Shown here one piece after another: positions 1-64,000 of a stretch of 64,000 bases of DNA. Position 1 is the first letter of the stretch. The number at the start of each line of letters is the position of its first letter. The stretch lies in contig SUZW01000009.1 in assembly GCA_015059685.1 (NCBI GenBank), positions 1-64,000 of the forward strand, given 5' to 3'. Under the pieces are notes generated by a model. That model was not told the origin of the DNA. It did not search any database and worked only from the letters and a program-made list of their open reading frames with translations. The stretch is from Rikenellaceae bacterium (lineage in GTDB: Bacteria > Bacteroidota > Bacteroidia > Bacteroidales > Rikenellaceae). The translations under genes were made by a program, and so were the position numbers.

Positions 1-80
1 GCACTTCGATAAACGAGAGTGCTTCGAGAGATATATAAAGTTATACGAGCAAATATTAACTAAAAATAAATAATACCCAA

Positions 81-1154
81 ATGTCAATCTTCAAAGACAA
101 AGTCCTGTTGATTACGGGCGGTACGGGCAGTTTCGGAAACGCCGTGCTTCGTAGATTCCTTGATTCGGATATCAAGGAGATTCGTATCTTCTCGCGCGAT
201 GAGAAGAAGCAAGATGATATGCGTCATGCATTGCAAAACCCAAAGGTGAAGTTCTATATCGGCAATGTCCGCGAGAAGGCTTCTGTCGATGTGGCTATGC
301 GCGGTGTTGATTATGTCTTCGCAGCGGCGGCTCTCAAGCAAGTGCCTTCGTGCGAGTTCTTCCCTATGGAGGCGACAATGACAAATGTGGTCGGTACAAA
401 CAATGTTCTCCTCTCTGCTATCGAGCACGGAGTGAAGAATGTCGTTGTTCTCTCGACCGACAAGGCCGCCTACCCAATCAATGCTATGGGTATCTCGAAG
501 GCGTTGATGGAGAAGGTCGCTATCGCCAAGGGTCGTGAGCTTGGACACGGTGCTGCAACCACAATCTGCTGCACCCGCTACGGCAATGTTATGGCCTCTC
601 GAGGCTCGGTTATTCCATTGTGGGTTGAGCAGATGGAGCAGGGCAAGCCTATCACCATCACCGATCCCGAGATGACTCGTTTTATGATGACCCTTGACGA
701 TGCAGTCGATTTGGTTATCTACGCCTTCACCCACGGTGAGAATGGCGACTTGTTCGTGCAGAAAGCTCCTGCAGCAACCCTTTCGACTTTGGCAGAGGCG
801 TTGAAGCAGACCTACGCAAAGGTTAATCCTGCATACGGTGAGACCGAGGTTAAGGTTATCGGTACCCGTCATGGCGAGAAGTTGTACGAGACTCTCGTAA
901 CTCGTGAGGAGATGGCGAAGGCTATCGATATGGGCGACTACTACCGTATCCCTTGCGATACCCGTGACTTGAACTACGACAAGTTCTTCGTTGAGGGCAA
1001 CGAGAAGGTTTCAAAAATTGAGGACTACCACTCTCACAACACCCGTCGTCTCGATGTCGAGGGTATGAAGGAGTTGCTGTTGAAGTTGCGCTTTATCCGC
1101 GAGGACTTGGGCTTGCAGCCACGCTCGAAGGCGAAGGAGATTCGCTCGGAGTAA
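81..1154 (+). CDS. capE: UDP-GlcNAc 4,6-dehydratase/5-epimerase (SDR, CapE/FlaA1-like)
   Basis: N-terminal ITGGTGSFGNAVLRRFL Rossmann motif, STDKAAYPINAMGISKALMEK catalytic region; followed by capF/capG homologues. Confidence 0.93.
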   Translation: MSIFKDKVLLITGGTGSFGNAVLRRFLDSDIKEIRIFSRDEKKQDDMRHALQNPKVKFYIGNVREKASVDVAMRGVDYVFAAAALKQVPSCEFFPMEATMTNVVGTNNVLLSAIEHGVKNVVVLSTDKAAYPINAMGISKALMEKVAIAKGRELGHGAATTICCTRYGNVMASRGSVIPLWVEQMEQGKPITITDPEMTRFMMTLDDAVDLVIYAFTHGENGDLFVQKAPAATLSTLAEALKQTYAKVNPAYGETEVKVIGTRHGEKLYETLVTREEMAKAIDMGDYYRIPCDTRDLNYDKFFVEGNEKVSKIEDYHSHNTRRLDVEGMKELLLKLRFIREDLGLQPRSKAKEIRSE

Positions 1155-1195
1155 AATTGACAATTGACGATTGACAATTAAAAGAGTGTGGATTT

Positions 1196-1226
1196 CTCTC
1201 GTCTCTCGTCATTCGTCTCTCGTCTA
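1196..1226. repeat. heptamer microsatellite (TCTCGTC)n
   Basis: tctctcgtctctcgtcattcgtctctcgtc. Confidence 0.8.
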
Positions 1227-1240
1227 AAAGTTAGAATAAT

Positions 1241-1675
1241 ATGTCAAAGGTAACAGTTGTTGAGGGTGAGATTTTCCGTGATGCTCGTGGGCAGATCTCT
1301 TCGTTGAATGCTTTCCGCTTTCCGGGTGTGGAGCGTTGCTACTTTATCCACCATCCCGACACCTCGGTAATTCGTGGTTGGCACGGACACCAATTCGAGA
1401 AGAAGTGGTTCTACTGCGTTAAGGGCTCCTTCACGGTGGCTCTTGTTGAGGTGGATAATTGGGAGAACCCATCGCCCGATTTGGAGGCGGAGATTTACGA
1501 ATTAACCGATAAGGATAGTAAAATAATCTGCGTACCCGAGGGCTACGCCAACTGTATCAAGGCGCACGAAAAGGACTCCATTCTGCTCGTCTTTTCGGGT
1601 AAGATTTTGGAGGAGGCGTTGAAAGATAGTTGGAGGTATGACAAAGACCTCTGGGTGGACTGGAGTAGATTTTGA
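1241..1675 (+). CDS. WxcM/RmlC-like cupin sugar epimerase/isomerase
   Basis: RGWHGHQFEKKWFYCVKGSF ... VPEGYANCI cupin pattern; lies between capE and capF. Confidence 0.8.
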   Translation: MSKVTVVEGEIFRDARGQISSLNAFRFPGVERCYFIHHPDTSVIRGWHGHQFEKKWFYCVKGSFTVALVEVDNWENPSPDLEAEIYELTDKDSKIICVPEGYANCIKAHEKDSILLVFSGKILEEALKDSWRYDKDLWVDWSRF

Positions 1676-1680
1676 ATATA

Positions 1681-1768
1681 AGGTGATTTCTGCGTTACGC
1701 TCACTTTTTAATTGCTCACATACGCCAAGTATGCTCCGCATTAAAAAGCATCGCAAGCCTTGAAATCC
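1681..1768. repeat. palindromic intergenic repeat, core related to the 22.3/39.0/17.4 kb copies
   Basis: TTTTTAATtgctcaCATACgccaaGTATGctccgcATTAAAAA. Confidence 0.6.
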
Positions 1769-1806
1769 CTCTTCTATTACAAAATCTAAAAATTAGAAAA
1801 AGAATT

Positions 1807-3021
1807 ATGAAGATATTAGTTACAGGCGCAAAGGGTTTTGTTGGTCAGAACCTCTGTGCGCAACTCAAAAATATCCGTGACGGCAAGGCGAAGTGCTATG
1901 GCGATGTCGTTGTTGAGGAGGTTTTTGAGTACGATATAGACTCCACGGTGGAGGAGTTGGAGCGATACTGCAAGGAGGCGGACTTCGTCTTTAACCTCGC
2001 AGGCGTAAATCGTCCGCAGAACAACGAGGAGTTTATGGCGGGCAACTTCGGCTTTGCTTCGACGCTGCTCGATACGCTCGAAAAGTATGGAAATACGGCT
2101 CCTGTTATGTTGTCCTCTTCTATTCAGGCGACTTTGGCTGGCCGCTTTGGCGATAGCGAGTATGGACGTAGCAAGCGTGCCGGTGAGGAGCTATTCTTTA
2201 ATTATAGTACACGCACGGGCGCACGCGTATTGGTCTATCGCTTCCCGAACTTGTTTGGCAAGTGGTGCCGCCCGAACTACAACTCGGCAGTTGCGACCTT
2301 CTGCAACAATATAGCCAACGATTTGCCGATTACGGTGAATGACCGCTCGACAGAGTTGGAGTTGCTCTATATCGACGACTTGGTGGACGAGATGATTGGA
2401 GCACTCAAAGGCGAGGAGCATCACTGCGAGTTCGAGGGCGTAGAGACTATTTTGTGCGATGATGGCAAGTATTGCGCTGTGCCGACAACGCACAAAATTA
2501 CCCTTGGCGAGATTGTCGATTTGTTGGAGGCGTTTAAGGCACAACCGCAGACACTTGTTGTACCTGAAATTCCGTACAACTCCTTTGCAAAGAAGCTCTA
2601 TTCGACCTATTTGAGTTATCTGCCGAAGGAGAAGGTATCGTTTGAGTTGAAGATGAACTGCGATGCACGAGGCTCATTTACCGAGTTGCTGCGTAGCGAG
2701 AAGTGTGGACAGGTGAGTGTAAATATCTCGAAGCCGGGCATTACAAAGGGCGAACATTGGCACAACACCAAGTGGGAGTTCTTTATTGTGGTGTCGGGAC
2801 ATGGCCTGATTCAGCAACGCAGGGTTGGCTCGGACGAGGTGTTGAATTTTGAGGTTAGCGGTGAAAAGATCGAGGCGGTACATATGCTGCCTGGCTATAC
2901 CCACAATATCATCAACCTCTCGGATACAGACGATTTGGTAACGGTGATGTGGGCAAACGAGGCATTCGACCCGAATAAGCCGGATACATATTTTGATCCT
3001 GTTGAAAAATTAAAGAAATAA
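1807..3021 (+). CDS. capF: CapF-like UDP-2-acetamido-2,6-dideoxy-hexulose reductase (SDR + C-terminal cupin)
   Basis: N-terminal KILVTGAKGFVGQNL SDR; C-terminal cupin GITKGEHWHNTKWEFFIVVSGHGLIQQR. Confidence 0.92.
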   Translation: MKILVTGAKGFVGQNLCAQLKNIRDGKAKCYGDVVVEEVFEYDIDSTVEELERYCKEADFVFNLAGVNRPQNNEEFMAGNFGFASTLLDTLEKYGNTAPVMLSSSIQATLAGRFGDSEYGRSKRAGEELFFNYSTRTGARVLVYRFPNLFGKWCRPNYNSAVATFCNNIANDLPITVNDRSTELELLYIDDLVDEMIGALKGEEHHCEFEGVETILCDDGKYCAVPTTHKITLGEIVDLLEAFKAQPQTLVVPEIPYNSFAKKLYSTYLSYLPKEKVSFELKMNCDARGSFTELLRSEKCGQVSVNISKPGITKGEHWHNTKWEFFIVVSGHGLIQQRRVGSDEVLNFEVSGEKIEAVHMLPGYTHNIINLSDTDDLVTVMWANEAFDPNKPDTYFDPVEKLKK

Positions 3022-3026
3022 AAGAT

Positions 3027-4196
3027 ATGAACTTTTCAAACGTAAAATTTGCCGAGAATGGCAAACTCAAACTTTTGATTATCGTGGGTACTCGTCCCGA
3101 GATTATCCGCTTGGCAGCGGTGATTAACAAGTGCCGAAAGTATTTCGATTGCATATTGGCTCATACGGGACAGAACTACGACTACAACCTCAACGGTATC
3201 TTCTTCCGCGACTTGAAGTTGGCGGAGCCGGAGGTCTATCTCGATGCCGTAGGCGATGACTTGGGTGCTACGATGGGCAATATCATCAACGCTTCGTATA
3301 AGTTGATGGTGGAGATTAAACCTGATGCCGTGTTGGTGCTTGGTGATACAAACTCGTGCCTCTCGGTGATTGGCGCAAAGCGTCTGCATATCCCAATCTT
3401 CCATATGGAGGCTGGAAATCGCTGCTTCGACGAGTGCTTGCCGGAGGAGACAAATCGTCGTATTGTGGATATTATCTCGGATGTTAATATCTGCTACTCG
3501 GAGCACGCACGCCGCTACCTCAATGCATCGAGCGTGGCAAAGGAGCGTACCTATGTTAGCGGCTCACCAATGGCGGAGGTGCTGCACGAGAACTTGGCCG
3601 AGATTGAGTCGAGCGATATCCATAAGCGATTGGGCTTGGAGAAGGGTAGATATATCCTCTTGTCGGCCCACCGTGAGGAGAATATCGATACCGAGAAGAA
3701 CTTTACTTCGCTCTTTACGGCAATTAACAAGATGGCGGAGAAGTACGATATGCCGATTTTGTACTCGTGCCACCCACGCAGCCGTAACCGATTGGCTTCA
3801 AGCGGCTTCGAGTTGGATAGACGAGTTATCCAGCACGAGCCACTCGGCTTTCACGACTATAACTGCTTGCAGATGAACGCCTTTGCGGTGGTGTCGGATA
3901 GCGGCACATTGCCGGAGGAGAGTTCGTTCTTTACAAGCGTAGGACACTCGTTCCCGGCGGTATGTATTCGTACTTCGACGGAACGCCCCGAGGCATTGGA
4001 TAAGGGGTGCTTTATCTTGGCGGGCATCGACGAGCGATCGTTGTTGCAGGCGGTAGATACAGCGGTTGAGATGGTCGCAAATGGCGACAATGGCATTCCT
4101 GTACCTAACTACACCGACGAAAACGTTTCAACCAAGGTCGTGAAGTTGATACAGTCATACACGGGCGTAGTAAACAAAATGGTTTGGAGGAAGTAG
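3027..4196 (+). CDS. capG: UDP-N-acetylglucosamine 2-epimerase (non-hydrolysing)
   Basis: IIVGTRPEIIRLAAVI, HTGQNYDYNL, HMEAGNRCFDECLPEETNRRIVD motifs. Confidence 0.94.
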   Translation: MNFSNVKFAENGKLKLLIIVGTRPEIIRLAAVINKCRKYFDCILAHTGQNYDYNLNGIFFRDLKLAEPEVYLDAVGDDLGATMGNIINASYKLMVEIKPDAVLVLGDTNSCLSVIGAKRLHIPIFHMEAGNRCFDECLPEETNRRIVDIISDVNICYSEHARRYLNASSVAKERTYVSGSPMAEVLHENLAEIESSDIHKRLGLEKGRYILLSAHREENIDTEKNFTSLFTAINKMAEKYDMPILYSCHPRSRNRLASSGFELDRRVIQHEPLGFHDYNCLQMNAFAVVSDSGTLPEESSFFTSVGHSFPAVCIRTSTERPEALDKGCFILAGIDERSLLQAVDTAVEMVANGDNGIPVPNYTDENVSTKVVKLIQSYTGVVNKMVWRK

Positions 4197-4208
4197 CAAT
4201 AATCGCAA

Positions 4209-5423
4209 ATGGCAAAACGAATACTTATAGTTACTCAAAATTTTTATCCGGAGTTCTTTAAGAGTAATGATATTGCATCGGATCTCGTAGAGCGTGGGTA
4301 TAAAGTTGATGTGCTGACCGGAATACCCAATTACCCCGAAGGAGTTTTCCCGAAGGGTTATGGTGTATTCAAAAAACGAGTAGATGAGTATAAAGGCGCA
4401 AAAGTATATCGCGCATATCAAATACCGCGTGGAAAGAAAGCAACAAGTGTTCGATTATCAATTAACTACCTGTCATTTGTCTTTACATCTACATTTTGGG
4501 TTTTATTCTATTTTGTTTGGAAAAAAAAGTATGATGCGATAATCGTGCATCAGACATCACCTGTAACACAAGCGTGGCCAGCTATATTACTTGGAAAAAT
4601 CAAGCGTATTCCTATATACACTTGGGTGTTGGATATTTGGCCAGATTCGGTATTATCCACTATAAATTCCAATAATAATTTTATCAAAAAACCGCTAGAC
4701 TGGTTTACGGATTGGATGTATCGTAGCTCTACCAAGATTTTAATTAGTTCTCCGGGATTTAAGGACTTGGTAAATCGCAATGCAGACTATAGCGATAAAA
4801 TTGTCGATTTCCCAAATTGGAGTGAAGATATTACCTCTATGCCGTTACAAAAAATACCATCATTGCCTAAAGGCTTTACGATAATGATGGCTGGTAATAT
4901 TGCTGATGGACAAGGTATATCTGATGTTGTTTTGGCAATCGAAGAACTGAAAAAGTACTTGGATATAAACTGGGTGTTTGTAGGTGGTGGAGCCTTGTTG
5001 CAGTGGCTTAAGGATTATGTTGCTGAACACTCTTTGGGAAATGTTTATGTATTAGGCCGTTATCCTTTTGATAGCATGTCTGCATTCTATAGTGTTGCTG
5101 ATGTGATGTTGTTGACTTTGAAAAGAAGTATTTGCCCACACCTTAATGCAACCATACCGGCGAGGGTTCAGTCTTATTTGTCTGCAGGAAAGCCCATTGT
5201 GGGAATGGCCGGAGAGGGCGTGCAGGCACTTGTTAATGATCATCAGTGTGGCCTAATTGCTCCTTCAGGCGATTATAAGTCATTGGCAAAGAATATTCTG
5301 ACATTGTATCAGAATCATCAAATGTTAGGGGAAATGGGCAAAAAATCCCGAGAACTATTTGAAAAATATTATACCCGTAATGTTTGTATTGATAACTTGA
5401 TAGAGATAGTAAAAGTGTCATAG
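4209..5423 (+). CDS. wbuB: glycosyltransferase family 4, WbuB-like (FucNAc transferase type)
   Basis: RILIVTQNFYPEFFKSNDIASDLVERGYKVDVLTGIPNYPEG; IPARVQSYLSAGKPIVGMAGEG; follows FucNAc pathway genes. Confidence 0.8.
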   Translation: MAKRILIVTQNFYPEFFKSNDIASDLVERGYKVDVLTGIPNYPEGVFPKGYGVFKKRVDEYKGAKVYRAYQIPRGKKATSVRLSINYLSFVFTSTFWVLFYFVWKKKYDAIIVHQTSPVTQAWPAILLGKIKRIPIYTWVLDIWPDSVLSTINSNNNFIKKPLDWFTDWMYRSSTKILISSPGFKDLVNRNADYSDKIVDFPNWSEDITSMPLQKIPSLPKGFTIMMAGNIADGQGISDVVLAIEELKKYLDINWVFVGGGALLQWLKDYVAEHSLGNVYVLGRYPFDSMSAFYSVADVMLLTLKRSICPHLNATIPARVQSYLSAGKPIVGMAGEGVQALVNDHQCGLIAPSGDYKSLAKNILTLYQNHQMLGEMGKKSRELFEKYYTRNVCIDNLIEIVKVS

Positions 5424-5426
5424 TGT

Positions 5427-6587
5427 ATGGATGTTCTATTACTGAATGGAGAGAATGTGCAGTCAATTTGTATTGCTCGGTCATTGAGAGAGTGTGGCCA
5501 TCGTATAATACTCTTTGCTAACTCAAAAGTATCTAGTGGATACGCTTCGAGATATATAAATGAAAAACATGTTGTTCCGGATATCAGTCTTCATGGGACA
5601 GCATTTGAAGAATATTTCTACAATTATATCTCAACTAAAAATGTGGATATAGTAATTCCAATGGGAGATGAAGGAGCTACATTTTTGAGTGTAAATAAGG
5701 AACATATTGAGCAGACATATAATTGCAAATGTGCAGTGCCGACATTTTCTGTGTTTAATCTTGCAAACGATAAACAGCAACTGATGGAATTGTGTAGAAA
5801 ACAAAATCTACCACATCCTCGTACCGAGGTTATTACGGTAGATACAATATCAGATGTTGCCGAATATGTCGGCTTCCCTGCAATGATAAAACCTAATATA
5901 TCAGCGGGAGCAAAGGGTATTGTTAAAGTGGAAAATATAGAGGAACTCGAAGAAAAGCTGCCTAATATAATTGAGCAGTTTGGCCCTTCGACATTGCAAG
6001 AATATGTACATCAGAGCGGCCATTACTACAATGTGATGATATATCGCAATAAACAAGGAGAGATATCGGCATATACTATAATTAAGATAATGCGTTTCTT
6101 TCCAATCAAAGGAGGTTCGAGTTGCTATTGTCAAACAGTAGAGCACGACTATCTGTTAGATGTATGCAAGCAAACATTAGAATTGTTAAATTGGACAGGC
6201 TTTGCGGATTTTGATATATTGGAAGATGCCGTAACAGGGGAACTTAAAATAATTGAGATCAACCCTCGTGTGCCATCAAGCCTCCAAGCTGCTTATGCTG
6301 CAGGTGTCGATTTTGCAAAGATTATAATGGCAGATGAATTTGAACTGCCAATTCCAAAATATCCCTACGCAGTTGGCAGGGAAATTCGTTGGTTTGGATT
6401 GGATGTAATGTGGTTTTTATTCTCAAAGCAACGATTTAGTTACAGGCCTTCTTGGTTTAAGTTTTTTGGTTCTAATGTGTCATATCAAGATGGAAGCATT
6501 CAAGATCCATTACCTATGATTGCTGGTTGTTTTGCGGGTGTTATAAAATATCTAAATCCTAAATTTAGAAAATCAAAATTGGAGTAA
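5427..6587 (+). CDS. ATP-grasp family protein (capsule locus)
   Basis: FPAMIKPNISAGAKGIVKV, LQEYV, FADFDILEDAVTGELKIIEINPRVPSS ATP-grasp signature. Confidence 0.85.
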   Translation: MDVLLLNGENVQSICIARSLRECGHRIILFANSKVSSGYASRYINEKHVVPDISLHGTAFEEYFYNYISTKNVDIVIPMGDEGATFLSVNKEHIEQTYNCKCAVPTFSVFNLANDKQQLMELCRKQNLPHPRTEVITVDTISDVAEYVGFPAMIKPNISAGAKGIVKVENIEELEEKLPNIIEQFGPSTLQEYVHQSGHYYNVMIYRNKQGEISAYTIIKIMRFFPIKGGSSCYCQTVEHDYLLDVCKQTLELLNWTGFADFDILEDAVTGELKIIEINPRVPSSLQAAYAAGVDFAKIIMADEFELPIPKYPYAVGREIRWFGLDVMWFLFSKQRFSYRPSWFKFFGSNVSYQDGSIQDPLPMIAGCFAGVIKYLNPKFRKSKLE

Positions 6588-6589
6588 TT

Positions 6590-7429
6590 ATGCGTATTCT
6601 AACATTTGATATAGAGGATTGGTATTGCCACGATTGCGAGTCGGGCGACAAGAATTGGGCAAGCAAAGAGGTGCGTATCTACGAGGGAGTGGATAAAATT
6701 CTTGACTCCCTCGAAAAGCGTAACCAGAAGGCTACCTTCTTTGTGTTGGGTTGGTTGGCAGAAAATCACCCGCAGGCTATCCGCAAGATTGCCGAGGCAG
6801 GACATCAGATTGGTTGCCACACCTACCAACACGAGTTGCTTACCAATTTTGACAGAAAACAACTCTACGACGACCTCTACAAGGCTAAAAACGAGATAGA
6901 GCAGGTTGCAGGCAAAGAGGTTAATGCCTTCCGTGCGCCAGCATTCTCAATTACGGAACACAATCTCTTCGCTTTTGATGTATTGGCGGAGTTGAGCTTC
7001 AAGTACGACTGCTCGTTGTTCCCTGCCGAGCGAGAGTATGGCGGTATGCCGAGCTACGGCATTGGTGAGCCTCGTATTATTGACCACGAGGGATACCTGT
7101 TCAAGGAGTTCCCAATAAATCCTGCTGATATCATGGGCAGAAAAATTGTCTTTTCGGGTGGCGGATATTTTCGCCTATTCCCGTATGCAATGATTAAATA
7201 TCTTACCAAGCAGCAGAACTATACAATGACCTATTTCCATCCGAGCGACTTCGATCCCGGGCAGCCAGATATGAAACACCTTCCGTTGTTGCGTCGTTGG
7301 AAGAATAGGGTAGGTCTGAAAGGGGCATTTGCCAAGTATGAGAAATATCTCTCTGATTTTGAGTTTGTAAATCTGGAACAGGCCGATAAGATTATAGATT
7401 GGCAGGCCAATGATGTTGTAAAGTTATAA
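6590..7429 (+). CDS. polysaccharide deacetylase family protein (DUF3473/XrtA-associated type)
   Basis: LTFDIEDWYCHDCES; KATFFVLGWLAENHPQAIRKIAEAGHQIGCHTYQHELL NodB-type motifs. Confidence 0.88.
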   Translation: MRILTFDIEDWYCHDCESGDKNWASKEVRIYEGVDKILDSLEKRNQKATFFVLGWLAENHPQAIRKIAEAGHQIGCHTYQHELLTNFDRKQLYDDLYKAKNEIEQVAGKEVNAFRAPAFSITEHNLFAFDVLAELSFKYDCSLFPAEREYGGMPSYGIGEPRIIDHEGYLFKEFPINPADIMGRKIVFSGGGYFRLFPYAMIKYLTKQQNYTMTYFHPSDFDPGQPDMKHLPLLRRWKNRVGLKGAFAKYEKYLSDFEFVNLEQADKIIDWQANDVVKL

Positions 7430-7440
7430 CCCCTCCCACT

Positions 7441-8535
7441 GTGATACAGGAGCAAAATACCGAGATCCTATTCCATCTTATGCGGGTTGCTATTGGCACC
7501 GAGGAGGCGGAAAAGATGCTGTATAGCACAAATGGTGCTTCGTGGCGGGCAGTATATAACCTCGCTCGTCAGCAGGGTGTCCTTGCCATTGTCTTTGATG
7601 GTTTGATGCAGTTGTTTGAGGCGGATAAGGAGTTTGCGAAGGCGTTTCCGCAGGCGCTGAAGTTTAAGTGGATAAATGCCGTTTTTAATATCGAGCAGCG
7701 TTACGAGCAGCAGCTGCGGCTCTCTGCCGAGTTGGCCGGCAAGTGGGCGGAGCAGGATATTCAAACATTCTGTCTAAAGGGGCTTGCCATATCGTCGTAC
7801 TATCCCGAGCCAACGCATCGTGAATGTGGCGATCTCGACTGCTTCTTGCCCGACAACTACGAGCGTGGCAATATCATTGCCGAGGAGTGCGGTGCAAAGG
7901 TCGAGCGTGACTTCTACAAACATTCGCATATATCCTACAAGGGCCTAATGGTGGAGAACCACCAATTCTGCACCCCTATTCGAGGTGCCAAGCAGTACAA
8001 GCAGCGTGAACGATATCTACAAATTCTGCTTGCAATCTCTAACCCGCAGTATATCGGGAACACAAAGTTAATACGCCCCTCGTGCGACTTCAATGCCCTC
8101 TTCCTCACGACACACAGCTTCGGACACTTCCTCACCGAGGGTATCCGCCTGCGCCATATCCTCGATTGGGCGCTATTTGTCAAGGCGGAGCAGGGCAATA
8201 TCGACTGGGAGAATTTCTACGCCTGGTGCGATAAGTTGGGCTATACCCGCTTCGTGAATGCCTTGAATGCCATTGCGGTAGATTATCTCGGCCTCGACTT
8301 CTGCGATAAGGTTGTGGTCGATAGGGCGCTCTCCGAGCGTATCTTACATGATGTGCTCTATGGCGGAGTGTCAATCTTTAACCAGAATATGCCAAAGTGG
8401 CGAGTTCGACTTGCTATCGTTAAGAGCTATATGAACTCGATTTGGAAGTATCACAAAGTCTATAGACGAAGTGTTTTTGTAGAGCTTATGCGTGTTGTCG
8501 GTGGATTTCTGTTTGAGAGAACTCCGAAGTTGTAA
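7441..8535 (+). CDS. nucleotidyltransferase-family protein (NTP_transf_5-like), GTG start
   Basis: FCLKGLAISSYYPEPTHRECGDLDCFLPDN resembles the GxG..DxD nucleotidyltransferase core found in capsule loci. Confidence 0.65.
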   Translation: MIQEQNTEILFHLMRVAIGTEEAEKMLYSTNGASWRAVYNLARQQGVLAIVFDGLMQLFEADKEFAKAFPQALKFKWINAVFNIEQRYEQQLRLSAELAGKWAEQDIQTFCLKGLAISSYYPEPTHRECGDLDCFLPDNYERGNIIAEECGAKVERDFYKHSHISYKGLMVENHQFCTPIRGAKQYKQRERYLQILLAISNPQYIGNTKLIRPSCDFNALFLTTHSFGHFLTEGIRLRHILDWALFVKAEQGNIDWENFYAWCDKLGYTRFVNALNAIAVDYLGLDFCDKVVVDRALSERILHDVLYGGVSIFNQNMPKWRVRLAIVKSYMNSIWKYHKVYRRSVFVELMRVVGGFLFERTPKL

Positions 8536-8554
8536 CGCTCTCTACATCATAATA

Positions 8555-8591
8555 AAGATGCGCAACAACCTTAATGATTGTTGCGCATCTT
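8555..8591. terminator. bidirectional hairpin between convergent operons
   Basis: AAGATGCGCAACAA ccttaatga TTGTTGCGCATCTT perfect 14-bp inverted repeat between the ends of the + capsule operon and the - rml operon. Confidence 0.75.
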
Positions 8592-8608
8592 GCATATAAG
8601 CCCTGGCC

Positions 8609-9751
8609 CTATCGCTTCGAGTACATCTCCTCGTAGTAGCGCTCGTAGTCGCCCGAGGTGATGTTCTCGAGCCACTCCTCGTTGTCGAGGTACCAGCGCA
8701 CGGTCTTTTCGATGCCCTCCTCGAACTGCAACGACGGCTCCCAGCCAAGCTCTCGTTGCAACTTCGACGAGTCTATAGCATAGCGCATATCGTGGCCGGC
8801 ACGGTCCGTAACATAGGTTATGAGGTCGAGCGACGCGCCCTCCTCATTACCCAGCAGGCGGTCCACCGTAGCAATCAGCACCTTGATAATATCTATATTC
8901 TTCCACTCGTTGAAGCCTCCGATATTGTAGGTCTCGGCCACCTCGCCCTTGTGGAATATGAGGTCTATAGCTCGAGCGTGGTCCTCGACATAGAGCCAAT
9001 CTCGCACATTCTCCCCCTTACCATATACAGGCAGCGGCTTGCGGTGACGGATATTGTTGATAAACAGCGGTATCAACTTCTCGGGAAATTGGTATGGACC
9101 ATAGTTGTTCGAGCAGTTCGTCACAATCGTCGGCATACCATAGGTGTCGTGGAAGGCACGCACGAAGTGGTCCGACGAGGCCTTGGCTGCCGAATATGGC
9201 GAGTGCGGGTTGTATGGGGTATCCTCATAGAAGAAGTCCTTACCATAGGCCAAGTGGTGCTCCGATGACGACGCTGTGGTCGTAAACGGAGGCTCAATGC
9301 CCTCGGGGTGTGTAAGTTCCAGGGCTCCATACACCTCATCTGTCGAGATGTGGTAGAAACGCTTGCCCTCAAACTTCTCGGGCAGGCTCTCCCAATAGAG
9401 CTTTGCCGCCTGCAAAAGCGAGAGTGTACCCATAACATTTGTGCGGGCAAAGGTAAATGGGTCTTTGATGCTTCTATCCACATGGCTCTCGGCCGCAAGG
9501 TGGATGATGCCATCGACCTTATGCTCCTGCATCAGGGCATAGACCGTGTCAAAATCGCAGATATCGGCCTTCACGAAGGTGTAGTTAGGCTCATTCTCGA
9601 TATCTTTGAGGTTGGCGAGGTTGCCTGCGTAGGTCAGCAGGTCGAGGTTGATGATGTGGTACTCGGGGTACTTGCGCACGAAGAGTCGTACTACATGCGA
9701 GCCAATAAAGCCGGCTCCACCCGTGATAATTATATTGCGTTTGAAGTTCAT
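8609..9751 (-). CDS. rmlB: dTDP-glucose 4,6-dehydratase
   Basis: IIITGGAGFIGSHVVRLF; HLAAESHVDRSI; STDEVYG; YSAAKASSDH; NNYGPYQFPEKLIPL. Confidence 0.97.
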   Translation of the reverse strand: MNFKRNIIITGGAGFIGSHVVRLFVRKYPEYHIINLDLLTYAGNLANLKDIENEPNYTFVKADICDFDTVYALMQEHKVDGIIHLAAESHVDRSIKDPFTFARTNVMGTLSLLQAAKLYWESLPEKFEGKRFYHISTDEVYGALELTHPEGIEPPFTTTASSSEHHLAYGKDFFYEDTPYNPHSPYSAAKASSDHFVRAFHDTYGMPTIVTNCSNNYGPYQFPEKLIPLFINNIRHRKPLPVYGKGENVRDWLYVEDHARAIDLIFHKGEVAETYNIGGFNEWKNIDIIKVLIATVDRLLGNEEGASLDLITYVTDRAGHDMRYAIDSSKLQRELGWEPSLQFEEGIEKTVRWYLDNEEWLENITSGDYERYYEEMYSKR

Positions 9752-9757
9752 AGCTGT

Positions 9758-10615
9758 TTATTCGTTTAGGTTTTTGATACATTTTGCGAGTGATAGCTGC
9801 CAATGAGGTATCGTGATACCAAATGTAGCCTTAATCTTTGTCTTGTCGAGTACGGAGTAGTGTGGTCGTACCGCCTTTGCCGGGAACTCCTCGCTATGGC
9901 ACGGCTCGATATGACAAGCGGTGTTGCCACTCTGTCGTGCAATTTCGACGGCAAAGTCGTACCACGAGCATACCCCCTCGTTGGTGTAGTGATAGATGCC
10001 CACCTTGTCGGTCTGGCGACTCGTGATGATATGCACGATAGCCTCGGCAAGGTCTGCGGCATAGGTTGGAGTACCCACCTGGTCGAATACCACCTTGAGA
10101 GCGGGCTTCGTTGAGGTGAGTGAGCGCATCGTCTTGCAGAAGTTACGCCCAAACTCCGAGTAGAGCCACGCTGTGCGAATTATGATATAGCGACATCCCG
10201 ACTCCGCTGCGGCACGCTCACCTGCCAACTTTGTGCGACCATAGACTCCGAGTGGGGCGGTCTGCGCCTCCTCGGAGTATGGCACACAACCATCGCCACC
10301 AAAGACATAGTCGGTGGAGATATGTATGAGTGCGGCATTGTGCTTTGCACACGCTTGGGCGAGATTTGCTACTGCCGTGTGGTTTATCTTGTCGGCCGTA
10401 GCTTCGTCATCTTCGGCATTATCTACAGCGGTGTAGGCAGCGCAGTTCACCACCACATCTACTTCGTTCTCTGCAACGAAGCTCTCGACCGCTGCGGCAG
10501 ATGTTATATCGAGTTCGGCCACATCCGTAAAGATGTAATGGTCGCTGCTTGATGCGCTTTTGATGCGCATCTCGTTGCCAAGTTGGCCGTTAGCACCTGT
10601 GATAAGTATCGTCAT
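9758..10615 (-). CDS. rmlD: dTDP-4-dehydrorhamnose reductase
   Basis: ILITGANGQLGNEMR; VNCAAYTAVDNAEDD; ISTDYVFGG; YGRTKLAGE. Confidence 0.96.
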   Translation of the reverse strand: MTILITGANGQLGNEMRIKSASSSDHYIFTDVAELDITSAAAVESFVAENEVDVVVNCAAYTAVDNAEDDEATADKINHTAVANLAQACAKHNAALIHISTDYVFGGDGCVPYSEEAQTAPLGVYGRTKLAGERAAAESGCRYIIIRTAWLYSEFGRNFCKTMRSLTSTKPALKVVFDQVGTPTYAADLAEAIVHIITSRQTDKVGIYHYTNEGVCSWYDFAVEIARQSGNTACHIEPCHSEEFPAKAVRPHYSVLDKTKIKATFGITIPHWQLSLAKCIKNLNE

Positions 10616-10618
10616 CGT

Positions 10619-11188
10619 TTAGTAGAGATTTTCGTTATAGTCAAACAACTCTTCGCACTCTGCAAGCAGAGGATGCGCCATATCCTTTGCCGAGAGGATG
10701 ACCTTGTCGGCAGGAATACGCCAGTCGATGCCTATTGCGGGGTCGTTCCACGCAATGGCACCCTCGCTCTGCGGAGCGTAGTAGTTGTCGCACTTGTATT
10801 GGAACACCGCCTTCTCGCTCAAGACAGCAAAGCCGTGGGCAAAGCCACGAGGTATGAAGAGCTGGCGATGGTTCTCGGCCGAGAGTTCTACGGCTACATA
10901 ACGCCCGAATGTGGGTGAGCCACGACGGATATCTACCGCAATATCGAGTACCGTACCCTCGACCACTCGCACCAGCTTACTCTGTGCGTGTGGTGGTCGC
11001 TGGAAGTGCAGACCTCGCACCACGCCATACGACGACTTCGACTCGTTGTCCTGCACAAAATGGGTGTTACACACCTTCTCGACAAACTCTCGCTCGGAGA
11101 AGGACTCGAAGAAGTAACCTCGTGAGTCCTCGAATATGCGGGGCTCGATAATCACAACCCCTTCGATATCACTCTTTATAACCTCCAT
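10619..11188 (-). CDS. rmlC: dTDP-4-dehydrorhamnose 3,5-epimerase
   Basis: EPRIFEDSRGYFFESF; VQDNESKSSYGVVRGLHFQRPPHAQSKLVR. Confidence 0.97.
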   Translation of the reverse strand: MEVIKSDIEGVVIIEPRIFEDSRGYFFESFSEREFVEKVCNTHFVQDNESKSSYGVVRGLHFQRPPHAQSKLVRVVEGTVLDIAVDIRRGSPTFGRYVAVELSAENHRQLFIPRGFAHGFAVLSEKAVFQYKCDNYYAPQSEGAIAWNDPAIGIDWRIPADKVILSAKDMAHPLLAECEELFDYNENLY

Positions 11189-12069
11189 TATCGGCTACTC
11201 TTAACAAGGTTAATCATATATTGTCCGTAGGCATTTTTGCGCATCGGCTCTGCCAGGCGGAGCAGGTCGTCGTCGGATATCCACCCCTTGCGCCACGCAA
11301 TCTCCTCGAGGCAAGCCACCTGTACGCCCTGTCGTGTCTCGATGACCTCGATGAAGCGTGATGCATCGAAGAGCGACTCTTGAGTACCGGTGTCGAGCCA
11401 CGCAAAGCCACGACCCATAACCTGCAACTTCAACTCGCCATCGGCACGGAAGCGGTCATTTACGGTTGTAATCTCCAACTCGCCACGAGCCGAAGGTTTG
11501 ATGTTCTTGGCTACCTCGACAACCTTGTTCGGGTAGAAGTATAGCCCCACTACGGCATAGTTCGATTTAGGCTCTGCGGGCTTCTCCTCGAGCGAGAGGA
11601 CATTGCCCTCCTCGTCTATCTCGGCTACACCGAAACGCTCGGGGTCGGGCACAGCATAACCGAAAATTGTGGCTTTGTGCTCCACTTCGGCAGTCTCGAC
11701 CGCCTTGCGCAACATACCCGAGAACCCCTGTCCGTAGAAGATGTTGTCACCCAGCACCAGGCAAGCCGAGTCGTTGCCAATAAACTTCTCGCCAATGATG
11801 AAGGCCTGCGCCAGACCATCGGGCGAAGGCTGCTCGGCATACTCGAAGTGTACGCCATAGTCCGAGCCGTCACCCAGCAGACGCTGAAATCCTGGCAGGT
11901 CGTGCGGTGTCGAGATAATGAGGATATCCCGAATACCGGCCAACATAAGTGTCGAGATAGGGTAATAGACCATCGGCTTATCGTAGATAGGCAGAAGCTG
12001 TTTTGATACCCCCTTCGTAATAGGGTAGAGGCGTGTGCCACTACCACCGGCAAGAACTATACCTTTCAT
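11188..12069 (-). CDS. rmlA: glucose-1-phosphate thymidylyltransferase
   Basis: [38 protein letters not shown]. Confidence 0.98.
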
Positions 12070-12105
12070 ATTGAGTCAAAAATGGCTTATATGGTTTATA
12101 AATTT

Positions 12106-12636
12106 CTAATTGTCAATCTTCTCGAGCTCCTCTCTCTTTAGCTCCATTACGGCTGTGCAGACACCTTCGATGCGCACGGTGAAGCAGCGGGCTCGTCGCC
12201 CCTGTATCTTTATAAGTCGGCCCTCGACACCCTTCAATGCCCCTCGTGTTACACGCACCTTCTCGCCAACACGATGCTCTGCATCCTCGACCTCGGCTAC
12301 AACCTCACCGCCACTCTCGCAGAAGAGCATAAACTGCTCCATCTGCTCCGATGGCACCTCGATTGGGATGTTGCGGCCCTCCATGGGGCGGGTTATGTAG
12401 TGGAGGTAGTCGATTTTCGACTTTGCCTCCTGCACCATATCTTTGGTGCTATGCACGAAGATAAGGTCACGCACAATGGGTACAGTGCTGATTTTGACCC
12501 TGTGTCCACGCTTTGTCGAACATTGGTGTGTAGGCACAAAACTCTCCAAACCCCAGCTCTCGAGTTGCCGTTGTGCCATCATGTTGCGACCATAGGTCGC
12601 CCTCATTGCAAACCACTGTTCGTCGTTTTCAGCCAT
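12106..12636 (-). CDS. UpxY-family (NusG-like) transcription antiterminator
   Basis: EQWFAMRATYGRNMMAQRQLESWGLESFVPTH NusG N-terminal domain; VGEKVRVTRGALKGVEGRLIKIQGRRARCFTVRIEG KOW; first gene of the rml operon. Confidence 0.88.
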   Translation of the reverse strand: MAENDEQWFAMRATYGRNMMAQRQLESWGLESFVPTHQCSTKRGHRVKISTVPIVRDLIFVHSTKDMVQEAKSKIDYLHYITRPMEGRNIPIEVPSEQMEQFMLFCESGGEVVAEVEDAEHRVGEKVRVTRGALKGVEGRLIKIQGRRARCFTVRIEGVCTAVMELKREELEKIDN

Positions 12637-12644
12637 AATATATC

Positions 12645-12652
12645 ACAAATGT
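12645..12652 (-). promoter_or_regulatory. Bacteroidales -7 element (TACATTTG) upstream of upxY
   Basis: Fits TAnnTTTG on the minus strand, only about 9 bp from the ATG. Confidence 0.5.
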
Positions 12653-12678
12653 AGTAATATTTTTGTAGAAAGCAAAGC

Positions 12679-12698
12679 CCCCGACATAAAAATCGGGG
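12679..12698 (-). terminator. putative terminator of the antiporter gene
   Basis: CCCCGA...TCGGGG hairpin downstream of 12733 on the minus strand. Confidence 0.5.
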
Positions 12699-12732
12699 AC
12701 TAACACTTTTGAAATATCACTACGCCAACTAC

Positions 12733-14241
12733 TTAAAACTTTATGATATCCTCGACACCATACTCCTTGTAGTGGGCTTGCAACTCGTCGTTGCGATCCG
12801 AGAGTATCAGCAGCGTGTCACCAAGCTGTAGCGAGGTGTTGCCCTTTGGCACGAAGTAATCGCCATCGCGACAGACCATCACCACAAGCGTATTGTCGGG
12901 CAGAGCAACCTTGTTGAGGGTGTTGCCCTCCGAGAGCATCTGCTCGGTGATGCCAATCTCGGTAAATGCCGAGCGCACCTTGTCCTGAAGCGCATTCTGG
13001 AACTTGCTCTCCTTCTCCTTGAACGATAGGCCGAGGAGTTTTGCCATACTGCTGACGGTCGTGCCCTGCACGACGAGCGATATGATGGTCATGATGAACA
13101 CCACATTGAAGAGCAGCTCCGCCCCCTCAATCTTCTCGACCCAAGGGTATGTGGCAAAGATTATCGGCACGGCACCACGCAGTCCCACCCACGAGATGTA
13201 TGTTCGAGCCTGAAGCGAGAATTTGCGGAATGGCGCAAGACACAGGAATGTTGCCAATGGTCGTGCTATGAGTATAAGGAAAGCTCCCGCCACAGCACCA
13301 AGCAGTAGGGTGCGAGGCTCCACAGCCTTCTCCAAATCGACCAACAGACCGAGCATCAGGAACATTATGATCTGGAACAACCAGGTTATACCATCGAAGA
13401 ATGTATTTACCGTGCGCTTATTTACAAGCTTGTTGTTGCCGACGATAAGACCTGCTATATAGACTGCGAGGTAGCCGTTACCCTTCATAAGCGAGGTGAA
13501 CGAGAAGGTGAAGAATACAAACGCCAACAGCAATACCGAGTAGAGCGAGGCGTTGTCGATGCTTATCTTGTTTATAACCCACACGGCAATACGGCCAAAT
13601 ACAACACCTGCAAGTGCGCCTAAAGCCATCTGAACGATAAATACAACAATTGCATCGCCTACGCTTGTCGAGGCTCCGCCTTCGCTCAAGATGTTTATGA
13701 ACAGCACCACGAGAACATAGGCTGTAGGGTCATTCGAACCGGACTCCAACTCGAGCAGAGGTCGCATATTTTCGCCCAACCCTTGACGATGTGTTCGCAG
13801 AATGGAGAACACCGAAGCCGAGTCGGTCGAAGATATTGTTGCCGCCATCAGCAACGACAACGGTAGCGACAACTCGAAACCGATATAGGGTGCCGTGAAG
13901 TAGATGAAACTGCCGAGTGTTATGGCCGTGAGAAATACACCCACCGTGGCGAGTGTAACACCCGGAGCTATTACGGGGCGAATATCCGAGAACTTGGTAT
14001 CCATACCACCCGAAAATAGGATGATACAGAGCGAAACCATACCCACAAATTGTGTCAGCTCGGGGGAGTTGAACGACAAGATGTCGTAACCGAAGAAGAG
14101 TCCGACACCGAGGAAGAGGAGGAGAGCCGGAGCATTAAATCTGTATGCCACCTTGCCCGCCATCACCGCCACGAAGAGTAGTATGGCTCCAACAAGTAGG
14201 AAATGTTCTGCGTTTATCATAATTTTATTGCCATTAGCCAT
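12733..14241 (-). CDS. potassium/proton antiporter (CPA1, NhaP2/CvrA-like with TrkA-C domain)
   Basis: 12+ TM segments; SSTDSASVFSILR; C-terminal LPDNTLVVMVCRDGDYFVPKGNTSLQLGDTLLILSDRNDE (RCK_C). Confidence 0.88.
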   Translation of the reverse strand: MANGNKIMINAEHFLLVGAILLFVAVMAGKVAYRFNAPALLLFLGVGLFFGYDILSFNSPELTQFVGMVSLCIILFSGGMDTKFSDIRPVIAPGVTLATVGVFLTAITLGSFIYFTAPYIGFELSLPLSLLMAATISSTDSASVFSILRTHRQGLGENMRPLLELESGSNDPTAYVLVVLFINILSEGGASTSVGDAIVVFIVQMALGALAGVVFGRIAVWVINKISIDNASLYSVLLLAFVFFTFSFTSLMKGNGYLAVYIAGLIVGNNKLVNKRTVNTFFDGITWLFQIIMFLMLGLLVDLEKAVEPRTLLLGAVAGAFLILIARPLATFLCLAPFRKFSLQARTYISWVGLRGAVPIIFATYPWVEKIEGAELLFNVVFIMTIISLVVQGTTVSSMAKLLGLSFKEKESKFQNALQDKVRSAFTEIGITEQMLSEGNTLNKVALPDNTLVVMVCRDGDYFVPKGNTSLQLGDTLLILSDRNDELQAHYKEYGVEDIIKF

Positions 14242-14277
14242 TAGCTATTAGCCGTTAGCTTTTTCGATTTTTCAATT

Positions 14278-15072
14278 CTAATAAAGTCCTAATTTATTGT
14301 TCATCAACGATATGCCGATGCGTATCTTGCAGTGGTAGCGGTCGTAGTCGAGCATCGTGTCGCCATATCCCGACGAAAATTGCACATAGAGCGACGGTAT
14401 CCAATCGCCTCGTTTTGCCATCTTCCATGCCGCCTCGAGCTGTATGTTGTAGTTGCGGAATATGTTGGATGGATTTACGAGTGCCGTGGCCGAAAAGCGG
14501 TCGTTGAGGGTGTGGTATGTCGCCCAGATGTGGAACACACCTCGGTAGTCGTAGTAGTCAAACATCGTGTCGTGGTCGTAGTATCCGTACCATATACGCC
14601 CACCAAATCGCCAATGCGAGAACGGCTCGTAGAGTACAGCCACGGTGGCGTAGTTGAACGAGCGTGAAAGTTCATCTTTCTGACCATTTGACTCGTGTTC
14701 GATACCGAACAATAGGCGAGTCTGCTCCGTTACCTGCCACGCAGCCCAGACACCCGGGTTGTAGGCCGTTTCACGGAACGGACACGACTCTTGGTAGATA
14801 TCCCATACGCTGTGCTGCGAGTATGTGAAGAAGATGTCGGCCTTACCTTTGATGTTCCACAATCGTAGGCCGAGGCTCAGTTGAAACTTTGCATCTGCCG
14901 AGTATTGCGATAGAGGCTTGTCGAGCGAAGCTCCCGTTGCAAAGTACGAGTTGCGCCACATACCGAATACGGGGTAGCGACTCTTGGGCTTTACGACAAG
15001 ACTATCTGCGCTTTCAGCACTTGCCGAAAGAGCAAATATCGACGCTAATATTATCGCAAAAAGCCTTCTCAT
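14278..15072 (-). CDS. outer-membrane phospholipase A (OMPLA/PldA-like)
   Basis: SCPFRETAYNPGVWAAW, GIEHESNGQKDELSRSFNY and VQFSSGYGDTMLDYDRYHCKIRIGISL match PldA motifs (active-site H/S/N region, C-terminal YGESLIDYN-like strand); signal peptide. Confidence 0.8.
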   Translation of the reverse strand: MRRLFAIILASIFALSASAESADSLVVKPKSRYPVFGMWRNSYFATGASLDKPLSQYSADAKFQLSLGLRLWNIKGKADIFFTYSQHSVWDIYQESCPFRETAYNPGVWAAWQVTEQTRLLFGIEHESNGQKDELSRSFNYATVAVLYEPFSHWRFGGRIWYGYYDHDTMFDYYDYRGVFHIWATYHTLNDRFSATALVNPSNIFRNYNIQLEAAWKMAKRGDWIPSLYVQFSSGYGDTMLDYDRYHCKIRIGISLMNNKLGLY

Positions 15073-15090
15073 AAAACCTAACCAAATCTG

Positions 15091-15906
15091 CTACTGCGGA
15101 ATAAATATATAAGTTATCGTTCCTTGTTGTCTTGCAGGGGCGGAGTTGTTGATGTCGAAGCGGGAGTTGCGTGCCGACTCCACGGCTGTCTGACGCATAC
15201 ATTCGTCGCCACCACTCTCGACCCACGCCTGCGTAACCTCGCCACGCTGATTTACTATGATTGCGACAATAACCTCGCCACCACCCTCGCATCGGTAGGC
15301 GGGTTTTACGAGATGACGGCTGTAGCGAGTAGGATTTTTGAGCGAGAAGCTCACCGTTACGGTGCCTTTGCGCTTGACATCCTTGTTTGTGTTATCGCCC
15401 TTGCCGTTGTCACGCTCCTGTCCTATGGCGTTAGCCTCGCGCAGCCCTCGCTCGTAGGCCTCACGATTGGCCTTGCGCTCACGCTCGGTTGCCTCGGCTG
15501 CCGCATTCAACTCGGCAACATCGGTGCCCTTCTCGTCTTCGAGGTTCTCGTTTAGGGCGTTTTCGTTTGAGGCGGTGTTGCGTATCGAGTTCCAATCTAT
15601 CTCGCTATTTTTGCGACGCACCTCCTCGAGGAGTCTGTCACGCTCATCCTCGAGCAGCTCCACGGCTCCGAGGTCTACGTACATCGTGTCGGAGGCGGCT
15701 CGTTTCGAGGCACCTATCTTTGTCACCACAAAGGCTATCGAGAGCACAAGGAAGAAGATAACGGTCACACATAGGCCGATACGATTGTCGTATATCCAAC
15801 TCATCGTGTCGGTGCGACGATTATCAAACGGCAGCCTAAGACGCTCTCGACGAGGTTTTGGCTTTGGCTGAGGAGCCTTCTGCGGTGTGTCGTTATGCTG
15901 TTTCAT
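15091..15906 (-). CDS. TonB-like energy-transducer protein
   Basis: Pro/Lys/Arg-rich N terminus, one TM (IGLCVTVIFFLVLSIAFVV), C-terminal TonB domain GGGEVIVAIIVNQRGEVTQAWV; start chosen at MKQHN (ORF extends to 15930). Confidence 0.75.
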   Translation of the reverse strand: MKQHNDTPQKAPQPKPKPRRERLRLPFDNRRTDTMSWIYDNRIGLCVTVIFFLVLSIAFVVTKIGASKRAASDTMYVDLGAVELLEDERDRLLEEVRRKNSEIDWNSIRNTASNENALNENLEDEKGTDVAELNAAAEATERERKANREAYERGLREANAIGQERDNGKGDNTNKDVKRKGTVTVSFSLKNPTRYSRHLVKPAYRCEGGGEVIVAIIVNQRGEVTQAWVESGGDECMRQTAVESARNSRFDINNSAPARQQGTITYIFIPQ

Positions 15907-15958
15907 TACTTTAGGGGTAAATGGTGTCACAAAAGTAGTAAATTTCGGGAAAAATAAC

Positions 15959-15966
15959 TATCTTTG
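15959..15966 (+). promoter_or_regulatory. -7 element TATCTTTG upstream of lpxC/fabZ
   Basis: TAnnTTTG consensus 40 bp upstream of ATG. Confidence 0.6.
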
Positions 15967-16005
15967 CGTGTTATTAAATACTTAAATAACTAAAAAACAG
16001 ATAAA

Positions 16006-17394
16006 ATGTCAGATAGACAAAATACTCTTGGTGCCTCGATATCCTTTACGGGTAAGGGTTTGCATACGGGCTTGCAGGTCGAGATGACCGTGCATCCGGC
16101 ACCGGAAAACCACGGTATAATTTTTCGCCGTGTAGATCTCGAGGGTGAGCCTACGGTTGAGGCTCTCTGCGATAATGTCACCGACACCTCCCGAGGTACA
16201 ACCATCGAGCGAGGCAAGGCGAGGGTGAGCACCATCGAACATATCATGTCTGCCTTGTGGACACTTGGCGTGGATAATGCGTTAGTGGATATAAATGCTC
16301 CCGAGACTCCGATTATGGATGGCTCGGCTCGAGAGTATGTTGCCGAGATAGCACGAGTGGGTGTTGTCGAGCAGAAAGCACTGCGCAACTACTACGAGGT
16401 GACCGAGAAGCAGGTCTTTGCCATCCCCGAGAAGGGTGTGATGCTGGCCATCTATCCAAACGAGGAGTTCTCGGCATCGGTGCATATCGACTTCAACTCG
16501 AAGGTTATTGGCAACCAATACGCAACATTCGTTCCCGGGGATAACTACTCCGAGAAGATTGCTCCGTGCCGCACCTTCGTCTTTCTGCACGAGGTGGAGA
16601 TGCTGGCCGCAGCCGGCCTTATCAAGGGCGGTGATGTCGATAACGCTATCGTGGTTGTAGAGAACCCGGTGAGCGACGAGCAGCTACAGCACCTCTCGGC
16701 ACTCTTTAATAAGCGTGATATCCGTGTTACGGGCGGTTATCTGAACAACTTGGAGCTGCGTTTCCAGAACGAGATGGCTCGCCACAAGTTGCTCGACCTG
16801 CTTGGTGACTTCGCTCTGCTTGGTCGTCGTATCAAGGGTGCCGTGTTCGCTATGCGCCCGGGCCACTACGCCAACACCGAGTTTATGAAGCAGATATATA
16901 AGACTATCCGCCAGGAGGGTGTGAAACCTCGCTTCAAGTACGATTGCCGTAAGGCTCCGGTCTATGATATCAACGCTATACGCTCGATGCTGCCACACCG
17001 TTTTCCGTTTATATTGGTCGATAGGGTCTTCCACATGGACGAGAACTCGATAGCAAGTGTCAAGCAGGTTACAATCAACGAGCCGTTCTTTCAGGGTCAC
17101 TTCCCGAATGAGCCGGTTATGCCGGGAGTACTTATCGTCGAGGCTATGGCGCAGACTTCGGGTCTGCATGTGCTGTCGCAGGTTGAGGACCCGTCGCAAT
17201 ACTCGACCTACTTCCTGCGTATCGACAATGTGCGATTTAAGCGCAAGATTGTACCTGGCGATACGATGCAGATAGAGTGCCTGTTGCTTGAGCCTGTACG
17301 CCGAGGCTTGGCAAATGTAGAGTGCCGAGCATTTGTGGGTGATACACTCGCTTGCGAGGCGACGATAATGGCGCAAATTGTCAAAAACAAGTAA
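16006..17394 (+). CDS. lpxC/fabZ: bifunctional UDP-3-O-acyl-N-acetylglucosamine deacetylase / 3-hydroxyacyl-ACP dehydratase
   Basis: LpxC half (ISFTGKGLHTGLQVEM...) fused to FabZ half (LPHRFPFILVDRV...FQGHFPNEPVMPGVLIVEAMAQ). Confidence 0.97.
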   Translation: MSDRQNTLGASISFTGKGLHTGLQVEMTVHPAPENHGIIFRRVDLEGEPTVEALCDNVTDTSRGTTIERGKARVSTIEHIMSALWTLGVDNALVDINAPETPIMDGSAREYVAEIARVGVVEQKALRNYYEVTEKQVFAIPEKGVMLAIYPNEEFSASVHIDFNSKVIGNQYATFVPGDNYSEKIAPCRTFVFLHEVEMLAAAGLIKGGDVDNAIVVVENPVSDEQLQHLSALFNKRDIRVTGGYLNNLELRFQNEMARHKLLDLLGDFALLGRRIKGAVFAMRPGHYANTEFMKQIYKTIRQEGVKPRFKYDCRKAPVYDINAIRSMLPHRFPFILVDRVFHMDENSIASVKQVTINEPFFQGHFPNEPVMPGVLIVEAMAQTSGLHVLSQVEDPSQYSTYFLRIDNVRFKRKIVPGDTMQIECLLLEPVRRGLANVECRAFVGDTLACEATIMAQIVKNK

Positions 17395-17520
17395 AAATCG
17401 TTCTGGCGGGTAAATTTTGCACGAGTGCGTCGGTCGCCGAAATCCTCTCATAGGTTTACTATGCTGCGGTTTTGTCGCCTGGCCTCGCACAAAAATAATC
17501 TCATCAGCTCCGATTTTTCG
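17394..17520. repeat. large palindromic intergenic repeat copy (AAAATCGTTCTG...GCACAAAAATAATCTC)
   Basis: Shares outer arms TTTTGCACGAG / CTCGCACAAAA with 22270-22415 and 39035-39165. Confidence 0.7.
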
Positions 17521-17554
17521 GGCAGGAAGCAGGAAGTTGAGAACGGAAAATGGA

Positions 17555-17685
17555 AAGCGCACCCCAGAAAGCTGACTAAAAGTCAGCGTCCCCAACAAGC
17601 GACCATCGGGAGCGCCCCCAAAAAGCCAACTTGTTGGCGCCCCCATTTTCACCTGCGCCTCGACAACTTAAAGAGTTCAAATTAA
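17555..17685 (-). repeat. modular intergenic repeat copy A (hairpin-array interior)
   Basis: Reverse complement reads AGGCGCAGGTGAAAATGGGGGCGCCAACAAGTTGGC...GGTGCGC. Confidence 0.75.
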
Positions 17686-17741
17686 CCAAATAAAAGCCAA
17701 AGGCCAAAGGTCAATGGCTAAAAGCAAAAAAATATAGAGGT

Positions 17742-18524
17742 ATGATTAGTCCTTTAGCTTATGTTCATCCCGATGCGAAGTTGGGAAAAAATGTTACGGT
17801 AGAGCCGTTTGCCTACATTGCGGGCGATGTTGTGATTGGTGACGATTGTTGGATAGGTCCGGGTGCCGTTATCAACGATGGCGCACGCCTCGGCAAGCGC
17901 AACAAGGTACATACAGCGGCTTCGATAGCCTGCCTTCCGCAGGATTTGAAGTTTGTGGGCGAGAAGACCACCGCTGTGATTGGTGACGACAACGACATCC
18001 GAGAGTATGTGACCATCAGTCGTGGTACAGCATCTCGAGGCACCACGGTTGTGGGCGATGGCAACTTGTTGATGGCCTATGTCCATGTTGCGCACGACGA
18101 TGTTGTAGGTAGCCACTGCGTTATTGCCAATCGTGTTTCGTTGGCCGGTGAGGTCGAGGTGGGCGATTGGGTTGTTATCGGTGGTCACTCGGCTGTGCAT
18201 CAGTGGGTGAAGATTGGCGCACACGCAATGATACAGGGTGGTACGCTCCTTACACAGGATGTTCCTCCATTTGTTGTGGTGCGTAGCGATACGAGTGCCT
18301 ATGCCGGCTTCAACAAGTTGGGCTTGACTCGTCGTGGCTTCACTGCCGAGCAGATTGAGGCTATACACAACACCTGCCGTGTGTTGTTCCAGAGCGACCT
18401 GAACTACACCAACGCCTGCAACGAGGCGGAGGCTACGCTGCCGCAGTCAGCGGAGCGCGATGCGCTGATTGAGTTCGTGCGCTCGTCGTCGAGAGGTGTC
18501 ATCAAACAGTATGGTCGAAAATAG
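17742..18524 (+). CDS. lpxA: UDP-N-acetylglucosamine acyltransferase
   Basis: Left-handed beta-helix hexapeptide repeats; YVHVAHDDVVGSHCVIANRVSLAGEVEVGDWVVIGG. Confidence 0.97.
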   Translation: MISPLAYVHPDAKLGKNVTVEPFAYIAGDVVIGDDCWIGPGAVINDGARLGKRNKVHTAASIACLPQDLKFVGEKTTAVIGDDNDIREYVTISRGTASRGTTVVGDGNLLMAYVHVAHDDVVGSHCVIANRVSLAGEVEVGDWVVIGGHSAVHQWVKIGAHAMIQGGTLLTQDVPPFVVVRSDTSAYAGFNKLGLTRRGFTAEQIEAIHNTCRVLFQSDLNYTNACNEAEATLPQSAERDALIEFVRSSSRGVIKQYGRK

Positions 18525-18535
18525 ATATTGACGAT

Positions 18536-19276
18536 ATGAAGGTCGCCTTGTTTATCCCTTGCTATGTGAACGCTCTCTATCCCGAGGTGGGGGAGGCTTC
18601 GTATAGGCTCCTTCGCTCGTTGGGCGTAGATGTCGATTATCCGCTGGAGCAGACCTGCTGCGGTCAGCCTATGGCAAATGCAGGCTACGAGGCCGATGCA
18701 AAGCCTCTGGCCAAGAAGATGGAGCGTCTGTTTGCCGGCTACGACTATGTCGTAGGCCCTTCGGCAAGCTGTGTGTCGTTTGTGCGTGAGGGTTACCCTC
18801 GATTGACGCATCATGACGACGATAAGGAGTGTTTGGCGAGCCACATCTACGAGATTTGTGAGTTTATTCACGATGTGGTACGCCCTACGAAGCTCGATGC
18901 TCGCTTTCCGCACAAGGTGTCGCTGCACAACTCGTGTCATGGTGTCCGCTTGATGGGCTTGAGCGCACCGAGCGAGATGAATATCCCGTACTACTCGAAG
19001 CTGCGTAACTTGTTGTCGCTTGTCGAGGGTGTCGAGGTTGTGGAGCCGGAGCGCAAAGATGAGTGTTGCGGCTTTGGTGGCCTCTTCTCGATAGAGGAGA
19101 GTGCCGTGTCGAAGCGTATGGCGCACGACAAGGTTGCTCGCCATGTGGCTACGGGTGCAGAGTATATCACGGGAGCCGACTCTTCGTGCCTGATGAATAT
19201 GCAGGGCATTATCGAGAATGAGGGGTTAGCAATTCGAACCAAACATATTATCGAAATCTTAACAGCAAAGGAATGA
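18536..19276 (+). CDS. lutA: (Fe-S) oxidoreductase, LutA-like
   Basis: FIPCYVNALYPEVG; EQTCCGQPMANAGY; DECCGFGGLFSI CCG-domain motifs. Confidence 0.92.
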   Translation: MKVALFIPCYVNALYPEVGEASYRLLRSLGVDVDYPLEQTCCGQPMANAGYEADAKPLAKKMERLFAGYDYVVGPSASCVSFVREGYPRLTHHDDDKECLASHIYEICEFIHDVVRPTKLDARFPHKVSLHNSCHGVRLMGLSAPSEMNIPYYSKLRNLLSLVEGVEVVEPERKDECCGFGGLFSIEESAVSKRMAHDKVARHVATGAEYITGADSSCLMNMQGIIENEGLAIRTKHIIEILTAKE

Positions 19277-20625
19277 GCAGTCACGCAGGTAAGGCCAAGA
19301 AGTTCTTGATGAACGAGGCCCGTTCGGTATGGCACGACAAGGCGCTCTTTGCCGTGCGAGAGAAACGAGATAGGCAGGCCTACTCCCTGCCCGAGTGGGA
19401 GGAGTTGCGCAATACAGCGTCGGCCATAAAGGAGCATACGCTGTCGCATCTTGCAGAGTATCTGGAGGAGTTCGAGCGCAAGGCTACGCAGAATGGCATA
19501 AAGATACATTGGGCGGAGTCGGGCGACGATATGAATAAGATTGTGGGCGACATCATCGCCGAGAAGGGTGCAAAGCATCTGGTCAAGAGCAAGTCTATGT
19601 TGGCCGAGGAGTGTGGCCTGGCACCATACCTCGAGGAGCGAGGCGTGGAGGTCGTCGAGAGCGACCTTGGTGAGCGCATTGTGCAGCTGATGCACTGCGC
19701 ACCGAGCCATATCGTCTTGCCGGCGATACACATCAAGCGTGAGGAGGTTGGCGAGTTGTTCGAGCGTGAGCTTGGCACCGAGCAGGGTAACTCCGACCCA
19801 ACATACCTTACACACGAGGCGCGCAAGCACTTGCGTGAGAAGTTTATGCAGGCCGATGTTGCGATGACGGGTGTGAATTTCGCCATTGCCGAGGAGGGAG
19901 CCTTTGCCGTATGTACCAACGAGGGAAATGCCGATATGGGTACTTCGCATGCTCCGCTGCATATCGCAATTATGGGTCTGGAGAAGGTTATACCTAACTT
20001 GGCATCACTCGGAGTCTTTACTCGTCTGTTGGCACGCTCGGCTACGGGACAACCTATCACGACCTACACCTCGATATACCGCAAACCCGAGGAGGGCAAG
20101 GAGCTGCACCTCGTCATTGTCGATAATGGCCGTACCGAGTCGTTGGCAAACGAGGCACACCGCAATATGTTGAAGTGTATGCGTTGCGGTGCTTGTATGA
20201 ATACTTGCCCTGTATATCGTCGTTCGGGTGGCTACTCATACTCCTACTTTATCCCGGGACCACTCGGCATAAATCTCGGAATGTTACGCTCGCCAAAGCT
20301 CTATGCCGGCAATATGTCGGGTTGTTCGTTGTGCTACTCCTGTTCGGGAGTCTGCCCTGCGAAGGTCGATTTGGCGGAGCAGATATACGCTTGGCGACAG
20401 CAGATGAACAGCCTTGGTGTTGCAGCACCAAGCAAGAAGCTGATTGTCAAGGCGATGAATATGATTATGCGTAGCGGTTGGGTATTCGATACAGCTATAA
20501 GCTGCGCACCATATCTGCCACGCTTCACCTACAATAACGGGCTTAATCCGTGGTACGGAGGGCGTGAGATGCCGCACTTTGCGAAGCGTAGTTTTAAGGT
20601 CGTATGGCGTAAAATGGAGAAGTAA
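19273..20625 (+). CDS. lutB: lactate utilisation Fe-S protein, LutB-like
   Basis: LUD domain plus MRCGACMNTCPVYR and CSLCYSCSGVCPAKVDL ferredoxin motifs. Confidence 0.93.
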   Translation: MSSHAGKAKKFLMNEARSVWHDKALFAVREKRDRQAYSLPEWEELRNTASAIKEHTLSHLAEYLEEFERKATQNGIKIHWAESGDDMNKIVGDIIAEKGAKHLVKSKSMLAEECGLAPYLEERGVEVVESDLGERIVQLMHCAPSHIVLPAIHIKREEVGELFERELGTEQGNSDPTYLTHEARKHLREKFMQADVAMTGVNFAIAEEGAFAVCTNEGNADMGTSHAPLHIAIMGLEKVIPNLASLGVFTRLLARSATGQPITTYTSIYRKPEEGKELHLVIVDNGRTESLANEAHRNMLKCMRCGACMNTCPVYRRSGGYSYSYFIPGPLGINLGMLRSPKLYAGNMSGCSLCYSCSGVCPAKVDLAEQIYAWRQQMNSLGVAAPSKKLIVKAMNMIMRSGWVFDTAISCAPYLPRFTYNNGLNPWYGGREMPHFAKRSFKVVWRKMEK

Positions 20626-20627
20626 CA

Positions 20628-21095
20628 ATGGGAGCAAGAGAGAATATACTGCGACGCATTGCCGATGCGGCAATGCCGAAGAGGGAGATGCCCGATGTTG
20701 GGGCTATCGCAAAGATTGCCTTCGAGGAGCGTGTGGCGAAGTTTGCCGAGATGGTGCAGTCGGTGGGTGGCGAGGTCAAGTATGTCGATGCGTCGGCTAT
20801 CGAGAGCCTTCCGCAACCGTGCCACCACAGCAAGTTAGCCGTAGCCGAGAATGGTGCGGTGTGGCTACCTTGTAAGGGCGACAGACGAGAGCTCTTTGCC
20901 TGCGAACATCTGCGTGTGGCGGTCAATGCTGCGGATGTGGTTGATACTATGCACGATGCCGTGGCACGAGTATCGCTCGAGGGCTACGAGTTCGGCGTTT
21001 TTGTGTCGGGACCTTCAAAGACAGCAGATATAGAGCAGGCGTTGGTCTTGGGCGCACACGGAGCAATGAAGGCGACAATATACATCTACAAATAA
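20628..21095 (+). CDS. lutC: LUD-domain protein, LutC-like (short)
   Basis: Directly follows lutB; C-terminal VSGPSKTADIEQALVLGAHGAMKATIYI. Confidence 0.85.
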   Translation: MGARENILRRIADAAMPKREMPDVGAIAKIAFEERVAKFAEMVQSVGGEVKYVDASAIESLPQPCHHSKLAVAENGAVWLPCKGDRRELFACEHLRVAVNAADVVDTMHDAVARVSLEGYEFGVFVSGPSKTADIEQALVLGAHGAMKATIYIYK

Positions 21096-21103
21096 AACGC
21101 ACT

Positions 21104-22270
21104 ATGAGAAAACTACTTACCTGTATAGCTCTTGTGTGCGGTATCTACTCTGCACAGGCTATAAAGATTATCCACGGCCCATATCTGCAGGCCGTTACCG
21201 ACACCGAGGCCACGGTTGTGTGGGTTACCGATACCAATGCTCTGTCGTGGGTTGAGGTGGCACCCGATGATGGCACCCACTTCTACTACAAGGAACGCCC
21301 AAAATTCTACCAAACACGCTTCGGTAAGCGTACTATAGGCACACTGCACGAGGTACGAATTACGGGTCTGGAGCCGGGCAAGCAATACCGCTACGCCGTA
21401 GCTTCGAAGGAGGTGCTTGCGCAGAAGGGACCACGCATCCACTATGGCAATGTCGCATCCACAAATGTCTATCGCAAGGGCGCACACACTATCCCTACGC
21501 TCAACCCTGCGAAGGAGGAGATAGAGTTTGTGGTGATGAATGATGTCCACTCCAAGATAGATAAGATGGAGGCGTACCTCACACACTGCTTCCAAAAGGA
21601 GAAGACCGATATGGTATTCTTCAATGGCGATATGGTTAGCGATATTCCCAACGAGCAGGTGCTCTTTGATGGCTTCTTGGATACGGCTGTGAAGCACTTT
21701 GCAAGCAATACACCATTCTACTATGTGCGTGGTAACCACGAAACCCGTGGCAAGGGAGCTTTGAAATTTATGTCATATTTCCCAACTCCGACTGCCAAGC
21801 CATACTATACGATAAACCATGGCAATACCTTCTTTATCGTGCTCGATGGTGGCGAGGATAAACCCGATAGCAATATCGAGTACTACGAAACGGCAGCTTA
21901 CGACTCCTATCGCAAGGAGGAGGCCGAGTGGCTGAAGGAGGTTGTCGAGAGCGAGGCGTGCCGCAATGCCAAATATCGTGTTGTGCTGCTCCATATGCCG
22001 ACTATTAAAGGCAGCAAGTTGTGGCACGGAGCAAGACACGCAACCGAGTGCTTCATCCCTATCTTAAACAAGGCCAATATTACGGTTATGTTGTGTGGCC
22101 ATACCCACAAATACTCCTTCCATAACACGCCAGAGACTACCGAGGCAGCTTTTCCTATTCTTGTGAATAGCAATAGTGCAGTTTTGAAGGCAAATGTCAC
22201 GAGCAGCTGCATCAAGATAGATGTTGTAGATTTGGAGGGGAAGGTGGTTAAATCCCACTTGTTCAAGTAA
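21104..22270 (+). CDS. secreted metallophosphoesterase with N-terminal purple-acid-phosphatase-type Fn3 domain
   Basis: Signal peptide; VVMNDVHSK, FNGDMVSD, YVRGNHETRG, MLCGHTHKY metallophosphatase motifs. Confidence 0.9.
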   Translation: MRKLLTCIALVCGIYSAQAIKIIHGPYLQAVTDTEATVVWVTDTNALSWVEVAPDDGTHFYYKERPKFYQTRFGKRTIGTLHEVRITGLEPGKQYRYAVASKEVLAQKGPRIHYGNVASTNVYRKGAHTIPTLNPAKEEIEFVVMNDVHSKIDKMEAYLTHCFQKEKTDMVFFNGDMVSDIPNEQVLFDGFLDTAVKHFASNTPFYYVRGNHETRGKGALKFMSYFPTPTAKPYYTINHGNTFFIVLDGGEDKPDSNIEYYETAAYDSYRKEEAEWLKEVVESEACRNAKYRVVLLHMPTIKGSKLWHGARHATECFIPILNKANITVMLCGHTHKYSFHNTPETTEAAFPILVNSNSAVLKANVTSSCIKIDVVDLEGKVVKSHLFK

Positions 22271-22415
22271 AAATCGTTCTGAAAATCGTTCTGACGAGTT
22301 CTTTTTGCACGAGCCTGCGGAGAGCGAAATGCTCACATACCTCAAAGTATGCTCCGCTTTCGCTCCCTGGCCTCGCACAAAAATAATCTCGTCATTGACG
22401 ATTTTTTTTGCAGGA
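22270..22415. repeat. large palindromic intergenic repeat copy
   Basis: TTTTTGCACGAG...GCGGAGAGCGAAATGCTCACATAC ctcaaa GTATGCTCCGCTTTCGCT...CTCGCACAAAAA. Confidence 0.75.
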
Positions 22416-22432
22416 ATTGTTCTGCTCCTCAT

Positions 22433-22468
22433 AACAAGATGGGTATCGTTTTCGATACCCATCTTGTT
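22433..22468. terminator. perfect 16-bp inverted repeat with TTTT loop
   Basis: AACAAGATGGGTATCG tttt CGATACCCATCTTGTT. Confidence 0.5.
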
Positions 22469-22484
22469 GGTTGTTAGCTGTTTT

Positions 22485-22646
22485 TGTTGTGGGAACTCTC
22501 GAGGTGGTTGGTGGCGCAAGTAAAATAAGGGTTAGTAAGGGCTAGTAACGGCTAGTAAAGAAGGCGCTATACCCTTACTGGCCCTTAATAGCCCTTACTG
22601 GCCGTTACTGACCGTTATCAGATTGCGCCAACTCTCCACTCTCAAC
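22485..22646 (+). repeat. modular intergenic repeat copy B (decamer interior)
   Basis: GTTGTGGGAACTCTCGAGGTGGTTGGTGGCGCAAG + (GGCTAGTAAC)-type decamers + ATTGCGCCAACTCTC. Confidence 0.85.
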
Positions 22647-22691
22647 AAAACAGAGGGACACTTCCGAAAAGGAAAGTGTCCCTCTGTTTTA
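22647..22691. terminator. bidirectional terminator
   Basis: AAAACAGAGGGACACTTCC gaaa AGGAAAGTGTCCCTCTGTTTT. Confidence 0.8.
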
Positions 22692-22705
22692 TTGGTCTCG
22701 AGTCT

Positions 22706-23905
22706 TTAATCTTGCAGTCTAATAGTGATATTTTTATTATCCTCACACCACATATTGCCAATACGCAAGAGAGGTTCGCTTGACACGCCTCCCTTTGCAA
22801 TGAAGCGAATAGTCACCGTGCCGAATGGGTGTAGGTGGTATGTAGTACCACCGAGGTGTAGAGTGTATCGTATCGACGAGAGGTTTGTAACCATATAGGT
22901 ACAATTACCCTGACTATCTTTCGAGAGAAACTTCGAGCGAGTCGAGGCGGTGAAGAGTGCGCCCAGCAGCTCCTTGGTGCCGATGATATTTCCTGCACAG
23001 TAGCCGAGTGTGCGACGAGCCTCCAAGGCCTCACGAATAGCCTCGGCGGTATTCTCCTTCGCCAGAATAAAGGTCATGGTACGATATACGCCCAAGCCTC
23101 TCAACTCGTCCATAGTAGGGTGGTGGGTATCGGTAGCGGCAACCATATAGAAGTTGCGCTCGATAGCACGACGCACGGTAGGAGGGTAGAACGAGAAGGC
23201 ATTTGCCACCTCGATACCGTCAATCAACCCTGCATCGTAGGCCTTCTGCTCGAACTCGGTGATGTCGCAAGTTGTGCGCTTGTAACCCGGGTGGTTGTGC
23301 GTGATAAGGGCACCCTGCGCACGAGCCTTGCGGAGCGACTTCAACGGATCGGGGTCGTAGATTTTGTTGTTATCCTTGGTAAAGAGGGCGCAGTAGTGGC
23401 CGATATCTGTGGCGTGGCGTGTAATCTCGATACCCGGGATAAGGAGCATATTGTCGTATTGGCTCATAGCCTTCTTGGCCAACTCGACCGAGAGGTTGAG
23501 GTCGGCAAGGATGCCCCTCTTGTCGGCTGGCTCCACGATAACATTGGTATTTACCCCCTTGTGCGGTTTTTTGTTGGCATTGTAGTTCTTGGTGAACTTG
23601 AGAAAGTGGTTCTCCCACGGACGGTACTCCAAGTGCTCGGTTATGGCCAAGATATCCAAACCATCCAACCACGCCTCTCGTACTCGCTCCGCTGGTGTCA
23701 CATGACCATCAGAGAATATGGTGTGGACATGCAGGTCGGCCTTGTAGATGTTGTAGCCATTGACCTGTGGCAGAACAATCTCGGTACGATGCAGAGGGTG
23801 GCGAATGCCTGCCATTTCCCTCACCTCTGGAACTTTGGACTGCGCCACACTCGACGATATGCCGAGTGTTGCACACAATACGAGAAGCAAGATAATTCGT
23901 TTCAT
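22706..23905 (-). CDS. secreted PHP-domain phosphoesterase, copy 1 (Sb-PDE-family-like)
   Basis: Signal peptide; KADLHVHTIFSDG..TPAERVREAW, AITEHLE, HNHPG, TDTHHP PHP metal-binding motifs. Confidence 0.9.
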   Translation of the reverse strand: MKRIILLLVLCATLGISSSVAQSKVPEVREMAGIRHPLHRTEIVLPQVNGYNIYKADLHVHTIFSDGHVTPAERVREAWLDGLDILAITEHLEYRPWENHFLKFTKNYNANKKPHKGVNTNVIVEPADKRGILADLNLSVELAKKAMSQYDNMLLIPGIEITRHATDIGHYCALFTKDNNKIYDPDPLKSLRKARAQGALITHNHPGYKRTTCDITEFEQKAYDAGLIDGIEVANAFSFYPPTVRRAIERNFYMVAATDTHHPTMDELRGLGVYRTMTFILAKENTAEAIREALEARRTLGYCAGNIIGTKELLGALFTASTRSKFLSKDSQGNCTYMVTNLSSIRYTLHLGGTTYHLHPFGTVTIRFIAKGGVSSEPLLRIGNMWCEDNKNITIRLQD

Positions 23906-23914
23906 AGGTCTCTA

Positions 23915-25093
23915 TTAGTAGTTAAGTTTTATCTCGAGGTTTTTACGCTCTGTGTGTATCATATTTGTCACAACAATCGGTATCTCGCCCTTATCTACCG
24001 AGATTGTCACCGCACCCAAAGCAGGTATGGTGTATGGGCGGTATCCACAGGTGATGTGATACTCGATTGAGGAGTTGTTGCGAAGAGAGAAGGTAACCTT
24101 GCCCTTCTCCTTGTTCTCGTGTACCTTCTCTGCCTTTACCGAGGCGTGGAATAGGTCGGAGAGCAACCTCTCCTCGCCAATGACATAGCCTGCCGAGTAA
24201 CAGAGTGTGCGACGAGCCTTCAAAGCCTCACGAATACCCTTCTCGCTCTTCTCCTTGGCGAAGATAAGAGTCATATTGCGGAATATGCCAAGGGAGCTAA
24301 ACTGCTCACTGGTAGGCTTGTGGGTGTCAGTGGCCGATACCATGTAGAACTTACGCTCGATAGCACGACGCACGATTTTCGGATAGAAGGCATTGCCATT
24401 TACAACCTCGATACCATCGATCAACCCCTCGTCGTATGCTTTCTGCTCGAACTCGGTAATATCGACCGATGTGCGTTCCCAACCCGGGTGGTTGTGGGTG
24501 ATGAGTGCGCCCTGTGCGTGAGCATTACGAAGTGCCTGCAAATCGTCACGGTCGTAGATAGTGTTGTTGTCCTTGGTGAAGAGGGCGCAGTAGTGGCCAA
24601 TCTTCACGGGCTCACGCGATATCTCCGTACCACGGATAAGGAAGAGGTCGGGATATAATTTGACCTGCGACTTTGCCAAGTTGTACGAGAAGTTCAAATC
24701 GGCAATGATGCCTCGCTCGTCAGCCGGCACACCACGAGAACAACGGGTGTTGATAGGCTCAAAGCCCTTATTGTCCGGCGAGTAGTTTTTCAGAAATTTA
24801 AGCATTGAGCGCTCCTGACGACGAGTCTCGATATGGTCGGTGATGGCCAAGATGTCGAGTCCGTCGTGCCACGCCTCACGCACACGCTCCTCGGGCGTAA
24901 CCTCACCATCGGAGTAGATTGTATGCACATGCAGGTCGGCTTTGTAGCAGTTGTAACCATTAACCTGCGGAATGATAATCTCGGTACGACCGACCTGTTT
25001 CTCGAAAAGTCGTTCGGTATCGGGGTTATACTTCGCTACGCTCGATGCGATGCCGAGAGCGACCAATATAAGCGTTACTATGTATCGTTTCAT
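23915..25093 (-). CDS. secreted PHP-domain phosphoesterase, copy 2
   Basis: Same architecture (LHVHTIYSDG, AITDHIE, HNHPG, TDTHKP); start chosen at MKRYIVTLILVALG (ORF extends to 25132). Confidence 0.9.
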   Translation of the reverse strand: MKRYIVTLILVALGIASSVAKYNPDTERLFEKQVGRTEIIIPQVNGYNCYKADLHVHTIYSDGEVTPEERVREAWHDGLDILAITDHIETRRQERSMLKFLKNYSPDNKGFEPINTRCSRGVPADERGIIADLNFSYNLAKSQVKLYPDLFLIRGTEISREPVKIGHYCALFTKDNNTIYDRDDLQALRNAHAQGALITHNHPGWERTSVDITEFEQKAYDEGLIDGIEVVNGNAFYPKIVRRAIERKFYMVSATDTHKPTSEQFSSLGIFRNMTLIFAKEKSEKGIREALKARRTLCYSAGYVIGEERLLSDLFHASVKAEKVHENKEKGKVTFSLRNNSSIEYHITCGYRPYTIPALGAVTISVDKGEIPIVVTNMIHTERKNLEIKLNY

Positions 25094-25107
25094 TGTGATA
25101 GGAATTT

Positions 25108-26292
25108 TTATTTCGAAACCTTTAGAGTCCAAGTAGGGCGTTTGTCATCCGGCAACCAAAGGTTGTCGATGCGGTAGCGTGGGTCTTGCCACTCGCCACT
25201 CTTGCTCCTCTTGACCGTAACACGAATACTCTCCATACCCTTCAACTCACGCACGATTTGACCCTTGCGGAGGATGAATGGGAAGGAGGTGTTGTTGGTG
25301 ATGACAAAGGTACGAGCACCAGCCTTCTTGTCTTCGAACTGCAAACGGCAGGTTACCGAAGCATCGAAGAATGGTCGTAGCCACTGCTCCTCGCCCATGA
25401 TGTTGCCACCGCAATATACGAGTGTGCGACGCTTCAGGAGCGCATCTTTGATAGCCTTCTCGGTGTTCTCCTTGGCAAGGATAAGTGTCATTGTGCGGAA
25501 TATCCCCAAGCTCTTGAATACGGCCGATACTGGGTGGTGGGTATCGGTTGCTCCAACCATATAGAGGTCGTTGTCAACGGCACGACGCATAATTGGCGGA
25601 TAGAAGGTGTTGCCATTTACAATCTCGATACCGTCGAATAGACCTTGTGCCATAGCCGTAGCCTCAAACTCGGTCATCACACACTTGTCGCGCCTGATTA
25701 CGGGGTGGTTGTGTGTGATAAGGGCACCCTGCGCACGGGCGTTGCGGATGCACTGATAAGGGTCCTTGTCGAATACCGCCTCGATATCCTTCACGAAGAG
25801 AGCATTGTAGTCACTACCCGTCGATTGTGTGCGGCTGATCTCGGTGCCGTGGATGTAGAGTAGGTCGGGGTACTTTGCCGCCTCCTTGTCTGCCTCCTCG
25901 AATACGGCATTGAAATCGACCATCACACGACCACACTTTCCTGCGTGGGAGTATGGGTAAGGCTGCTCGTCGGGGTTGTACTTGCGGAGAGCCTTGAGCA
26001 TATACTTCTCGTAGCGACGAGCACCGAGGTGGTCGGTTATGGCTATAATATCCAAACCGTCGTACCACGCCTCACGAATACGCTCACGAGGCGTTACATC
26101 TCCATCCGAGTAGATTGTGTGCACATGCAGGTCGGCCTTGTAGCAGTTGAATCCCTTAACCTTTGGGGTTATAATCTCGGTACGGTCCTGCCCGAGCGTG
26201 AAGAAGCGGCGACGCACCACCTCCTTCTTCTGCGCCAAAGCATCGGAACTACCAAATGCCAAGAGTACAAGTATAATAAGTAATTTTTTCAT
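25108..26292 (-). CDS. secreted PHP-domain phosphoesterase, copy 3
   Basis: LHVHTIYSDG, AITDHLG, HNHPV, TDTHHP; signal peptide. Confidence 0.9.
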   Translation of the reverse strand: MKKLLIILVLLAFGSSDALAQKKEVVRRRFFTLGQDRTEIITPKVKGFNCYKADLHVHTIYSDGDVTPRERIREAWYDGLDIIAITDHLGARRYEKYMLKALRKYNPDEQPYPYSHAGKCGRVMVDFNAVFEEADKEAAKYPDLLYIHGTEISRTQSTGSDYNALFVKDIEAVFDKDPYQCIRNARAQGALITHNHPVIRRDKCVMTEFEATAMAQGLFDGIEIVNGNTFYPPIMRRAVDNDLYMVGATDTHHPVSAVFKSLGIFRTMTLILAKENTEKAIKDALLKRRTLVYCGGNIMGEEQWLRPFFDASVTCRLQFEDKKAGARTFVITNNTSFPFILRKGQIVRELKGMESIRVTVKRSKSGEWQDPRYRIDNLWLPDDKRPTWTLKVSK

Positions 26293-26309
26293 AGTGTGTT
26301 TTGTTTTTT

Positions 26310-27518
26310 TTATTTGTCGAGCGATAGCTCTATCGTAGGGTGCTTGTAATCAGCAATCCACATATTCTCTGCACGCAACTTTGGCAATCTGTATTTGCCG
26401 GTCTCTTTGTCTTTTCCGAAATCTACGAATGTGGTCTTGAATGGCTCCAACTCGTAGGTTATGCGGCCTCGACGCAGACGATATGTTATCGACGACATAT
26501 TTGTGAGAGCATATTTGCGTGTTCCCTTCTTCTCGTTCTCGCTCACCATACGGCAATCTACGGCAGCGTTCAAAAACTCCGCAAGCCACTTCTCCTCACC
26601 GATAAGGTCGCCACCAGAGTAGGCTATGGTGCGACGCTTCAAGATAGCATCCTTTACCGCCTTCTCGGTGCACTCCTTTGCCAGGACGATGGTCATCGTA
26701 CGGAATGTGCCGATAGTGGAGTACTTGTGGTTGATAAGGCCGTGGGTGTCGGTGTTGCCAAACATAGTGAGTTTGTTATCCACGCAACGACGCACCATAT
26801 ATGGGTAGAAACGGATGCCGTTTGCTACCTCCACACCATCTATAAGTCCCGAACTATAGACATCTGCATGCCACTCGTTCTCATACTTATCGACATTGCC
26901 CGGGTGGTTGTGGATGATGATGCCGCCCTGCTTCTTGACATTGAGGAATGCCTCTTTGAGCTCGAAGGCGTAGAGCGAGTTGAGGTCCTCGACAAAGAGG
27001 GTGTTGTAGTGTCCGAGCTTCTCGTTATTGCGGGCCATCTCGCAACCCTTGATGAGCAAAAGGTTGTATCCCTTGCGCTGGTTGTGCTTTACAGCCTCCT
27101 CGTGGATGGCGTTGAAATCGACCTTCAGACCGGGGTCTATGCCACTCTTTGGCATCTTCGTCGAACCAGGTACGAGATAACGGGTTGGCTTACCACTCTT
27201 GTTGTAGGGTGCCGAAACCTTCAAGAAACGCTTTACACCACTGTGGCTCTCGAGGTGGTCGGTGATAGCGATAATATCCAAACCGTCGTACCACGCTTCA
27301 TCTACTCGACCCGCAGGTGTTACCACACCATCGGAATAGGAGGTGTGAATATGAAAGTCCGCCTTGTAGCAGTTGAAGCCTTTGACCGTAGGCAGAATAA
27401 TCTCTGTACGACGAACAGAACTCTCCGGACAGGTTAGATGTACAATCGGAGCCTTCTTCTGTGCCTCGGCACCTGCCACGCAGAGCAGAGCCGATAATAG
27501 CAAAAGTATTCGTTTCAT
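26310..27518 (-). CDS. secreted PHP-domain phosphoesterase, copy 4
   Basis: FHIHTSYSDG, AITDHLE, HNHPG, TDTHGL; signal peptide. Confidence 0.9.
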   Translation of the reverse strand: MKRILLLLSALLCVAGAEAQKKAPIVHLTCPESSVRRTEIILPTVKGFNCYKADFHIHTSYSDGVVTPAGRVDEAWYDGLDIIAITDHLESHSGVKRFLKVSAPYNKSGKPTRYLVPGSTKMPKSGIDPGLKVDFNAIHEEAVKHNQRKGYNLLLIKGCEMARNNEKLGHYNTLFVEDLNSLYAFELKEAFLNVKKQGGIIIHNHPGNVDKYENEWHADVYSSGLIDGVEVANGIRFYPYMVRRCVDNKLTMFGNTDTHGLINHKYSTIGTFRTMTIVLAKECTEKAVKDAILKRRTIAYSGGDLIGEEKWLAEFLNAAVDCRMVSENEKKGTRKYALTNMSSITYRLRRGRITYELEPFKTTFVDFGKDKETGKYRLPKLRAENMWIADYKHPTIELSLDK

Positions 27519-27526
27519 AATATTCG

Positions 27527-28723
27527 TTATTTGTCAATTTCGAGGGTAATGGTTGGGTGCTGGTAGTCGATGTGCCACATATTATCTACCGTGAATGTAG
27601 GAGCAAGATACTTGCCTGTCTCCTTATCCTTGCCGAGGGTAACGGTTACGGCCTGGAATGGCTCCAACTCGTGAACAAACTTACCACCGTTGTTCAAACG
27701 ATATGTCAAAGATGTGGTGTTTGTAATCTGAAATCTGCGAGTGCCACTCTTCTCGTCAACTTTGATAAGGCGACAATCTATCGCTGCGTTCAAAAACTCC
27801 GTGAGCCACTTCTCCTCGCCAATCAGGTAACCTGCCGAGTAGGCTATGGTGCGACGCTTCAAAAGGGCATCCTTGATAGCTGCCTCGGTCAGCTCCTTTG
27901 CCAGAATGAAGGTCATAGTACGATATACGCCCAACGGACCATACTTGCGCATAGTCTGGCCGTGAGCATCCGTGCAACCCAACATAAAGAGGTTCTCCTC
28001 GACGCTACGGCGTACGATTGGAGGGTAGAACGACAAGCTGTTAGACACCTCGATACCATCAATCTTGCCCGCATCGTAAAGTGCAGCCTGCTCCTTGCTC
28101 TTTTCGGTTGTGCCACGCACGTATGCAGGGTGGTTGTGAACGACCAAACCACCTTGTTCGTGTACCTTGTCGAATGCTACCGACAGCTCCTTGTCGTAGA
28201 GTGGGTTGATATCCTTCAAGAATAGGCAGTTGAAGTGTCCGAGTATGTGGGCATTTCGAGCCATCTCGCAACCCTTGATAATCAACATCTCGTAGCCCGC
28301 CTTGTCGCGCATCTCAACAGCCTCCTCGTGTATGGCGTTGAAATCGAGCATTGCAGCACCGGCCTTGAATGCCGACATATACTTCGTTGGCTTGCCGTCA
28401 GCGTTGTACGGAGCAGCAACCTTAAAGAACTTCTGAACATTGCGGTAACCCTCGTAGTGGTCGGTGATGGCGATGACATCCAAGCCGTCGAACCAAGCTT
28501 CAGCCACACGACCTGCAGGTGTTATGCGACCATCCGAATACATTGTGTGGATATGGAAATCGCCCTTGTAGATGTTGTAACCCTTGACCTGTGGCAAAAT
28601 AATCTCCGTGCGACGGTTGTAGTCCTCGGCATTTGTTCTAAATACGTGCGGAATGTTCTCCTGTGCAGCGGCTGTTGTGAAACAGAGTCCTGCAAATGCC
28701 AAAATAAGCAGTGATTTTTTCAT
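27527..28723 (-). CDS. secreted PHP-domain phosphoesterase, copy 5
   Basis: FHIHTMYSDG, AITDHYE, HNHPA, TDAHGQ; signal peptide. Confidence 0.9.
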   Translation of the reverse strand: MKKSLLILAFAGLCFTTAAAQENIPHVFRTNAEDYNRRTEIILPQVKGYNIYKGDFHIHTMYSDGRITPAGRVAEAWFDGLDVIAITDHYEGYRNVQKFFKVAAPYNADGKPTKYMSAFKAGAAMLDFNAIHEEAVEMRDKAGYEMLIIKGCEMARNAHILGHFNCLFLKDINPLYDKELSVAFDKVHEQGGLVVHNHPAYVRGTTEKSKEQAALYDAGKIDGIEVSNSLSFYPPIVRRSVEENLFMLGCTDAHGQTMRKYGPLGVYRTMTFILAKELTEAAIKDALLKRRTIAYSAGYLIGEEKWLTEFLNAAIDCRLIKVDEKSGTRRFQITNTTSLTYRLNNGGKFVHELEPFQAVTVTLGKDKETGKYLAPTFTVDNMWHIDYQHPTITLEIDK

Positions 28724-28751
28724 AGTAGTAATTTTTAGTTGTTAGTTATTA

Positions 28752-29960
28752 TTATTTGTCAATTTGTACTTTAATATTCGGATGTTGATAGTCTATGTGC
28801 CACATATTTTCGATGGTCAGCGTAGGCTCCTCGCCCTTCGTGCCATCATTCTTGTAGCCTATAGTCACAGTCTGAAACGGCTTCAATTCGTAAATTGCAC
28901 TGTTGTAGGCGATGCGGAATACAATCGACGACTCATTGCTCAACTTGTAGAATGTCAGCCCTCGCTTCGCCTCGTGTCCCAAAATGCGACAATCTACCGC
29001 AGCATTGAAAAAGTCCGCTAACAGCCTCTCTTCGCCCATAAGTTGGTTACCGGAGTAGGCTATGGTGCGACGCTTCTCGAGGGCTTCACGAATGGCCTTC
29101 TCGCTGAACTCCTTTGCCAAGATAAAGGTCATCGTGCGGTAGAAACCTTGCGATCCGTAAATCTCGTATGTTGTGCGATGGATATCCGAAGCACCAAGCA
29201 TTATCAAATCCTCCTCCACAGCACGGCGTATCATCTTCGGATAGAAGGTCAAATCGTTTACAATCTCTACGCCGTCAATCAATCCCTCGTCGTAGATCTC
29301 CTGCTGCTGCTTGCTTTTGTCGGTCGTGGTGCGACGATAGGCAGGGTGGTTGTGGATAACCAAACCGCCTTGCGCACGAACATTGCGCATAGCCTGCTTG
29401 ATATCTGGGTCGTATATTGCACTGATATCTTTGACAAAGAGTGCGCTGAAGTGACCATAGTTCATTGGCTCTCGCGACATCTCGATACCCTTGACGAGCA
29501 TTATTGGAAGAAGACTGCGCTCAACAAATGCTTTTGCCTCGTCAAATACAGCGTCATAGTCGCAAGTTATACGGGTTGTATGTGTGTTTGTCGCCCCCTC
29601 AATCTTTGCAGGACGGTAGGTGTGGGGCTTGCCATCAGCGTTGTATGGAGCAAGGGCATTGAGCAACATCTGCTCCTGACGACGATACTCGAGGTGGTCG
29701 CTCAAACAGACGATGTCGAGACCATCGAACCACGCCTCTCGTATGCGTTGCTTTGGAGTGAGGTCGGCATCCGAGAACATTGTATGAGTGTGGAAGTCCG
29801 CCTTGTAGCAGGTGTAGCCATTTACTTTAGGCAGTATAATCTCCGTGCGACGAGCAGCCACGATGTCGCTTGTCAGATGTACATCCGGAATATTCTCCTG
29901 TGCTACGGCTGTTGATATGCCGAGCAACAGAAAAGTGAGAAACACGAAGTTTTGTTTCAT
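28752..29960 (-). CDS. secreted PHP-domain phosphoesterase, copy 6
   Basis: FHTHTMFSDA, CLSDHLE, HNHPA, SDIHRT; signal peptide. Confidence 0.9.
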   Translation of the reverse strand: MKQNFVFLTFLLLGISTAVAQENIPDVHLTSDIVAARRTEIILPKVNGYTCYKADFHTHTMFSDADLTPKQRIREAWFDGLDIVCLSDHLEYRRQEQMLLNALAPYNADGKPHTYRPAKIEGATNTHTTRITCDYDAVFDEAKAFVERSLLPIMLVKGIEMSREPMNYGHFSALFVKDISAIYDPDIKQAMRNVRAQGGLVIHNHPAYRRTTTDKSKQQQEIYDEGLIDGVEIVNDLTFYPKMIRRAVEEDLIMLGASDIHRTTYEIYGSQGFYRTMTFILAKEFSEKAIREALEKRRTIAYSGNQLMGEERLLADFFNAAVDCRILGHEAKRGLTFYKLSNESSIVFRIAYNSAIYELKPFQTVTIGYKNDGTKGEEPTLTIENMWHIDYQHPNIKVQIDK

Positions 29961-30015
29961 AGTTCGTAGGTTCGGTTAGTCAAAAATATCTGCGATATTT
30001 TCATAGATACACCTA

Positions 30016-30023
30016 CAAAGATA
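30016..30023 (-). promoter_or_regulatory. -7 element TATCTTTG for the PHP operon
   Basis: TAnnTTTG consensus on the minus strand about 55 bp upstream of the copy 6 ATG; the only clear promoter-like site for the six tightly packed genes. Confidence 0.6.
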
Positions 30024-30025
30024 CA

Positions 30026-30066
30026 AAAAATGCTCGAAAGTTAAACACCTTCGAGCATTTTTTTGA
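30026..30066. terminator. terminator downstream of pfp
   Basis: TGCTCGAAAG ttaaaca CCTTCGAGCA with A/T tracts on both sides. Confidence 0.65.
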
Positions 30067-30088
30067 GATTTTATCCTACGGATAACGA

Positions 30089-31321
30089 CTACCAGTTCAA
30101 AATCTTGCGGAAGTCGTACGCCTCCGGATTAGCTACATACTGCTTTGCAGCCTCGTAGTCCTCCTCGGTGATGTAGTTCATGATGTTGTTGATAACCTGC
30201 TGGATCTTGTCCGACTCGATGTTTACGAGGCGTGGCGGAATTTTTCCGGTTGTAGGGTCCTGCAAATCCTTCAAGTAGAGAGGCGATACGAAACCGTCCT
30301 GCGAGATATAGACCATGCAGCCGGTCTTGCCCTCCGAGAAGAGCTTGTAAACACCCATACCAAGCTCCGAGCAGTAAACCAAGTCGTAAGCGATAGGGGT
30401 CTGGCAACGAACCTCGTAACCAATCTCCACAGGGCGCGACTTAACCTTGATTTTCAACTCCTTGAGCTTCGCCTCGAGCATCTCGTTGAAGATGTGAGCC
30501 TTCGATACCTTACCGAGCTCTGGATGGCCGTGGTCGTCGTATGTGAAGTGAACGCCACTCTTTGCAATCTCCTCGTCAGAGAGAGCGTGGAACACACCCT
30601 CCGAGATCATTGCAACACCATACTCAACGCCCATCAACTTACGCTTGATGATTGACGATACAACCAGGTTCACAATCTTCTCGACAGTAATCTCGGTCTT
30701 GTTGAACATCTCCGGAATAACAATCATAGGGTAGTGGCAAGCCGAGCCGATACCGAATGCGAGGTGACCTGCCGAGCGACCCATGGCAGCAACTACAAAC
30801 CAGTTAGCCGATGTGCGAGCGTCGTTGTAAACGGCACGACCGATAACGGTGCCACCCTCCTTTGCCGACTGGTAGCCGAAAGTTGGCGAACCTGCAGGAA
30901 GCGGAAGGTCGTTGTCGATAGTCTTTGGAACATGGATGTTGGCGATAGGGTACTGCTTTGCCTCGAGGAACTTCGCGATGCGGTTTGCGGTCGAAGCGGT
31001 ATCGTCACCACCAACTGTTACGAGCAACTTGATGTTGTTCTCGGTGAAGAACGAGAGGTTAAAGTTATTTTCGAAATCTGCATCGGTTGGCTTGAAACGG
31101 CTCATAGTGAGGTACGAACCACCCTGGTTGAAGATGAAGTCGGCCTTGAAGAAGTCCAAATCCTCGTGACGAGGGTTTGGATTGAAGAGGCCCGAGTAGC
31201 CGTGGTGCAAACCGATAACACGATAACCTTTTGCAAGGAAAGTCTTTGCAACGCTACCTACAACGGTGTTCATACCCGGTGCAGGACCGCCGCCTGTCAA
31301 AATTGCAATTGCTTGTTTCAT
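30089..31321 (-). CDS. pfp: 6-phosphofructokinase, pyrophosphate-dependent type
   Basis: AILTGGGPAPGMNTVVGS; GGDDTAST; PKTIDNDLPLPAGSPTFGYQSA; AMGRSAGHLA. Confidence 0.88.
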   Translation of the reverse strand: MKQAIAILTGGGPAPGMNTVVGSVAKTFLAKGYRVIGLHHGYSGLFNPNPRHEDLDFFKADFIFNQGGSYLTMSRFKPTDADFENNFNLSFFTENNIKLLVTVGGDDTASTANRIAKFLEAKQYPIANIHVPKTIDNDLPLPAGSPTFGYQSAKEGGTVIGRAVYNDARTSANWFVVAAMGRSAGHLAFGIGSACHYPMIVIPEMFNKTEITVEKIVNLVVSSIIKRKLMGVEYGVAMISEGVFHALSDEEIAKSGVHFTYDDHGHPELGKVSKAHIFNEMLEAKLKELKIKVKSRPVEIGYEVRCQTPIAYDLVYCSELGMGVYKLFSEGKTGCMVYISQDGFVSPLYLKDLQDPTTGKIPPRLVNIESDKIQQVINNIMNYITEEDYEAAKQYVANPEAYDFRKILNW

Positions 31322-31364
31322 AGCGTTTCTTATTGATTTGAGTTAAAATTGCTAAATTTCAGCC

Positions 31365-31372
31365 CAAAGATA
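31365..31372 (-). promoter_or_regulatory. -7 element TATCTTTG upstream of pfp
   Basis: TAnnTTTG consensus on the minus strand. Confidence 0.5.
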
Positions 31373-31378
31373 CAACAA

Positions 31379-31411
31379 ATAATTGACAATTGACGAATTG
31401 ACAATTGACAA
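31379..31411. repeat. heptamer microsatellite (AATTGAC)n
   Basis: aattgacaattgacgaattgacaattgacaatt. Confidence 0.8.
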
Positions 31412-31426
31412 TTTTGATTTTTTTTT

Positions 31427-31506
31427 GGTTGTGGGGACTCTGGAGGTGGTCGGGGCGCAAGTTTATTAGGGTCGTTAGAGGCGTTAGGGTCGTTAGGGGT
31501 GCGCTT
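31427..31506 (+). repeat. modular intergenic repeat copy C1 (nonamer interior)
   Basis: GGTTGTGGGGACTCTGGAGGTGGTCGGGGCGCAAGTTTATTAGGGTCGTTAGAGGCGTTAGGGTCGTTAGGGGTGCGCT. Confidence 0.85.
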
Positions 31507-31515
31507 GAGGTTTTA

Positions 31516-31760
31516 GGTTGTGGGGACTCTGGAGGTGGTCGGGGCGCAAGAGAATATGGCATAGAATGGCAAGCGTTCGCTAACGCTCACTGAATGGCAA
31601 TCGCTCCCGTTGGTCGCTGAATGGCAGGCGCTTAGGCTTTTTGTCGCAGCTTTCTGCGCTTTGCCATTAAGCAGTCGATAGACTGCGCTGCCATTCAATG
31701 CCATTAAGGGCGGAACGCCCGTTTGTCATTCAATGCCATCTATTTGCGCCAACTCTCAAC
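31516..31760 (+). repeat. modular intergenic repeat copy C2 (hairpin array with ATGGCA linker)
   Basis: Same 33-bp left end, then GAATGGCA-linked palindromes, right end TTTGCGCCAACTCTCAACT. Confidence 0.8.
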
Positions 31761-31765
31761 TAAAA

Positions 31766-31799
31766 AATTGTCAATTCTCAATTGTCAATTGTCAATTTG
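31766..31799. repeat. heptamer microsatellite (GTCAATT)n
   Basis: aattgtcaattctcaattgtcaattgtcaattt. Confidence 0.8.
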
Positions 31800-31814
31800 G
31801 AGAGCTCTCCACTC

Positions 31815-32414
31815 TCAACTCCCTGCCTTCAGCTCCTCAATCTGCTGCAACAGGTCGTCGGCCGTGCGAAGTGTGCGTTTGTGGATGCGTAAACCCACGA
31901 TGCCACCGATAATACCGCCAAAGATGCCACTTGCACTAATCATCAGCAATGCCGATATATCTTCGTTGGCTTGGTTTAGATATAGTTCATACTCCATCCA
32001 GCCGAACCACACTAACACCATAGGAATTGACCAATAGTGCCAACTCTTGTATATCTTCTTCATTCGGGCAACCTCCTTGTAAACCGTTACCAGGTTGCCT
32101 GAATAGATATCACGCTTATGGATGCGGTAGTGGCTGACGATTATCGCTATAAGACAGATTAGAAATAGAGCCGAAGTAGCGATACAGAATGCCGTAGAGT
32201 GTCCTATTCTTTGGAAATTGAAATAGCCGAGTGGTATCATAACAAGGCACACGATACACATCCAAATCGCACTATTGTTCAGCGATGATAGCTTGCGCCC
32301 CATCGCTTCCTTGATAAGGCGGTCGTTTACTATTGTCTGACTTTCAAGACGCTTTTTGAGCGTTGCAAGTTGCTCACGCATCTCGTTGAGTTCGTTGAAA
32401 TCTCTATCGTTCAT
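31815..32414 (-). CDS. multi-spanning membrane protein of unknown function, downstream of the ECF sigma gene
   Basis: Coiled-coil N terminus and about 4 predicted TM helices; 12 bp after the sigma-factor gene. Confidence 0.7.
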   Translation of the reverse strand: MNDRDFNELNEMREQLATLKKRLESQTIVNDRLIKEAMGRKLSSLNNSAIWMCIVCLVMIPLGYFNFQRIGHSTAFCIATSALFLICLIAIIVSHYRIHKRDIYSGNLVTVYKEVARMKKIYKSWHYWSIPMVLVWFGWMEYELYLNQANEDISALLMISASGIFGGIIGGIVGLRIHKRTLRTADDLLQQIEELKAGS

Positions 32415-32426
32415 AGTTCTACCCTG

Positions 32427-32915
32427 TTAATCGTTTGACATATTTTTAAGTTGTTCGCGTATGCGCACGAGGCGTACCGATACATTTTTTGCGGTGATGC
32501 CTACAATGGCACCAATCTCCTCGTAGGAGAGATTTTCGAGCCACAGCAGAATTATCGCTCGGTCGAAAACACCGAGGCGGCCAATGCGCTCTCGCAGCAT
32601 CTGCGCCTGACGACTATCCTCGTCGGTGTCGGAGAAGAGGTCGATACTCATATCGAGGCGCACCGAGTCGGCTTGGCGACGCTTCTTGCGCTCGGCACTT
32701 ATGCAGGTATTGAGAGATACACGGTATATCCACGAGCGAATGTTACACTCGCCACGAAACTTCTCGAAGCCTCGCCACAAGGCAATTAAGGCCTCCTGAA
32801 AGAGGTCCTCGACCTCCTCCTTATCCTTCGAAAACATATAGCAGACGGTGTAGATGGTCGCCTTGTGTTCCCGAATGATGCGGGCAAACTCTTGTTCGGA
32901 ACTATTCATCTTCAT
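32427..32915 (-). CDS. ECF RNA polymerase sigma factor
   Basis: VCYMFSKDKEEVEDLFQEALIALWRGFEKFRGECNIRSWIYRVSLNTCIS (sigma2), LENLSYEEIGAIVGITAKNVSVRLVRIREQLK (sigma4). Confidence 0.93.
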   Translation of the reverse strand: MKMNSSEQEFARIIREHKATIYTVCYMFSKDKEEVEDLFQEALIALWRGFEKFRGECNIRSWIYRVSLNTCISAERKKRRQADSVRLDMSIDLFSDTDEDSRQAQMLRERIGRLGVFDRAIILLWLENLSYEEIGAIVGITAKNVSVRLVRIREQLKNMSND

Positions 32916-32976
32916 TGTTGGGTTTTACTCATTAGACGCACGACCGCCCCCAAAAACTACAGAAGGGTGCATTTTT

Positions 32977-33486
32977 TTAGCCCCTGACTCCAAGCACCCT
33001 GTCGAAGAGCTCCTGCTGGGGGCTGATGTAGAGGTTTGTGTAGAGGTGCAGAGCCTTGATTGTGCGACGCACGGTGTAGGCAGTGCCGCCCTTCGAGCCA
33101 TCGAAGTAGGCTATCGTTGCCGAGGAGTTATCGACCAGGAAGTTGTTGCGCACGGCATACACTCCGGCCGAGTAGTGCGGGGCGAGGAGTACGACCTTGT
33201 CGGCAGCGGCCAAAATTGCATCGTAGTGCGCTCTTGCCTGCTTGGAGAATTTACGCTCCATACCCTCGAAGGGCACCACCGCAACAAGCGAGATGCCGGG
33301 CAGCTCCCCACGCAACTGCAAAACCGCCTCTGCGGCTGCGTGGTCGAAACCTACGGCCATACCCGACAAAAAGATGCGATAGCCTCGGGCGTAGTACTCT
33401 CGGATGGCGCACCGCAACTCCTCGTCGCAGCAACCATCGTAGCTACGATGCCCCGTAAAGCAGAGTGTGATATCTCGGTCGAACAC
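32977..33486 (-). CDS. SLOG-domain protein (DUF1273/YpsA-like)
   Basis: CFTGHRSYDGCCDEELRCAIREYYARGYRIFLSGMAVGFDHAAAEAVL. Confidence 0.8.
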   Translation of the reverse strand: MFDRDITLCFTGHRSYDGCCDEELRCAIREYYARGYRIFLSGMAVGFDHAAAEAVLQLRGELPGISLVAVVPFEGMERKFSKQARAHYDAILAAADKVVLLAPHYSAGVYAVRNNFLVDNSSATIAYFDGSKGGTAYTVRRTIKALHLYTNLYISPQQELFDRVLGVRG

Positions 33487-33533
33487 GAAAAGCGTGATTT
33501 TTTTGCCCTACAAATATATAAAAAGGTTATAAA

Positions 33534-33557
33534 TTTGACAAAGTTTTCTTACCTTTG
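33534..33557 (+). promoter_or_regulatory. promoter of PHP copy 7 (TTTG ... TACCTTTG)
   Basis: TTTG at 33534-33537 and TACCTTTG at 33550-33557, 40 bp upstream of ATG; spacing between the boxes is shorter than canonical. Confidence 0.5.
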
Positions 33558-33597
33558 TGATAGCAATTACGAACAAAACCTAAATTTTTTGGAAATT

Positions 33598-34824
33598 ATG
33601 AAACGATTAACACTCCTTTTTGCAGCCGTGGCACTTGCGGTGTCGGCTGTATCTGCGCAGGTTGTGCAGACACCCGTAAAGGGCAAAACGGGCATCCGCC
33701 TCTACGATAAGGTGGTACCTCGTACCGAGATTATTCTGCCTCAAATTCAGGGCTACAACTGCTACAAAGCAGACTTCCACACCCACACCATCTACTCTGA
33801 TGGTGAGATTACACCTCGTGAGCGTATGCGTGAGGCGTGGTATGATGGTTTGGATATCATCGCTATCACCGACCACCTCGAAATTCGTCGTTACGAGAAG
33901 TATATGTTGCGAGCTTTGGCTCCATACAACCCCGATGGTGTGCCATACAAGTATGCCAATGCAGGTGCAGGCAACAAGAACGACAAGAATGCCCCTATGT
34001 TGTCGAACCTGAATGCCTGCTTCGAGGAGGCTCTCCACTTTGTTGAGAAGGAGAAGATACCTGTGTTGCCTGTTCGTGGTACCGAGATTTGGCGTAGCCC
34101 AAAGACTACGGGCGAGTATAACGCCCTCTTCTTGAAGGATATCAACGCTATCTGCACGGCCGACCTCTTCGAGTGCTTCCGTCGTGTTAAGGAGCAGGGC
34201 GGTATCATTATCCACAACCACCCGGGCTGGAACCGCCCTACAATGGATAAGAGCGAGGATCAGGAGCGCATCTATGCCGAGGGCTGGGTTGATGGTATCG
34301 AGGTTGTAAATGGCAGAACGCTCTATCCGCAGATGATTGACCGTTGCATCAACGAGAAGCTCTTTATCTCGGCAAGTACCGACCTCCATATCCCATCATC
34401 ACAACGCTATCCTCGTGGTGGCGAGATTTTCCGTACCCACACCATTGTCTTGGCCAAGGAACTTACCGAGGAGGCTGTTAAGGAGGCATTGAAGGCCCAC
34501 CGCACCATCGGTTACTCGGCAAACAACTTTATTGGTGAGCAGTATTGGCTCAACGAGCTCTTGAATGCAGCTGTTATCTGCCAGGTTATCGGTGTAGATG
34601 AGGAGGCTGGAAAGCGCACCTTCCTCTTTACAAATACCTGTTCCGTACCATTTATCTTGAAGCGTGGCAAGGCTACACACAAACTCCTTCCGTTCCAATC
34701 GTTGCGTATAAACATCAGCCGCAACAAGGAGACAGAGGAGTTCTATCCACCAACCTTTGATGTGTTGAATATGTGGACTGCGGGCGACAAACACCCACGC
34801 CTCACATTCGAGATCGACAAATAA
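33598..34824 (+). CDS. secreted PHP-domain phosphoesterase, copy 7 (dispersed)
   Basis: FHTHTIYSDGEITPRERMREAWYDGLDIIAITDHLE, HNHPG, TDLHIP; start chosen at MKRLTLLFAAVALAVSAVSAQ inside the longer ORF 32854-34824. Confidence 0.9.
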   Translation: MKRLTLLFAAVALAVSAVSAQVVQTPVKGKTGIRLYDKVVPRTEIILPQIQGYNCYKADFHTHTIYSDGEITPRERMREAWYDGLDIIAITDHLEIRRYEKYMLRALAPYNPDGVPYKYANAGAGNKNDKNAPMLSNLNACFEEALHFVEKEKIPVLPVRGTEIWRSPKTTGEYNALFLKDINAICTADLFECFRRVKEQGGIIIHNHPGWNRPTMDKSEDQERIYAEGWVDGIEVVNGRTLYPQMIDRCINEKLFISASTDLHIPSSQRYPRGGEIFRTHTIVLAKELTEEAVKEALKAHRTIGYSANNFIGEQYWLNELLNAAVICQVIGVDEEAGKRTFLFTNTCSVPFILKRGKATHKLLPFQSLRINISRNKETEEFYPPTFDVLNMWTAGDKHPRLTFEIDK

Positions 34825-34843
34825 AAAGCCAATGGCTAATAGC

Positions 34844-34880
34844 AAAAAATAAGGCAACTTCGCAAGTTGCCTTATTTTTT
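34844..34880. terminator. bidirectional terminator
   Basis: AAAAAATAAGGCAACTT cgc AAGTTGCCTTATTTTTT. Confidence 0.85.
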
Positions 34881-35694
34881 ACTTCTGCCACTTCATCGTG
34901 AAGTTGCGGAGTTTGTTGATTGCCCAGCGGGGCAGCATATCGCAAATCGGGATAAAGGCCCTGCACCACCAGTCGGGTACGATGCACAACTTCTTGCGCC
35001 ACAGAGCGTTCAGGCCTCGACGAGCGCAGAACGATGGCTTCGAGAGGGCGTGCAACTTCAAACCTATGCCTTGCCACTCCTTGTTCAGTCCGTAGAGGTC
35101 GGTGGCAATACCCGCAGGGCAGACAGCCGTAACCCATACATTCTTGTATCGCATCTCCTTGGCGTATGCCACCGAGAATGACTTTAAGTAGGCCTTCGAT
35201 GCGCTATACAACGCCAAGCCCGGGAATGGCATCCACACCGAGAACGACGACATATTGAGGATGTAACCTCCGCCACGCTCCGCCATATCGTTGCCGAAGA
35301 GTTGGCACAAGAGGGTGTTGGTGATATCGTGCAGAGTGATTGTTCGTACAATGCGCTCGGCAGGGGTGTTCGAGATGTCGCAGAACGAGAACATACCTGC
35401 GTTATTTATCAGCACATCAACGATATGCCCCTCCGCCTTGCACCAACCAAAGAGCTTGTCGGCCGCATCGGTAGTCGCCAAATCCATAGCCTTGACAACG
35501 ACCTTTACGCCATGTTTCTCCTCAATCTCGTGAGCCACCTCCTGCAGTGTGGCCTCGGTGCGGCTTACGATAATAAGGTTGTAGCCCAACGCTGCCAACT
35601 GCTCGGCATACTGACGACCAATACCTGTCGAAGCACCCGTAACGAGGGCAAGCTTGCTACCCTTTGGAATATTTCGTTTCTTACAACACATCAT
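34879..35694 (-). CDS. short-chain dehydrogenase/reductase (candidate hydroxysteroid dehydrogenase)
   Basis: LVTGASTGIGRQYAEQLA; LINNAGMFSF; NMSSFSVWMPFPGLALYSASKAYLKSFS. Confidence 0.88.
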   Translation of the reverse strand: MMCCKKRNIPKGSKLALVTGASTGIGRQYAEQLAALGYNLIIVSRTEATLQEVAHEIEEKHGVKVVVKAMDLATTDAADKLFGWCKAEGHIVDVLINNAGMFSFCDISNTPAERIVRTITLHDITNTLLCQLFGNDMAERGGGYILNMSSFSVWMPFPGLALYSASKAYLKSFSVAYAKEMRYKNVWVTAVCPAGIATDLYGLNKEWQGIGLKLHALSKPSFCARRGLNALWRKKLCIVPDWWCRAFIPICDMLPRWAINKLRNFTMKWQK

Positions 35695-36938
35695 TAGTCA
35701 ATTTTAGCGAGTTCCTTCCACACCTTCTCAGGAATAGGCTCCTTGCAGTTGTGGCAACACTGCATATCCTTCGAGTACATGCGGGCGATGCAGTAGTCAC
35801 GATGGTCACAACCCGAACGAGTCGAAATATCGCCCTCCTTCATCTTATTTACGAAGGCAGGGTCGTTAATCAAACAACGAGCCATCTGCACCATCTCGAA
35901 GCCTGCATCCAAGACCTTCTCGATACCCTCACGAGATACGATACCGCCTACATATACGAGTGGACCCTTCAACTCCGCACGGAACTTCTTGGCATTTTCG
36001 AGGAAGAAGCACTCCTCGAACTTGTAGTCCTTAATCATCCAGTGACCGAACAAATCGACCACAATCTTCTGCAACCACTCGTTCCAGCCCATGTAGTAAC
36101 TCATCGTCTTTGTCGGGATACGACCACGCATAACCGCCATTGGCGCACGGGAAACAAAGCCCGACGAGAGTACGATACCGTTCACATTGAACTTCTCTAT
36201 CTCCTTTGCAATCTCGATGCTCTCGGGTATCTGAATACCACTCTTGAAGCCATCTTCCATATTGTGCTTAACGAGTACTGCAGTGCCTGTCTTGTGTGCA
36301 GCCTCCATAACCTCCTCCAAGCACATCTTCATAAAGCGCATACGGTTCTCCAACGAGCCACCAAACTCATCACGACGACGATTGGTCCAAGGCGAGAGGA
36401 ACTGCGAAATGAGGTAGCCGTGTCCTGCGTGTACCTCCACGCTATCAAAACCCGCCTCGTGAGCAAGATGTACCGCCTTGCCGAAATCCTTTGCCGTGTC
36501 GGCAATCTCCTTGTGCGACATACGACGGTGGAAGGTTGGGGAGTATAGGTTAAAGCCATTCGATGCCGATACAGGGAAGCTTCCTGCCGTTGACCAGTGG
36601 GTCATATTTCCGCAGTGTCCAATCTGAATACCTGCGGCAGCACCCTCGGCATGAATAGCATCGGTGATATCTTTGAGTGGCTCGATAACCTCGTCACGCA
36701 ACCACAACTGCGAGTTGAACGATACGCCACTGCGGTTGATTGAGGCGTAGGCGAGGGTAGTCATACCGACACCGCCCTTTGCCACGCTGACATGGTAGTC
36801 CTTCAATTTTTGGGTTGGATTGAAATCCTTACCCATCGACTCGAACGCTGCCGAACGAATTGTGCGGTTGCGAAGAGTTACTTTGTCGTTAAGTTTGTAA
36901 GGTGTAAAGAGCTTTGACTCTTTGAGGTCCTTTGCCAT
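35694..36938 (-). CDS. NADH:flavin oxidoreductase / OYE family (candidate steroid 5-beta-reductase)
   Basis: TPYKLNDKVTLRNRTIRSAAFES; GFDSVEVHAGHGYLISQFLSPWTNRRRDEFGGSLENRMRF; Cys-rich tail. Confidence 0.88.
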   Translation of the reverse strand: MAKDLKESKLFTPYKLNDKVTLRNRTIRSAAFESMGKDFNPTQKLKDYHVSVAKGGVGMTTLAYASINRSGVSFNSQLWLRDEVIEPLKDITDAIHAEGAAAGIQIGHCGNMTHWSTAGSFPVSASNGFNLYSPTFHRRMSHKEIADTAKDFGKAVHLAHEAGFDSVEVHAGHGYLISQFLSPWTNRRRDEFGGSLENRMRFMKMCLEEVMEAAHKTGTAVLVKHNMEDGFKSGIQIPESIEIAKEIEKFNVNGIVLSSGFVSRAPMAVMRGRIPTKTMSYYMGWNEWLQKIVVDLFGHWMIKDYKFEECFFLENAKKFRAELKGPLVYVGGIVSREGIEKVLDAGFEMVQMARCLINDPAFVNKMKEGDISTRSGCDHRDYCIARMYSKDMQCCHNCKEPIPEKVWKELAKID

Positions 36939-36956
36939 AATCTTATGTTTTTAACT

Positions 36957-36992
36957 ATTAGCCATTAGCCATTAGCCATTGGCCATTGGCTG
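36957..36992. repeat. heptamer microsatellite (ATTAGCC)n
   Basis: ttagccattagccattagccattggccattggc. Confidence 0.8.
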
Positions 36993-37013
36993 TTTTTATT
37001 TTATAGTTTCAAT

Positions 37014-37790
37014 TTAGTACAAGAACGGAATTATGCGCTTGCGGTTGAGTTTTGTAAACTCCTCGCCAAACTCCTCTTCGTAACGCTTGTAGAGGTCGAA
37101 GGCACGAGGCGCAAGGTTTGCAAATGTCCACCACGCAAATACAACGCCTGCCACCGACCACGAGGCGATGGCGTAACCAACCCACTCCATAAACTCACCG
37201 AAGTAGTTTGCCGACGATACGAAGCGGAACATACCGCCCTTCGGGATGTAGTGCTTCTTGTCGCCAGGCTTGCGCAGGTGACGAATGATGTAGTCCGAGT
37301 GGAGGTTTGTGATAAAACCGAACAACCACACGGCAACACCGATATAGATGTATGGCTTGCAGAGCCAGCCTGCGTAGTAGTCAGGGAAATAGGTCGGTAC
37401 AATGAAGAACAACCAACCACCCTGCATCAAAGCGTTGAGGGTGTTGAAGGTCATACCCATCAACATAATCGATACGGGCATCTTCGAGTTGCCACGAATA
37501 AGCAGCGGGAAGATGAATGAACGCTGGAAGTAGTGTATCTGAATAATCGAGAGGAGCACCAACGGCACAATCTCGGTCGTCATACCGCCCAAGTACCAAA
37601 GTACCCACATCGCAACAAATACGGGAGCCTCCATCAGTACCCAAGCCACTTTATTTGGGATAGGGAAGCCAAATTTCGGGTTGTAGAGGTAGCCATAACC
37701 GGCCTTTACAAAGTGTAGAGCGATAAAAACAATAAGTGCCGTAGCCGCCATTATCGCCAAGAAAAGGTTGTAAGTAGAGAGTTCTATCAT
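37014..37790 (-). CDS. DUF1295/steroid 5-alpha-reductase C-terminal family membrane protein
   Basis: Multi-TM; ANYFGEFMEWVGYAIASWSVAGVVFAWWTFANLAPRAFDLYKRYEEEFGEEF; ATG at 37790 preferred over the TTG at 37817. Confidence 0.8.
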   Translation of the reverse strand: MIELSTYNLFLAIMAATALIVFIALHFVKAGYGYLYNPKFGFPIPNKVAWVLMEAPVFVAMWVLWYLGGMTTEIVPLVLLSIIQIHYFQRSFIFPLLIRGNSKMPVSIMLMGMTFNTLNALMQGGWLFFIVPTYFPDYYAGWLCKPYIYIGVAVWLFGFITNLHSDYIIRHLRKPGDKKHYIPKGGMFRFVSSANYFGEFMEWVGYAIASWSVAGVVFAWWTFANLAPRAFDLYKRYEEEFGEEFTKLNRKRIIPFLY

Positions 37791-37913
37791 ACTCGTTTGG
37801 GTATTAAAATCTGCCAAATTTATAAATTTTTATTTATAAAACGCAACATTAAGCAGAAAAAACAACACTTTTGGCTAAAAAAAAGACGAGAGAAATGCAT
37901 TTCTGTTCAATGC

Positions 37914-39014
37914 CTACACATTGAACAAGAAATGCATTATGTCGCCATCCTCTACGATGTACTCTTTGCCTTCGATGCCGATTTTGCCCGCATCACGGCA
38001 TGCCTTCTCCGAGCCAAGTGCCACATAGTCAGCATACTTGATAACCTCGGCACGGATAAAGCCCTTCTCGAAGTCGGTGTGGATAACACCTGCTGCCTGC
38101 GGGGCCTTTGTGCCTCGTGGATATGTCCAAGCTCTCGACTCGTCGGCACCTGTGGTGAAGAAGGTTTCGAGTTCGAGCAACTTGTATGCCGCCTTGATAA
38201 GACGAGCCACACCCGACTCCTCCAAACCCATATCTTCGAGGAACATCTGTCGCTCCTCGTAGGTTTCCAACTCGGCAATATCGGCCTCCGTAGCCGCTGC
38301 TACGATAAGCATCTCGGCATTCTCGTTGGCTATAGCCGCCTTCACCGCCTCGGTGTGGGCATTGCCTGATACTGCGCTTGCCTCATCGACATTGCAGACA
38401 TAGAGTACAGGCTTGTCGGTCAAGAGGTTGAGGTCGCTAACGACCTTGCGCTCCTCCTTGTCGAGTTCGAGTGTGCGGGCGCACAAACCCTGCTCTAAAA
38501 CCTCCTTGTAACGCACCAAAATATCATATTGACGCTTTGCCAACTTGTCGCCTCCCGTTTGCGCCTGCTTTGCTACCTTTGCGATACGGTTTTCGACCGT
38601 TTCGAGGTCTTTGAGCTGCAACTCGGTGTCGATGATGCCCTTGTCACGCACGGGGTCCACCGTGCCATCGACATGGGTGATATTGTCGTTGTCGAAGCAG
38701 CGCAACACATGGATAATAGCGTTTGTGTTGCGGATGTTGGCGAGGAACTTATTACCGAGTCCTTCGCCCTTGGATGCACCCTTAACCAAACCTGCGATAT
38801 CGACAATCTCTATCGTTGTCGGTATCACTCGCTTCGGGTTGTCAATCTCTGCCAACTTCACGAGTCGCTCGTCGGGTACGGTTATTACACCGACATTGGG
38901 CTCGATGGTGCAGAATGGGAAGTTTGCCGACTGCGCCTTTGCGTTCGACAAACAGTTGAAAAGTGTCGATTTACCTACATTAGGCAGACCTACTATACCA
39001 CATTGTAATGCCAT
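37914..39014 (-). CDS. ychF: redox-regulated ATPase YchF (OBG family)
   Basis: GIVGLPNVGKSTLFNCLSNAKAQSANFPFCTIEPNVG; IVDIAGLVKGASKGEGLGNKFLANIR. Confidence 0.98.
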   Translation of the reverse strand: MALQCGIVGLPNVGKSTLFNCLSNAKAQSANFPFCTIEPNVGVITVPDERLVKLAEIDNPKRVIPTTIEIVDIAGLVKGASKGEGLGNKFLANIRNTNAIIHVLRCFDNDNITHVDGTVDPVRDKGIIDTELQLKDLETVENRIAKVAKQAQTGGDKLAKRQYDILVRYKEVLEQGLCARTLELDKEERKVVSDLNLLTDKPVLYVCNVDEASAVSGNAHTEAVKAAIANENAEMLIVAAATEADIAELETYEERQMFLEDMGLEESGVARLIKAAYKLLELETFFTTGADESRAWTYPRGTKAPQAAGVIHTDFEKGFIRAEVIKYADYVALGSEKACRDAGKIGIEGKEYIVEDGDIMHFLFNV

Positions 39015-39034
39015 AAGCTTATACCTTTATTCTT

Positions 39035-39165
39035 GAAAATTGTTCTGATTGGTAAATTTTGCACAAATCTGCGGATAGCGAAATGCTCATTTACGCAGAG
39101 TAAACTCCGCTTTCGCTACCTTGCTTTGCACAAAATTTCCTCAATCATCTCCAATTTTGGGTTGT
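39035..39165. repeat. large palindromic intergenic repeat copy
   Basis: TTTTGCACAAA...GCGGATAGCGAAATGCTCATTTAC gcaga GTAAACTCCGCTTTCGCTA...TTTGCACAAAA. Confidence 0.75.
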
Positions 39166-39183
39166 TGTTACTTATTTATTTAA

Positions 39184-39336
39184 TTCTCAACTCTTGAGGT
39201 GGTCAAGGCGCAAGTGAATTAAGGGTTTGTAATGGCTAGTAACGGCTAGTAAAGAAGTCGCTATACCCTTACTGGCCTTTAATAGCCCTTACTGGCCCTT
39301 ACTGGCCCTTATAACTTGCGTCACTCTCAACTCTCA
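39184..39336 (+). repeat. modular intergenic repeat copy D (decamer interior)
   Basis: CTCAACTCTTGAGGTGGTCAAGGCGCAAG...CTTGCGTCACTCTCAACTCTCA. Confidence 0.8.
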
Positions 39337-40683
39337 CTTCTTGGCTTTGCCGAACAGTGTTGCCGAGGAGCAGTCGGTAATCTCGACCTCGACATAGTCG
39401 CCCGCCTTCAAACCATCCACACGGTCAAAAACGACCATCTTGTTTTGCGAGGTGCGACCGCAAAGTTGCTCGTCGCTACGCTTCGACCTGCCCTCGATAA
39501 GCACCTCGAAGCTCTTGCCTACATCTCGACGGTTGTGTTCGAGCGAGAGGGTGTTCTGCAACGCTATAACCTCGTTGAGGCGGCGTGTCTTCTCCTCGTC
39601 GGGCACATCGTCCTCGAAGTGTCGAGCCGAGAAGGTGTCGGGGCGCACCGAGTACTTGAACATAAAGGCCGAGGCGTAGCCCACCTCACGCATCAGCGAT
39701 AGGGTAGCCTCGTGGTCCTCGAGTGTCTCGCCACAGAAGCCCGAGATAAGGTCTGTTGTGATGGCGCACTCGGGCATAGCCTTGCGTATGGCGTGCATAC
39801 GCTCCAGGTACCACTCACGAGTATATTTGCGGTTCATCTTCTCGAGTTGGGCGTTTGAACCCGACTGTGCAGGCAGATGCACCGCCTTGCAGATGTTGCG
39901 GTACGATGCCATTGTCGCAATCAGCTCGTCGCTCAAATCCTTCGGGTGCGAGGTAGCGAAGCGCACTCGCAAGAGTGGCGAAATCTCGGCAACCTTGGCC
40001 AAAAGCTTCGGGAAATTCACCTCGCCATCGGCATAGGAGTTTACATTCTGGCCGAGCAGCGTAACCTCACGATAGCCGTTCTCGAAGAGTGTGCGAGCCT
40101 CGCCCACGATTGTCTCGTGCGAGCGACTGCGCTCACGGCCTCGGGTATAAGGCACTACACAGTAGGCGCAGAAGTTGTTGCAACCTCGCATAATCGAGAT
40201 AAAGCCACTCACACCATTCTTGTCGAGGCGCACGGGTGCAATATCGGCATAGGTCTCCTCGGTCGAGAGCAGGGTGTTGATGCCCTTGCCACCACTCTCG
40301 GCCTCACGGCATAACGCAGGGAGGTCACGGTAGGTGTCTGGCCCCGCCACGATATCGACTCCGCAACCACTCTCGAGCAGCTCCTCTTTGAGTCGCTCCG
40401 CCATACAGCCGATAACGCCTACTAACAAGGTAGGCTTCTTGCGACGCAGACGACGCATCTCGTTGAGTCGGCCCCAGATGCGTTGCTCGGCATTATCTCG
40501 CACCGAGCAGGTGTTTATCAAGATTATGTCGGCCTCTTCGATATGCTCGGTGTAGAAGTAACCCTCCTTCTGCATAATCGAAACGACAATCTCCGAGTCA
40601 CCAAAGTTCATCTGACAGCCGTAGGTCTCGATAAATATCTTTTTGCCCTCTCCTGTGAGAGGTCGCAAATTTGTCAAACTCAT
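39334..40683 (-). CDS. miaB: tRNA-2-methylthio-N6-dimethylallyladenosine synthase
   Basis: IETYGCQMNFGDSEIV; SIMRGCNNFCAYCVVPYTRGRERSR radical SAM; TRAM domain. Confidence 0.97.
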   Translation of the reverse strand: MSLTNLRPLTGEGKKIFIETYGCQMNFGDSEIVVSIMQKEGYFYTEHIEEADIILINTCSVRDNAEQRIWGRLNEMRRLRRKKPTLLVGVIGCMAERLKEELLESGCGVDIVAGPDTYRDLPALCREAESGGKGINTLLSTEETYADIAPVRLDKNGVSGFISIMRGCNNFCAYCVVPYTRGRERSRSHETIVGEARTLFENGYREVTLLGQNVNSYADGEVNFPKLLAKVAEISPLLRVRFATSHPKDLSDELIATMASYRNICKAVHLPAQSGSNAQLEKMNRKYTREWYLERMHAIRKAMPECAITTDLISGFCGETLEDHEATLSLMREVGYASAFMFKYSVRPDTFSARHFEDDVPDEEKTRRLNEVIALQNTLSLEHNRRDVGKSFEVLIEGRSKRSDEQLCGRTSQNKMVVFDRVDGLKAGDYVEVEITDCSSATLFGKAKK

Positions 40684-40689
40684 AAATAA

Positions 40690-40728
40690 AAATTGGCTAA
40701 TGGCTAATAGCTAATGGCTAATAGCCAA
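40690..40728. repeat. heptamer microsatellite (GGCTAAT)n
   Basis: ttggctaatggctaatagctaatggctaatagcc. Confidence 0.8.
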
Positions 40729-40732
40729 ATGT

Positions 40733-41731
40733 TTACATATTTTCCAACTCGTGCTTCTCCGGCATAGGTTTGAAGCCCTCGCCAAAGGTGTTGTAGGCAT
40801 TTGCTACCACCATAAAGGCTTGAGGGTCGTACTCCTTGATTGCACGCTGCACCTTCGGCAGCTCACGACGAGGCACAACGAGGAAAATCATCTCCTTGTC
40901 GGCACCTGTGTACATTCCGCTGGTCTTGATATATGTGCCACTACGATCCATCTCCTCGAGGATGTAGCGACGGAACTCCTCGTTGTGGTGCGAGGTTATG
41001 ATGAAGAGTATTCGGTCGTACGAGGCACCATCGAGCATAAATGCCAGGATGCGCGAGGATACATATATCGCCACAAGCGAGTAGAACGACAACTGCCAGC
41101 CGTTAGGGTCTGCCTCCTCGATACCTATACCGAAACCTATGACAGCCAAACCCGACAGCACCACTGCCGAGTCGGCGATAAGCACCGATGTCGAGAAGCT
41201 GATATGACAATATTTCTGTATAATCATCGCCACGATATCGGTACCGCCCGTTGTGGCTTGCTGTTTAACCACAAGACCTACGCCTACACCAAGCACCACG
41301 GCTCCGACGATGGTCGTGAGCATAAGGTGGTCGGACATATCGAGTATGCCGCCAAGCATCTGCGATGGGTCCAACGCCTCTTTCGCCTCTTGTGTCGGAT
41401 ATACGAGGTTTGTAAAGAGGTTCATAAGACCCGGGGTGAGCAGTGCTGCAACTACGGTCTTTGAGCCGAAGCGAGGGCCAAAGATTATAAATGCGAGGAT
41501 AAGCAGCACCGAGTCGAACATATATCCGAATGTTCCGACCTGTATCGAAGGAAATATGTTGTGCAGCACGATGCCGGCACCATATACACCTCCCGGAACG
41601 ATGTTGTACGGACTGATGAAGAGGACATATCCTGCCGCCAAGAGCGCACAACCAAGTATAATCATAAACCACGACCACCACCAATTTGGCGATGCGAGAA
41701 CCGATAGATGTTTCTTGAAATCTACAGCCAT
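40733..41731 (-). CDS. YitT family membrane protein (DUF161/DUF2179)
   Basis: NIVPGGVYGAGIVLH; GVGLVVKQQATTGGTDIVAMII; C-terminal ITSHHNEEFRRYILEEMDRSGTYIKTSGMYTG; start at MAVDFKK (ORF extends to 41851). Confidence 0.9.
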   Translation of the reverse strand: MAVDFKKHLSVLASPNWWWSWFMIILGCALLAAGYVLFISPYNIVPGGVYGAGIVLHNIFPSIQVGTFGYMFDSVLLILAFIIFGPRFGSKTVVAALLTPGLMNLFTNLVYPTQEAKEALDPSQMLGGILDMSDHLMLTTIVGAVVLGVGVGLVVKQQATTGGTDIVAMIIQKYCHISFSTSVLIADSAVVLSGLAVIGFGIGIEEADPNGWQLSFYSLVAIYVSSRILAFMLDGASYDRILFIITSHHNEEFRRYILEEMDRSGTYIKTSGMYTGADKEMIFLVVPRRELPKVQRAIKEYDPQAFMVVANAYNTFGEGFKPMPEKHELENM

Positions 41732-41842
41732 AACAGTATCCGTTTTATATATAGAAATATATATTAACCCGCAAAGATAAGAAAAATAATTGACAATTGA
41801 CGAATTTTTTTTAGACGAGAGACAAAAGACGAGAGACGAGAG

Positions 41843-41989
41843 ATGGCGCAATCTGATAACGGCCAGTAAGGGCCAGTAAGGGCTATTAAGGGCCAGTAAG
41901 GGTATAGCGCCTTCTTTACTAGCCGTTACTAGCCCTTACTAACCCTTAATTTACCTGCGCCCCGACCACCTCCAGAGTCCCCACCAACC
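41843..41989 (-). repeat. modular intergenic repeat copy E (decamer interior)
   Basis: Reverse complement GGTTGGTGGGGACTCTGGAGGTGGTCGGGGCGCAGGTAAATTAAGGGTTAGTAAGGGCTAGTAACGGC...GCGCCA. Confidence 0.85.
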
Positions 41990-42051
41990 TACCCCCCCCT
42001 GCCCTCTCGAATATTTTGTGAATATTTGTTGCGTTATTTCCAAAAATATAG

Positions 42052-42059
42052 TATCTTTG
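42052..42059 (+). promoter_or_regulatory. -7 element TATCTTTG upstream of the BspA-like lipoprotein gene
   Basis: TAnnTTTG consensus with an upstream TTTG near 42025. Confidence 0.55.
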
Positions 42060-42131
42060 TAAAAATGAAGTATTGTAATAATTATGCAGTACAATTGTAA
42101 AACGCAGATAATCAGTACGATACAGCTGTTA

Positions 42132-42140
42132 GGGGGGGGG
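42132..42140 (+). repeat. G9 homopolymer in the 5' leader region of the lipoprotein gene
   Basis: gttaGGGGGGGGGtatttt, 125 bp upstream of ATG. Confidence 0.95.
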
Positions 42141-42265
42141 TATTTTAGCCTCGTCTGATACTTATTTTGCGCAAATTTAATGGGGATATTCGGTCAATAA
42201 TGGCCGGATATCCCCTCTCTTTTTTATCGTTAGTAAAGGTATAATTTTAATAAAAACAGAATGTT

Positions 42266-45200
42266 ATGAAGACACATCGCTCATTTTTCAGTTGGTTGCT
42301 CTCTGCAACAATCGCATTGGCGTTAATCTCTTGTGTGGGTGGTGATCCAACGGGAGAGGAACCTAACACTCCGCCCGTAAATCCGCCAGACAACCCCGAC
42401 ACTCCGACAAACACTTATAGCGCGTCTGGTAGTGTTCAGAAGGGTCCTTTTACGCAAGGAACAAACATCACTATTCAGCCTCTTGATGATAATTTCAACC
42501 CTACGGGAAAGCAGTATCAGACCAAAACCACCGATGATACAGGAACTTTCTCGGTAGGTAGCGAGATAGAGAATCGCTATGTCGAGATTATCGCTACGGG
42601 CTACTACTACAACGAGATTGAGGGTAAGGTGTCATCTTCGACCTTGACACTTCGTTCTATTTCGGATCTCACCGAGGCGGGAAAAACAAATGTCAATCTG
42701 CTGACTACGCTCGAATCAGATCGTATTCGTAAGCTCTTGGAGGAGGGCGGCTCATTGGTTGATGCCCGCAAGCAGGCAGAGCGTGAGATTTTGGAGGTCT
42801 TCCATATTTCGACAGAGCAGAGTGTCGCTTTCGACAAGATGGATATCACGGGCAGCAAAGATGCCGATGCAATTCTTTTGGCCATTTCGGCATCATTGCA
42901 GGCAGGTCGCAGTGTGGGTGAGTTGTCGGAGCTTATCAGTAAAATTGCGGGCGATATTGCCAATTCGGGAGAACTTACAACGCCTAATCTTGCTACGCAG
43001 ATTACCGAGAGCAGCAAGTTGGTCGATGCCGACAAGGTGCGTGAAAATCTCCGCAAGCGTTATACGCAACTCGGTGTGCAGAACTTTAAGATACCTCCAT
43101 TCGAGGACTACCTTGATGTGAATGGCAACGGCGTGATAGATAAGGAAGATGCGTGGATTATCCTCGGCTCGAAGGAGGGAACAATCGGTGCGCAGGGCGG
43201 AACCTTTACCATTAACCTTCAACACAGCAAACCTTTCGATGTTATTATCGAGGATGCTGCTTGGGTGCGTCAAACGGAGGGCTCCCGAGCCTACCTCGAA
43301 GAGGCGACGCTGCACTTTACGGTCGATGCAAGCACCGAGGCAGACGAGCGTAAGGCGATTATCCGCATCAAGGATAAGGATAGCAACTATTCGGAGTTGT
43401 TCCACTTGACACAGCGACAGAAAGATTATCTCGACCCCGAGGAGGCGGACTATACGCTGCCATTTGAGAGCGGAACATTGGAGATACCTGTATCTGTAAA
43501 TGTTGACTATACGGTAGGCATAAAGCAGACAGGTGAGTGGTTGCACTATGTCGAGACACGAGCACTGCGCAACGAGACTTTGGTCTTCAACTATGACTAC
43601 AATGGCTCGCCATCACCTCGTTCAGCAACCATCACTCTCACAGCCGAGGGTAAGACCACCGAGATTAGCGTTGCACAGCGTGCCAACGAGGGCGAAATTA
43701 CTCTTTATGTAAAGACTCCGGGAACACTCTCGACGCTTATGTCTATGGAGGATATGTACCAGATTATCAACCTCAAAATCGTGGGAACGCTCAATGACGA
43801 CGACCTCAAACTGCTCAATGGTGGCAAATATGTCGGCGGTAGCAATGTGATAGGTGGCGGTGAAGCACACTTCGAGTGCGACTGGAAGGTCGAGACACTC
43901 GATTTGTCGGAGATGAAGAGCGAGTCGGATATAATTGGAGCAAGTGGAGGTGATCTGTCATTCTTCAACTGTGTGCCTTCACTCAAAAAGGTTGTTATGC
44001 CGAAGCAGATTACCACAATCGGCTATAACGCTTTCAACAAGTGTATTAACCTCAAAACCATCGAGTGGGGCGAAGATTCGGAGGTCGAGGATATTCAGGG
44101 CAGTATCGAAGCATCGAGCCTGCCGGGTGCGCCAACAAAATATTACGGAGCATTCAAGGAGTGCGTAAGTTTGGAGGAGGTAACTCTGCCAAAGAGCATT
44201 AAGCATTTCCGAGCAGGAGCCTTTATGAACTGTACCTCGCTCAAACGCCTCGTCTTCCCTAACGATGGCGATATCAAGGAGTTGGAGTGTGCCGTTTCGA
44301 TAACCTCGACAGGTATCAGCCAAACGGCTCATCCTATGGGCCATTTGTGGGGCTGTACCTCGCTCGAAACTATCGTTTTGCCTGACAATCTGCGAACAAT
44401 AGGTGGCGATGCATTCTATCAAACACCTTTCCGCACAATTGTTATACCTGAAACCGTGAAGTACCTAACTACCAGCGGATTATTCTATGGTTGTAGCCGT
44501 CTTGAAGAGGTTACTCTGCCATCGAGCGTTACCGAATACTCGAAGGATATGTTTGCAGGTTGCACAAGTCTGCAATCCATCAAGGGCGTGGGCAAAATTA
44601 CAAAGTATTGCGAAGGCTGTTTTGCGGGTTGTCCTGCGAAGTGGGTTGTTCTCGACCCAGAGGCTGAATACGAGGCTGGTGTGTTTGCCGAGACGGATGT
44701 AGAGAGCGTAACATTCCCTGCGGGATTTAAGACCATACCGGAGAGATTGTTCGAGGAGTGCGAGAAACTCTCATCGGTCGATCTTGGCGAGGTGGAAACT
44801 GTCGGAAATTACGCTTTCAATGGTTGTCCTATCAAAACCGTAATAATTCCTAAGAGCGTAACCTTTATAGGTTCGTATGTATTCACAGGATATCCTATTC
44901 CGGACAACCAATATGGCGAGAAGGCACCTATGGATAATGTCTATATCTATGCGGAAGATATACAGTTGGGAACTGATGGTTACGGAGGCACTTTTGTGGC
45001 AACCCAAGTTACATTCGGAAAGATGGTACGCAGAGTCTCGGGACAGATCGGAAGTGGAACATCTTCGATTATATTTGAGGAGGGTAGCGTCTGTGAGTAT
45101 TTCGATGCAGCCCTTGCTTGCAATATCAAGAGTATAGAGTTGCCTAATTCGATTACCGAACTTGGTGCAGAGGCGTTTACAAGTTGTAAAAACCTCAAAA

Positions 45201-46693
45201 CTATAACCCTGCCTTCTTCGCTCAAAAAGATTGGCGAGAGGGCATTCCGAAGTTGTGAGAAGCTCGAAAGCGTGATTATGCCTGACGGCTTGGAGGTTAT
45301 TGAGAAAGACGCATTCTCTCGTTGCAACTCGTTGGAGAGCGTAACCATTCCATACACCGTTGCTTATTTAGGAAATAATGCGTTTGGTGCCAATGCCTAC
45401 CTCGAAGAGGTGCATATGAAGAGCATTGAGCCTCCTTACGCAAAATCGAATTTGTTTGCAGACTGTCCATATTTGGATAAGATTCAGGTGCCCGATGAGG
45501 CTGTCGATGCCTACAAAGCAAGTTGGAGTACTTATGCGTCGATTATCGTAGGCGGAGAGGCTGACGGCAAACATCGTGAATTGTCGTATGTTAAGACTAC
45601 TACATTGGACGCTACGGATATTGGACTAAGTGTTGCGAAGTTGAAAGGCCAGCTCTCGTTGCTCGTAGAACCGACCTACAAATCGGCAGCATTCTGTATT
45701 AGCACCGATCCTAACGACTTAACTATAAACGGCGGTGAATTCCCTAGTGGTAATTGGGTGTCGGCACCGCTTGCTGCCGATGACTCTTTCGAGAAGAATG
45801 TCGGACAACTCACAAAGGGAACTACCTACTATTATAGAAGTCGTGTGTTGGTTGATAATATAGAGTTTTTGGGCGAAATAAAGAGTTTTACCACGAGGAG
45901 TGATTTGGGTGCCTACACCTTCAAGACCGAGGATGCGTTGGTTGGAGATGACCTCTCGGCGATCTTGGTTGGCTCATTGGATTTTGAGAGCAATGGACTG
46001 ACACTAAACGATGCAGATACTTGGGTTGTGTTCAATGTTGGAGAGAGTGTAGATAATCTCAATAACGAGTATATAGCGACAAAAGGCCCTGTTGGCGAGA
46101 GTCAAGTCGGAGATTGGATTGAGGGCACATTCTGGACACGCCTATCTAATCTCGAAGAGGGCAAGACCTACTATTACAGAGCCAAAGGCTACTTGAAGAG
46201 CAAGACTCTCGGAAATACCGAGGAGGTGATATATGGCGACATTAAGAGCTTTGTGGCGAAGAAGGTTGTAAGCGTAGAACCTACATCCTATTCGTACACC
46301 TTTACGCAAGCCGCATTTAGTGGCAATGGCGAGGCCGTTCTTGGCGGACTCGTTTGGACCTTGGCAGGCGATGGCGGACATTGGGGCTACGATGAGACCA
46401 AAGGGCAGCAGTTCGGCTCGAAAAATAATCCGTATAAAACAATGACGCTGACATCGGGCGATGTGAATAAGGTAACAAAAATCGTTGTAAATACCAGTGG
46501 CGCATCGGGTACGACAGCAAAATTGACCGTTACTGTAGGTGGCGTTCAGCTCGGCAGTGTGGTATCGCTGACAACCACAGCAACCGAATATACATTTACC
46601 TCGACCGAGCCTTTGAGCGGACCTGCGGTGTTATCTTATGCCCACACTTCTGACGGTAAAGCAATATATATCAAATCTATCACGATAGAGTAA
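42266..46693 (+). CDS. surface lipoprotein with BACON-like domains, BspA-type leucine-rich repeats and a C-terminal beta-rich domain (1475 aa)
   Basis: Lipobox ALISC; two BACON-like segments; repeated L..I..P.SV..IG..AF..C..L BspA LRR units. Confidence 0.88.
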   Translation: MKTHRSFFSWLLSATIALALISCVGGDPTGEEPNTPPVNPPDNPDTPTNTYSASGSVQKGPFTQGTNITIQPLDDNFNPTGKQYQTKTTDDTGTFSVGSEIENRYVEIIATGYYYNEIEGKVSSSTLTLRSISDLTEAGKTNVNLLTTLESDRIRKLLEEGGSLVDARKQAEREILEVFHISTEQSVAFDKMDITGSKDADAILLAISASLQAGRSVGELSELISKIAGDIANSGELTTPNLATQITESSKLVDADKVRENLRKRYTQLGVQNFKIPPFEDYLDVNGNGVIDKEDAWIILGSKEGTIGAQGGTFTINLQHSKPFDVIIEDAAWVRQTEGSRAYLEEATLHFTVDASTEADERKAIIRIKDKDSNYSELFHLTQRQKDYLDPEEADYTLPFESGTLEIPVSVNVDYTVGIKQTGEWLHYVETRALRNETLVFNYDYNGSPSPRSATITLTAEGKTTEISVAQRANEGEITLYVKTPGTLSTLMSMEDMYQIINLKIVGTLNDDDLKLLNGGKYVGGSNVIGGGEAHFECDWKVETLDLSEMKSESDIIGASGGDLSFFNCVPSLKKVVMPKQITTIGYNAFNKCINLKTIEWGEDSEVEDIQGSIEASSLPGAPTKYYGAFKECVSLEEVTLPKSIKHFRAGAFMNCTSLKRLVFPNDGDIKELECAVSITSTGISQTAHPMGHLWGCTSLETIVLPDNLRTIGGDAFYQTPFRTIVIPETVKYLTTSGLFYGCSRLEEVTLPSSVTEYSKDMFAGCTSLQSIKGVGKITKYCEGCFAGCPAKWVVLDPEAEYEAGVFAETDVESVTFPAGFKTIPERLFEECEKLSSVDLGEVETVGNYAFNGCPIKTVIIPKSVTFIGSYVFTGYPIPDNQYGEKAPMDNVYIYAEDIQLGTDGYGGTFVATQVTFGKMVRRVSGQIGSGTSSIIFEEGSVCEYFDAALACNIKSIELPNSITELGAEAFTSCKNLKTITLPSSLKKIGERAFRSCEKLESVIMPDGLEVIEKDAFSRCNSLESVTIPYTVAYLGNNAFGANAYLEEVHMKSIEPPYAKSNLFADCPYLDKIQVPDEAVDAYKASWSTYASIIVGGEADGKHRELSYVKTTTLDATDIGLSVAKLKGQLSLLVEPTYKSAAFCISTDPNDLTINGGEFPSGNWVSAPLAADDSFEKNVGQLTKGTTYYYRSRVLVDNIEFLGEIKSFTTRSDLGAYTFKTEDALVGDDLSAILVGSLDFESNGLTLNDADTWVVFNVGESVDNLNNEYIATKGPVGESQVGDWIEGTFWTRLSNLEEGKTYYYRAKGYLKSKTLGNTEEVIYGDIKSFVAKKVVSVEPTSYSYTFTQAAFSGNGEAVLGGLVWTLAGDGGHWGYDETKGQQFGSKNNPYKTMTLTSGDVNKVTKIVVNTSGASGTTAKLTVTVGGVQLGSVVSLTTTATEYTFTSTEPLSGPAVLSYAHTSDGKAIYIKSITIE

Positions 46694-46708
46694 TAGACTC
46701 GGATTGCG

Positions 46709-46742
46709 AAAGCGGGGTTGCGTCTGGCAGCCCCGCTTTTTT
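46709..46742 (+). terminator. intrinsic terminator after the lipoprotein gene
   Basis: AAAGCGGGGTTG cgtctgg CAGCCCCGCTTTTTT. Confidence 0.8.
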
Positions 46743-46796
46743 GGTGGTTAAGAAATTTTTACTATATTTGCTCCCGAACACAGTTGTGAAAATAAT

Positions 46797-47507
46797 ATGG
46801 TAATAACATACTATTGTATTGTAACTCTGTTTATTATAGCGTACCTACTCGGCTCTATACCAAGTGCTGTGTGGATTGGCACGAAGTACTATGGAGTGGA
46901 TGTTCGTGAGCATGGTAGCAAAAACGCAGGAACGACAAATGTCCTGCGTGTTCTCGGTGTACGAGCTGCTCTGCCTGTCTTTGTTATCGACTTTTTGAAG
47001 GGCTTTATAGCGGTGAGTATCTTTTCGCTTCTCAAATACGACGACAATATCCCATCGCAGGCCTGGATTATAAATATGAAGATATTGGCGGTTTTTGTGG
47101 TCACTTTGGGACATATATTTCCGATTTTTGCCAAGTTCAAGGGAGGCAAAGGTGTCGCCACGGTGCTGGGGGCAGTGACGGGTATTCAGCCAAATATAGC
47201 CCTGCTCTGCTTTGCCGTGTGGTTTGTGGTGTTTATGGTGTGGCACTATGTGTCGCTCGCCTCGATTGTTGCGGGGTGTGCTTTTCCGGTCTTTGTGTCG
47301 ATATTTTCGGGTAGTATATATGCCCGTCACGGCTTGGACCACACCTCCATCTCGTTCCTTGTATTCTCTTTCGTTGTGGCCATAGCCTTGGTATGGACTC
47401 ACCGCAAGAATATAGGGCGCATACTCGATGCTGCCGAACCGAAGGTGAGGGTTTGGGAGTACCTTAAGTTGGATATAATAGATAAAGATAAAAGTGCTAA
47501 TGGCTAA
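46797..47507 (+). CDS. plsY: glycerol-3-phosphate acyltransferase
   Basis: YLLGSIPSAVWIGTKYYGVDVREHGSKNAGTTNVLRVLG; KGGKGVATVLG. Confidence 0.96.
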   Translation: MVITYYCIVTLFIIAYLLGSIPSAVWIGTKYYGVDVREHGSKNAGTTNVLRVLGVRAALPVFVIDFLKGFIAVSIFSLLKYDDNIPSQAWIINMKILAVFVVTLGHIFPIFAKFKGGKGVATVLGAVTGIQPNIALLCFAVWFVVFMVWHYVSLASIVAGCAFPVFVSIFSGSIYARHGLDHTSISFLVFSFVVAIALVWTHRKNIGRILDAAEPKVRVWEYLKLDIIDKDKSANG

Positions 47508-47541
47508 TAGCCCAATGGCTAATAGCCCAAAATGTTTTATT

Positions 47542-49245
47542 ATGTTAGAAGCAAACTTAATTAAGATGTACGAGCAGTCATTTCGCGACAACCGCGAGAT
47601 GTCTGCCGTTACGGACTATTTTTCGGGTGAAACCTACTCCTACTATGGCTTTGCAAAGGAGATTGCCAAGTTGCACCTCCTCTTTGACGAGGCGGGCATC
47701 AAGCGAGGTGACAAAATCGCCTTGGTGGGTCGTAACACTCCGCGTTGGTGCGTGGTATATATCGCCACAATCACCTATGGTGCAGTCATTGTGCCTATCA
47801 TGCAGACATTTACATCAAACGATATTGCACATATCGTAAATCACTCCGAGAGCCGCCTGTTGTTCTTGACAGACTCCTATTGGGATGGTTTGGACGAGGA
47901 CTCCCTGCCAAATGTGGAGGCCGTATTCTCGATTACCGACTACCACGCTATCTACGAGCGTGAGGGCGACAAATTGACCAAGTATGTCAATGCTATGACC
48001 GAGAACTACCGCAAGCGCTATCCTAACGGCTTCACCGTAAACGACATCAAGTATGCCGATGTTCCGAACGATGCACTTATGGTGTTGAGCTACACTTCGG
48101 GTACTACGGGCTATTCGAAGGGCGTGATGCTTACGGTGAATAACCTCACGGCAAATATCTATTATGGCGTGACGAAGATAAACAAATCGACAGGCAAACT
48201 ATGGTTCCAGAAGGGTCGTCGCACCTTGGCGTTCCTGCCGTTGGCACACGCCTTTGGTTGCGCTTTCGACTTCCTTGCACCGTTGGCTGCGGGTGGTCAC
48301 ATCAACCTGCTCGGCAAGATGCCTACGCCAAAGGTCTTGGTCGAGGCTATGCAGAAGGTGCAACCAGCGATTATCTGCTCGGTGCCTCTCGTCTTGGAGA
48401 AGGTCTATCGCAAGCAGATTGCTCCAATGCTCGAGAAGGGTCCGTTGAGTATCGCTATGAAGGTGCCTTTGGTGAACGAACTTGTGCGTATGAAGATTAA
48501 GGAGAAGCTGATGGCTTCGTTTGGTGGCAACTTGGAGATGTTTATCGTCGGTGGAGCTCCAATGAACAAGGAGACCGAGGCGTTCCTCAAATCTATCCAC
48601 TTCCCAATCATCGTGGGCTACGGTATGACCGAGTGCGCACCGCTTATCTGCGTTACGCCACAACCAGAGGAGTACAAACTCGGCTCGTGCGGTAAATATT
48701 TGAGGGAGTATCTCGATGTTCGCATCGACTCGTCGGATCCGCAACATATCCCTGGCGAGATTATGGTCAAGGGTGAGATGGTTATGCAGGGCTACTACAA
48801 GAACGAGAAGGATACCGCTGCAACCTTGGAGCCTGATGGTTGGATGCATACGGGCGATATGGGCGTTATGGACCCCGACGGTACGGTCTATATCAAGGGT
48901 CGTTGCAAGACTATGATTTTGACCGATACGGGCCAGAATATCTATCCCGAGGAGATTGAGGATAAGTTGAACAATATGCCGCTTGTTATGGAGTCGCTCG
49001 TGTTGGAGAATGAGGGTAAGCTCTATGGCTTGGTTGTGCCTGACTTTGACCACTGCGAGAAGGAGGGTATCGACCGCACAAAGTTGGAGGAGATTATGAA
49101 CGACAATCTCAAGACTCTAAATCAGCAGGTTGCTGCCTACGAGCGTCTTGTGTCATTGACAATTCATCTCGATGAGTTCGAAAAGACCCCGAAGCGCTCT
49201 ATCAAGCGTTACCTCTACGATGTAAAGCGACTTGGAATTAAATAA
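47542..49245 (+). CDS. AMP-binding long-chain fatty acid-CoA ligase, copy 1
   Basis: YTSGTTGYSKGVMLT; GYGMTECAPLI; start MLEANLIKMYEQSFR matches paralogue (ORF extends to 47494). Confidence 0.94.
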   Translation: MLEANLIKMYEQSFRDNREMSAVTDYFSGETYSYYGFAKEIAKLHLLFDEAGIKRGDKIALVGRNTPRWCVVYIATITYGAVIVPIMQTFTSNDIAHIVNHSESRLLFLTDSYWDGLDEDSLPNVEAVFSITDYHAIYEREGDKLTKYVNAMTENYRKRYPNGFTVNDIKYADVPNDALMVLSYTSGTTGYSKGVMLTVNNLTANIYYGVTKINKSTGKLWFQKGRRTLAFLPLAHAFGCAFDFLAPLAAGGHINLLGKMPTPKVLVEAMQKVQPAIICSVPLVLEKVYRKQIAPMLEKGPLSIAMKVPLVNELVRMKIKEKLMASFGGNLEMFIVGGAPMNKETEAFLKSIHFPIIVGYGMTECAPLICVTPQPEEYKLGSCGKYLREYLDVRIDSSDPQHIPGEIMVKGEMVMQGYYKNEKDTAATLEPDGWMHTGDMGVMDPDGTVYIKGRCKTMILTDTGQNIYPEEIEDKLNNMPLVMESLVLENEGKLYGLVVPDFDHCEKEGIDRTKLEEIMNDNLKTLNQQVAAYERLVSLTIHLDEFEKTPKRSIKRYLYDVKRLGIK

Positions 49246-49306
49246 ATTCAGAATTCAAAATTAAAAGCTAATGGCTAATGGCTAACGGCTAAAAGCAAAT
49301 AAAACT

Positions 49307-51004
49307 ATGTTACAAGATAACTTAATCAAAATGTACGAGCAGTCGTTTCGCGAGCACCGCGAGATGTCTGCCGTTACGGACTATTTTTCGGGTGAGAGCT
49401 ATTCGTACTACGGCTTTGCCAAGGAGATTGCGAAGTTGCATATCCTCTTCGATGAGGCGGGCATCAAGCGTGGCGATAAAATCGCCTTGGTTGGTCGCAA
49501 TACGCCTCGTTGGTGTGCAGTCTATATCGCTACCATGACCTACGGAGCGGTCATAGTACCTATTATGCAGACCTTCACATCGAATGATATAACCCACATT
49601 GTAAATCACTCCGAGAGCCGCCTGTTGTTCCTTACGGAGTCGTTCTGGGAGGATTTGGATGGTGAGGCTCTGCCAAATATCGATGGTGTATTCTCGCTCA
49701 CGGACTACCATGTGCTCTTCGAGCGTCGCAATGGCGTGCTGACACAGTGTGTGGATAGTATGACGGCCAACTATCGTCGTCGCTACCCTCGAGGCTTCTC
49801 GGTCGAGGATATCAAGTATGCCGATGTGCCGAACGACCAGCTCATCCTGTTGAACTACACCTCGGGTACTACGGGCTATTCGAAGGGTGTGATGCTTACG
49901 GTTAATAACCTCACGGCTAATGTGGCCTATATCAAGACCCTGAAACCCCACAATGGCGACCACTACTACTTTGCGAAGGGTCGTCGCACATTGTCGTTCC
50001 TGCCGTTGGCACACGCCTATGGCTGTACGGTCGATTTCCTTGCACCGTTGGCTGTGGGAGGCCATATTACCCTCCTCGGCAAGATGCCTACACCGAAGGT
50101 GTTGGTCGAGGCTATGCAGAAGGTGCAGCCGAGCGTTATCGCCTCGGTGCCTCTCGTGCTGGAGAAGATATACCGCAAGCAGGTAGCTCCGCTGCTGGAG
50201 CAGGGAGCTTTGTCGGTAGCTATGAAGGTGCCTTTGGTAAACGAGATTGTGAGATCCAAGATACGCCAGAAGTTGCTCGACTCGTTCGGAGGAAATGTCG
50301 AGTTGTTTATCATCGGTGGCGCACCTATAAACCAAGAGACCGAGGCGTTCCTCAAATCTATACACTTCCCAATCATCGTGGGCTACGGTATGACCGAGTG
50401 CGGACCTCTTATCTCGGTTACGGTCGATCCTACGGAGTTCAAAATTCGCTCTTGCGGTCGCTACCTTATAGGTATGAACGAGGTGCGTATCGACTCTGCC
50501 GACCAGCACAATATCCCTGGCGAGATTTTGGTCAAGGGCGAGGTTGTGATGCAGGGCTACTACAAGAACGAGAAGGATACGGCTGCTGCAATCGACAAAG
50601 ATGGCTGGTTGCATACGGGCGATATGGGTACTATCGACGAGGATGGTACAATCTACATCAAGGGCCGTTGCAAGACTATGATTTTGACCGATACGGGCCA
50701 GAATATCTATCCCGAGGAGATTGAGGATAAGTTGAACAATATGCCGCTTGTGCTGGAGTCGCTCGTGCTGGAGAATAAGGGTCGTCTTTACGGCTTGGTT
50801 GTGCCGGACTTCTCGGTTTGCGAGAAGGAGGGTATAGACCGCACAAAGTTGGAGGAGATTATGAACGACAATCTCAAGACTCTAAATCAGCAGGTTGCTG
50901 CCTACGAACGCTTGGCCTCGATTATAATCTATCCTAACGAGTTCGAGAAGACTCCGAAACGCAGTATCAAACGCTACCTCTACGACATCTCGAAACTGGT
51001 ATAA
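49307..51004 (+). CDS. AMP-binding long-chain fatty acid-CoA ligase, copy 2
   Basis: Near-identical layout to copy 1 (MLQDNLIKMYEQSFREHREM...; YTSGTTGYSKGVMLT). Confidence 0.94.
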   Translation: MLQDNLIKMYEQSFREHREMSAVTDYFSGESYSYYGFAKEIAKLHILFDEAGIKRGDKIALVGRNTPRWCAVYIATMTYGAVIVPIMQTFTSNDITHIVNHSESRLLFLTESFWEDLDGEALPNIDGVFSLTDYHVLFERRNGVLTQCVDSMTANYRRRYPRGFSVEDIKYADVPNDQLILLNYTSGTTGYSKGVMLTVNNLTANVAYIKTLKPHNGDHYYFAKGRRTLSFLPLAHAYGCTVDFLAPLAVGGHITLLGKMPTPKVLVEAMQKVQPSVIASVPLVLEKIYRKQVAPLLEQGALSVAMKVPLVNEIVRSKIRQKLLDSFGGNVELFIIGGAPINQETEAFLKSIHFPIIVGYGMTECGPLISVTVDPTEFKIRSCGRYLIGMNEVRIDSADQHNIPGEILVKGEVVMQGYYKNEKDTAAAIDKDGWLHTGDMGTIDEDGTIYIKGRCKTMILTDTGQNIYPEEIEDKLNNMPLVLESLVLENKGRLYGLVVPDFSVCEKEGIDRTKLEEIMNDNLKTLNQQVAAYERLASIIIYPNEFEKTPKRSIKRYLYDISKLV

Positions 51005-51006
51005 TA

Positions 51007-51036
51007 AAAAAAGCCTCCCATTGCGGAGGCTTTTTT
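51007..51036. terminator. bidirectional terminator
   Basis: AAAAAAGCCTCC cattgc GGAGGCTTTTTT. Confidence 0.85.
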
Positions 51037-51377
51037 GGTGGTGGGGGACTCTTGAGGTGGTCGGGGCGCAAAAAAAGATGGGGACGCCAACAAGTTGGCT
51101 ATTTGGGGGCGCTCCCGATGGTCGCTTGCTGGGGACGCTGACCTTTGGTCAGCTATTTGGGGTGCGCTGTTTTTATTTTTTCTGCGCCTCCCCATAAAGC
51201 AATCTCTGATTGCGTCCCCATTAAGGGCGAAGCCCGTCCCCACAAAGCAGTCGCAGACTGCGCCCCCAAGTCACGGCGCAACAAAGATGGGGACGCCAAC
51301 AAGTTGGCTAATTGGGGACGCTCCCGATGGTCGCTTGCTGGGGACGCTGACCTTTGGTCAGCTATCTGGGGTGCGCT
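51037..51377 (+). repeat. modular intergenic repeat copy F (1.5x hairpin array)
   Basis: GTGGGGGACTCTTGAGGTGGTCGGGGCGCA followed by GGGGACGC-linked mini-hairpins, mirror half, then repeated first half. Confidence 0.85.
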
Positions 51378-51454
51378 CTCGTCTCTCGTCTCTCGTCTAA
51401 AAATTGTCAATTCTCAATTGTCAATTGTCAATTTGGAGAGATCTCAACTCTCCA

Positions 51455-53629
51455 CTACTTCACAAACAGTATCTCTCTATATTTTGGCAGTGTCCAGATC
51501 TGGTCATCGACAACCTCCTCGAGTTTGTCTATCTCGGTGCGGATGCGGTCGAAGTAGGCCGCCACGGTGTCGTGGTAGGCGATGGCCTTCTCGCGGGTGT
51601 TTTCGATGTTGTTGGCAACCTTGCGGCTCTCAATCATCTCGCCCACAAGCGTCTGTATCGTGGCCGTGCGGTTTTGGATGTTGCGGATAAGCTTGATATC
51701 GGTCTCGGTCTTTAGCCCCAACTTCTGCATCTTGCAGACCTTGTCGAGCAGGACATCCTCGTACTTCGAGGCTATAGGCACGATATGGTTCATTGCCAAC
51801 TCGCCCAACACTCGAGCCTCAATCTGTATCTTTTTGACATACTGCTCCCACTTAATCTCGGTGCGGGCCTCAATCTCCTTGTGACTGTAGATGTTGAGCT
51901 TCTCGAATAGATCCACGCTTTGAGGGTCGAGGTAACGATCGAGAACGAGTGGAGCCGATGTTTCGCAATCTAACCCCCTCTGTAAGGCCTCTTTGCGCCA
52001 CTCCTCGGAGTAACCGTTGCCGTCGAAGCGGATGGCCTTACACTCACGAATAAGCTCCCGTATTGTCTCGTAGATAGCCTTATCTCGCTTCTCGCCCGAC
52101 TGTATCTTCGCATCTACCTTTGTGCGGAACTCGGTGAGTGCCTCGGCTACAGCGGTGTTGAGGACAATCATCGCATCGGCGCAGTTGTCCGACGAACCTA
52201 CGGCACGGAACTCGAAGCGGTTACCCGTGAAGGCGAATGGCGAGGTGCGGTTGCGGTCGGTGTTGTCCAGCAGGAGCGACGGAATTTGCGCCAGGCCACC
52301 CATACGAAATACATTCTTCGAGTCGAAGCGTATATCCTGATTGCCGAGCGACTCCTCGATCTTGTCGAGTACCTCCGAGACCTGCTTGCCAAGGAAGGTC
52401 GATATGATGGTCGGAGGTGCCTCACCCGCACCCAAACGATGCTCGTTCGATGCGCTCATCACTGAGGCCTTGAGTAGTCCGTTGTGACGATGCACGGCAG
52501 CAATGACATTTACGAGGAAGGTTATAAACTGCAGGTTTTCGAAGGCTGTGCGACCGGGCTTCAAGAGATTTACGCCCGTGTCGGTGCCGAGCGACCAGTT
52601 GTTGTGCTTGCCCGAGCCATTGACGCCCTTGAAGGGCTTTTCGTGGAGCAGGACACGGAAGTTGTGGCGTGTGGCGACCTTGCCCATGATGGTCATGAGG
52701 AGTTGGTTGTGGTCGTTGGCGAGGTTTGCCTCCTCGTATATCGGAGCCAACTCGAATTGGTTGGGTGCAACCTCGTTGTGGCGTGTCTTGAGAGGTATGC
52801 CGAGCTTCAGACACTCGTACTCCAAGTCACGCATAAAGGCGAGAACACGCTGCGGTATGGCACCGAAGTAGTGGTCGTCGAGCTGCTGGTTTTTTGCCGA
52901 CTCGTGCCCCATAAGTGTTCGACCTGTCTGCACAAGGTCGGGGCGTGCCGACCAGAGGGCATCATCAACCAAGAAGTACTCCTGCTCCCAACCGAGATAG
53001 ACCTTCACTCGCTCGACACTGCGGTCGAAGTAGCGACACACCTCTGTGGCTGCATTCGATACGGCTGTAATGGAGCGCAGCAGCGGTGTTTTGTAGTCGA
53101 GTGCCTCGCCCGTGTACGATATAAATACGGTAGGGATGCAGAGCGTGGTATCTACGATAAATGCAGGCGATGTCGGGTCCCATGCCGAGTAACCTCGGGC
53201 CTCGAATGTGTTGCGGATACCGCCACTCGGGAACGACGAGGCGTCAGGCTCCTGCTGTACGAGTACCTTGCCCGAGAACTCCTCGAGCATACCGCCTATG
53301 CCGTCGGGCTCGGAGAAGGAGTCGTGCTTCTCGGCCGTGCCACCCGTGAGTGGCTGAAACCAGTGGCAGTAGTGGTCTGCACCATTGTCCAACGCCCAGC
53401 CACGCATACCTGCCGCTACGGCATCGGCAATGTCGGTCGAGAGTGGGGTGTTCTTCTCGATGGTGTCGAGCAGAGCTTCGTATATCTGCTTGTTGAGGTA
53501 CTTGCGCATCTGCTGACGACCAAAAACCTTCTCACCGAAGTAGTCGGAGGGGTTGCGCGAAGGCGCCTTTACCTCTACGGGCTTGTGGTCGAGCGCACGC
53601 TCGAACATACGAAATCGCAGTAGTGTCAT
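51455..53629 (-). CDS. glnN: glutamine synthetase type III
   Basis: FGEKVFGRQQMRKYL; HCHWFQPLTGGTAEKHDSF; HNEVAPNQFELAPIYEEANLANDHNQLLM. Confidence 0.97.
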   Translation of the reverse strand: MTLLRFRMFERALDHKPVEVKAPSRNPSDYFGEKVFGRQQMRKYLNKQIYEALLDTIEKNTPLSTDIADAVAAGMRGWALDNGADHYCHWFQPLTGGTAEKHDSFSEPDGIGGMLEEFSGKVLVQQEPDASSFPSGGIRNTFEARGYSAWDPTSPAFIVDTTLCIPTVFISYTGEALDYKTPLLRSITAVSNAATEVCRYFDRSVERVKVYLGWEQEYFLVDDALWSARPDLVQTGRTLMGHESAKNQQLDDHYFGAIPQRVLAFMRDLEYECLKLGIPLKTRHNEVAPNQFELAPIYEEANLANDHNQLLMTIMGKVATRHNFRVLLHEKPFKGVNGSGKHNNWSLGTDTGVNLLKPGRTAFENLQFITFLVNVIAAVHRHNGLLKASVMSASNEHRLGAGEAPPTIISTFLGKQVSEVLDKIEESLGNQDIRFDSKNVFRMGGLAQIPSLLLDNTDRNRTSPFAFTGNRFEFRAVGSSDNCADAMIVLNTAVAEALTEFRTKVDAKIQSGEKRDKAIYETIRELIRECKAIRFDGNGYSEEWRKEALQRGLDCETSAPLVLDRYLDPQSVDLFEKLNIYSHKEIEARTEIKWEQYVKKIQIEARVLGELAMNHIVPIASKYEDVLLDKVCKMQKLGLKTETDIKLIRNIQNRTATIQTLVGEMIESRKVANNIENTREKAIAYHDTVAAYFDRIRTEIDKLEEVVDDQIWTLPKYREILFVK

Positions 53630-53663
53630 AATCTATCTTGAAATTTTTGTTGTTTGCTCTCCG

Positions 53664-53671
53664 CAAAGATA
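53664..53671 (-). promoter_or_regulatory. -7 element TATCTTTG upstream of glnN
   Basis: TAnnTTTG consensus on the minus strand. Confidence 0.55.
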
Positions 53672-53803
53672 GTGCTTTTGCGGAAAAGTTGTTCTATTTT
53701 TGCCACTTTTCTTGAAATTTTATATTGCAATTATCGAAAAACAATAAAAATAAAATGGAAAAATTAAAAAGTGAGGTATAAGATTATCGTTTTTCGATAA
53801 ATT

Positions 53804-54115
53804 GGGTTTGTCGGAACTCTGGAAGTGGTCAAGGCGCAGGTTTATTAGGGGCGTTAGAGGCGTTAGGGTCGTTAGGGGAGTGCTTAAAGTAATTGTCAAT
53901 TCGTCAATTATCAATTCAGCGCCTCCCCATAAAGCAATCTCCGATTGCGCCCCCATTAAGGGCGAAGCCCGCCCCCATAAAGCAGTCGCAGACTGCGCCC
54001 CCAAATTACAGCGCAAAAAAAAGATGGGGACGCCAACAAGTTGGCTATTTGGGGACGCTCCCGATGGTCGCTTGCTGGGGACGCTGACTTTTGGTCAGCT
54101 ATCTGGGGTGCGCTG
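53804..54115 (+). repeat. modular intergenic repeat copy G (nonamer + hairpin array)
   Basis: TTTGTCGGAACTCTGGAAGTGGTCAAGGCGCAGG + nonamers + GCGCCTCCCCATAAAGCAATCTCCGATTGCGCCCCC... Confidence 0.85.
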
Positions 54116-54125
54116 AAAGTAATTG

Positions 54126-54207
54126 TAATTGTCAATTTAGCTAATGGCTAATGGCCAATGGCTAAAAGCCAAATTTTCAATTGTCAATTCGTCAATTGTC
54201 AATTATT
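54126..54207. repeat. two adjacent heptamer families (GGCTAAT)n and (GTCAATT)n
   Basis: gctaatggctaatggccaatggctaaaagcc ... caattgtcaattcgtcaattgtcaatt. Confidence 0.8.
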
Positions 54208-54212
54208 TTTCT

Positions 54213-54220
54213 TACCTTTG
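54213..54220 (+). promoter_or_regulatory. -7 element TACCTTTG immediately upstream of dnaG
   Basis: TAnnTTTG consensus 5 bp before the ATG at 54225. Confidence 0.5.
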
Positions 54221-54224
54221 CGAT

Positions 54225-56228
54225 ATGATTGACCAACAGACCATAGACCGAATCTTTGCGGCAGCGGATATAGTCGATATTGTAGGCGACTATGTCTCGC
54301 TCAAGCGCAAGGGCGTGAACTACGAGGCGTGCTGTCCGTTCCACAACGAGAAGACCCCTTCGTTCAAGGTTTCGCCCGCAAAGGGTATATTCCGCTGCTT
54401 CGGCTGTGGCAAGAGTGGTAATGCCGTAACCTTCGTGATGGAGCACGAGGGTATGACCTATCCCGAGGCGTTGCGCCATATCGCCAAGAAGTATGGTATC
54501 GAGGTGCAGGAGCGAGAGCAGACCGAGGAGGATATACAGCGCAACAACGACCGCGAGAGTATGTTTATGCTCAACTCGTGGGCGTCGGACTACTTTGCCG
54601 ACTACCTCTACAACAGCGACGAGGGTCAAAGTGTCGGCCTCTCCTACTTCCGTCAGGCTCGAGGCTTTGCCGAGTCCACGATACGCAAGTTCGGCTTGGG
54701 CTTCTGCCCATCCACTTGGGGCAAGATGTCGCAGGATGCTCTGCGGGCGGGCTACAAGGAGGAGTTTTTGTTATCCACGGGTCTATCTCTCAAGCGTGAG
54801 GGTACGGGCGAACTGCACGACCGCTTCCGTGAGCGTGTGATATTTCCGATACACAACATCGCAGGTCGCATCGTGGGCTTTGGTGGTCGTACACTCCTCT
54901 CGAGTGAGGAGCAGAAGCAACGCCATATAGGCAAGTACCAGAACTCGCCCGAGAGCGAGATATACAGCAAATCTCGTGAGATTTATGGCCTCTACTTCGC
55001 CAAGAAGGCGATACAGCAGGAGGATAACGCTATCGTCGTGGAGGGCTATGCCGATGTTATCTCGATGCACCAATCGGGTATCGAGAATGTTGTGGCATCG
55101 TCGGGTACGGCCTTCACCGAGGAGCAGATAAGGTTGCTCTACCGCTTCTCGAAGAATATAACGCTGATGTTCGATGGCGATGGAGCAGGCCAGCGGGCTG
55201 CCCTCAAGAGTACGGACAAGGTACTCAAGGAGGGTATGAATGTCCGTGTGGTGCTGCTGCCCGAGGAGCACGACCCCGACACCTTTGCCCGGGCGTACAG
55301 TGCCGAGGAGGTGCGCAACTACATAGCGCAGAACAGCCAGGACTTTATGACCTTCAAGGCAAGGCTTCTGCTTGCCGATGCGCAGAACGACCCTATAAAG
55401 CGTAGTGAGGTGATAAAGAGCCTCGTCGAGTCGATATCGCTGATGCCGGACAATATCAAACGCTCGGTCTATATCAAGGAGTGCGCCCGCATGATGGATA
55501 TAGACGAGAATGTCTTGGTCGGCGAGGTTGCCCGCAAGCGACTTATGTCGGTGGGCGACAAGGAGGCCGAGGCCTTTGTGCGTCGTGAGACGCAGCGTCA
55601 TCGTGCCGAGCAACGAGAGGCACAGGATGCAACGCTGGCTGGCGGAGCGAAGGATCCGTTTGGCAACATCTCGGCTGGTAGCAGTGAGGAGTCGCTCGAA
55701 CGAGAGATTATCTACTACCTCGTGGTACATGGCGATAAGAACTTCGAGCTGAAGGAGGGGCGCAACTATGTCTCGATAAATGTTGCATCGCTCATATTAG
55801 ACGAGATGGCTCTCGATGATATGTCGCTCAATGACAGGGTCTATAACACCATATTCGATATATTCCGACGAGCTCACGAGGAGGGTCGTCTGCCTGAACC
55901 TAACGAATATACTGCCCACCACGACCCGGATGTGTGCAAGGCAGCAATAGATATCATGACCCAGAATGATGTCTATACCGAGAGTGAGATATGGTCGAAG
56001 AAGGAGGTGCACTCCATCTCCGAGTCGGAGGTGTTGAGCGTGGGTGTGCCGAAGGTTATGAAACTATTTAAGACCAAACGCCTCACGAAGATGATATCCG
56101 AGCTGCAACAACAACTCGGCAGGGAGGGCATCAGCGAAGATGAACAACTCGCCATCATGGCCCAAATCGACAAACTCAACCGAGCAAAGGTGGTGCTCAC
56201 ACGACCTCTCAACCGACTGACGATTTAG
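54225..56228 (+). CDS. dnaG: DNA primase
   Basis: CCPFHNEKTPSFKVSPAKGIFRCFGCGKSGNAVTFVM zinc-binding domain; VVEGYADVISMHQSGIENVVASSGTA Toprim; start at MIDQQT (ORF extends to 54144). Confidence 0.97.
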   Translation: MIDQQTIDRIFAAADIVDIVGDYVSLKRKGVNYEACCPFHNEKTPSFKVSPAKGIFRCFGCGKSGNAVTFVMEHEGMTYPEALRHIAKKYGIEVQEREQTEEDIQRNNDRESMFMLNSWASDYFADYLYNSDEGQSVGLSYFRQARGFAESTIRKFGLGFCPSTWGKMSQDALRAGYKEEFLLSTGLSLKREGTGELHDRFRERVIFPIHNIAGRIVGFGGRTLLSSEEQKQRHIGKYQNSPESEIYSKSREIYGLYFAKKAIQQEDNAIVVEGYADVISMHQSGIENVVASSGTAFTEEQIRLLYRFSKNITLMFDGDGAGQRAALKSTDKVLKEGMNVRVVLLPEEHDPDTFARAYSAEEVRNYIAQNSQDFMTFKARLLLADAQNDPIKRSEVIKSLVESISLMPDNIKRSVYIKECARMMDIDENVLVGEVARKRLMSVGDKEAEAFVRRETQRHRAEQREAQDATLAGGAKDPFGNISAGSSEESLEREIIYYLVVHGDKNFELKEGRNYVSINVASLILDEMALDDMSLNDRVYNTIFDIFRRAHEEGRLPEPNEYTAHHDPDVCKAAIDIMTQNDVYTESEIWSKKEVHSISESEVLSVGVPKVMKLFKTKRLTKMISELQQQLGREGISEDEQLAIMAQIDKLNRAKVVLTRPLNRLTI

Positions 56229-56645
56229 GTTGGTGGGGACTCTTGAGGTGGTTGGGGCGCAAGCTTTTTAAGGGCGTTAAGGGCGTTAGGGTCGTTAGAG
56301 GCGTTAGAGGTGCGCTAGAGGTTTAGGTTGTGGGGACTCTGACCGTTGTCGGGGCGCAGGTAAATTAAGGGTTAGTAAGGGCTAGTAACGGCTAGTAAGG
56401 GCGAGTAAGGGTGCGCTAAAAGTAATTGTCAATTGTCAATTTATTTTTTTGCGCCTCCCCATAAAGCAATCTCTGATTGCGCCCCCATTAAGGGCAAAGC
56501 CCGCCCCCATAAAGCAGTCGCAGACTGCGCCCCCAAAACACAGCGCAAAAAAAAAGATAGGGACGCCAACAAGTTGGCTATTTGGGGGCGCTCCCGATGG
56601 TCGCTTGCTGGGGACGCTGACTTTTGGTCAGCTATTTGGGGTGCG
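56228..56645 (+). repeat. modular intergenic repeat copy H (nonamer + decamer + hairpin modules in series)
   Basis: Two copies of the left end (56228, 56325) and all three interior types. Confidence 0.85.
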
Positions 56646-56690
56646 CTCTCGTCTCTCGTCTCTCGTCTCTCGTCTCTCGTCTCTCGTCTT
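56646..56690. repeat. heptamer microsatellite (GTCTCTC)x~6
   Basis: ctctcgtctctcgtctctcgtctctcgtctctcgtctctcgtc. Confidence 0.9.
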
Positions 56691-56730
56691 TTTAGGTATA
56701 AATACCTATCGTCACTCACGATATTTGTAT

Positions 56731-56738
56731 TACCTTTG
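56731..56738 (+). promoter_or_regulatory. -7 element TACCTTTG upstream of porin
   Basis: TAnnTTTG consensus. Confidence 0.5.
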
Positions 56739-56771
56739 TACTCTGTATGTTAACAATCTAAAATTGTGATA

Positions 56772-57944
56772 ATGAAGAAAGTTTACTCTCTGTTTGTGGC
56801 GTGTCTGCTCCTCTCTGTGCAGGCGTTGGCTGCAGACAATCAGGTAGCGTGCAGTGATGCTGCAGCAGCGAAAATCGACTCTCTTGAGTTGCGTTTGGCA
56901 AAGATGGAAAAACGCTCAAAGAACTGGGCGAAGGTTAAGCAGTACTTCAACATCTCGGGCTTTATTCAGGCGGCTTACGACTGGACCGATGCCGACAACT
57001 CCTCGACATTCCATGTTCGTCGTGCCCGTTTGGATATCAAGGGTGACCTCTACAAGGGTAAGAAGGGTGCCAAGATTGACTACCGTTTCTACTTCGACCT
57101 CGCTCGTCTGACCAAGAGTGCTCCGATACTCGATATGTGGGTGCGCTATCGTCCTTGCAAGGAGTTCGGTGTTCAGATGGGACAGTTCAAAAATAAGTTC
57201 TCGTTTGAGGCTTCGATAGGTCCTAACAAGTACGACTTTATCGACTACTCGTACGCAGTATGTCGTCTTGCGAAGAATGGCAGTGGCGATATCCTCGGTC
57301 TGAATATGACGGCTCGTGACCTCGGTGTCGAGTTTATGGGTGGCTTTATCCATAAGGAGGGCTACAGCGTGTTGAACTACAACATCGCAGTTCTCAACGG
57401 TAGCGGTATAAATGTCAAGGATAACAACAAGAGCAAGGATGTGATGGCTCGTTTGACCGTGAAGCCGATGAAGGAGCTTGCCATTGCGGGATACTACCAG
57501 TGGGGCGAGAATGTCCTCACGGAGGAGAAGGCCCTCTCGTTCGGTTGGACAGGCAACTGCGAATATGTCACTTCGCATCGTTGGGGTGCCGGCCTCGACT
57601 ACAACACCAAGTGCTGCTTCGTGCGTACGGAGTATATCGGTGGTATAACCGGTCATACTCGTTCGGAGTCGGCTTATGTGTCGGGAGGTTACAAGTTCTA
57701 TGCACCGAAGATGCCGGGTCACGGCTGGGTAGGTGCTATGGTGGACTACTTCACCCTCGATGCTACAAAGGCGAAGAGCAATTCGGATTTGCGTTATGTC
57801 CTCTGCGTGGGCTACCAGCCTGTGAAGTATGCCCGCATACAGTTGGCCTACTCGCTCGAGCAGATGCTTGGCGACGGTCGTCTATTCAAGAACCACAGAC
57901 CATTCTGCAACACCGTGAAGGTCTTGGTTACAGCATCGTTCTAA
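56772..57944 (+). CDS. OprO/OprP-like porin
   Basis: Signal peptide; coiled-coil SLELRLAKMEKRSKNW; FIQAAYDWTDADNSSTFHVRRARLDIKGDLYKGKKGAKIDYRFYFDLA beta-barrel. Confidence 0.85.
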   Translation: MKKVYSLFVACLLLSVQALAADNQVACSDAAAAKIDSLELRLAKMEKRSKNWAKVKQYFNISGFIQAAYDWTDADNSSTFHVRRARLDIKGDLYKGKKGAKIDYRFYFDLARLTKSAPILDMWVRYRPCKEFGVQMGQFKNKFSFEASIGPNKYDFIDYSYAVCRLAKNGSGDILGLNMTARDLGVEFMGGFIHKEGYSVLNYNIAVLNGSGINVKDNNKSKDVMARLTVKPMKELAIAGYYQWGENVLTEEKALSFGWTGNCEYVTSHRWGAGLDYNTKCCFVRTEYIGGITGHTRSESAYVSGGYKFYAPKMPGHGWVGAMVDYFTLDATKAKSNSDLRYVLCVGYQPVKYARIQLAYSLEQMLGDGRLFKNHRPFCNTVKVLVTASF

Positions 57945-57972
57945 AGAGATTACTAACAAACCCCAAATTGAT

Positions 57973-59277
57973 ATGAAAGATTTTTGGAAAAAAGTATTAG
58001 TTGAGGATTGGGTGGTGACATTTTTGGCCATTCCACTCCTTGTGATTGCAGGTTTTGCCGGTGAGATGCCTACAATCAAAAAGGTAATTGCGATACCTAC
58101 AACCCTTGCGACAGCGGATGCGTGGATCAGCATCGGTGTCCTCTTTTTGATAGCACTCGTGGTTCTCTACATCGGCAACAAGTTGCTTTCACGCCCATTG
58201 CGAGGCCTCTTCTGGTCGTTTGTGGTGGTCTTTGCCGTGTCGTTGTTGGCGCAGTTTATCGCAAAGATACCTGCCGTTAAGTACTACGGCTTTGAGGCTG
58301 TGTTCTTCTCGGTAATCTTTGGTCTGATTATCCGCAACTGCTTCCATATTCCGGATTGGTTGAAACCGGCTATCCAGGGCGAGTTCTTTATTAAAATAGG
58401 TGTGGTTTGCCTCGGTGCGACAATCTTGTTCCGTGACTTCCTCACTTCGGGTGCTGCAGGTATCGTGCAGGCCTGCATCGTGGTGACTTGCGTATGGCTG
58501 TTCGGCTTCTGGCTCTCTCGTCGTATGAAGGTCGAGGAGCGTGCTGCGATGACCTTGTCGAGTGGTGCTACAATCTGCGGCGTGTCGGCTTGTATCGCTG
58601 CAGGTGGCGTAGCCAAGGTTGAGGAGAAGCACCTCTCCTACATCATCTCGGTGGTGCTTATCATCGCTGTTCCGATGATCTATCTGATGCCGCTGTTGGC
58701 CGAGCTTATCGTGCCACTCCTGACCGATAATGTCGAGGTGCAGAATGAGATTATGGGTGCCTGGATTGGTGGTACCGTAGATACTACAAGTGGTGTTGCT
58801 GCTGCGAGTGATATGATTAACGACGAGGCCAACAAGACCGCTATGATTGTTAAGGCAACACAAAATGTGTTGATTGGCGTTGTTGCATTCTGCATCGCAA
58901 CATACCTCGCATCGAAGGGTGGCGATGGCAAGTTGCACCGCCCATCGGCTCGCCTCGTATGGGAGAAGTTCCCGAAGTTTGTCTTTGGTTTCATCCTTGC
59001 ATCGTTGGTATTCAGCCTCTTGCAGGGCAACCATATCTTCCCTGATTGGGAGGCAAAGAAGCTTGCCGAGACCTCGATGGCAAAGACCTTCTCGTCGTTC
59101 TTCTTCTCGCTGGCATTCGTCTGCATCGGTATGGATACCCGCCTCAAGGATATCATATCGAAGGATAACCGAAATATCCTCTACGCCTTCCTTGGCACAC
59201 AGTGTTTCAATATTGTTGTCACATTCCTTGTGGCGTGGTTGATGTTTGGTGTTGTGAAGCCGGCTTTGGGCTGGTAA
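57973..59277 (+). CDS. YeiH family putative sulfate exporter
   Basis: 10+ TM; GEFFIKIGVVCLGATILF; SGATICGVSACIAAG; WIGGTVDTTSGVAAA. Confidence 0.9.
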   Translation: MKDFWKKVLVEDWVVTFLAIPLLVIAGFAGEMPTIKKVIAIPTTLATADAWISIGVLFLIALVVLYIGNKLLSRPLRGLFWSFVVVFAVSLLAQFIAKIPAVKYYGFEAVFFSVIFGLIIRNCFHIPDWLKPAIQGEFFIKIGVVCLGATILFRDFLTSGAAGIVQACIVVTCVWLFGFWLSRRMKVEERAAMTLSSGATICGVSACIAAGGVAKVEEKHLSYIISVVLIIAVPMIYLMPLLAELIVPLLTDNVEVQNEIMGAWIGGTVDTTSGVAAASDMINDEANKTAMIVKATQNVLIGVVAFCIATYLASKGGDGKLHRPSARLVWEKFPKFVFGFILASLVFSLLQGNHIFPDWEAKKLAETSMAKTFSSFFFSLAFVCIGMDTRLKDIISKDNRNILYAFLGTQCFNIVVTFLVAWLMFGVVKPALGW

Positions 59278-59316
59278 GATATTCTTGGAAGGTACATTCC
59301 TGCGTCAAACTCAATA

Positions 59317-59345
59317 AACAGGGTGGTAAATTTACCGCCCTGTTT
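59317..59345. terminator. terminator after yeiH
   Basis: AACAGGGTGGTAAATTTACCGCCCTGTTT palindrome. Confidence 0.7.
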
Positions 59346-59349
59346 GTTG

Positions 59350-59400
59350 TTATTAGCCAATGGCTAATGGCCAATGGCTAATAGCTAATAACTAATAGCC
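59350..59400. repeat. heptamer microsatellite (GGCTAAT)n
   Basis: attagccaatggctaatggccaatggctaatagctaataactaatagcc. Confidence 0.8.
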
Positions 59401-59433
59401 TTTTATGTTATTTGAAATCTTGCAAAAAAATTG

Positions 59434-59441
59434 TACCTTTG
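59434..59441 (+). promoter_or_regulatory. -7 element TACCTTTG upstream of POT transporter
   Basis: TAnnTTTG consensus 44 bp upstream of ATG. Confidence 0.55.
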
Positions 59442-59484
59442 CCCTGGATTAGACAATTATTTATTAACTAAAATTTTATAAACT

Positions 59485-61017
59485 ATGTTCAAAGGACACC
59501 CAAAAGCCCTTTATGCCCTCGCTCTCGCCAATACGGGTGAGCGTTTCGGCTACTACACAATGTTGGCTGTATTTGCCTTGTTCCTTCGTGCCAATTTCGG
59601 TTTGGACGCAGGTGTAGCAGGTGCAATTTACAGTACTTTCCTCGGTCTTGTCTATTTTATGCCACTCTTTGGTGGTATCTTGGCAGACAAGTTCGGCTAT
59701 GGTAAGATGGTTACCATCGGTATCTCGATTATGTTTATCGGATACTTGCTCCTCTCGTTGCCTCTTGGTGGCGACACCTTGGCGATGATTGCAATGCTCG
59801 GTGCGTTGCTCTTTATCTCTGTCGGTACAGGTCTGTTCAAGGGTAACTTGCAGGTTATGGTGGGTAATCTCTACGATGACCCAAAATATGCCGACAAGCG
59901 CGACTCTGCATTCTCGCTCTTCTATATGGCTATCAACATTGGTGCGTTGTTCGCTCCAACCGCAGCCGTAGCAATCAAGGATTGGGCAGAGAAGTCGCTC
60001 GGTTTCGAGGGTAACGATGCCTACCACTTCTCGTTTGCAGTGGCTTGTGTTGCGTTGATTGTGTCGATGGCTATCTACTACGCTTGCCGCAACTGGTTCC
60101 GCCATGTTGAGGGTGGCAAGAAGAGCGATAAGGCTGCTGCTGCGCAGGTTGAGGATAATCTCACCCCTGCCGAGACAAAGCAGCGTATCGTGGCTCTCTG
60201 CCTCGTATTTGCCGTTGTAATCTTCTTCTGGATGGCGTTCCACCAGAATGGTCTTACTTTGACCTACTTCGCTGACGAGTTCACCGTGAAGGAGGCATTC
60301 GGCTTGCAGAGCATGGCATTCAGCGTTTGGAACTTGGTAGTTGTTATCGTTGCCGTTTACGCTGCATTCTCGACCTTCCAGAGCAATAGCGCAAAGGGTA
60401 AGGTTGCTTCGTTTGCAGTTTTGGCTGCTGCGGTAGGATACCTTATCTATAAGGGTATGAATGTGGGTGACGCTTCGGTTGCAGTTTCGGCTCCAATCTT
60501 CCAGCAGTTCAACCCATTCTATGTTGTGGCATTGACTCCTGTATCGTTGGCTATCTTTGGCGCACTCGCAAAGCGTGGCAAGGAGCCTTCGGCACCTCGT
60601 AAGATCGCTTACGGTATGTTGGTTGCAGCGGTAGGTTTTGCTGTTATGGCATTTGGTTCGCAGGGTCTGCTCACTCCAAACGAGCAGGCAGAGGCTGTTA
60701 AGGCTGGCGCAAATGCACCACTCGTATCGGCAAACTGGTTGATTATGACCTACCTCGTATTGACCTTTGCAGAGTTGTTGCTCTCGCCAATGGGTATCTC
60801 GTTCGTATCGAAGGTTGCACCTCCAAAGTACAAGGGTATGATGATGGGTGGCTGGTTTGTGGCTACCGCAATCGGTAATATGCTTGTTGCTGTTGGTGGT
60901 TTCCTCTGGGGCGGTATCTCACTTACCATCGTTTGGTCGGTATTTATCGCTTTGTGTTTGCTCTCGGCATTGTTTATGTTTGTTATGATGAAGCGTTTGG
61001 AGAGTGCAACTAAATAG
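59485..61017 (+). CDS. POT/PTR family proton-dependent oligopeptide transporter
   Basis: GHPKALYALALANTGERFGYYTMLAVFALFL; GGILADKFGYGKMV; FSLFYMAINIGALFAPT. Confidence 0.95.
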   Translation: MFKGHPKALYALALANTGERFGYYTMLAVFALFLRANFGLDAGVAGAIYSTFLGLVYFMPLFGGILADKFGYGKMVTIGISIMFIGYLLLSLPLGGDTLAMIAMLGALLFISVGTGLFKGNLQVMVGNLYDDPKYADKRDSAFSLFYMAINIGALFAPTAAVAIKDWAEKSLGFEGNDAYHFSFAVACVALIVSMAIYYACRNWFRHVEGGKKSDKAAAAQVEDNLTPAETKQRIVALCLVFAVVIFFWMAFHQNGLTLTYFADEFTVKEAFGLQSMAFSVWNLVVVIVAVYAAFSTFQSNSAKGKVASFAVLAAAVGYLIYKGMNVGDASVAVSAPIFQQFNPFYVVALTPVSLAIFGALAKRGKEPSAPRKIAYGMLVAAVGFAVMAFGSQGLLTPNEQAEAVKAGANAPLVSANWLIMTYLVLTFAELLLSPMGISFVSKVAPPKYKGMMMGGWFVATAIGNMLVAVGGFLWGGISLTIVWSVFIALCLLSALFMFVMMKRLESATK

Positions 61018-61053
61018 TAATTTCTCGTGATAAGCCGCAATCTGCGGCGTAAT

Positions 61054-61083
61054 AAAAGGCTGCATAATTTTGCAGCCTTTTTT
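61054..61083 (+). terminator. intrinsic terminator after POT gene
   Basis: AAAAGGCTGCA taatttt GCAGCCTTTTTT. Confidence 0.8.
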
Positions 61084-61231
61084 ACGCCAAAGTGTGTTAC
61101 CTACCCCCTAAATCCCCCTCCTGTGAGGGGGACTTTGCTAAAAGTAAAGACCTTCGGGCTGTACGCTTTGTACTATCCCGAAGGTCTCTCTTTTGCGATG
61201 CACCACATCTCACGACTTCTGACGAGAAATT

Positions 61232-61389
61232 GAGAGCTGAGAGTGGCGCAATTTGATAACGGCCAGTAAAGGCCAGTAAGGGCTATTAAGGGCCAGTAAG
61301 GGTATAGCGCCTTCTTTACTTGCCGTTACTAGCCCTTACTATCCCTTAATTCGCTTGCGCCCCGACCACCTTCAGAGTTCCCACCAACC
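61232..61389 (-). repeat. modular intergenic repeat copy I (decamer interior)
   Basis: Reverse complement GGTTGGTGGGAACTCTGAAGGTGGTCGGGGCGCAAGCGAATTAAGGG...ATTGCGCCACTCTCAGCTCTCA. Confidence 0.85.
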
Positions 61390-61427
61390 GAAAAACCGAA
61401 AGTTTTCCGTTTTCCGTTTGTTTTTTA

Positions 61428-61435
61428 TATCTTTG
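61428..61435 (+). promoter_or_regulatory. -7 element TATCTTTG upstream of U32 peptidase
   Basis: TAnnTTTG consensus 8 bp before the ATG at 61444. Confidence 0.5.
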
Positions 61436-61443
61436 TACCACCT

Positions 61444-63246
61444 ATGGTACAAGTGGAGCTTTTGGCCCCTGCGAGGGATTACGACACGGCGGTCGATGCT
61501 ATAGACTGCGGAGCCGATGCCGTATATATTGGCGGTGCGAAGTTTGGTGCAAGGCACGCTGCAACAAACAGCGTAGCCGATATTGCACGCACCGTGGAGT
61601 ATGCACATCGCTATGGTGTGAAGGTCTATGCTACGCTCAATACGCTCCTCTACGACAACGAGTTGGAGGAGGCTCGGGCGCAGGCCTTGGCCTTGGCGGA
61701 GGCGGGTGTGGATGCCCTCATTGTGCAAGATATGGCCTATTGCCGTATGGGGCTTCCGATACCTCTCCATGCCTCGACACAGACCTCCTGCACAACGCCC
61801 GACAAGGTGCGTTTCTTCGAGGAGGTGGGCTTCGAGCGTGCTATTCTGGAACGAGCACTCTCTATCGAAGATATCCGTGCCATTCGTAACGCCACACATA
61901 TCGAATTGGAGGCCTTTGTGCATGGTGCGATATGTGTCTGCGACAGTGGGCGTTGCTTCCTCTCACGCTCGACATCGGAGCGTAGCGGCAACCGTGGCGA
62001 GTGCAGCCAGCCGTGCCGCCTGGAGTACGACCTCGAAGATGAGCAGGGGAGAAAGATTATCGAGGGCAAGCACCTCCTCTCGGTGCGGGATATGAACCTC
62101 TCGATGCGTCTTGGCGAGATGATAGATGCGGGGGTGTCGTCGTTCAAAATTGAGGGCCGACTCAAAGATAGAGTCTATATCCGCAATATCGTAAGCCTCT
62201 ACCGTCGTCTTCTCGATAAGGAGATAGCTTGCCGTGAGGGTGTGGTGCGCAGCTCGGTGGGGCGCAGCACCATAGAGTTTGAGCCCGATGCCTCGAAGAG
62301 CTTTATGCGTGGTGCGTCGGAGTACTTTTTCGATGGCAAGGTGCGTGGCGTGGCCTCGTTTGATACCCCGAAGTCTATGGGCGAGAGGGTAGGCGTGGTG
62401 ACACGATGCGACAGGCGTGGTGTGGTGCTCGACTGCGACCACGACCTCGCAACGGGCGATGGCGTATGCTTCGTGTCGAACGGAAGGCTCTACGGAACAA
62501 ATATAAATGGTGTCGAAGGTCGCTCCGTGCGCCTCAATAGCGACGAGGGTGTAGCCGAGGGGGTTACCCTCTACCGCAACTACAACCGCCACTTTGTTGC
62601 AGCGGTGGAGCGTAGTCGCATACGACGCACTGTGGATGTGAGGATGAAGGTGGAGTTCTCTGCCGATGCAGTTACTCTTTCGGTAACTGATATAGAGGGT
62701 GTTACGACAACCTGCTCGGTGGCGTGTGATACGCAGGAGGTGCGGGATGCCGTGCGAGGTGAGGCGATGCTGCGACAGCAGCTCTCCCGTGTGGGTGACA
62801 CCATATTCGAGGTTGCGGATATAGAGGTCGTAAATCTCCGTTTTGTGCCGATGTCGGTTGTGGGGGCTCTGCGTCGTGAGGTGCTTGCAAAGCTCCTCGA
62901 AGAGCGCATCGCACACGCCAATAAAAGGCCTCGCAGGGCCTTTGTGGAGCGAGAAGCGGCCTATCCTTCGAGGGTGCTCACACCGCAAGACAATGTGACA
63001 AATCGCCTTGCAAGAGCGTTCTATGCCGACCATGGAGTTTCAGATATCGCCGAGGGACTTGATTGTCGTGCGACGACAGCAGGGGAGTGCGTGATGCAGA
63101 GTTCGTACTGCATCCGTCGAGAGATTGGCGAGTGCCTGCTGCAACGACCGAAATATCGAGGCAAGCTCTATCTTGTGCGAGGCTCAAAACGCTACGCCCT
63201 GCATTTCGACTGCAAGGCGTGCAGGATGATGGTGATTGATGAGTAG
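61444..63246 (+). CDS. U32 family peptidase-like protein (TrhP/RlhA/YegQ type)
   Basis: ELLAPARDYDTAVDAIDCGADAVYIGGAKFGAR; FVHGAICVCDSGRCFLSRSTSERSGNRGECSQPCR U32 signature. Confidence 0.93.
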   Translation: MVQVELLAPARDYDTAVDAIDCGADAVYIGGAKFGARHAATNSVADIARTVEYAHRYGVKVYATLNTLLYDNELEEARAQALALAEAGVDALIVQDMAYCRMGLPIPLHASTQTSCTTPDKVRFFEEVGFERAILERALSIEDIRAIRNATHIELEAFVHGAICVCDSGRCFLSRSTSERSGNRGECSQPCRLEYDLEDEQGRKIIEGKHLLSVRDMNLSMRLGEMIDAGVSSFKIEGRLKDRVYIRNIVSLYRRLLDKEIACREGVVRSSVGRSTIEFEPDASKSFMRGASEYFFDGKVRGVASFDTPKSMGERVGVVTRCDRRGVVLDCDHDLATGDGVCFVSNGRLYGTNINGVEGRSVRLNSDEGVAEGVTLYRNYNRHFVAAVERSRIRRTVDVRMKVEFSADAVTLSVTDIEGVTTTCSVACDTQEVRDAVRGEAMLRQQLSRVGDTIFEVADIEVVNLRFVPMSVVGALRREVLAKLLEERIAHANKRPRRAFVEREAAYPSRVLTPQDNVTNRLARAFYADHGVSDIAEGLDCRATTAGECVMQSSYCIRREIGECLLQRPKYRGKLYLVRGSKRYALHFDCKACRMMVIDE

Positions 63247-63327
63247 GGGCAAATTAGCCGTTAGCCATTAGCCATTAGCTTTTTTGTTAGGGTTGTTAGA
63301 GGTTGTTAGGGGTTGTTAGAGTTTTTT

Positions 63328-63427
63328 AACTACTCACTACTCACTACTCATTACTCATTACTCACTACTCACTACTCATTACTCACTACTCACTACTCAC
63401 TACTCACTACTCACTACTAACTACTAA
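63328..63427. repeat. heptamer tandem array (CTACTCA)x~13 with CATTACTCA variants
   Basis: aactactcactactcactactcattactcattactcactactc...ctactaactactaac. Confidence 0.92.
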
Positions 63428-63946
63428 CTCGATAGCCTTGTCGTGCGGCTCGGAGGGTATGGTATCGACAATCTGGCAGGGGTAGCAAACCCCTATGGTG
63501 TAGGCGTGGAAGCCATTGCGGGAGAGGTATTTGTCGTAGAAGCCTTTGCCACGACCAAGGCGAAAACCATCAGCGGTAAATGCAACCCCCGGCACAATCA
63601 TAACATCTATATCCGAGGGTGATACGGGCTCGGCAGCCGAAGGCTCCATAATGCCGAAAGCACCCTCGTGCAACCCCTCTGAGATGTCGTAGAACTCCAT
63701 CTCCTCGCCCTCGATACGGGGCAAAACAATGCGCTTCCGGGGCGCAAGTTGCTCGATTATGGAGGCGGTTTGAGGCTCGTCGGGCAGCGATGCAAAGAGT
63801 GCTACAACGGAGGCTTTTTCGACCTCCTCAAATTTGGATATCTTGCTGAATATCTGCGTAGATAACGCCTCCTTATCGGTAGCCGAGAGGGTGGCTATCT
63901 TGGCTCTGACTTCTCGTCGCAAAGTCGATTTGTTGGTTGCGCCCAT
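63407..63946 (-). CDS. 5-formyltetrahydrofolate cyclo-ligase
   Basis: VVALFASLPDEPQTASII; RIVLPRIEGEEMEFY; MIVPGVAFTADGFRLGRGKGFYDKYL. Confidence 0.93.
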   Translation of the reverse strand: MGATNKSTLRREVRAKIATLSATDKEALSTQIFSKISKFEEVEKASVVALFASLPDEPQTASIIEQLAPRKRIVLPRIEGEEMEFYDISEGLHEGAFGIMEPSAAEPVSPSDIDVMIVPGVAFTADGFRLGRGKGFYDKYLSRNGFHAYTIGVCYPCQIVDTIPSEPHDKAIELVVSSE

Positions 63947-63989
63947 AAAAAAAAAGAGTTAAAAGTATTGTTATTTCGCAAACAATTCG

Positions 63990-63997
63990 TATCTTTG
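63990..63997 (+). promoter_or_regulatory. -7 element TATCTTTG for a gene beyond the window
   Basis: TAnnTTTG consensus at the very end of the window. Confidence 0.45.
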
Positions 63998-64000
63998 TAG

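Follow-up and report, generated by a model that had tools for sequence, protein, structure and literature searches.

The only characterised homologues within the close family of the proteins described here, at about 26-27% identity, are Sb-PDE from Sphingobium and No-PDE from Novosphingobium, which are secreted PHP hydrolases (PMC5460133; PMC11656708). They form an isolated cluster, no member of which exceeds 36% identity to proteins outside it, and in a survey of 623 Sb-PDE homologues a function was known for Sb-PDE alone (PMC11656708). In the trinuclear metal site of No-PDE and of the structure 3E38, two metals serve to activate water, with the third stabilising the leaving group. Residues 96, 137, 206 and 209 of No-PDE line the leaving-group pocket and residues 236, 239, 263 and 268 the side-ester pocket, and mutation of several of these residues alters the selectivity for diesters versus monoesters (PMC11656708). 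Within the Bacteroidota, sets of periplasmic phosphodiesterases and phosphomonoesterases for organic phosphorus are known from the Flavobacterium PUS, where a SusC/D pair is present; the study describing them makes no mention of PHP enzymes (PMC8115612).

In the window, a stretch of 64,000 nucleotides from a Rikenellaceae bacterium (contig SUZW01000009.1), six open reading frames for PHP proteins of 392-402 amino acids are arranged head to tail on the minus strand between positions 22706 and 29960 (Table 1), as the first-pass annotation of this DNA had proposed. The gaps of roughly 8-28 bp given there were also recovered, at 9, 14, 17, 8 and 28 bp, after the start of copy 5 had been corrected from the TTG at 25132 to the ATG at 25093. 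Pairwise identity between the PHP copies is 38-58%. By hydropathy and visual inspection, an N-terminal hydrophobic signal region is present in all seven PHP copies of the window, in agreement with the claim that each has its own signal peptide; the six array proteins have a lysine-containing start followed by a hydrophobic stretch that extends to near a small-residue cleavage site. Profile searches, which had been named as a check on family identity, placed five of the six array copies above the Pfam gathering score for PHP, while copy 1 fell slightly short, scoring 22.9 against a threshold of 26.4 bits.

Table 1. Positions of the PHP genes, neighbouring genes and transcription signals in the window.
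Feature	Positions	Strand	Remarks
Terminator hairpin with flanking A/T runs	22647..22690	-	3' end of the array
PHP copy 6	22706..23905	-	399 aa, secreted; 3' end of the operon; motif II EH for DH
PHP copy 5	23915..25093	-	392 aa; cross-species orthologues in other arrays
PHP copy 4	25108..26292	-	394 aa; Asp in place of the beta-metal His
PHP copy 3	26310..27518	-	402 aa; orthologue group of nine members
PHP copy 2	27527..28723	-	398 aa; AlphaFold pLDDT 95.3; nearest PDB entry 3E38
PHP copy 1	28752..29960	-	402 aa; first gene of the operon; motif I SDA for SDG
-7 element TATCTTTG of the array promoter	30016..30023	-	conserved after pfk in relatives
Intrinsic terminator of pfk	30025..30063	-	array promoter follows directly; covarying stem in 10 sequences
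Phosphofructokinase, pfk (PF00365)	30089..31321	-	conserved syntenic anchor; function for the array not evident
YpsA-like SLOG-family gene	32977..33486	-	conserved syntenic anchor, pfk to PHP copy 7
-7-like element TACCTTTG	33550..33557	+	upstream of PHP copy 7
PHP copy 7	33598..34824	+	408 aa; divergent; beta-metal Glu; same place in relatives
Hairpin followed by T-run	34851..34873	+	downstream of PHP copy 7

The six array genes are predicted to form one operon and are likely to be transcribed as one unit, since a single promoter module precedes them, no further -7 motif occurs in the intergenic gaps of the window array, and a hairpin closes the array. In the 128-bp gap between pfk and the array, the hairpin of the pfk terminator is followed directly by the -7 element, and this terminator-promoter module was found in most relatives carrying an array after pfk. 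Across ten such sequences, TAnnTTTG was exact in all but two of the pfk-array gaps, and 8 of the 16 pairs of the predicted terminator stem displayed two-sided changes with the pairing kept. The -7 element upstream of the first gene and the terminator at the far end, both claimed in the first-pass annotation, were confirmed, and the single operon claimed alongside them stands as a prediction. Separately, an interspersed intergenic repeat, GTTGTGGGNACTCTNGAGGTGGTNGGNGGCGCAAGT, occurs together with near variants at 22486-22521 and at about 31427-31545 and has short TAGTAACGG-like repeats beside it; its core has eight sites genome-wide, each of them reported for the forward strand.

The AlphaFold model of copy 2, the one copy modelled, has a pTM of 0.90 and adopts the PHP fold. 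Its best PDB match is 3E38 (Foldseek E 6e-34, TM 0.88 by target length, 30-31% identity over 378 aligned columns), which is BVU_3505, a putative two-domain PHP-like phosphoesterase of Phocaeicola (Bacteroides) vulgatus. The two-domain layout of 3E38, PHP followed by a C-terminal beta domain, extends across the full chain of the model, and the trinuclear site and a Bacteroidales origin are shared as well. In contrast to 3E38, the window copies form a six-gene array, differ at pocket residues and are longer in the segment from motif II to the bridging Glu. Next among the PDB matches of the model were TM0559, RNase AM and an AMP-bound PHP enzyme from Chromobacterium. RNase AM has the PHP fold and metal-dependent phosphodiester hydrolysis in common with the array proteins but is remote (21% identity, TM 0.67 by target) and, to our knowledge, not secreted. 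The array copies share the nine metal-ligand positions of Sb-PDE and No-PDE (PMC5460133; PMC11656708), but the match to No-PDE, at 27.4% identity over 66% of the query, leaves them outside the small Sphingomonadaceae phosphodiesterase cluster, and most of the mutagenised pocket residues differ. The array proteins are homologous to Sb-PDE and No-PDE and probably alike in their working. In its logic the array resembles the Flavobacterium PUS (PMC8115612), but it lacks the adjacent SusC/SusD pair that marks a PusCD locus, its conserved neighbours being pfk, YpsA and copy 7.

The ligand numbering of PMC11656708 was transferred by means of No-PDE, which was located on plasmid NZ_CP039696.1 (offset 9). 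Across 140 aligned sequences, the ligands H61, H63, D68, E135, H203, D260 and H262 were invariant, and H93 was changed once, to Tyr. The beta-metal ligand H142 was His in 114 sequences, Glu in 23 and Asp in three; in the window, Asp occupies this position in copy 4 and Glu in copy 7, and Glu was present in all ten members examined of the seventh-copy group. An acidic residue at this position can still bind metal, and the metal-ligand set of the PHP superfamily is complete in the window copies, with the H142 position being acidic in these two. As the metal ligands are kept, the idea that the copies are pseudoenzymes was rejected. The full PHP motif set originally ascribed to each copy is not identical in all of them, the departures being SDA in copy 1, EH in copy 6 and the acidic residues of copies 4 and 7. 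In sum, the signal regions, Pfam matches, fold and ligands support the proposal that the genes encode secreted PHP phosphoesterases, a function predicted from sequence and model.

Divergence of the pocket was analysed in six orthologue groups comprising 47 sequences, with 348 alignment columns ranked by their information about the group. Columns 96, 137, 263, 268 and 239 of No-PDE ranked 1, 6, 33, 34 and 38 of 348; position 137 was fixed inside every orthologue group, and position 236 is a conserved Asn. With position 206 in a gapped column and position 209 unusable, six testable pocket positions remained. Their mean was higher than that of random columns (p = 0.0006) and of entropy-matched columns (p = 0.003), also when the seventh-copy group was left out (p = 0.004 and 0.010, respectively), these p values being guides because the groups were drawn from the tree and the sequences are related. 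The group-specific divergence at the pocket positions lends support to the substrate diversification suggested earlier. Between species, dN/dS was far below 1 for each copy (0.03-0.31 for the array genes where dS was finite, compared to 0.02-0.05 for pfk and 0.05-0.20 for YpsA), indicating that purifying selection holds each slot. By this measure the array diverged faster than pfk, yet within the range of a neighbour gene, and no sign of positive selection on whole genes was seen.

The first-pass annotation had overlooked the divergent copy 7, and an eighth PHP copy was identified on another contig, bringing the total in this genome to eight. Its closest relatives are known as MAGs filed under Alistipes sp. 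or Rikenellaceae bacterium, obtained mostly from the hindgut of sheep, goat, cattle, yak, buffalo and deer, and the bacterium carrying the window is presumably a herbivore-gut, Alistipes-like one. A search for the same array in other Bacteroidales and a phylogeny of the duplications had both been suggested at the outset. The search recovered the pfk-locus array in these MAGs, in the order PHP7, YpsA, pfk, array and with 2-7 PHP genes. The subfamily occurred in 29 of about 197 other Bacteroidales genomes sampled with one or two copies each, versus eight here, which agrees with the claim of an unusual expansion. Within the family it was found in 20 of 119 other genomes, mostly with 1-3 copies, and a subset of the genus carries 5-9 PHP genes (counted with split matches merged). 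In the tree, copies 2, 3 and 5 group with their positional counterparts in several species, and copies 4 and 6 are without close counterparts in other species. The occurrence of the array at the same pfk locus in relatives and the several cross-species orthologue groups indicate that, by these sequence comparisons, the array is old; recent tandem duplication is ruled out by these groups together with the low identity between copies. Regarding a mobile origin, no near match was found among phages, and a plasmid protein search returned distant homologues only. As a side observation, the IS6 transposase WP_006949122.1 is encoded on plasmids both close to the No-PDE gene and close to a further PHP homologue from Sphingobium (L106:276-1040, L108:3123-3887), and is a possible route of PHP gene spread. 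The array was not found described in literature searches; its novelty is the tandem, slot-conserved expansion with metal-site variants.

The metallophosphoesterase at 21104, the OMPLA-like phospholipase (PLA1) at 14278 and the OprO/P-like porin at 56766 had been annotated correctly. Their proposed union with the array into a system attacking lipids or teichoic acid is not supported, since none of the three was found beside the array in relatives. The neighbours conserved there are pfk, the YpsA-like SLOG gene and PHP copy 7, which lies divergently. In the window, two genes are located within 31815-32915, separating pfk from the YpsA gene: one of the sigma-70 family (ECF-like; 32427-32915) and one of 199 aa that has no Pfam match and is possibly an anti-sigma factor; this pair was not found between pfk and YpsA in relatives. 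In one relative, two tandem paralogues of about 719 aa occupy the same variable YpsA-pfk spot (L017:1987-6460).

Judged by gene adjacency, in about nine genomes of the genus operons of two to eight tandem secreted S1/P1 nucleases end in a PHP gene, which follows the last nuclease after 13-39 bp. PHP homologues were further found after a SusC/SusD pair (two genomes of different families), after a GDPD gene in one operon (L083) and with an EEP-metallophosphoesterase fusion as operon partner (two genomes). These partners point to phosphodiester scavenging. As the S1/P1-PHP operons and the pfk-locus arrays were seen in different genomes, this evidence concerns a related PHP group and not the array. 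In the genome under study, S1/P1 gave 11 matches, and several of these form a tandem array that has no PHP gene. The S1/P1 sites (G000:C16:33431-39096, L129; also on C8, C21 and C28) represent a second secreted phosphoesterase expansion in this small genome and may rival the PHP genes in interest. The eight PHP-rich genomes of the genus, those with at least five PHP genes, have 7-12 S1/P1 matches, versus 0-6 in 29 others, and the rank correlation with PHP number was rho 0.51 for S1/P1 and 0.73 for GDPD. In a DnaG tree, in which rows G012, G019 and G023 were disregarded for anomalous branches that probably stem from mis-framed sequences, seven of the eight PHP-rich genomes fell into one clade and G031 into another. 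The S1/P1-PHP co-expansion therefore amounts to at most a few events and is confounded by ancestry, which weakens it as independent proof. Overall, the context supports phosphodiester scavenging without choosing between nucleic acids and glycerophosphodiesters.

We favour, with somewhat better than even confidence, the reading that the array is a periplasmic, specificity-diversified set of hydrolases for scavenging organic phosphodiesters, with fragments of nucleic acids or glycerophosphodiesters being likelier substrates than teichoic acid. We tentatively consider that the array may finish the digestion of extracellular RNA or DNA begun by S1/P1 nucleases and, as part of the same tentative proposal, that it would do so, e.g., by opening 2',3'-cyclic phosphates or removing 3'-phosphates, with ends or bases differing per copy. 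The tandem S1/P1 operons ending in a PHP gene, the number of S1/P1 matches in the genome itself and the presence of RNase AM and the AMP-bound PHP enzyme among the structural neighbours argue for this; however, the array operon is without S1/P1 genes in the array genomes, the GDPD and SusC/D partners are not specific to nucleic acids, and PHP numbers follow GDPD counts no less closely than S1/P1 counts. The GDPD correlation within the genus, the GDPD-PHP operon and the OMPLA-like PLA1 within the window would rather suit cleavage, alongside GDPD enzymes, of head-group diesters such as GPC, GPE, GPG and GPI from deacylated lipids. This appears rather unlikely, as such an operon was seen once and PLA1 lies about 7.6 kb past the array end and was not seen together with arrays in relatives.

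Two further explanations depart from diversified phosphodiester hydrolysis altogether. The best NCBIfam match of the array copies is the CehA/McbA metallohydrolase (NF038032), at 61.9-79.4 bits and just below its cut-off of 80 bits, and the copies might accordingly be PHP-fold hydrolases of other esters or carbamates in vivo, like CehA/McbA, and not phosphoesterases. We regard this as improbable given that the ligand set matches that of phosphodiesterases, that operon partners are phosphodiester hydrolases, and that homology to No-PDE and 3E38 extends throughout the catalytic domain. Redundant copies raising a single enzyme activity by gene dosage would be compatible with the common operon, fold and metal site, but are likewise improbable in view of the 38-58% identity, the long-lived orthologue groups and the group-specific pocket residues.

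For the favoured scavenging function, we infer that the array copies are catalytically active on phosphodiesters. The operon would export six PHP-family hydrolases to the periplasm, each with the same trinuclear metal centre, as described for No-PDE and 3E38, and with different pockets for the two ester groups. Together, the six enzymes would hydrolyse several different organic phosphodiesters, and perhaps also the monoesters so formed, yielding alcohols, nucleosides or sugars and phosphate. As a guess, the main substrates may be glycerophosphodiesters or else the short oligonucleotides or nucleotides that S1/P1 nucleases, which abound in these genomes, leave behind. It is conceivable, if short of probable, that every slot of the operon encodes a separate periplasmic phosphodiesterase whose pocket is conserved in its own right, that the natural His-to-Asp/Glu change in some copies alters metal or substrate preference, and that the array and the amplified S1/P1 arrays make up a hitherto undescribed system with which herbivore-gut Rikenellaceae scavenge nucleic acids and organic phosphate. 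Paralogues with one catalytic centre and naturally different pockets, several of them slot-conserved, offer a test of the residues that set diester/monoester and leaving-group specificity, and the array supplies candidates for the enzymes that turn over organic phosphorus in the hindgut of herbivores.
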